IMG/VR virus record: IMGVR_UViG_3300031977_002582
Coordinates: 1-23,902 of that record
Origin: a virus
Length of the DNA: 23,902 bases
Reading direction: 5' to 3' (one strand)
Within the stretch, counting starts at the first letter, position 1, and each line of letters opens with the position of its first letter. Below the pieces are notes generated by a model. That model saw only the letters and a program-made list of their open reading frames with translations. It made no database searches and was not told the origin of the DNA. Positions 1-23,902 of the stretch are shown here, in pieces. The translations under genes and the position numbers were made by a program.

Positions 1-59
1 TGATGAAGTGTGTCGGTAACTGTGAATACTGGGAGATCGTTTTGAATTTCGATAGCCAT
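1..59 (-). CDS. Start of an unidentified gene, cut by the window edge
   Basis: An ATG on the minus strand at 59-57 opens a frame with no stop to the window edge, giving 19 residues that begin MAIEIQNDLPVFTVTD. It starts one base after the TAA of the 76-aa gene upstream, the same tight packing as elsewhere in this operon, which is the main reason to call it a gene. By position it is probably another late structural gene of the tail or baseplate. The visible piece is too short to identify a family. Confidence 0.6.
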   Translation of the reverse strand, partial: MAIEIQNDLPVFTVTDTLH

Positions 60-60
60 A

Positions 61-291
61 TTATTTCTCTAGTAATTGACGAAGGAGAGTTTTTATTTCT
101 TTCATCTCTTCCTTCATTGTTGATACTTCTTCTTCCAATCTTAGTGCATTAGATTCTTTTGACTTCCTTTTCATCTTTCTGGCACGAGCATTCTCTATTT
201 CTCTAATATTCTGATTAAGAATAGTGCCAGTGGAGGGATTCTTGACAAACCCAGGATATCCCTCTACTTTATAAAAGTTTTTCTCTGCCAT
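61..291 (-). CDS. Small coiled-coil protein (76 aa), phage structural operon
   Basis: This 76-residue protein has two parts. The N-terminal part (about residues 5-30) carries a YPGFVKNPSTGTILNQN stretch of a kind I recall from short proteins of marine T4-like phages. The C-terminal part (about residues 35-76) is very rich in Lys and Glu with heptad-spaced Leu, Met and Ile (LRLEEEVSTMKEEMKEIKTL), which predicts a coiled coil. The start overlaps the stop of the 1845-aa gene by one base (TAATG), so translation is probably coupled. The function is unknown. A coiled coil of this size could be an assembly factor or a small oligomeric virion part, but nothing in the sequence decides this. Confidence 0.8.
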   Translation of the reverse strand: MAEKNFYKVEGYPGFVKNPSTGTILNQNIREIENARARKMKRKSKESNALRLEEEVSTMKEEMKEIKTLLRQLLEK

Positions 292-3200
292 TAGATCACC
301 GCAATAGCACGGAGTGAACTAATCACAGGAGGTTGGCAAGTGTTCTTTGATCGCATAACAATCTTCAACTGGAACTTGACGAAGTCCGGAAGATCACCAT
401 CTTCTCCACCGATCAGATACGAATACTCAGGATAATTTAGTTCAAGTTCATTGTAAGTCTCGTTAGAGAACTTCGACTTGACAGGAGCAAATTCTGGATC
501 TATTCTAGTGAAGTCGATCTCATACATATCTTGATCTGCGTCTGCAGCAACCCTGTAGTAAAGATCAATATCTGCTTCCGGAGGAACATAAGCATTGACG
601 ATCACACGGATACCGTTTGCTGCCTGAGTGAGAACCACAGGTTTTGTGATATGCTTCGAAGGACCTGATCCTTCGATCGCATGAGTTTCAGGAGTAAAGT
701 AATGCGGAGTATTCGTCAAAGTTGAATTGTCCGACAGAGTGAACGGTTGATTATCAATCAAATAGTTTCTCATCACGAAGGTGTTTCTGGTCAAATCGAT
801 AATCGGTGATACATCAGCAACATACCCACTCGAGGAAAGATTCTTTGCCTTCGGTCCACCAAATGTACTGGTACTCGAGACTTTAAGATCAGCACCAATT
901 ACGATAGAAGGTGCGGCCTGTGAAGCAGGACTGACCTCATCATACTCTTGCTGGGCATTTGCTACCATTCGAGGAGACTCGAAACGATAAGGCAGGTCAG
1001 GTCTGAGTTTGATGTTCCTTCTGGTGAAGTCGAATCGAGGATCAGCAGTAGCAGTTTCGTCTACCTTAGAATAACTGTATCCCGTGATAAAATTACCAGT
1101 ATAGTTAATCGATGTAGTCGGATACTCCTGAGTCATCAAAGTCCACTTGAACTCGTCGAAGTTAAATGCAGCATTCGTGGTAACCGAATCAGCTCCGAAT
1201 ACGCCGACATCAGTGAATGATCCACTGTCGAGTTGTACAAAGTATCCAGCGATATCTGCTGAGTCAACAAGCAGGTTGTCATTCATAATCTCGTGACCGT
1301 AGACTCCACCATATGTGGAACTAGAGTCTAGACCAGTCAACTGGACTTTATCTCCCACACCCAGACCGTGTCCGACATGATTGACTCGGAATCGAGTTGC
1401 ATCAGAGTCGTCTACGGATAGTCTAGCAGTGTTGTGTCGGAATCTCGGATACTCTGCATTGAAGAAATTCGTCTGACCGGAAGACTTGAACTTAGCAGTA
1501 TGGATTCTGTATGCCATGTTTTGATTCTGCTTAGGTGTCCAAGTAGAACCATTTTGCGACAAGAATAGTGATCCAGAGGCAGGTTGCTCACTCACACGTT
1601 CGTCCGTCTTACCGAGGACGAGTCCATATGTGGTGGAGACAAATGCTTCATAATCGTCGCAATCAGCAAGCAATGTGATAGCATACTCTTCACCTGCTTG
1701 CAAGTAGACGGGTTCTTCAAATTCGAATGTGACAGGGTTACTCAATACGTCGTCAATGTCTTCTAGGTCGTTGATATTGTTGACAACATCGTAGACCTCA
1801 TCAGCATTCTTATAAACGACATATTGTGGTCCTGCTGGCCATCCAACCGGAACTCCATTTTCAACTGTACGGATCTGCATCTGGATTGGAATGGCCAGAT
1901 CATCTCCTCCTCGGTTTGCTGTCCGTGGAGCACTTCTCAAAAACACATCAACTTTAGTTACGAAGACACCAGGAATCCCGGACCTTGCGTCAACAACGAA
2001 AGACTGAGCAAGAGGATCCTTGGGAAGGTAGACATACTCCGTCGAATTCACCGTTGTTTGAGTCATGTAGGTCGACTTCTGAGACACATTAAGTGTTCCA
2101 GTCGCAAAATATTGACTCAATGCGAAAGACAATCCATTTTCAGGTTCTGGCACAGAAACATCATTTAGCAACAGAGGGACACTGCCTGTCCTAAACTTCC
2201 ATCCGATATTGTCGTAGACAGAAGGATCTGAGACTCCTCGAGGATACTTTGCTGCCTCTGCTTCTTGCTGCTCGATCCAGTTCTCCCACTCTTCAAAAGT
2301 ATTGAAAGAATTACCGGCCGGTGAGGGAACTGGAGCATTGTTGGGCAACCAGAAAGAGAAATAAATTTCCCCTTGATAATCAGAGATGAGTTGTCTATCT
2401 TCATCATCGATTAAACGAGGATGCTTTTTAATGGTTACGTCTACTTCTGGATATGCTCTGAGGTGATCATCGTTAGCAAGGTGAGTGCGGTATTCTTGTT
2501 GAGTCTCACGCAATGTCCACTGCTCGACGTTTACCCCATCGAAGAATGGCCAGTATCGAGTATTTGGTCTTAGTCCTTGTGCACGAACAAATACTTCTCT
2601 TTGTCGACAGAAAGGAACTGCATATGAAACAACTTCTTCTTCGATCTTATCGATTGAGGTAGTAGTGGTTGAAGTATATGTTGCTTGCCACGTCCATGAC
2701 TGAGTCCCTTGTGGGTCAACAGATTGCCCGTACAAGTAACTAGCTGCGTTGTAGTTATCTCCTTCATCAATCGTTTCATATTCGTAGAAATTCAGGTCAG
2801 GTAGACGATAGGTATCAGACCAAACGTCGTTGGCAGGACTAAGTTTTAGTGAACCTTCTCCTCGGAAAACATTGAATGGGTTGACATTGTACCAACCTTC
2901 TTCTTCATATGACCTTCCGTCTGAGTACCAAGAAATGACCTCGTTCACAAAGGAAGAGTCAAGCACCTCTTGATAGTCGAGGTATAAGAGATCTCCTTTA
3001 CGAACAATGTTTGATTTGTTATGACTTGTTCTGCTCGAGTAAAGATCGTCTGAATCGTACAACATTTGAACTGCTGCTTCACGGTTTTTAGAAGTCAAAG
3101 AGTGTCCAGTTTCAGAAACCTTGACCAGTCTTTCCGTGACTAAAGCGTCATCTGGCTGAAAAGTCGGTCCAGTAGAACTAGCGGTTAAAGCAAATCCTTC

Positions 3201-5828
3201 TTTGAAATCATCGATAAAGAATCCAGTCTTAGACCTGACATTACCACTTCCGTCCAATTCTACGAGGTTGATTGCCTGCTGCTCGAGGAATGAAAGAGAT
3301 ACCGTTTCTTCTAGTCGGCCGACTCGATCATTCATGCGATCGATATCAGTCATCTGGTATCTCTTGTGTCGAACCCTTTCTATCCTGAGGTCACGAGTGT
3401 TCTTTGTATTTCCTCCATAGAGGACTTGGAAAAGAACCATTTCGTTGCTCTTTGGTTGAGGTGGTTCGGGGTTTACATCCTCGACACCCTTATTGATTCG
3501 AATCTCTGGTCGGAAGTCTGCCTGATTATACCCGAGAGAAATGTTGTCTATGCGGTGATTGTACCACTGAACATCGTAGGAAACGACGTCACCGTCACGA
3601 GGAACTTCGAATCGATCGGTCGAAGCCATTGTATCTGCTTCTGGGTCCAACTTTGGTCGGAAATCCAAGTGACTACAGAGTTCCATTCTATCACCAGTTC
3701 GGGGTGAAACAAATGTCGGAATCTGTGCATATCCAAACGAATCCGTCAGCACATAAGAGTTTACAGAGAAGTAATCTCCCGTAGAACCCCAGTCAAAATA
3801 TGAGAACTTCGCATAGACTGTATTGACAGATTGCGGTAGACCTTGGGCAGAGAGAGTGACAGGACCGTAGTAGTTATCACGCTGACCACCGTCGAAGATT
3901 AACTGATCTGAAACATCCTTACCGTTGGCACTATCTGCACGAGCAGAAAGTAGTTCAATTCCGTCATAGAGATTGAACGTGAACACACCATCAGAATCTT
4001 TAGTGGTGTTGATTGCAGTTCCGTGTTTAGCAAATGTCTTGAGTTTCGGTTGAGGTGAATTCTTTTGCACATACGCAAACACAGTATACTGATCAGTGGC
4101 TCCAGATACAGTGATAGTCGCAGTTTGCGGATCAGAACTATTCAAACTAATATTAGTGGGTGCGATGTTCTCTGCTTCACCACTAGTCCTGTTAATGAAA
4201 ATCCATTGTGCCAAGTTGTCGAAACTTTCATTCGAATTGGTAGTAATATTAATCGAACTACCTGATGCAGTAGCCTGAAACTGTCGCTGTACAGAGTAAC
4301 TCAGATTGCTGATACTCTTTACCCTGCCTCCAGGAATCAGATGGAGAGATGTATTGACAACGGGGTCCTCAGCATAGAGTTGACCCGCATCAAGCATCAG
4401 TGGGACACCGTTGTCCCCACTGTAGTTGTATGGTCGGAAAGTCCTAACATCACGGAAGTTCTGCTGGGGTTCCATCGTAACATCATACAAATGCACACGG
4501 TATCCTTCACTGTCGTCTAATGTGTTGACAAGAGACTTGACACGAGCAGTACCGATTTTTGTTTGAGTTCCGTCCAACAGATCCATGTTGGTTTGATCTT
4601 GCAGAGTGTAATCAGTATTCCACAATCCTAGATAGTTTGTTGCCGAATCATAGTGAACATTCACATAGTTCTTGTAGTCTACTGTCAGCGCAGATCCTGG
4701 TTCTTCCGTGTAAGTCGTGGGTTTCTTGACCTGAATCTTCTGATCGTTGTAAAGACGCAATCGATATCCGTCAACGAATGCTGTGGGGTTAAGACCCTTA
4801 ACATCTCCAGCAACAATGAGGCCCAGAGATCCATCAGAATCTCCTGGTTGGTATCGGATGTCGAAAGGATTGGCAATAAAGTCACCACTCGTTTCTGAGT
4901 GACGAACTGCCATTCTCTTTTCAATCTGATTAAATGAGTCATCACCTTCTTTCTTGTATGTGATAACACCACCACGAACAGTTGCGAAAAGAACAAACTT
5001 GTAAGGATCTGCAGTTGCTCCTTTAGTCGTCAAATTTAGGCGAATACGATATCGGTCAGCACCAGGAGATGACAAATTAGGGACAGCACCCTGATTGTCA
5101 TACAGTGCTTCGTCATCATCGACAGTTACGATATCTTGAAGAACATCGAAACCAACGTCAGCATCGGCAGTCTCTTCGTACTTAGAAATAGCAATTAGTT
5201 GCTTGTGGGCGTAAACAAAGAAACCCTGAGTCCAGAAATTTCCAGACTGACAACCAAACAACAATCCTTTACCGACTGACTCATATTCATACGATGGTGC
5301 TTTAGTTCTGACCGTTACAGTCGCCATCCCATCCAATCCAGATATGACTTTGATATCCTGCAGTTCATCTGCTTCTGCGAAAGTTAGAGGAGTATCCTGC
5401 GTGTCAGAGTTTACTGTAGTCTGATTGTATGAACGATATGATCCATACAGAGTAGGATTGTCACCGTCGTCAGTTGCCTCTTCTGCATGAGTTACGATAA
5501 ACTGTAATCCAGAAGTGCTGGCAGTCGGAGGTCCTTGAAGAATAGTGCCGATGTAATCTTTAGCATAAGTTCCTGAAGGAAGATTCTCAAGAATTACATA
5601 GTCTGCTGCTTCAACACCAGCACCAGGAGAACCTACAGCAGCACCATCCAAAAAGATATTCTGACCGAATCGTGTGATCTGATTTTGCAGGATAGTCTGA
5701 AGTTGAGTCAGTTCTCTTGCCTGCAGAGGACGACCACTATTGAACAAAATGCGATGATATCCCGCACTGTCCGAATAGTCGTCTCTGTAGATTTCAGAGA
5801 ATGTTGTGGATGTAAATTCTTTTGGCAT
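291..5828 (-). CDS. Giant baseplate/tail structural protein with DUF4815-type N-terminus (1845 aa)
   Basis: This very large virion protein sits just after gp8, where T4 has gp9 to gp12 (fibre socket, pins, short fibres). Its N-terminus has the YHRILFNSGRPLQARELTQL block (about residues 24-43) that I recognise from DUF4815 structural proteins of marine T4-like phages. A short coiled-coil-like stretch (RMNDRVGRLEETVSLS) lies near residues 830-850. A GLRPNTRYWPFFDGVNV motif lies near 1080-1100 and a DPLAQSFVVD motif near 1270. Both of these recur in large phage tail and adhesin proteins. The rest looks like beta-rich, Asp/Ser/Thr-rich modules without cysteine clusters. GGGATTAGAATAATG gives a modest ribosome site 12 bases after the gp8 stop. 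The likely role is a baseplate-periphery or fibre-attachment protein, possibly contacting the host. The family call is from motif memory; the exact role is inference. Confidence 0.9.
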   Translation of the reverse strand: MPKEFTSTTFSEIYRDDYSDSAGYHRILFNSGRPLQARELTQLQTILQNQITRFGQNIFLDGAAVGSPGAGVEAADYVILENLPSGTYAKDYIGTILQGPPTASTSGLQFIVTHAEEATDDGDNPTLYGSYRSYNQTTVNSDTQDTPLTFAEADELQDIKVISGLDGMATVTVRTKAPSYEYESVGKGLLFGCQSGNFWTQGFFVYAHKQLIAISKYEETADADVGFDVLQDIVTVDDDEALYDNQGAVPNLSSPGADRYRIRLNLTTKGATADPYKFVLFATVRGGVITYKKEGDDSFNQIEKRMAVRHSETSGDFIANPFDIRYQPGDSDGSLGLIVAGDVKGLNPTAFVDGYRLRLYNDQKIQVKKPTTYTEEPGSALTVDYKNYVNVHYDSATNYLGLWNTDYTLQDQTNMDLLDGTQTKIGTARVKSLVNTLDDSEGYRVHLYDVTMEPQQNFRDVRTFRPYNYSGDNGVPLMLDAGQLYAEDPVVNTSLHLIPGGRVKSISNLSYSVQRQFQATASGSSINITTNSNESFDNLAQWIFINRTSGEAENIAPTNISLNSSDPQTATITVSGATDQYTVFAYVQKNSPQPKLKTFAKHGTAINTTKDSDGVFTFNLYDGIELLSARADSANGKDVSDQLIFDGGQRDNYYGPVTLSAQGLPQSVNTVYAKFSYFDWGSTGDYFSVNSYVLTDSFGYAQIPTFVSPRTGDRMELCSHLDFRPKLDPEADTMASTDRFEVPRDGDVVSYDVQWYNHRIDNISLGYNQADFRPEIRINKGVEDVNPEPPQPKSNEMVLFQVLYGGNTKNTRDLRIERVRHKRYQMTDIDRMNDRVGRLEETVSLSFLEQQAINLVELDGSGNVRSKTGFFIDDFKEGFALTASSTGPTFQPDDALVTERLVKVSETGHSLTSKNREAAVQMLYDSDDLYSSRTSHNKSNIVRKGDLLYLDYQEVLDSSFVNEVISWYSDGRSYEEEGWYNVNPFNVFRGEGSLKLSPANDVWSDTYRLPDLNFYEYETIDEGDNYNAASYLYGQSVDPQGTQSWTWQATYTSTTTTSIDKIEEEVVSYAVPFCRQREVFVRAQGLRPNTRYWPFFDGVNVEQWTLRETQQEYRTHLANDDHLRAYPEVDVTIKKHPRLIDDEDRQLISDYQGEIYFSFWLPNNAPVPSPAGNSFNTFEEWENWIEQQEAEAAKYPRGVSDPSVYDNIGWKFRTGSVPLLLNDVSVPEPENGLSFALSQYFATGTLNVSQKSTYMTQTTVNSTEYVYLPKDPLAQSFVVDARSGIPGVFVTKVDVFLRSAPRTANRGGDDLAIPIQMQIRTVENGVPVGWPAGPQYVVYKNADEVYDVVNNINDLEDIDDVLSNPVTFEFEEPVYLQAGEEYAITLLADCDDYEAFVSTTYGLVLGKTDERVSEQPASGSLFLSQNGSTWTPKQNQNMAYRIHTAKFKSSGQTNFFNAEYPRFRHNTARLSVDDSDATRFRVNHVGHGLGVGDKVQLTGLDSSSTYGGVYGHEIMNDNLLVDSADIAGYFVQLDSGSFTDVGVFGADSVTTNAAFNFDEFKWTLMTQEYPTTSINYTGNFITGYSYSKVDETATADPRFDFTRRNIKLRPDLPYRFESPRMVANAQQEYDEVSPASQAAPSIVIGADLKVSSTSTFGGPKAKNLSSSGYVADVSPIIDLTRNTFVMRNYLIDNQPFTLSDNSTLTNTPHYFTPETHAIEGSGPSKHITKPVVLTQAANGIRVIVNAYVPPEADIDLYYRVAADADQDMYEIDFTRIDPEFAPVKSKFSNETYNELELNYPEYSYLIGGEDGDLPDFVKFQLKIVMRSKNTCQPPVISSLRAIAVI

Positions 5829-5840
5829 TATTCTAATCCC

Positions 5841-7358
5841 TTAAAGGTCGATGACGATCTTGATATCTTCAGTCTGATCTTCATCTCGATCAATTTGTAA
5901 TCTGTTGTCGATAAACAGGACCTCTCCGGACCTTCCGTCGACGTCAGCATATCTCATAGCAGGAACATTCGGATCACTGTGTCCGATAATAGTGGCAGTT
6001 CCTCCTCCATTACTGAGTTGAACTGCTTCACCTGCGATAAAGTCGCCGAACCCAGTCTCTTCATTTTGATGCACCATCAACACTCGATTGGTCACATTGT
6101 TCAGTTCATCACAGCAGTCACTGTCAATGTAGACATTGTAATAGTCCAGCAATGCCACTGCTCCTGAAGTCAATCCTGTAACAGTATTATCTAGATTAGT
6201 TTTATCTTCATAGATTCCAGTGTTGACAAAAATCCTCTTCAGTGCTGTTCCACGAACACCTTTGTAATCGGAATCGCCCACAAAGTCATCCGAAGTAGCA
6301 GAGTCCTTCAATGGATTTTTGATAAGACCAACCTGACGGAAATCGTTTTTAACATTGAAAATCTTGTACTCATCACCAATGATTCGTACAGAGTACATCA
6401 TGGCAGAGGAATTGAGATCTTTACGAGGATCGTAACCAAATCCGCCTTCGTCTCGGTGAATGATTGGTCGCAATTCTGCTTCACCTGCTCCTGCCACAGT
6501 TACCCACGTCCTCTCACCATATCCTTGACCGAACTTCCAGTACAAAGAATCAGCAGAGTCCTTCATGACGACCTGATAGATTCGTCCGTTATTATCTACC
6601 CTAGCAAATGCCTGTGCTGAGTCATCAGCTTCACCATGAATACTAATTGCGGGAGGATTTAGACTGTCGTATCCTGCTCCCGAAGAGATAATTTCCATGC
6701 CCAGGATTTGTCCTGGGACTGCTGCCTGTTGAACAGCAAGTTGTGCCTGACGTGAAGCAGAAAGTTCTTCGTATCCAGCACCACCTTCATTAGAATCTAA
6801 AATTCTTTCAACTGGCAACCACTCACTGGTGAGATATCGTCTACTATTATAAGTGCCTACGTTGTAGAGGAACTTCCAAGTGTATCCATCGGGGCCTGCC
6901 TCGAAGGGGTCATATGCCACACTCGTCGGCTTGTAGATAGAGTTTCGAACAGAACCATCTGCTGCCTTGCCTTGTTGCAGGCAGACATAAACATTGTGCT
7001 CATCTGTGATCACATAATAAGGACCAACAATATCTTTGAGAGTACCAACTTCTGTGTCGGAATGATTCTTGTCACTCCAAGCAGTGTAAACAGAACCAGG
7101 AGTCCAGTTGTATCGAGGAACAACATAGGAAAGATCTAGAACTCTCTTAACTGCTTGAAGAGAACCCTGAAACTCAGCAACAGTATGATGATCCGGATAC
7201 GGAGTAACAGGAGTATCATTATCATTCGGCCATTCTTCTGAACGACCAATTCCGATGTAATAGAAATCGGAATCCTTAGTGCTGTCTAGATGATGAAACG
7301 AGGTCCAGAAGTCATCTAAGAGACCCTGCTTCCACTTGTCTGTAATTGTAGATGCCAT
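5841..7358 (-). CDS. gp8: Baseplate wedge protein gp8
   Basis: This 505-aa homologue of T4 gp8 (334 aa) is a dimeric wedge component that helps join gp10, gp7 and gp6 in the baseplate. Several landmarks line up with T4 gp8. FYYIGIGRSEEWPNDN (about residues 32-47) matches the T4 'FITFGRSEPW' segment. VVPRYNW (about 79) matches 'VIPRRDW'. GPDGYTWKFLYNV (about 155) matches the 'GDGYVWEYLFEI' segment. QVGLIKNPL and the C-terminal RSGEVLFIDNR...DQTEDIKIVIDL match the T4 C-terminus 'SGEMIYMENR...DQTEEINILFTF'. It is about 170 residues longer than the T4 protein, mainly through an insertion in the middle (roughly 190-400). A clear ribosome site, CGGAG, precedes the ATG after a 15-base gap from the upstream gene. 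Confidence 0.93.
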   Translation of the reverse strand: MASTITDKWKQGLLDDFWTSFHHLDSTKDSDFYYIGIGRSEEWPNDNDTPVTPYPDHHTVAEFQGSLQAVKRVLDLSYVVPRYNWTPGSVYTAWSDKNHSDTEVGTLKDIVGPYYVITDEHNVYVCLQQGKAADGSVRNSIYKPTSVAYDPFEAGPDGYTWKFLYNVGTYNSRRYLTSEWLPVERILDSNEGGAGYEELSASRQAQLAVQQAAVPGQILGMEIISSGAGYDSLNPPAISIHGEADDSAQAFARVDNNGRIYQVVMKDSADSLYWKFGQGYGERTWVTVAGAGEAELRPIIHRDEGGFGYDPRKDLNSSAMMYSVRIIGDEYKIFNVKNDFRQVGLIKNPLKDSATSDDFVGDSDYKGVRGTALKRIFVNTGIYEDKTNLDNTVTGLTSGAVALLDYYNVYIDSDCCDELNNVTNRVLMVHQNEETGFGDFIAGEAVQLSNGGGTATIIGHSDPNVPAMRYADVDGRSGEVLFIDNRLQIDRDEDQTEDIKIVIDL

Positions 7359-7373
7359 TGTCTACTCCGTTGC

Positions 7374-7871
7374 TTACCAAACACCTTGCAGTGCAAGGTA
7401 GTATGTTCTGTCTGCCTCTATTGTTCCGTCTGAGAAGAGAACAGTGTTTTTCGTGAATGTCCAGTTGCTATCCTGATATCTGACATACCCGTCTAGATAT
7501 TCCATGAATGTCCAGTTATCAAGTGTACCAGAGTCGAGGGCCCAGATAGACAGTTTCGTCGAGAATTGGGTGTTGACTCCAGTCGTAAATTGTTTCTTGT
7601 TTTGGTCAGTTCCGTGGATCTTAAAAGATTGGTCTGAATCAGGGTCAGTAATGAGAGCAGAAAGAGTAAATGATCCTGAATCTGCTGCGTCTTCAGAGAT
7701 ACTCTGGCAGACAAACTTGCGACCAGGAGCAACCGCTTCATCATTGTAGACATCGTCCCACAGTTGAGTGAAGTTATCGTTGATCTTGACTGCTGCGTCA
7801 CGGAGGGTATCTCCCGTTCCGTCATTTGCGACAGCACCAGTATAAAGTTCTTTCTTCGGAGGAGTAATCAT
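7374..7871 (-). CDS. Virion structural protein with 'NDGTGDTLRDAAVKINDNF' motif (165 aa)
   Basis: The N-terminus (about residues 11-38) carries a TGAVANDGTGDTLRDAAVKI motif followed by NDNFTQLW. This motif is widespread at the start of tail-fibre and baseplate-associated proteins of T4-like phages, especially marine ones. The rest (about 40-165) looks like a small beta-rich domain ending in YLALQGVW. It lies between the gp7-slot protein and gp8. It is the first gene after its own late-promoter motif, so it can be transcribed independently of the upstream wedge genes. A virion role is likely from motif and position; the exact place in the particle is unknown. No strong Shine-Dalgarno is seen (TTGAGAGAAAAGTAATG). 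Confidence 0.82.
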   Translation of the reverse strand: MITPPKKELYTGAVANDGTGDTLRDAAVKINDNFTQLWDDVYNDEAVAPGRKFVCQSISEDAADSGSFTLSALITDPDSDQSFKIHGTDQNKKQFTTGVNTQFSTKLSIWALDSGTLDNWTFMEYLDGYVRYQDSNWTFTKNTVLFSDGTIEADRTYYLALQGVW

Positions 7872-7896
7872 TACTTTTCTCTCAATATTCTAGTTT

Positions 7897-7906
7897 CTAT
7901 TTATAC
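7897..7906 (-). promoter_or_regulatory. T4-type late promoter -10 element (GTATAAATAG)
   Basis: The minus strand reads GTATAAATAG, containing the exact T4 late-promoter octamer TATAAATA. It begins within a few bases of the stop codon of the gp7-slot gene. The ATG of the 165-aa gene lies about 26 bases downstream, leaving a short leader. The identical 10-mer occurs at two other operon heads in this window. In T4 such elements are read by the gp55 sigma-like factor with gp33 and the gp45 clamp; their use here is inferred. Confidence 0.85.
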
Positions 7907-7908
7907 TC

Positions 7909-9915
7909 TTAAGCAGAGTCTATGTATTCACCAGTTCCTATATCTTTTAATCTATAGTATGGCACAGAATCCCAATACTCGTAAGGTGCCTGATAGTATC
8001 CTCTCACAATCTTAACATTCGCAGAGACTTCTGCGAAGTTGAATTCGTTGGCATAATCGAGATCGCCTGGCCATTCACTAGTGCTGTTGGAAGGATCGAC
8101 GTAGTCACCATATCCGATCGGAAGTTTCGTGACTGAATCTCTCGGTACTTGCCAGTAACCGTAGACACGCATATCACGGTATGCTGTGATACTAGCATCT
8201 GCGAGACCTGCGACTGGTCCTGGGTCTGTGCGATACTGAATTCCTCTGATGCTACCGAGCTGGAAGTCACCGTCTGCCATGAGGATCGGATTACCCGAAC
8301 CGTCGGAATCGATACCATGGACAAACAGGTCTCCGTTTCCATCTCCATACGAATCATATGGTTGATACGTGGGATTACGCAGCATGTGCTTTGGTTGATT
8401 GTATTGTCCCTGCAGATTGTTGAATCGATTGATACCGAAGACAAATCCTGGGCAACCAGCATATTCTGGAGCGAAGTCCAGTTGATTGCCCATGACGGTT
8501 TGCACTTTGCGATCCGAATCCAGACAGAAGAGATTTCCTCTTTTGCCAACCCACATATTTTCGTCGATAGTATTGATCTGCTGAGAAAGATCCACATTGT
8601 CCGCGTCGAATCTCTTTGGTTCGATGTCGTCGATCCTTTCCATGCTGACATACTGACGATCCCACTCTTCCAGAGTGAATACATTGTTTTGCAAGTCGTT
8701 GATACGAGAACGAATCACATAGTCTGGTTCGTCTGTCCAGTCTGAATCTGTCATAGGAACAGGTGAATTGTACTTGACAAGAGAAAGTTCAGACATTTGA
8801 TTGTGAACAAACTCAAGCAACTCGTCTGATGCGTGTACATCTTTACGATACTGCTCTGTGATAACATCGGGCATCTTCTTGAGGACTTTCGCGACTGGTG
8901 TGATCTCAACCTGACCCTCGAGATACATTCCCGCAGGGTGCACAAAATCTTTATATGCCTCTCTCCACTTCACCACAGAAATTGGAGTTTTAATCATCAG
9001 AGCAAACAGTTGGAAGAAACCATTATTAGTAATCATTTTCTCAGTGGTTTCTGTTCCCACTGCACTTCCTGCAGGAGTGTATCGATTGGTCTCTAACTTA
9101 ACCTTTGCTCCCTCTGGAATAATACCAGTTCTTGCCAGAGCATTAATCCATGGATCATCCCTGACAGGTTCTTCTCTATGAGCTTGGAAAACGACAGACT
9201 TATCATCGTAGTCGATAATATAATCAATCTCTTGTCGCAGCTGATAGTAAACATTGTAGATAAAATTTATCCAATAAGGAAGAACATAATCATCAGGATC
9301 TTCGCAATAGGGAATATTCAACCCTGTATCCGGATCGACATTGTTTGTCATATACAGTTCGTCGACTTGCTCTTCACGGGGTCTCTGTGCTAGTGCCCAG
9401 ACCTGAGTGTCACCGTCGTCAAAGTTGAATCTAATTCTGTTTCCAGGATAGAGATATCCGTCGACTTTCTTGCCTTCATAGACAAGTGTCTCTTTGAAAG
9501 GATCACCTGTCAGAAATACTTCATCCCTTCCGTATCGAATATCTACATCGAAACCGAAGAAGACTCTGAAGAATTGTTGGATAGAATAATGAGTGCCCTT
9601 AGACCTGTACAGTAAGTTAGAGGTCTGAATTGCCATCTGCTTGTCGATGAACTTGTCATAGTAATCTCGACCAAGAAGTAATTCTTTGGAGAATAATCTG
9701 AGAAGGTCATCTTGTGCAGCAACAAAATCTCTTTTGTAGGGCAAGTCCAATATGTTCGCAGAGATTGTGGTGTCCTGCTCATAGTATGCCTTAAGAAAGG
9801 AAACTAGTCGAGGATACTCTTTTTCAAAATACGCAGGAAGAGCCTCAAAGACAGGGTATTTCTCGAGATAAGTAAAATCCCGAAATCCTTCTGTCGTTGT
9901 TTTCTCTAGGCTCAT
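7909..9915 (-). CDS. Baseplate wedge protein in the gp7 position (668 aa)
   Basis: This gene lies between gp6 and gp8, exactly where T4 carries gene 7. At 668 aa it is much shorter than T4 gp7 (about 1030 aa), and I cannot align the two by eye. Its N-terminal third has the features of the wedge protein found in this slot in marine T4-like phages: LEKYPVFEALPAYFEKEYPR (about 17-36), a helical region, then LYRSKGTHYSIQQFFRVFFG (about 102-121) followed by a RYGRDEVFLTGD strand. The C-terminal half is Tyr-, Asp- and Gly-rich and looks beta-structured. Its ATG overlaps the gp6 stop (ATGA), so translation is probably coupled to gp6, its expected partner in the wedge. The gp7-equivalent role is inferred from synteny and these motifs. 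Confidence 0.85.
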   Translation of the reverse strand: MSLEKTTTEGFRDFTYLEKYPVFEALPAYFEKEYPRLVSFLKAYYEQDTTISANILDLPYKRDFVAAQDDLLRLFSKELLLGRDYYDKFIDKQMAIQTSNLLYRSKGTHYSIQQFFRVFFGFDVDIRYGRDEVFLTGDPFKETLVYEGKKVDGYLYPGNRIRFNFDDGDTQVWALAQRPREEQVDELYMTNNVDPDTGLNIPYCEDPDDYVLPYWINFIYNVYYQLRQEIDYIIDYDDKSVVFQAHREEPVRDDPWINALARTGIIPEGAKVKLETNRYTPAGSAVGTETTEKMITNNGFFQLFALMIKTPISVVKWREAYKDFVHPAGMYLEGQVEITPVAKVLKKMPDVITEQYRKDVHASDELLEFVHNQMSELSLVKYNSPVPMTDSDWTDEPDYVIRSRINDLQNNVFTLEEWDRQYVSMERIDDIEPKRFDADNVDLSQQINTIDENMWVGKRGNLFCLDSDRKVQTVMGNQLDFAPEYAGCPGFVFGINRFNNLQGQYNQPKHMLRNPTYQPYDSYGDGNGDLFVHGIDSDGSGNPILMADGDFQLGSIRGIQYRTDPGPVAGLADASITAYRDMRVYGYWQVPRDSVTKLPIGYGDYVDPSNSTSEWPGDLDYANEFNFAEVSANVKIVRGYYQAPYEYWDSVPYYRLKDIGTGEYIDSA

Positions 9916-11846
9916 ACTCTAGACTTCACCGATACTGCCTTGACGATAGACTCTGCCTCATCATAAGCAAGAAGATTGTTGTATTCTGCTTCTACAGCAG
10001 ACTGATTAGCAGGAGTAGCAAACACCTTGATGTAATTTGAAGAACCGAGCACAGACTGCACAGTAAGACCCTCTATCACAATTTTTCCTGTAGAGGGTTC
10101 ATATGATCCGATATTAGATACAACCACGTGACCGTCGATATCTACTAGTTCCAATTTGGTAGAAGGTAGTCGGTCAAATATCACAGGAACTCGGCCCTCA
10201 GGAGAAACTTTCACTCGGTCATCGAGTTTGTTTCTAATGAATACAGTCTTATTATCAACCGTGAAATATGTAGTTCTGATAACAGGGACGTTCACATCTG
10301 TTGGTTCCTCTAAAGGAACAGGGAATACCATCTCATGGTTTTCTTTCAGAGTTAGAATAGGAATGAATCTTTGCTGTAATTGTATTGTTGCTCTGGAAGA
10401 AAGAATAGAAGGATCAGAAGCATCAACTTCTGTCAGCATATTAGACCTACGGAATACTTGCTGAAACTTTCCTACATTTTTATCGAAATAATTTTCAACC
10501 GTGGTTCGAACTCTCTTACTCACAGAGGATTCACTCAGTGCACTCATATTTGGATTGTATTGATAATAGAGTTCTGTTGATATGTAAGTCGTAGTTGGTG
10601 CTACGAACTTGATGATAAAGGACACTACAGAGAAGTTCCTTCCGAGTTCACGGATCTCTTCCCTAAGTTCACCAATTGCTGTGCTGTTTAAATCTGCCGA
10701 CCACTTGATAGAAATGTAGACTGCCCCGAAGTCTCTCTTTGCGTCATCCTCTCCTCCCCAGCAAACAATATCTTCAATGAAGTTAGCATACTTACGGAGG
10801 ATCAGTGCTTCATAGTCTAAAGGAGTAATCATCCTGTTCTGTGAAGCATACTGGAAAGGTGCTCTCTTGCGAATAGATTCGACTGATTCTCTGTCACCAC
10901 CACCGGATGATCGAGTCAGAGTAACAACACTAATCTCTGCTTCATCAATCTTGTTATTACCAAGCATGATGTCTTGAATAGGAAATAGAGTAGCGGCACC
11001 GTTTGCATCAGAACCATTGGTCTTGAGATAATTTATTCTAACGACGTTTCCTGCAACAGGAGTTTGTCCGAGTGAATTATTATCACCGAATGTCAATTCA
11101 TAGAAACGATTGGGAGACTCTCTCAAAACATAGAGTTGGGATAACTCGTTGATAGTAGATGCCTCAAAGACATTGTTGTAGACTTTGTATGAACCTTCAC
11201 CAGATTCTTCTGCTACTGCTGCAACACCCTGATTATCGTATACTTTGACGATAACAGTGGATGTATCGATATCCTCATCAGGAATAACATACACTGCATC
11301 GGAACTATTGTCGACCAAAAAGTCGAGAGTTCTTTCTTCGCCTTCAAAGACTCTGATGGGAGCATTTTCATCGTTGAAGAGAGAAAGTTCGAATACACCA
11401 GAACCATTATTCTCCGCAAGAATAGTCTCTCGATTTGAGTAAACATAGTTAAGATCATCAACCGTGCCCCTCAACTTCAGTTCACCAGGAAGAATGTTGT
11501 ATCTTGGTTCGAGATTCATTGATGCTGCTCGAGAGGGCTCGATAATGATATTTGCAGAGATAGTTGCCTGTGAAGAGGACTTAGAAGTCGGAAGATATCC
11601 CAAAGACTCTGCAAGACCAACAACAGAGTTGCGCAACTGAGCAGTCGTCAGATACGACTCATTGAGAGCAAAGTTGGCGATCAGGCCGTTGAAGTGTGTG
11701 TTGTGTGCGAGGACATCCAATAGATTGGACAACGCAGATCCTTCAAAATCATAATCCTCGAACTCTTCTCGTTGTCGTAGATATGATTTGAGGTTTTCTT
11801 TGATCTCAAAGAAATCTAGTTCTGTAGATTGAATCGTGGTTGCCAT
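9912..11846 (-). CDS. gp6: Baseplate wedge protein gp6
   Basis: This 644-aa protein is close in length to T4 gp6 (660 aa), which forms the inner ring holding the baseplate wedges together and is distantly related to gpJ-type baseplate proteins. The N-terminal region matches the family well: DYDFEGSALSNLLDVLAHNT (about 32-51), then a helical stretch with FALNESYLTTAQLRNSVVGL (about 60-79) and ESLGYLP. A central APFQYASQNRMITPLDYEAL motif (about 328-347) is the typical gpJ/gp6 signature 'AP..Y..QNR.VT..DYE'. The start overlaps the gp25 stop by one base (TAATG) and the stop overlaps the next gene (ATGA). It therefore sits in one coupled gp25-gp6-gp7-slot wedge cassette. Confidence 0.94.
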   Translation of the reverse strand: MATTIQSTELDFFEIKENLKSYLRQREEFEDYDFEGSALSNLLDVLAHNTHFNGLIANFALNESYLTTAQLRNSVVGLAESLGYLPTSKSSSQATISANIIIEPSRAASMNLEPRYNILPGELKLRGTVDDLNYVYSNRETILAENNGSGVFELSLFNDENAPIRVFEGEERTLDFLVDNSSDAVYVIPDEDIDTSTVIVKVYDNQGVAAVAEESGEGSYKVYNNVFEASTINELSQLYVLRESPNRFYELTFGDNNSLGQTPVAGNVVRINYLKTNGSDANGAATLFPIQDIMLGNNKIDEAEISVVTLTRSSGGGDRESVESIRKRAPFQYASQNRMITPLDYEALILRKYANFIEDIVCWGGEDDAKRDFGAVYISIKWSADLNSTAIGELREEIRELGRNFSVVSFIIKFVAPTTTYISTELYYQYNPNMSALSESSVSKRVRTTVENYFDKNVGKFQQVFRRSNMLTEVDASDPSILSSRATIQLQQRFIPILTLKENHEMVFPVPLEEPTDVNVPVIRTTYFTVDNKTVFIRNKLDDRVKVSPEGRVPVIFDRLPSTKLELVDIDGHVVVSNIGSYEPSTGKIVIEGLTVQSVLGSSNYIKVFATPANQSAVEAEYNNLLAYDEAESIVKAVSVKSRV

Positions 11847-12370
11847 TATCGTAACCTGTTCATATTAATTTTTGTTGTGATTTCCTGCCCAAGGTTTTTG
11901 ATTCTACACGTCACATAGAGCAGGAATGTGTGTTCTGCCTCAGATGAATTTACTGAGTAGAAAAATACGTTGTCGATACCACGAGGGACTTCTCTGTCTG
12001 CTCCGGCATCATAAAATTTTACATCTAAGACTTCGACTCTTGGTTCCCATGTTTCGATAGCAGTTCTTACTACATCCCTTGCGTATGGTTCAGATACTGT
12101 CGTGTTCAGTTCAAACAACAGTCGTCGAAGGTTAGACCCGAACTCTGGTTGAAATGGTTTCTCGTAAAAGTTTGTCAGCAATATCGTAGAGATACTCTGA
12201 TCAATTGCCTTGAGGTCGGACTTCTTGAACACATCTCCTCTACGAACACCGTCGGGAAATACTGTTCCCGACTTACGTTGAAAGACCAAGTCCAGATCAC
12301 GATAATTCTTGTGAACAGTCGTCGTGATAGAATTGTCGTCAATTCCTGGTTGTATTCTTCGTAGAGTCAT
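11846..12370 (-). CDS. gp25: Baseplate wedge protein gp25
   Basis: This is a homologue of T4 gp25 (132 aa here extended to 174 aa), the small wedge protein that links the baseplate to the sheath; the gpW/gp25 family also occurs in type VI secretion (TssE). The core is clear: AIDQSISTILLTNFYEKPFQ (about 55-74), FGSNLRRLLFE (77-87), and TAIETWEPRVEVLDV (103-117) with the family's conserved EPR at 109-111. The extra residues are mainly at the N-terminus and in the final beta strands. It is the first gene after a late-promoter motif and heads the gp25-gp6-gp7-slot cassette. No good Shine-Dalgarno is visible; the leader is A-rich. Confidence 0.94.
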   Translation of the reverse strand: MTLRRIQPGIDDNSITTTVHKNYRDLDLVFQRKSGTVFPDGVRRGDVFKKSDLKAIDQSISTILLTNFYEKPFQPEFGSNLRRLLFELNTTVSEPYARDVVRTAIETWEPRVEVLDVKFYDAGADREVPRGIDNVFFYSVNSSEAEHTFLLYVTCRIKNLGQEITTKINMNRLR

Positions 12371-12392
12371 AGATATTGTTCTTTTTTAGAAT

Positions 12393-12402
12393 CTATTTAT
12401 AC
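12393..12402 (-). promoter_or_regulatory. T4-type late promoter -10 element (GTATAAATAG)
   Basis: The minus strand reads GTATAAATAG in the 34-base gap between the spike gene stop (TGA at 12407-12405) and the gp25 ATG at 12370. It is identical over 10 bases to the elements at 7897 and 21468. It would start transcription of the wedge cassette separately from the hub/spike operon. Confidence 0.85.
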
Positions 12403-12404
12403 AC

Positions 12405-14795
12405 TCAAAGGTCAGTTATCTCTAGAAGATCATTCTCTTTCATGACTGTCCTGTTGAAGTATGTCCCAACTTTTTGCTCAAACATCCCCCGATACTCTTC
12501 GTAGAGGACTGGCAAGTAGATACCGATCTGAACTGTCATGATATCATCAGGTCGAGTCACATCGTAGTCTAGGAGCAACTCTCTGAAATAAAAGTTATCA
12601 CGAATGAACAAAGCACATTCCCAAGTCTTCGTGTAATTGATTTTACCTCTGCTATCGAATAGAGTGTAATAGACCAGCATACCTTCGTGCTTTCTTTGGT
12701 TACATGGGTGTCCACTAGAAAACAGTCGGTTCTTGATCCCTCCATCTTCATTACGGTATGGTTCTCTCCAGAACTTTTTCTCCGGATCCTCTCCTGGTTT
12801 GTAATGCTCACGAATACCTGAACTGGGTTCGTAATAACCCTCCGTGACTGCCAGTCGGAAACCATCAAACAGAGGGGAACTGTTTACTCCCTCCATAATC
12901 TGAGCCTGACACACCCAATACCTTGCCAGATTGACACGGTCTTCTGCGATCGGAACTGCTTCCAATGTAGACTTAGATCCTACAGCACCAAGGAAAGTTG
13001 CCATCGAAGTCGACTTAGAGAGTTTCGTAGAATTCGAAATAGGAGACTCTTGACGTAGCGGATTGTATTTTGGATCAACAAGGATCTTTCTGCTCTGGGC
13101 CTTATTCCTTGATGTAAAGGTCTTAGAGGCACGTTCCACAGGATTACCCAGAAGAGTGTATCCGTATCTCGACTTGAAGTCGTTTCCTGATCTCTTAATC
13201 TCATAAGGAGGAGGCGGAGTCGCCGACAAATACTTATCGGACAAACGATTCTCAAACAGTAATTGTGATGTTGCCTTTTTATTATCACACTGCATCTCAG
13301 GGCAGGTCTTAGGATCATTTGCCTTATCCATTGTCCTGAGTTTAGATCTGATATCATTGGTGTCAGGGACAGTCTGAAAGTAGTGAGAATAGACAGAGGG
13401 TTTGTAGAGTTTTTTCTCAATCCATCCGTCACCGTCGATCATAACCTTACGAACAGCAAAGGGTGAAACTTTGTTCCATACCTCAAACCAATCTTCGTTA
13501 GTGGTGTAGAATGGGGCAATGGGGATTGGATCGATTGCAGAACGATCACCCTTGCCATCCCATTCATAGTTCTCTAAAACATTGAGTGGTTGTTCGTATG
13601 CAGTATTGTCCTCAACTTTCCATCCCCACTTGAACTTGTAGTCGGGGACTTTTTTGATAGAAGATTTCTTTGACTGACCAGTTTTCTCAGGAACTTCAAC
13701 ATTTGCCTCGTAGTCTGCTTGCCCCGCAGCTGATCCTGATCTAGTGGCAGAACCACCTTTCTTCGCGGTTTTAGCATATTCAGATCTGTAAGCACTATGA
13801 GATTCTTTGGCCTTCTGAGCATATTTCGCAGTCCATGCTTCCAATGCTCTTCCGATTAAGTTGCCATGAAAGACAACATTCTCCCCCTGATCATTTCTCT
13901 TATTTCCCTTGCCTCCAGATGGACCAGTAAACAGGGTTCCGAGATAATGGAAGTTGTCACCTCCAATCTTGCCTTTGCGACCAGCAATATTAATCTTCTC
14001 TGAAACAAGTGAGATACCATCTGCAGTAGAAGCAGTGAACTTGCCTTCTGCAGTATTACGAACGTGACGATGTGCGTTAGAAATGATATCACGATTACTG
14101 AGCATACGGATATCTTTCTTAGTGATTATCCTTTTATCACCGACGATGAAGTCATTGTTGTCACCGTAGATCTTCGTGTCCTTGTTACCGCGAACGATAG
14201 TCTGATGAGTATCTCCAACTTCAGTGATGAAAGTTCCCTTAATTTGGTTATTGTAATTATTTCCGACGGTCATGTTGTAAGTTCCGGAAACATCCACATT
14301 GTAGTTTCCGTTGACCTTCATATGAAGGTTTCCGTCATAAGCAATGTGTCCCTCTCCCGTGACAGAAAGATTATGATCACCATTAGTGACATGAACAGTA
14401 TTTGCTGCAGAAGAGACGATCACCGTTCCGTCTGGTTGAATCTCAATACCTGCACCAGTGTGATGCTTGAGCAATATCCTTTCATTTCCTGGAGTATCGT
14501 CGATCTCAAAAGAGTGACCGATAGGAGTTTCCATTGCATAATTGAAAGGATAGATTGAAGGACTAGGAGCAGACACGTCGAAGTTCATGTCCAGAGATCC
14601 ACCCTGAACATTTACTTTATTGATCCTTACACCACGACCTGCGGCACTCTGACTGTTACCGAACCAGTTGTATCGTTTGGGGAATTCCCCAGTAGGATCC
14701 GCAGTCCCGTCTAAGGGGATGCCAAGAGTTTCTTCTTTCTCTCGACCACCCTCTGACTTGAGACGTTCTTCTGATGTATTTCCTTTTTGTGCCAT
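12405..14795 (-). CDS. Beta-helix cell-puncturing spike protein (gp5 C-terminal-like) with large C-terminal extension (796 aa)
   Basis: Residues about 84-135 form a beta-rich entry region with GAGIEIQPDGTVIVSS. Residues about 139-221 then consist of short repeats of roughly eight residues with Gly/Asp/Asn turns and alternating hydrophobics (GNYNVDVSGTYNMTVGNN and similar). This is the pattern of the trimeric beta-helix needle formed by the C-terminal part of T4 gp5 and of VgrG spikes. A Gly/Lys/Ser-rich linker (about 290-385) leads to a C-terminal region of about 410 residues I do not recognise. That region contains five cysteines (C498, C503, C629, C698, C727) and a HPC...H cluster near 696-703. 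No OB fold and no lysozyme are present in this protein; both are in the gene at 17361. The start overlaps the amidase stop by one base (TAATG). The needle role is strongly suggested by the repeats; the tail domain is unknown. Confidence 0.87.
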   Translation of the reverse strand: MAQKGNTSEERLKSEGGREKEETLGIPLDGTADPTGEFPKRYNWFGNSQSAAGRGVRINKVNVQGGSLDMNFDVSAPSPSIYPFNYAMETPIGHSFEIDDTPGNERILLKHHTGAGIEIQPDGTVIVSSAANTVHVTNGDHNLSVTGEGHIAYDGNLHMKVNGNYNVDVSGTYNMTVGNNYNNQIKGTFITEVGDTHQTIVRGNKDTKIYGDNNDFIVGDKRIITKKDIRMLSNRDIISNAHRHVRNTAEGKFTASTADGISLVSEKINIAGRKGKIGGDNFHYLGTLFTGPSGGKGNKRNDQGENVVFHGNLIGRALEAWTAKYAQKAKESHSAYRSEYAKTAKKGGSATRSGSAAGQADYEANVEVPEKTGQSKKSSIKKVPDYKFKWGWKVEDNTAYEQPLNVLENYEWDGKGDRSAIDPIPIAPFYTTNEDWFEVWNKVSPFAVRKVMIDGDGWIEKKLYKPSVYSHYFQTVPDTNDIRSKLRTMDKANDPKTCPEMQCDNKKATSQLLFENRLSDKYLSATPPPPYEIKRSGNDFKSRYGYTLLGNPVERASKTFTSRNKAQSRKILVDPKYNPLRQESPISNSTKLSKSTSMATFLGAVGSKSTLEAVPIAEDRVNLARYWVCQAQIMEGVNSSPLFDGFRLAVTEGYYEPSSGIREHYKPGEDPEKKFWREPYRNEDGGIKNRLFSSGHPCNQRKHEGMLVYYTLFDSRGKINYTKTWECALFIRDNFYFRELLLDYDVTRPDDIMTVQIGIYLPVLYEEYRGMFEQKVGTYFNRTVMKENDLLEITDL
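14133..14381 (-). repeat. Degenerate octapeptide-type beta-helix repeats in the spike gene
   Basis: Residues 139-221 of the spike protein are about ten degenerate repeats of roughly eight residues, with Gly, Asp or Asn at turns and Val/Ile/Met at alternating positions. Examples are VNGNYNVD, VSGTYNMT, VGNNYNNQ, IKGTFITE and VGDTHQTI. The repeat is at protein level; the DNA has diverged. In T4 gp5 such repeats form the intertwined three-stranded prism of the needle. Confidence 0.8.
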
Positions 14796-15976
14796 TACTG
14801 AAATTTCTCTTCAAGTTCTGGGTCTTTTGTTAAAACCGGATCACCGTAGTTGTTCGAAGTTTGTTCAAGGATGTCTGACTTTGTCAGTGCTGCATCTTTC
14901 TCTGGATTTTCATACAAACTGATCTTATTGAACTTTGCCCAGACATAGTCACGAACATCGAACCCAGGATCACGCATATCAGGATTAATCTCACTATGAC
15001 CCAGTGCTTGTCCTCCTGGGTGATGTCGATAAAACGCATCGAAGATATGATACAGTGACAGGTATTGTGATCGAGTGATAGCACTCGCATCTACTTCCGG
15101 CCCAATTGCTTCCTCACCACTTGCTGCTGTGAGACCACCCACAAGACAGACACCAACAGAAGGTCCGTCATGACCGTTTTCTGGAGTATGCTTGCCCGCA
15201 GCATTTAACGAAACATCTCTCTCGATAGATCCATCGCGATGAACGACATAATGATATTTGCCACCAGGAATTTGATCTTTGTTCAGATTAGCATTCTGAT
15301 AGGTTTCAGAGAAATGAACAATAATCTCTGAGATATCTCGTGTGACATTAGTAAACTCAGCATCGAGTTCTTCTGCTGATGATACAAAGTCTTCTCCTGG
15401 TTGAAGTTCTTGCTTGTCATTGCTTCCGATTTCATATGGAGCAGGACCACCCGTCCTTTGTTTCGGGGTAACGATCTCAACCGGATCGTCGACAGGAGCA
15501 TTGGTCATTGCTCTTGCGACATTATCGATAGAACTAGGTTCAACTGTAACCTCAATTCCTTCCACGTTCATTGCCTTCGGAGAACTAAATGTGCCGACAG
15601 ACTTTTCGAATCTTCTAGTTGCAGTAGTTTGGTGTTCAACAGTTTTAGCATAGGAAGTAGTGACACCTGCCTGAGCAACAGTAGGTTTATTCCCTGCCAT
15701 GCCAAAGAAATTGGTTGCTACCAATATCTTTCGAATAGAAACTACAGGCAGTGAAGAATGGGGGGCAATCATCTGAGCAGCTTTCAGTGGAAGATCACTA
15801 GGAACTTTACCCCCATTATCGATGATAGCATCCTCTATCATCTTCTTAATCTCTTCTCTACGAGCTTCCGGAATCATGCCAGCAGCAATGGATGAATTCA
15901 GAGCATCGATGCCTGATTTCTTTACCATAGCACGAGCAATAAACTCAGTTCCAAATGAATGATCTGCAATTGCCAT
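14795..15976 (-). CDS. Baseplate-associated N-acetylmuramoyl-L-alanine amidase (amidase_2/PGRP type, 393 aa)
   Basis: Residues about 213-348 are an amidase_2 domain, which cuts the bond between MurNAc and L-Ala in peptidoglycan using zinc. EIIVHFSE gives the first zinc ligand, H221. YHYVVHRDGSIERD (241-254) is the core strand with Y241. GPSVGVCLVGG (271-281) matches the T7 lysozyme 'NSIGVCLVGG' strand closely. GHSEINPDMRDPGFDV supplies H327 and D336, the His/Asp pair used by AmpD-type enzymes (T7 has Cys instead of Asp). The first 200 residues show no domain I know and may dock the enzyme to the tail. The C-terminal 45 residues are polar and charged. A strong GAGGAG ribosome site precedes the ATG, which overlaps the upstream stop (TAATG). 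Position between the hub and spike genes implies a virion enzyme for entry rather than a lysis endolysin, although no test of that is possible here. Confidence 0.9.
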   Translation of the reverse strand: MAIADHSFGTEFIARAMVKKSGIDALNSSIAAGMIPEARREEIKKMIEDAIIDNGGKVPSDLPLKAAQMIAPHSSLPVVSIRKILVATNFFGMAGNKPTVAQAGVTTSYAKTVEHQTTATRRFEKSVGTFSSPKAMNVEGIEVTVEPSSIDNVARAMTNAPVDDPVEIVTPKQRTGGPAPYEIGSNDKQELQPGEDFVSSAEELDAEFTNVTRDISEIIVHFSETYQNANLNKDQIPGGKYHYVVHRDGSIERDVSLNAAGKHTPENGHDGPSVGVCLVGGLTAASGEEAIGPEVDASAITRSQYLSLYHIFDAFYRHHPGGQALGHSEINPDMRDPGFDVRDYVWAKFNKISLYENPEKDAALTKSDILEQTSNNYGDPVLTKDPELEEKFQ

Positions 15977-16893
15977 TACGGAGTCTCCTCAATAGGTGAC
16001 ATAAAGTCGAGGATACCATCAATTCCCTTCTTCACAAACTTAATGCCATCATGCTTCTTCGGTGGCCAAGAAGGTTGAGCAAGTGCTGGGAACTCATCAT
16101 CATACATTCCCTTGTCACCTTTCCACCCTTTCAGGAAGGTTTTGATACTCTCAGTTCTTCCTGAGTTCACAACCAACCACGGGAAATTGTTACGTTCATT
16201 ATCGAGATTGTAGATCTCGTGATCATTGTGAACGGGAGGATCTTCTTCGTTTGTCTCTGGTTTTGCTGCAGTCATTTCTTCTAAGAACTCTCCACCGACA
16301 GCATCCGTGATAGTTTCATACAACCACCGACCATCACCTATTGTTCCTGTATGATCTTCTTCCTTAAACTCCCAAACATAACCAGCATATTTTCCACCGT
16401 CACCTCTTTTGCGAGCATCAGGTCGAACATGAGTGAGATAAGAATTTTGTAAACTGGAAGAAGATGACCCCCAGCTAATGTATCTTTCAGGATTAACGAC
16501 GTCATCATAAATGTGCTTTGTGGCACCAGTCTTGTCTACATGATAAAATTCATCACCAAAGATGTGATCGTTTATGGAATTCTCATAATCGGGAATCTCC
16601 ATCTCACCATGAATGTAGAGAATACCAGTTCCATATGTCAGGTGCTGGATGTTAGGGACTTCCTCGGTGAGTGACATCCAACCGTCTTGCCTGTCGAAGT
16701 GATCATCGTCACCTTCTTGGGCGATACGATTACCAAACCTTTCATAGTCTCGATAACCATAACGACCAGTATCACCAAGATTGTCGATTAACCATTGTGA
16801 TATCGCACCACTATTACTGACATCAATAACGCCGACTGTTCCGTATAAATTCGCAACGAAGTCATTGAGTTCTTGTAAGTTTACTGCAGCCAT
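15976..16893 (-). CDS. Unrecognised protein between hub lysozyme and amidase (305 aa)
   Basis: I recognise no family. The protein is acidic in its middle, Trp-, Tyr- and Gly-rich, and has no signal peptide or membrane segment. Visible features are an ISQWLIDNLGDTGRYGYRDY stretch (about 31-50), a HLTYGTGILYIHGEMEIPDY strand-like region (about 84-103), and a basic/Pro-rich C-terminus (WPPKKHDGIKFVKKG) ending in IEETP. A GGTAAG ribosome site lies just upstream of the ATG and the stop overlaps the amidase start (TAATG), so it is translationally coupled to the amidase. Co-location with hub, lysozyme, amidase and spike makes a baseplate-hub or spike accessory role plausible; this is inference from position only. 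Confidence 0.85.
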   Translation of the reverse strand: MAAVNLQELNDFVANLYGTVGVIDVSNSGAISQWLIDNLGDTGRYGYRDYERFGNRIAQEGDDDHFDRQDGWMSLTEEVPNIQHLTYGTGILYIHGEMEIPDYENSINDHIFGDEFYHVDKTGATKHIYDDVVNPERYISWGSSSSSLQNSYLTHVRPDARKRGDGGKYAGYVWEFKEEDHTGTIGDGRWLYETITDAVGGEFLEEMTAAKPETNEEDPPVHNDHEIYNLDNERNNFPWLVVNSGRTESIKTFLKGWKGDKGMYDDEFPALAQPSWPPKKHDGIKFVKKGIDGILDFMSPIEETP

Positions 16894-16902
16894 TTATCTT
16901 AC

Positions 16903-17364
16903 CTAAATGTCAATCGGAGTTTGATCAGTGATATTGTCTACTGATTCGATAACAACAGCACCAGATTCAACTTTCGCAATCTCAATTTGAAGATCTAATT
17001 CCTCTTGGAGATCAGATAACCATGTTTCTCCGACTACTTCTGAATCCACTAATCCCGACAATGAGACACCGAGTCCTAAGACTCCGTAGGTGTTGATTGA
17101 ATCTATTGCAATTTCAGCGTCCTGCGGTCCAGTGACAATTACTGTTGTGTCATAGAAGTCATTGTAGATCTCAGACTGAGTAAGTGCCTCGACAGTAGCA
17201 AGATCAGGATAGACAGGAGCTCCAGTTTGAGGAGCAGCTAGTGCTCCGGAATCTAGTCCGACATGACCGAAACCGTCAGAATCTGTTGCTTCGTATGCCG
17301 CAGAGATCCCTTCATACACACCTCCGACTTCTTGCGTCACAACTTCGGTGAATCTAATTTTCAT
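16903..17364 (-). CDS. Unrecognised acidic protein (153 aa) after the hub lysozyme
   Basis: This 153-residue protein is strongly acidic, with few Lys or Arg. It shows a beta-rich N-terminus (MKIRFTEVVTQEVGGVYEGI) and a later TYGVLGLGVSLSGLVDSE segment that leads into a helical stretch WLSDLQEELDLQIEIAK. There is no signal peptide, membrane helix or Cys. It overlaps the gp5-like gene by four bases (ATGA) and ends 9 bases before the 305-aa gene. I do not recognise the family. Given its place it may be a small structural or chaperone-like component of the hub, but there is no direct evidence. Confidence 0.82.
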   Translation of the reverse strand: MKIRFTEVVTQEVGGVYEGISAAYEATDSDGFGHVGLDSGALAAPQTGAPVYPDLATVEALTQSEIYNDFYDTTVIVTGPQDAEIAIDSINTYGVLGLGVSLSGLVDSEVVGETWLSDLQEELDLQIEIAKVESGAVVIESVDNITDQTPIDI

Positions 17365-18281
17365 AGTGCTCCACCTCCATTAAATAACCCATTTGCTTTA
17401 TCACCAGCAGCATGCTCATCAAATCTGAGATTAGAGTCAATGTAGTATTTTTGAAGAATAGCAATCATACCTGTCTTGATAGGAATACCGTCTAGTTTCT
17501 CACCATACTCTGTGCCTTCGATCTCTTGAGCACGGAGTATCTTACCATATGCTGTCCTATGAGTAGTATGTAGTTCATGCATAACAAACATTAATTGCAC
17601 GTCACCACTGAACGGAGTTTTCTTTGGTAGAATCCTTTGCGAGTATTTCACGAATCGTTGATATCTTCCACCTTTCCATCCACCGATGCCAAAACCATTT
17701 CCTTTCTGTGAAGGTTTCAGTCCACTGATCTCCTGCAATACTGCTACCATAGCAGATGCCTGTTTAGCATTTAGTCCATTGTCGATGAAGAAGTCTTTTG
17801 CTTCTCCTGCACTAATAGTCTTTTTATCGTCAGCACCACTAAACTCTTGAGTTTCCCATCCTGTTAGTTTGGGATCTTCTCCCTCAAAGTTTGATTGTCG
17901 ATAGTCAAGTGCAAATGGATTAGTAGAGATATCATCTCGATTTTCTGACTGAACTGATGTTGGATATTCTGTATGCGGAAGTGAACCCAACACAAGAGGC
18001 AACTGTGAGTTTTTACCATCAAGGAAGATTCCGAATACCAGAGCACCTGCTAGAACGTGCACACCTGTCCCGTATCCAGACACACCGAATGAGGAAGAGT
18101 TGACCATGACCTGTGCCCATGGTAGGTCTCTCTGTGGGATATCTTTAGTCGACTCACTGTGGATACCGAATATGCGAATCTGGACCCTACCCTCAAAACC
18201 AGGAGGAGGATTCGCATTGATGACATTAGCAATAAACCATCTCGTGTTGTCACCGTAGTATTCTGAAAGTATGGTCTTCAC
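17361..18281 (-). CDS. gp5: Baseplate hub protein gp5: OB fold plus phage-tail-lysozyme domain, without needle
   Basis: Residues about 14-105 match the OB-fold domain of T4 gp5 and VgrG: FEGRVQIRIFGIHSE (29-43), IPQRDLPWAQVM (48-59), GYGTGVHVLAGALVFGIFLD (69-88), then QLPLVLGSLPH. Residues about 155-295 resemble the phage tail lysozyme (Phage_lysozyme2) family, with GLNAKQASAMVAVLQEISGL (169-188), GFGIGGWKGGRYQRF (196-210) and QLMFVMHEL (229-237). The family's ESGL motif is ISGL here: the Glu is one residue earlier (E184) and I185 takes its place. The protein stops at 306 aa; T4 gp5 (575 aa) continues into a beta-helix, which here is in a separate gene. The GTG start overlaps the hub gene stop (GTGA) with GAGGAAGG upstream; no nearby ATG would keep the OB fold. 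Partner expected: the gp27-like hub encoded just upstream. Confidence 0.9.
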   Translation of the reverse strand: MKTILSEYYGDNTRWFIANVINANPPPGFEGRVQIRIFGIHSESTKDIPQRDLPWAQVMVNSSSFGVSGYGTGVHVLAGALVFGIFLDGKNSQLPLVLGSLPHTEYPTSVQSENRDDISTNPFALDYRQSNFEGEDPKLTGWETQEFSGADDKKTISAGEAKDFFIDNGLNAKQASAMVAVLQEISGLKPSQKGNGFGIGGWKGGRYQRFVKYSQRILPKKTPFSGDVQLMFVMHELHTTHRTAYGKILRAQEIEGTEYGEKLDGIPIKTGMIAILQKYYIDSNLRFDEHAAGDKANGLFNGGGAL

Positions 18282-19705
18282 GGAGAACCTTCCTCATCAT
18301 CAAATATCTTAGCAATAGTCGCAACCACTTCGTGCTTTCCGTTTGAAAGATAATCTCTTCGAAGGTCTAATACAATGTAGTGCCCAGTCCTTCGTTCTTC
18401 GAGAGCACCTTCTAACGAGGGATCGTCCTCAATTTTCGTACTGTGCCAGAGAACAAAGATAGGATCACCGCAACTCAGTTCTTCCTTCGTAAAATTGTAT
18501 CCAGAAACAATGACATCCATTGCATTACGATACAGTGCTGAGATTATTGTACCCTTTCTCATTTTGTTGAGTAGCATACTAGGGTCTACCACATCGTGAT
18601 ATCCAGCAGCATAACCATATGTACCATAAGAAGTGATAGTATTGATGTATCTTGCGTCGAACTCAGCAGGTTCTTTTGTCTGTTTCTGAACAGTCAGTTT
18701 ATCTCCTGGGTCATATACAGTGCCCATAGTTCCTGCTCCACCCATTGCTTCCAGCAACTCACCCAAGTTGTGATGCCTTAACATCCTTTGATTTGAATAT
18801 GGGTCGAGATTAGAAATCTGTGCTCCTGTCACACCTTGGTTGATCATTTGCAGAGAGTTTTCTACTCCGTCGGATTTGTATGCATTAATCGTAGATTTGT
18901 TTGCTTTGTATGTAGATCCCTGATTCACCGCAGACTGAGATTGAACGAAAGAATACTTGGCATTTTGCGGACTCTTTCCCTTAAAAGTAACTGCGTCAGG
19001 TCTTGTCTTGGTCATGATCTGTTTAATCATGGTCGGAAAGTGACCGAACCGAACTGTCCCTTGATGATTCTTTTGATCCCACACTGAACACCAGCAAAAC
19101 ATTGGTCCTCCGTAGAGTCCCGTTGCCCTTTCCATCAACCAACTAGTGGCATCGAGAGGGCTGATGTATGGTAGAATGAGTTTGACTGGACCTTGTGCTG
19201 AAGGTTCTCCTGGCCAGTAATCATCCTTTTTCTCTACCTTTACGTCAAGGTAGTCGTCCAACACTTTTTCTGCTATGTCTTCTAACTGATCATAGTAGGA
19301 ACGACTAACCTTCACCAATGCGTCTCGATATGCGTGGGAAGAGATACAGTTAATAGTAAAACCAGTTGTCTTGTTATTGATCTTTTGTTGTCTTACAATA
19401 GAAACAGCACGGAGTTCTAACTCGAATTCGTTTGGGACGTGTTCCTCATCAGATCCCATGATTTTCAGTTTGACCTTTTCTGTGCCCTGAAACTGAATTT
19501 CTTCGTTCAAAAGACCTAAGTCATCGATCAGTGTGATGTTCACCGTGATGTATGGTTTAAACAGAGACTCAAAGATAGCAACTTCTCCGATAAAATTTAT
19601 GAGGTCTCTTTCCTTAATGCCTCGTTCAGCAGTAAGTGAACACTCTAAAATTTTGTATTCAGAAGTTGCTTGTTTGACGTCGCCTTGTCGTCCGTATGAT
19701 GACAC
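18278..19705 (-). CDS. gp27: Baseplate hub protein, gp27-like (475 aa)
   Basis: The hub trimer at the centre of the baseplate joins the tail tube to the gp5 spike. The N-terminal region (about 15-120: YKILECSLTAE, FESLFKPYITVNITLIDDLG, VKLKIMG) looks like the first tube-like beta domain of gp27/VgrG proteins. The middle (LPYISPLDATSWLMERATGL, about 178-197, then FCWCSVWD) parallels the T4 'STFENYLSYVREVA...FVFVWQD' segment. The C-terminus (GDPIFVLW..., GHYIVLDLRRDYLSNGKHEV) parallels T4 'PGVKIIFND...FYVDEVIHELSNN'. It is longer than T4 gp27 (391 aa), mostly through a 240-390 insertion. The start is GTG, two bases after the gp53 stop, with an AGGGA site upstream. The next gene is its partner gp5, coupled by GTGA. 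Identification is by segment matching and synteny. Confidence 0.85.
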   Translation of the reverse strand: MSSYGRQGDVKQATSEYKILECSLTAERGIKERDLINFIGEVAIFESLFKPYITVNITLIDDLGLLNEEIQFQGTEKVKLKIMGSDEEHVPNEFELELRAVSIVRQQKINNKTTGFTINCISSHAYRDALVKVSRSYYDQLEDIAEKVLDDYLDVKVEKKDDYWPGEPSAQGPVKLILPYISPLDATSWLMERATGLYGGPMFCWCSVWDQKNHQGTVRFGHFPTMIKQIMTKTRPDAVTFKGKSPQNAKYSFVQSQSAVNQGSTYKANKSTINAYKSDGVENSLQMINQGVTGAQISNLDPYSNQRMLRHHNLGELLEAMGGAGTMGTVYDPGDKLTVQKQTKEPAEFDARYINTITSYGTYGYAAGYHDVVDPSMLLNKMRKGTIISALYRNAMDVIVSGYNFTKEELSCGDPIFVLWHSTKIEDDPSLEGALEERRTGHYIVLDLRRDYLSNGKHEVVATIAKIFDDEEGSP

Positions 19706-19707
19706 AA

Positions 19708-20700
19708 TTATCCCTGCTTCAATAAGTTATTAAATTCTCTAACGATAAATCGAATAGAGTCTTTCTTGATGACAGAAATGGTTTTCTGATCTCTATTAAG
19801 TTCAACAAGTCTCTGATAGTTAGAGACAGAATTAATTGTATTGATGTCTGAACTGACAGTTACCCATGGTCCTGGTCCACCAGCAGAATCATCTTCATAA
19901 CCACCTGCTTCTGACATTTCGATCGGAACGTCTTTAAAGTGAATCAGGGGGTAAGGGGCATGCTTGCTCCATTTTGGATAGATCCAATTTCCCTCATAAT
20001 CCTGATAGTGATGAGGAGCATCAAACTCATCTATCACCTTTGCTCTGTTTCTTTTATCTCGAGCAATTTCCATTTCAGCATATCGTTTTTGCGGTATGTA
20101 TTTCGGATCATTCAAAACAATCGCGGCATCAACTTCATCTATCACTTCTACAACCTGCTCTGCTCCGCGCACTCCCTTAGCATCTGTCGTTATCGTTCCC
20201 ATTCTTGGATCAACAGATAAGATCTTGCCAGCAGTGTATGAGTTTTGGAACCAGACATAATTGCCAGGAACAAAGAATGTAGATTGCGCGAGAGGTTTTT
20301 GATCACCTTCTGCTAACCAGAGTATTTTAGGTTTATCACCGTCATCAAATAGTCTCGGTGCTTTATCCTGTGTGACACCATAAGTCTGTATGACAGTGTT
20401 GGGATAATATTCCTGTGCTTTCGGCCAGACATCAGCGTCACGAATCGGCCATCCGTTTGTTCTGAGGTGGTCGTTTAGGAGAAAGAATGTCCAGTAATAG
20501 TTTGGTGTCTCATACAATCTGTATGATAATTGGTCTGGTCTTTCTCCATTCTGAATTTCGATATTAATATAATAAACTTCATACTTGCGTACTTGCTCGA
20601 GAATATCGACTGCGGTTCCGATATGCTGAAACTGAGTGAGTGTCTTCTCGTTTCCAAATCTATAATCTACTACTGGGAAATTTTCGAAATAATTAGACAT
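19708..20700 (-). CDS. gp53: Baseplate wedge protein gp53
   Basis: This is a homologue of T4 gp53 (196 aa), the last wedge protein to join, which links wedges to the hub. The diagnostic block is at about residues 40-86: YEVYYINIEIQNGERPDQLS, then YRLYETPNYYWTFFLLNDHL and RTNGWPI. At 330 aa it is much longer than the T4 protein. The extension (about 130-330) includes STFFVPGNYVWFQN followed by a beta-rich region, and a Gly/Pro-rich stretch (YEDDSAGGPGPWVTV). The ATG at 20700 is preferred: it lies one base after the gp48 TAA, next to GGATGGTAAT, and gives the expected short MSNYF start. An upstream in-frame TTG at 20712 would add only four residues and lie inside gp48. Confidence 0.93.
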   Translation of the reverse strand: MSNYFENFPVVDYRFGNEKTLTQFQHIGTAVDILEQVRKYEVYYINIEIQNGERPDQLSYRLYETPNYYWTFFLLNDHLRTNGWPIRDADVWPKAQEYYPNTVIQTYGVTQDKAPRLFDDGDKPKILWLAEGDQKPLAQSTFFVPGNYVWFQNSYTAGKILSVDPRMGTITTDAKGVRGAEQVVEVIDEVDAAIVLNDPKYIPQKRYAEMEIARDKRNRAKVIDEFDAPHHYQDYEGNWIYPKWSKHAPYPLIHFKDVPIEMSEAGGYEDDSAGGPGPWVTVSSDINTINSVSNYQRLVELNRDQKTISVIKKDSIRFIVREFNNLLKQG

Positions 20701-20701
20701 A

Positions 20702-21436
20702 TTACCATCCAAGCGCGATGTCTCTCTGCAAGAGAGTCTTCTCTTCAGTGAAACTTAATTGAAGGTCTGTCTCAGCAAACCAATGATTTCTATTTTGCTT
20801 TGCTAATACTCCTCCTCCGTACGACACGTTTGCCGCAGTGAGATACATGAAATGAAAAAACGGAGGAACGATTGTTTGCGCATCGGCACCCAGAAACATC
20901 TCGATCTTAAACTTATCTGGAAAACGATAGAAAATGTTTGGACCTTCTCCGTCCTTTTCCGGATACATATGAGTTCTAAACTTTTTGATAATATCTTTGA
21001 TAATATCTGGTTCATCAGAACTGAGCGGTATGAACTTGAAGGTGAAACCGATTGACCTAAGATTAGGTTGCTTAAACATAGATCGGGTATCGGGGTTAGG
21101 TGCTTTACCACTAGCAAGTCGTTTAGCATTACTACCAATTTTAGTGACAATATCTGATGCTAATTGATCTAACTTAGCAGCTGTTGTGTCATCAGGGTTA
21201 TATCTTTCACCATACAGTTTGGCAAGTTCTTCCAAGTTGCCCGTTGCTGCTGCTTCGATAATCTGCCCTGTCATCCCCTGATCAAAGTTTTCGTATGTGA
21301 TATTATCATTGAAGGTAACTGTCGGGGGTAAAGGAAGTTCAATATCTTCTCCCGCGTATCCACCATTATGCTTGACAGGGGTGAACCGAATGAATCCTGG
21401 TCTACGACTGTCGTCCTTTGGAAACTTTATGGTCAT
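20702..21436 (-). CDS. gp48: Baseplate tail-tube cap protein gp48
   Basis: gp48-type proteins sit on the baseplate hub and start tail-tube polymerisation; they are related to the tube protein. The recognisable part is residues about 117-160, DTRSMFKQPNLRSIGFTFKF then IPLSSDEPDIIKDIIKKFRT, which matches the tube-cap pattern 'F.F.P....EA..I..I...FK...YP'. It is followed by a C-terminal beta domain (VSYGGGVLAKQNRNHWFAETD). Length is 244 aa against 364 in T4. The position next to the tape-measure gene and before hub genes fits, since in T4 genes 29 and 48 are adjacent. The ATG at 21436 is chosen; an in-frame GTG at 21445 would add three residues and cannot be excluded, as neither has a clear Shine-Dalgarno. 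The related initiator gp54 is the main alternative. Confidence 0.83.
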   Translation of the reverse strand: MTIKFPKDDSRRPGFIRFTPVKHNGGYAGEDIELPLPPTVTFNDNITYENFDQGMTGQIIEAAATGNLEELAKLYGERYNPDDTTAAKLDQLASDIVTKIGSNAKRLASGKAPNPDTRSMFKQPNLRSIGFTFKFIPLSSDEPDIIKDIIKKFRTHMYPEKDGEGPNIFYRFPDKFKIEMFLGADAQTIVPPFFHFMYLTAANVSYGGGVLAKQNRNHWFAETDLQLSFTEEKTLLQRDIALGW

Positions 21437-21467
21437 CGTTATCACTAAATAGTTAAAATAGTCATTC

Positions 21468-21477
21468 CTATTTATAC
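21468..21477 (-). promoter_or_regulatory. T4-type late promoter -10 element (GTATAAATAG)
   Basis: The minus strand reads GTATAAATAG, with the late octamer TATAAATA, 32 bases upstream of the gp48 ATG. It is placed to drive the hub operon gp48 to spike. It is the same 10-mer as at 7897 and 12393. It also lies only 3 bases before the ATG of gp4 on the opposite strand, so the divergent region between gp4 and gp48 is just 44 bases. Confidence 0.85.
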
Positions 21478-21480
21478 ACT

Positions 21481-21987
21481 ATGGCAAAGACTTATCAGGG
21501 GAAATACAGGGTCAAATATCCCAAAATGTACAAGGGAGACGTGAACACTGTAGAATATCGAAGTCACTGGGAGAAACAGTGCTTCATCTTCTTAGACGGT
21601 AACAGTCAAGTCGAGTGGTGGGCAAGTGAAGAGTTTGTTGTTCCTTACTACTATGACGTCGACAAGAAGATGCATCGATACTTTGTAGACCTATCCATCA
21701 AATGGAAGAATGGTAAGTTGATGCTGGTCGAAGTCAAACCCAAGAAACAGACAGTTCCTCCCAAAGTCAAAACACCAAAGTCCAAACGGTCTCTGAATGA
21801 GGCATACACTTGGATCATGAACTGCAACAAGTGGGAAGCAGCAGATAAGATCGCAAAGGACAATGGATGGGAGTTTGTTATCTGGACTGAAGATGAACTC
21901 AAGAGGTTTGGTATCCTCAAAGAGCAACCAGGAAAGATAAAGAAACTAAAACCTATGCGACCCTATCGCAAGAAAAAGTCTACCTAG
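21481..21987 (+). CDS. gp4: Head completion protein gp4 (PD-(D/E)XK nuclease-like)
   Basis: This is the only plus-strand gene. It matches T4 gp4 (150 aa), needed to finish the packaged head before tail joining. YRSHWEKQ (26-33), WASEEFVVPYY (47-57) and HRYFVDLSIKW (65-75) follow the T4 pattern 'YRS.WE...W.SE...IPY...D...HRYF.D'. Together with LVEVKPKK (82-89) they supply E31, D70, E84 and K86, a plausible PD-(D/E)XK active site like TnsA-type endonucleases. The C-terminus is very basic (KKLKPMRPYRKKKST), which fits DNA binding. It is divergent from gp48 and convergent with the tape-measure gene, whose stop it overlaps by 8 bases. No clear Shine-Dalgarno and no perfect plus-strand late promoter are seen. 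Confidence 0.93.
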   Translation: MAKTYQGKYRVKYPKMYKGDVNTVEYRSHWEKQCFIFLDGNSQVEWWASEEFVVPYYYDVDKKMHRYFVDLSIKWKNGKLMLVEVKPKKQTVPPKVKTPKSKRSLNEAYTWIMNCNKWEAADKIAKDNGWEFVIWTEDELKRFGILKEQPGKIKKLKPMRPYRKKKST

Positions 21988-23902
21988 AGTTACCCATCGG
22001 TCTGTATGCCTGAGTGTAATCCGAGTAATCTCTCGTCGAAGGCATCGAAGTAGAAATATTAGACACTGAAGTATTGTTGCTGGTGTTGATAGAGGGTGCC
22101 ATGATTGCTGTGCTATTTCCACCCTGCGATTCTTTCAATGCTTTGTTCTCTTCCATCAGTTGTTGATTTAGTACAAGATCATCACCTGCCTGTCCCATCT
22201 CCTGACCTGTGCCCACAATCTGCACTGGCATTGGTGAACTAGCAAAGTCGAATGCTTCTGCTTCACTCGTTGGGGTTGCTGGGGCAGGGGCAATGGCAGT
22301 TTGCATGTTGCCAGGATTCTTTGCTCTTCGATCCATTTCTGCTTCAACTGCTGCTTGAACCTGAGTATACCCTTTCCAATCTGCTGCGAATTGTGAGAGT
22401 TCTTCGTTACTGAGATCTTTTAACTTTTCAGCATCGACAGTAGTTCTTTCCTTGGTGTTGTAGTATGCTTCGTCGACAATCCCTGCCTTATCAGCAGCAT
22501 TCTTTCTTTCCTTCTTACTTTCAGAAGCAAGTGCCTTTCTTAACTTCTCGTCTTCTTCTGCTGCTTTCTTTGCTGCTTCTTCTTCTTTTTCTTCATCACT
22601 CTTCTTCCAGAACATTGCTTTGTTCTTGATAAATGTGATGACATCCTTAATGACATTGCCAATCCAGTTACCAGCATCCTTCAGGAAACCACCGATGTCG
22701 GGCATGTTGTCTTTGATTGCAGTGAAACTGAAAGTATTCGTAAAGAATTCAATAACAGAATCGAACACTCTCCTGATAGCAGACTTAACTCCATCCATCA
22801 CATCTGTGAAGATTGAACCTGAGTCTTCATCTGATTCTACATTTTCTTCTGCCTTATCTTTGGTGAAGAATGAAAGAATACTGCTAACTGCTGCTTTCAA
22901 CATATTGATTGGTGCTTGAACAATTGCCTTCACACCACCAAGAGGATCTTCTTTAAATCCTGTCCACCACTGACTGATTGTTTCACCAACTCCAGTATCA
23001 CTGCCTTCTCCTGTGAAGAATGAGAGGATACTATTGAATGCTCCCTTGATCATATTGATAGGAGTCATTGCGATTGCCATTACACCACCAATAGGATCTT
23101 CTTTGAATTTTGTCCACCACTTACTGATAGTCTCACCGATGCTGTCATCACCCGTGAAGAATCCAATAACACTATTGAATGCTCCTGTGATTGTAGTTAT
23201 GATAGAAGATCCGATATCAGTGAAGAACTTCTTAATACTTGTTAGAGCATTAGTGAAGATATCTGTGAATGCAGAATTTGTATCTTCTTCAGACTCATCC
23301 AAGTCAGATTCTTTCTTACTGAAAGTGAACCAACCCTTGATCTTTTTCCACATATCACTGAAGAAACCTGTGATTGCTTTTACCGTATCAGCAAAACTGA
23401 AGTTGTCCCACCACTCTCCGATAGACTTTGTCAGTTCTTTAAACTTGGTCGGGAAGTGTGTTATCCACTCCACCATTCCATCTATGAACTTAGTCCAGAT
23501 CTCTGTGAAATTGAACTTGTCTAGGAACTTAGAAACAACATTGTCTTCACCAAACACTTTCTTGAGCAACCAGCTGATGCCAGCTTTAATCGAGTCGATG
23601 AAATCGGTGAAGAACTTTCCGATGACTTTTGGTATGACAAAGATAAGACTCACAATCTTTTCTGACATGGACTTAGATTCGTCAGTGAAAACACTAAACG
23701 ATTCTTTCAATCCATCGAATATGAGCATAAGTGCGGTGATGGGAACAAATAATCTGCCGACTACCTTTCCTATGGTCTTGAAAATACTGAAAATTTTACC
23801 GAAAGCCTTTCCGAAGTTCCCCAAATATCGAGCAATCTTACCAATTGTCTTACCAGAGTTTTGAGCAGTCTTTGCGAAATTGGTTAAAAACTTTCCTATT
23901 GA
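21980..23902 (-). CDS. Tail tape-measure protein, gp29-like, 5' end outside window
   Basis: The frame is open to the window edge without a stop, so the real start lies beyond 23902; the TTG at 23824 is just an internal Leu codon. About 640 residues are visible. The first two thirds are amphipathic and hydrophobic segments rich in Phe, Ile, Trp and Gly (GKIFSIFKTIGKVVGRLF, GFFSDMWKKIKGWFTF), including a tandem 50-residue repeat. Then comes a highly charged helical region (EEKEEEAAKKAAEEDEKLRK) and a Ser/Asn/Thr-rich tail (INTSNNTSVSNISTSM) ending in YRPMGNSR. This composition, a possible membrane-inserting segment and the position upstream of gp48 fit a tape measure, which sets tail length and is ejected into the host. 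T4 gene 29 lies directly before 48. No sequence motif proves it, so the call rests on composition and synteny. Confidence 0.8.
   Translation of the reverse strand, partial: SIGKFLTNFAKTAQNSGKTIGKIARYLGNFGKAFGKIFSIFKTIGKVVGRLFVPITALMLIFDGLKESFSVFTDESKSMSEKIVSLIFVIPKVIGKFFTDFIDSIKAGISWLLKKVFGEDNVVSKFLDKFNFTEIWTKFIDGMVEWITHFPTKFKELTKSIGEWWDNFSFADTVKAITGFFSDMWKKIKGWFTFSKKESDLDESEEDTNSAFTDIFTNALTSIKKFFTDIGSSIITTITGAFNSVIGFFTGDDSIGETISKWWTKFKEDPIGGVMAIAMTPINMIKGAFNSILSFFTGEGSDTGVGETISQWWTGFKEDPLGGVKAIVQAPINMLKAAVSSILSFFTKDKAEENVESDEDSGSIFTDVMDGVKSAIRRVFDSVIEFFTNTFSFTAIKDNMPDIGGFLKDAGNWIGNVIKDVITFIKNKAMFWKKSDEEKEEEAAKKAAEEDEKLRKALASESKKERKNAADKAGIVDEAYYNTKERTTVDAEKLKDLSNEELSQFAADWKGYTQVQAAVEAEMDRRAKNPGNMQTAIAPAPATPTSEAEAFDFASSPMPVQIVGTGQEMGQAGDDLVLNQQLMEENKALKESQGGNSTAIMAPSINTSNNTSVSNISTSMPSTRDYSDYTQAYRPMGNSR
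22862..23137 (-). repeat. Tandem 150-base (50-residue) repeat in the tape-measure gene
   Basis: Two copies in direct tandem lie 150 bases apart: GETISKWWTKFKEDPIGGVM (from 23137) and GETISQWWTGFKEDPLGGVK (from 22987). Each is followed by a related helix (AMTPINMIKGAFNSILSFFTG versus QAPINMLKAAVSSILSFFTK style). The second copy stays recognisable to about 22862. A partial third copy of the helix part (ITGAFNSVIGFFTGDDS) precedes the first. Both DNA and protein are clearly similar, so the duplication is recent relative to the rest of the gene. Confidence 0.9.

Follow-up and report, generated by a model that had tools for sequence, protein, structure and literature searches.

A zinc amidase encoded among hub and spike genes is a probable wall-cutting enzyme at entry in T4-like viruses

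An amidase gene conserved between hub and spike genes

The window, by which we mean the whole 23,902-nucleotide stretch of DNA analysed here, is a 24-kb fragment of an uncultured T4-like virus, probably from a marine habitat, and encodes what is likely a virion-associated N-acetylmuramoyl-L-alanine amidase of a T4-superfamily puncturing device, acting as the working wall cutter at entry next to a gp5 lysozyme that lacks its catalytic Glu. Takeover of wall cutting by the amidase appears to be the best-supported reading of the sequence evidence, namely the position and conservation of the gene, its intact zinc ligands, the lost catalytic Glu of the lysozyme, and the presence of a separate endolysin in relatives.

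The amidase gene (393 aa) occupies positions 14795..15976 on the minus strand, exactly the open reading frame to which a previous sequence-only reading had assigned an Amidase_2 domain. Its product matches Amidase_2 (PF01510, E=7.5e-7, 30 bits for a curated cut-off of 26) and PHROG 822 “amidase” (E=1e-17), and has syntenic homologues. The neighbouring genes, all on the minus strand, confirm its placing among hub and spike genes. Downstream lie the central spike, a beta-helix protein resembling the gp5 C-terminal part (12405..14795, 796 aa; phrog_430, E=1.4e-29; Gp5_trimer_C, E=7e-4, below cut-off), whose start codon and the stop codon of the amidase share one base (TAATG), and the gp25 baseplate wedge protein (11846..12370; PF04965, E=5e-13). 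Upstream are two orphans devoid of Pfam or PHROG matches, of 305 aa (15976..16893, immediately adjacent) and 153 aa (16903..17364), followed by gp5 (17361..18281, 306 aa) and a gp27-like hub protein (18278..19705, 475 aa; phrog_350, E=1e-34). The lysozyme-bearing gp5 is consequently the third gene upstream of the amidase and not, as first thought, two genes away. No relatives of the 305-aa orphan were found in viral contigs and the 153-aa orphan had no match in the related loci; the idea that either is the detached N-terminal half of longer amidase relatives found no support. The amidase itself has no match to the Gp5_OB or trimer domains and is thus not a gp5-type spike chain, those domains belonging to the genes at 17361 and 12405. 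Its Shine-Dalgarno motif (GAGGAG, 15985..15990, minus strand, 8 nt before the ATG) is good, with a predicted duplex of -9.3 kcal/mol, but it is not the strongest of the operon, as had been claimed: gene 16903-17364 (-14.0 kcal/mol) and gp5 (-9.7 kcal/mol) surpass it.

Since scans for close relatives that used the amidase, the spike, or the 305-aa orphan as query yielded nothing useful, conserved anchors (gp6, gp5) were needed, and we gathered loci from IMG/VR through these neighbouring genes, part of the set being anchored on gp6 only and thus on neither gp5 nor the spike. In ~85 loci (~50 distinct), the amidase gene lies directly between gp5 (OB plus tail lysozyme) and the beta-helix spike, that is, within virion structural genes as expected for a virion-associated lysin, a retention of position far above chance judging from these ~85 contigs. 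The gene is mostly translationally coupled, usually with overlaps of 1-4 bases on both sides, and each record has one Amidase_2. Whenever a gp5 with a lysozyme domain was found on a contig extending >0.8 kb further, a member of the amidase family followed; among 36 gp5 ORFs lacking that domain, an amidase follows in only one (the split gp5 of L049). The window branch is long (2.07), which makes its exact place in the tree unsure. The amidases of L001 and of Stenotrophomonas phage YB07 were set aside, each being encoded by a free-standing gene away from the baseplate operon. A psbA gene, which might have pointed to a cyanobacterial host, was not found in the long relatives.

An intact zinc site behind an unusual N-terminal region

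The C-terminal part of the protein (residues ~200-352, 14921..15379, minus strand) is predicted to be a T7-lysozyme-like zinc amidase domain. Its AF2 model (pLDDT mostly 85-97) has the T7 lysozyme/PGRP fold and superposes on T7 lysozyme (1lba) with a Z score of 15.2 and 2.6 Å over 128 residues. The two histidines and one Asp or Cys characteristic of Amidase_2 are present as the predicted ligands H221 (15314..15316), H327 (14996..14998), and D336 (14969..14971, a Cys in T7 lysozyme), accompanied by the predicted catalytic tyrosine Y241 (15254..15256) at the position of T7 Y46, all encoded on the minus strand. The alignment with T7 lysozyme runs from Y241 to the end of the protein and places H327 and D336 on T7 zinc positions. 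At the position of the T7 active-site lysine, K128, the window has M334, and this site is variable across the family; such a lysine, of the T7 lysozyme/AmpD type, is optional and not universal among Amidase_2 enzymes. The site had been called “apparently complete”, a description that fits the tyrosine and the residues binding the metal but, because of M334, not the lysine position. On these sequence features, we infer MurNAc-L-Ala amidase activity for the window protein.

The H/H/D triad is kept in 86 of the 89 testable loci. Over 51 distinct tree rows, a count that excludes L015, L024, L048, and L049, the three zinc ligands show zero changes and the tyrosine one, and dN/dS of the catalytic domain is 0.05-0.11 where dS is measurable, rough values because dS is often saturated. 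Together, unchanged ligands and low dN/dS indicate selection for metal binding, hence probably for catalysis, in most members. This argues against the least probable of the alternatives we considered, a protein placed between gp5 and spike for a mainly structural role (plug, chaperone, or adaptor), whose amidase fold would bind peptidoglycan or aid assembly and catalyse little, even though the lysine position is variable and three loci (L015, L024, and L048) keep the domain in place deprived of its zinc ligands.

The preceding ~200 residues, singled out as unusual in the sequence-only reading, indeed contain no recognised domain. They comprise a predicted helical part and candidate anchor (residues 1-92, 15701..15976, minus strand; AF2 pLDDT ~60-77 for residues 20-90) and a predicted disordered tether (residues 93-189, 15410..15700, minus strand; pLDDT mostly 28-39). 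Most amidase homologues carry an extra N-terminal part of 200-590 residues; neither BLAST nor hhalign detected homology between that of the window and those of its syntenic relatives, and the AF2 model of the L014 homologue (pLDDT 47) was too poor to interpret. With an N-terminus lacking detectable relatives or a confident structure, docking is unsupported for the window protein.

A tail lysozyme that has mostly lost its catalytic residue

The gp5 protein (17361..18281, minus strand) combines an OB domain (Gp5_OB, E=1.4e-6) with a tail-lysozyme domain of the Phage_lysozyme2 family (PF18013, E=4e-9, 37 bits for a cut-off of 28.2). Phage phi29 gp13 uses Glu45 as the lysozyme catalytic residue (PMC10394673); we located the equivalent gp5 site through the homologue L022, which aligns with gp13 (3csr, E=1.3e-8), and at that site the window has Ile185 (17727..17729, minus strand). 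The domain is thus altered, as the sequence-only reading had suggested. The Glu is absent in 74 of 85 loci, with 11 other residues in its place (A, V, I, K, T, Q, S, C, R, L, and M), and its column, with 26 changes on the tree, belongs to the 8 columns, out of 130, that change most. Columns of the lysozyme fold such as G198, W202, Q229, L237, and Y280 show no changes, and E236 is nearly invariant (1 change). By parsimony, Glu presence requires 4 changes, and retention and regain are indistinguishable in L118, L119, L120, and L152 because their Glu sits inside an otherwise Glu-less clade.

The sequence-only reading had offered two options, takeover of wall cutting at entry by the amidase and joint cleavage of both bonds. 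As the lysozyme Glu is mostly missing and the amidase zinc site almost always kept, takeover is favoured for the window and most relatives; joint cutting may hold for a minority (for example L022, L026, L028, L032, and L163) in which both the Glu and an intact amidase are present. As a general explanation, in which gp5 would keep some glycan cutting via another residue and the amidase would add a second bond, we consider joint action unlikely. These loci, the near invariance of E236, and the dual activities known in the A-1(L) hub (PMC10966104) and in the type VI secretion effector TseP (PMC11893102) speak for it, but the varied replacements of the general acid/base Glu look like free drift, not the rise of a new conserved catalyst, and positions 183 and 184, next to the Glu site, are not conserved either. 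One locus, L015, is the reciprocal case, with the Glu kept and a recognisable but dead amidase. Both active sites are gone in L048, and this member, if no other, must either rely on something different or do without.

Lysis in relatives and the possible course of entry

That the amidase could be a lysis enzyme merely housed in the baseplate operon is suggested by its resemblance to T7-type stand-alone endolysins and by the frequency of Amidase_2 in lysis genes. We nevertheless hold an endolysin very unlikely, given the conserved location inside the hub and spike operon, the additional N-terminal part of most homologues, and the fusion of an amidase to gp5 in phage VP-1 (see below). Dead amidase domains retained in place (L015, L024, L048) also suggest a structural part and not a lysis enzyme. 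Moreover, a separate GH24 (T4-type) endolysin with its E/D/T residues kept is encoded in five relatives, among them all four that span 116-155 kb, so that their lysis probably does not need the amidase; no other hydrolases of the M15_3, SLT, or M23 types were found in the long relatives. A role in lysis, which the sequence-only reading had named, together with absence from virions, as evidence that would count against it, is made less plausible by these endolysins. The window's own endolysin or other hydrolases are not visible because it is a 24-kb fragment.

If the amidase is instead the entry enzyme, it would be held on the gp27/gp5/spike assembly of the virion by its non-catalytic N-terminal part, and sheath contraction would drive the spike across the outer membrane. 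By cleaving the MurNAc-L-Ala bond, the T7-lysozyme-like zinc domain on its tether would then make a way through the peptidoglycan for the tube, while the gp5 lysozyme domain, which cuts the glycan strand in T4, would survive here as a fold serving as scaffold or wall-binding domain. Loss of the Glu and conservation of the amidase suggest that another bond of the cell wall is now cut when the virus enters its bacterium. For a lineage-wide change of entry chemistry, in which the lysozyme became a non-catalytic part, perhaps for wall binding or amidase docking, as a separate amidase of the spike complex took over (the loss sometimes being the reverse, as in L015), we find the case evenly balanced.

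For viruses that drill with a lysozyme, the puncturing device of T4 is the textbook example. This lineage suggests that the drill enzyme is exchangeable: VanY-like, CHAP, phi29-type lysozyme, or amidase domains occur in related hubs, and here one wall enzyme has apparently been replaced by another, the old one persisting as a dead fold. Comparing its members could test why cleavage of a particular bond is required of a phage at entry, and the lineage also warns against annotating such gp5 proteins as active “tail lysozymes”.

Comparison with known systems

T4 gp5 has the same operon role and the same elements, an OB domain, a glycan-cutting domain, and a beta-helix spike that serve to cut the wall at entry. 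However, T4 has all of these in one polypeptide, its lysozyme is an active GH24 enzyme, and there is no amidase, whereas the window divides OB/lysozyme, amidase, and spike among separate genes and has a PF18013-type lysozyme that lacks the Glu. That domain belongs to the same family as the N-terminal lysozyme of phi29 gp13 (3CSQ/3CSR), which has Glu45 where the window has Ile185. T7 lysozyme (gp3.5) and related endolysins share the amidase fold and zinc ligand positions, but T7 lysozyme is a stand-alone lysis and regulatory enzyme with Cys as third ligand and no N-terminal extension, whereas the window amidase has Asp and an extension.

No virion enzyme of T4 is known besides the tail lysozyme (PMC3004832), in agreement with the earlier statement that the T4 baseplate has no amidase, yet the T4 superfamily does offer a precedent. 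The gp5 of the cultured Vibrio phage VP-1/VAP7 (Ackermannviridae, Vapseptimavirus; AWY10192), a T4-superfamily myovirus, also places an Amidase_2 (PF01510, E=2.6e-12) in the central spike complex, alongside a Gp5_OB domain; we did not find the PF18013 domain in it. It differs in that OB, amidase, and S74 tail form one polypeptide, and its identity with the window amidase is low (27% over 131 aa).

Several hydrolase domains also occur together in the baseplate hub gp15 of the Anabaena myophage A-1(L), whose endoglucanase and peptidase domains lyse host cells and which also has a lysozyme-like domain, although these are different enzymes, all in the hub chain, and no amidase is reported there (PMC10966104). 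Finally, TseP, which we liken by description only, pairs a zinc amidase with a lysozyme and is carried by the phage-tail-like spike VgrG2, but it is a secreted antibacterial effector with both activities in one chain (PMC11893102).

Position of the amidase gene and its predicted zinc site

The window, an IMG/VR record of 23,902 bases, carries the amidase ORF (14795..15976, minus strand, 393 aa) in an operon transcribed leftwards. On this strand the tube cap (20702-21445) is followed by gp53 (19708-20712), a gp27-like hub (18278-19705), gp5 with its OB and lysozyme domains (17361-18281), orphans of 153 aa (16903-17364) and 305 aa (15976-16893), the amidase and the spike (12405-14795), and then by gp25 and gp6. 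This order bears out the sequence-only reading, which had placed the amidase between hub and spike genes, and the ORF overlaps each neighbour by one base (TAATG at start and end). The two orphans are inserted between genes that adjoin in nearly all relatives; neither belongs to a Pfam or PHROG family, and no homologue was found for the 305-aa protein in viral contigs or for the 153-aa one in related loci. The 796-aa spike appears to be a fusion of two genes, separate in most relatives (a spike of ~490 aa and a second protein of ~200 aa).

The protein exceeds the cut-off of the Amidase_2 profile, and Y241, H327, and D336 fall on the tyrosine and metal positions of T7 lysozyme. In the AF2 model the amidase domain has pLDDT values mostly of 85-97 and superposes on T7 lysozyme (1lba) with Z 15.2 and 2.6 Å over 128 residues. 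A T7-lysozyme-type zinc site is thus predicted from alignment and model, in keeping with the apparently complete site proposed earlier, except that M334 occupies the place of the usual lysine, a position variable across the family. In a tree for which gp27 and the OB domain alone were used (51 rows), H221, H327, D336, and also H242 underwent zero changes; L015, L024, L048, and L049, four loci whose genes are damaged or split, were left out of these and the lysozyme counts.

A conserved place beside a decayed lysozyme

Similarity searches of cultured phages gave only T7-like endolysin domains among the matches listed. Scanning IMG/VR with gp6 and then gp5 placed the amidase gene directly between gp5 and spike in ~20 loci of the first set and ~85 in all (~50 distinct), the amidase typically overlapping gp5 by 1 or 4 bases and the spike by 1-20. 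Related amidases are longer (400-950 aa) because their N-terminal part, helical and fast-changing, is larger; in locus L055 such a part is a separate 295-aa gene beside a 206-aa amidase. Wherever the contig is long enough, the amidase family follows every gp5 with a lysozyme domain, but only one of 36 gp5 ORFs devoid of it, the split gp5 of L049. The second locus set was recruited by gp5 models that include the lysozyme domain, and this co-occurrence represents essentially one lineage and, therefore, not many independent events. In sister loci L003, L034, L035, L038, L039, L041, and L044, gp5 is short (~180-230 aa, OB only), the amidase is absent, and a 395-460 aa protein stands at the spike's place. 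In other T4-type phages the gp5 OB protein has a different wall-cutting domain, CHAP in Rhizobium phage RHph_I46 (L004:14001-14867) and VanY-like in Methylophilales phage Melnitz-3 (L005:10868-11908); the hub enzyme looks exchangeable.

The lysozyme domain of one relative (L022) aligns with phi29 gp13 (3csr, E=1.3e-8), its ES glutamate matching gp13 Glu45, whose catalytic role is cited in PMC10394673. This column holds Ile185 in the window, lacks Glu in 74 of 85 loci and changed at least 26 times among the 51 rows, against a median of 12 for the lysozyme columns. G198, W202, Q229, L237, and Y280, by contrast, show zero changes, a pattern which argues that the fold has been retained and that the catalyst is free. 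Since E236 is nearly invariant, a non-canonical residual activity may be conceivable. Four loci (L118, L119, L120, and L152) have Glu within an otherwise Glu-less clade, their nearest neighbours having Gln, either by regain, late retention or chance drift. By eye, Marine virus AG-345-P14 seems to have its gp13-like lysozyme motif outside gp5, within a 779-aa protein whose gene is immediately upstream of that of the hub (L011:10220-12559).

Proposed role in entry

The likeliest reading is that, in a large uncultured lineage, a tail-associated amidase has taken over from the hub lysozyme as the enzyme of entry: carried in the virion tail, it would cut the wall in its place. The sequence-only reading had suggested this takeover as one of two options, and the missing lysozyme Glu together with the unchanged amidase ligands favours it, with virion location and activity still inferred. 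As for lysis, a separate T4-type lysozyme (148-176 aa) occurs in each of the four relatives with 116-155 kb, as well as in a record of 60 kb, with the E/D/T residues in place in the four sequences read. Each of 14 long records has exactly one Amidase_2, the baseplate one, and a search of seven records for M15_3, SLT, and M23 found none.

Some amidases have lost their site. L015 retains the lysozyme Glu, but its domain of amidase origin, which matches the family model at E=6e-13, lacks the site; L048 has G/K/E instead of the ligands and has apparently lost the lysozyme Glu too, and L024, an incomplete contig, has D/G at two ligand positions. That dead domains stay in the operon argues for a structural component. 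At L048:4858-6893 the amidase and the gp5 lysozyme alike appear catalytically dead.

Comparison with known phages

T4 is described as having no known virion enzyme besides its tail lysozyme (PMC3004832), in agreement with the earlier remark that its baseplate has no amidase, and a multi-enzyme hub is known in A-1(L) (PMC10966104). In a structure search of viral models, the top match was the 'baseplate hub subunit and tail lysozyme' of Vibrio phage VP-1, with Gp5_OB (39-94), Amidase_2 (418-538), and Peptidase_S74 (907-959) domains. The annotation of VP-1 also lists, near this gene (L200:35184-38907), a lysozyme and an N-acetylmuramoyl-L-alanine amidase as genes of their own. A gp5-joined amidase therefore already exists in cultured phages, which supports our reading and limits its novelty. 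The parts are ordinary and their combination is unusual. VP-1 has its amidase in the same chain as gp5; the window and its relatives encode it as a separate gene.
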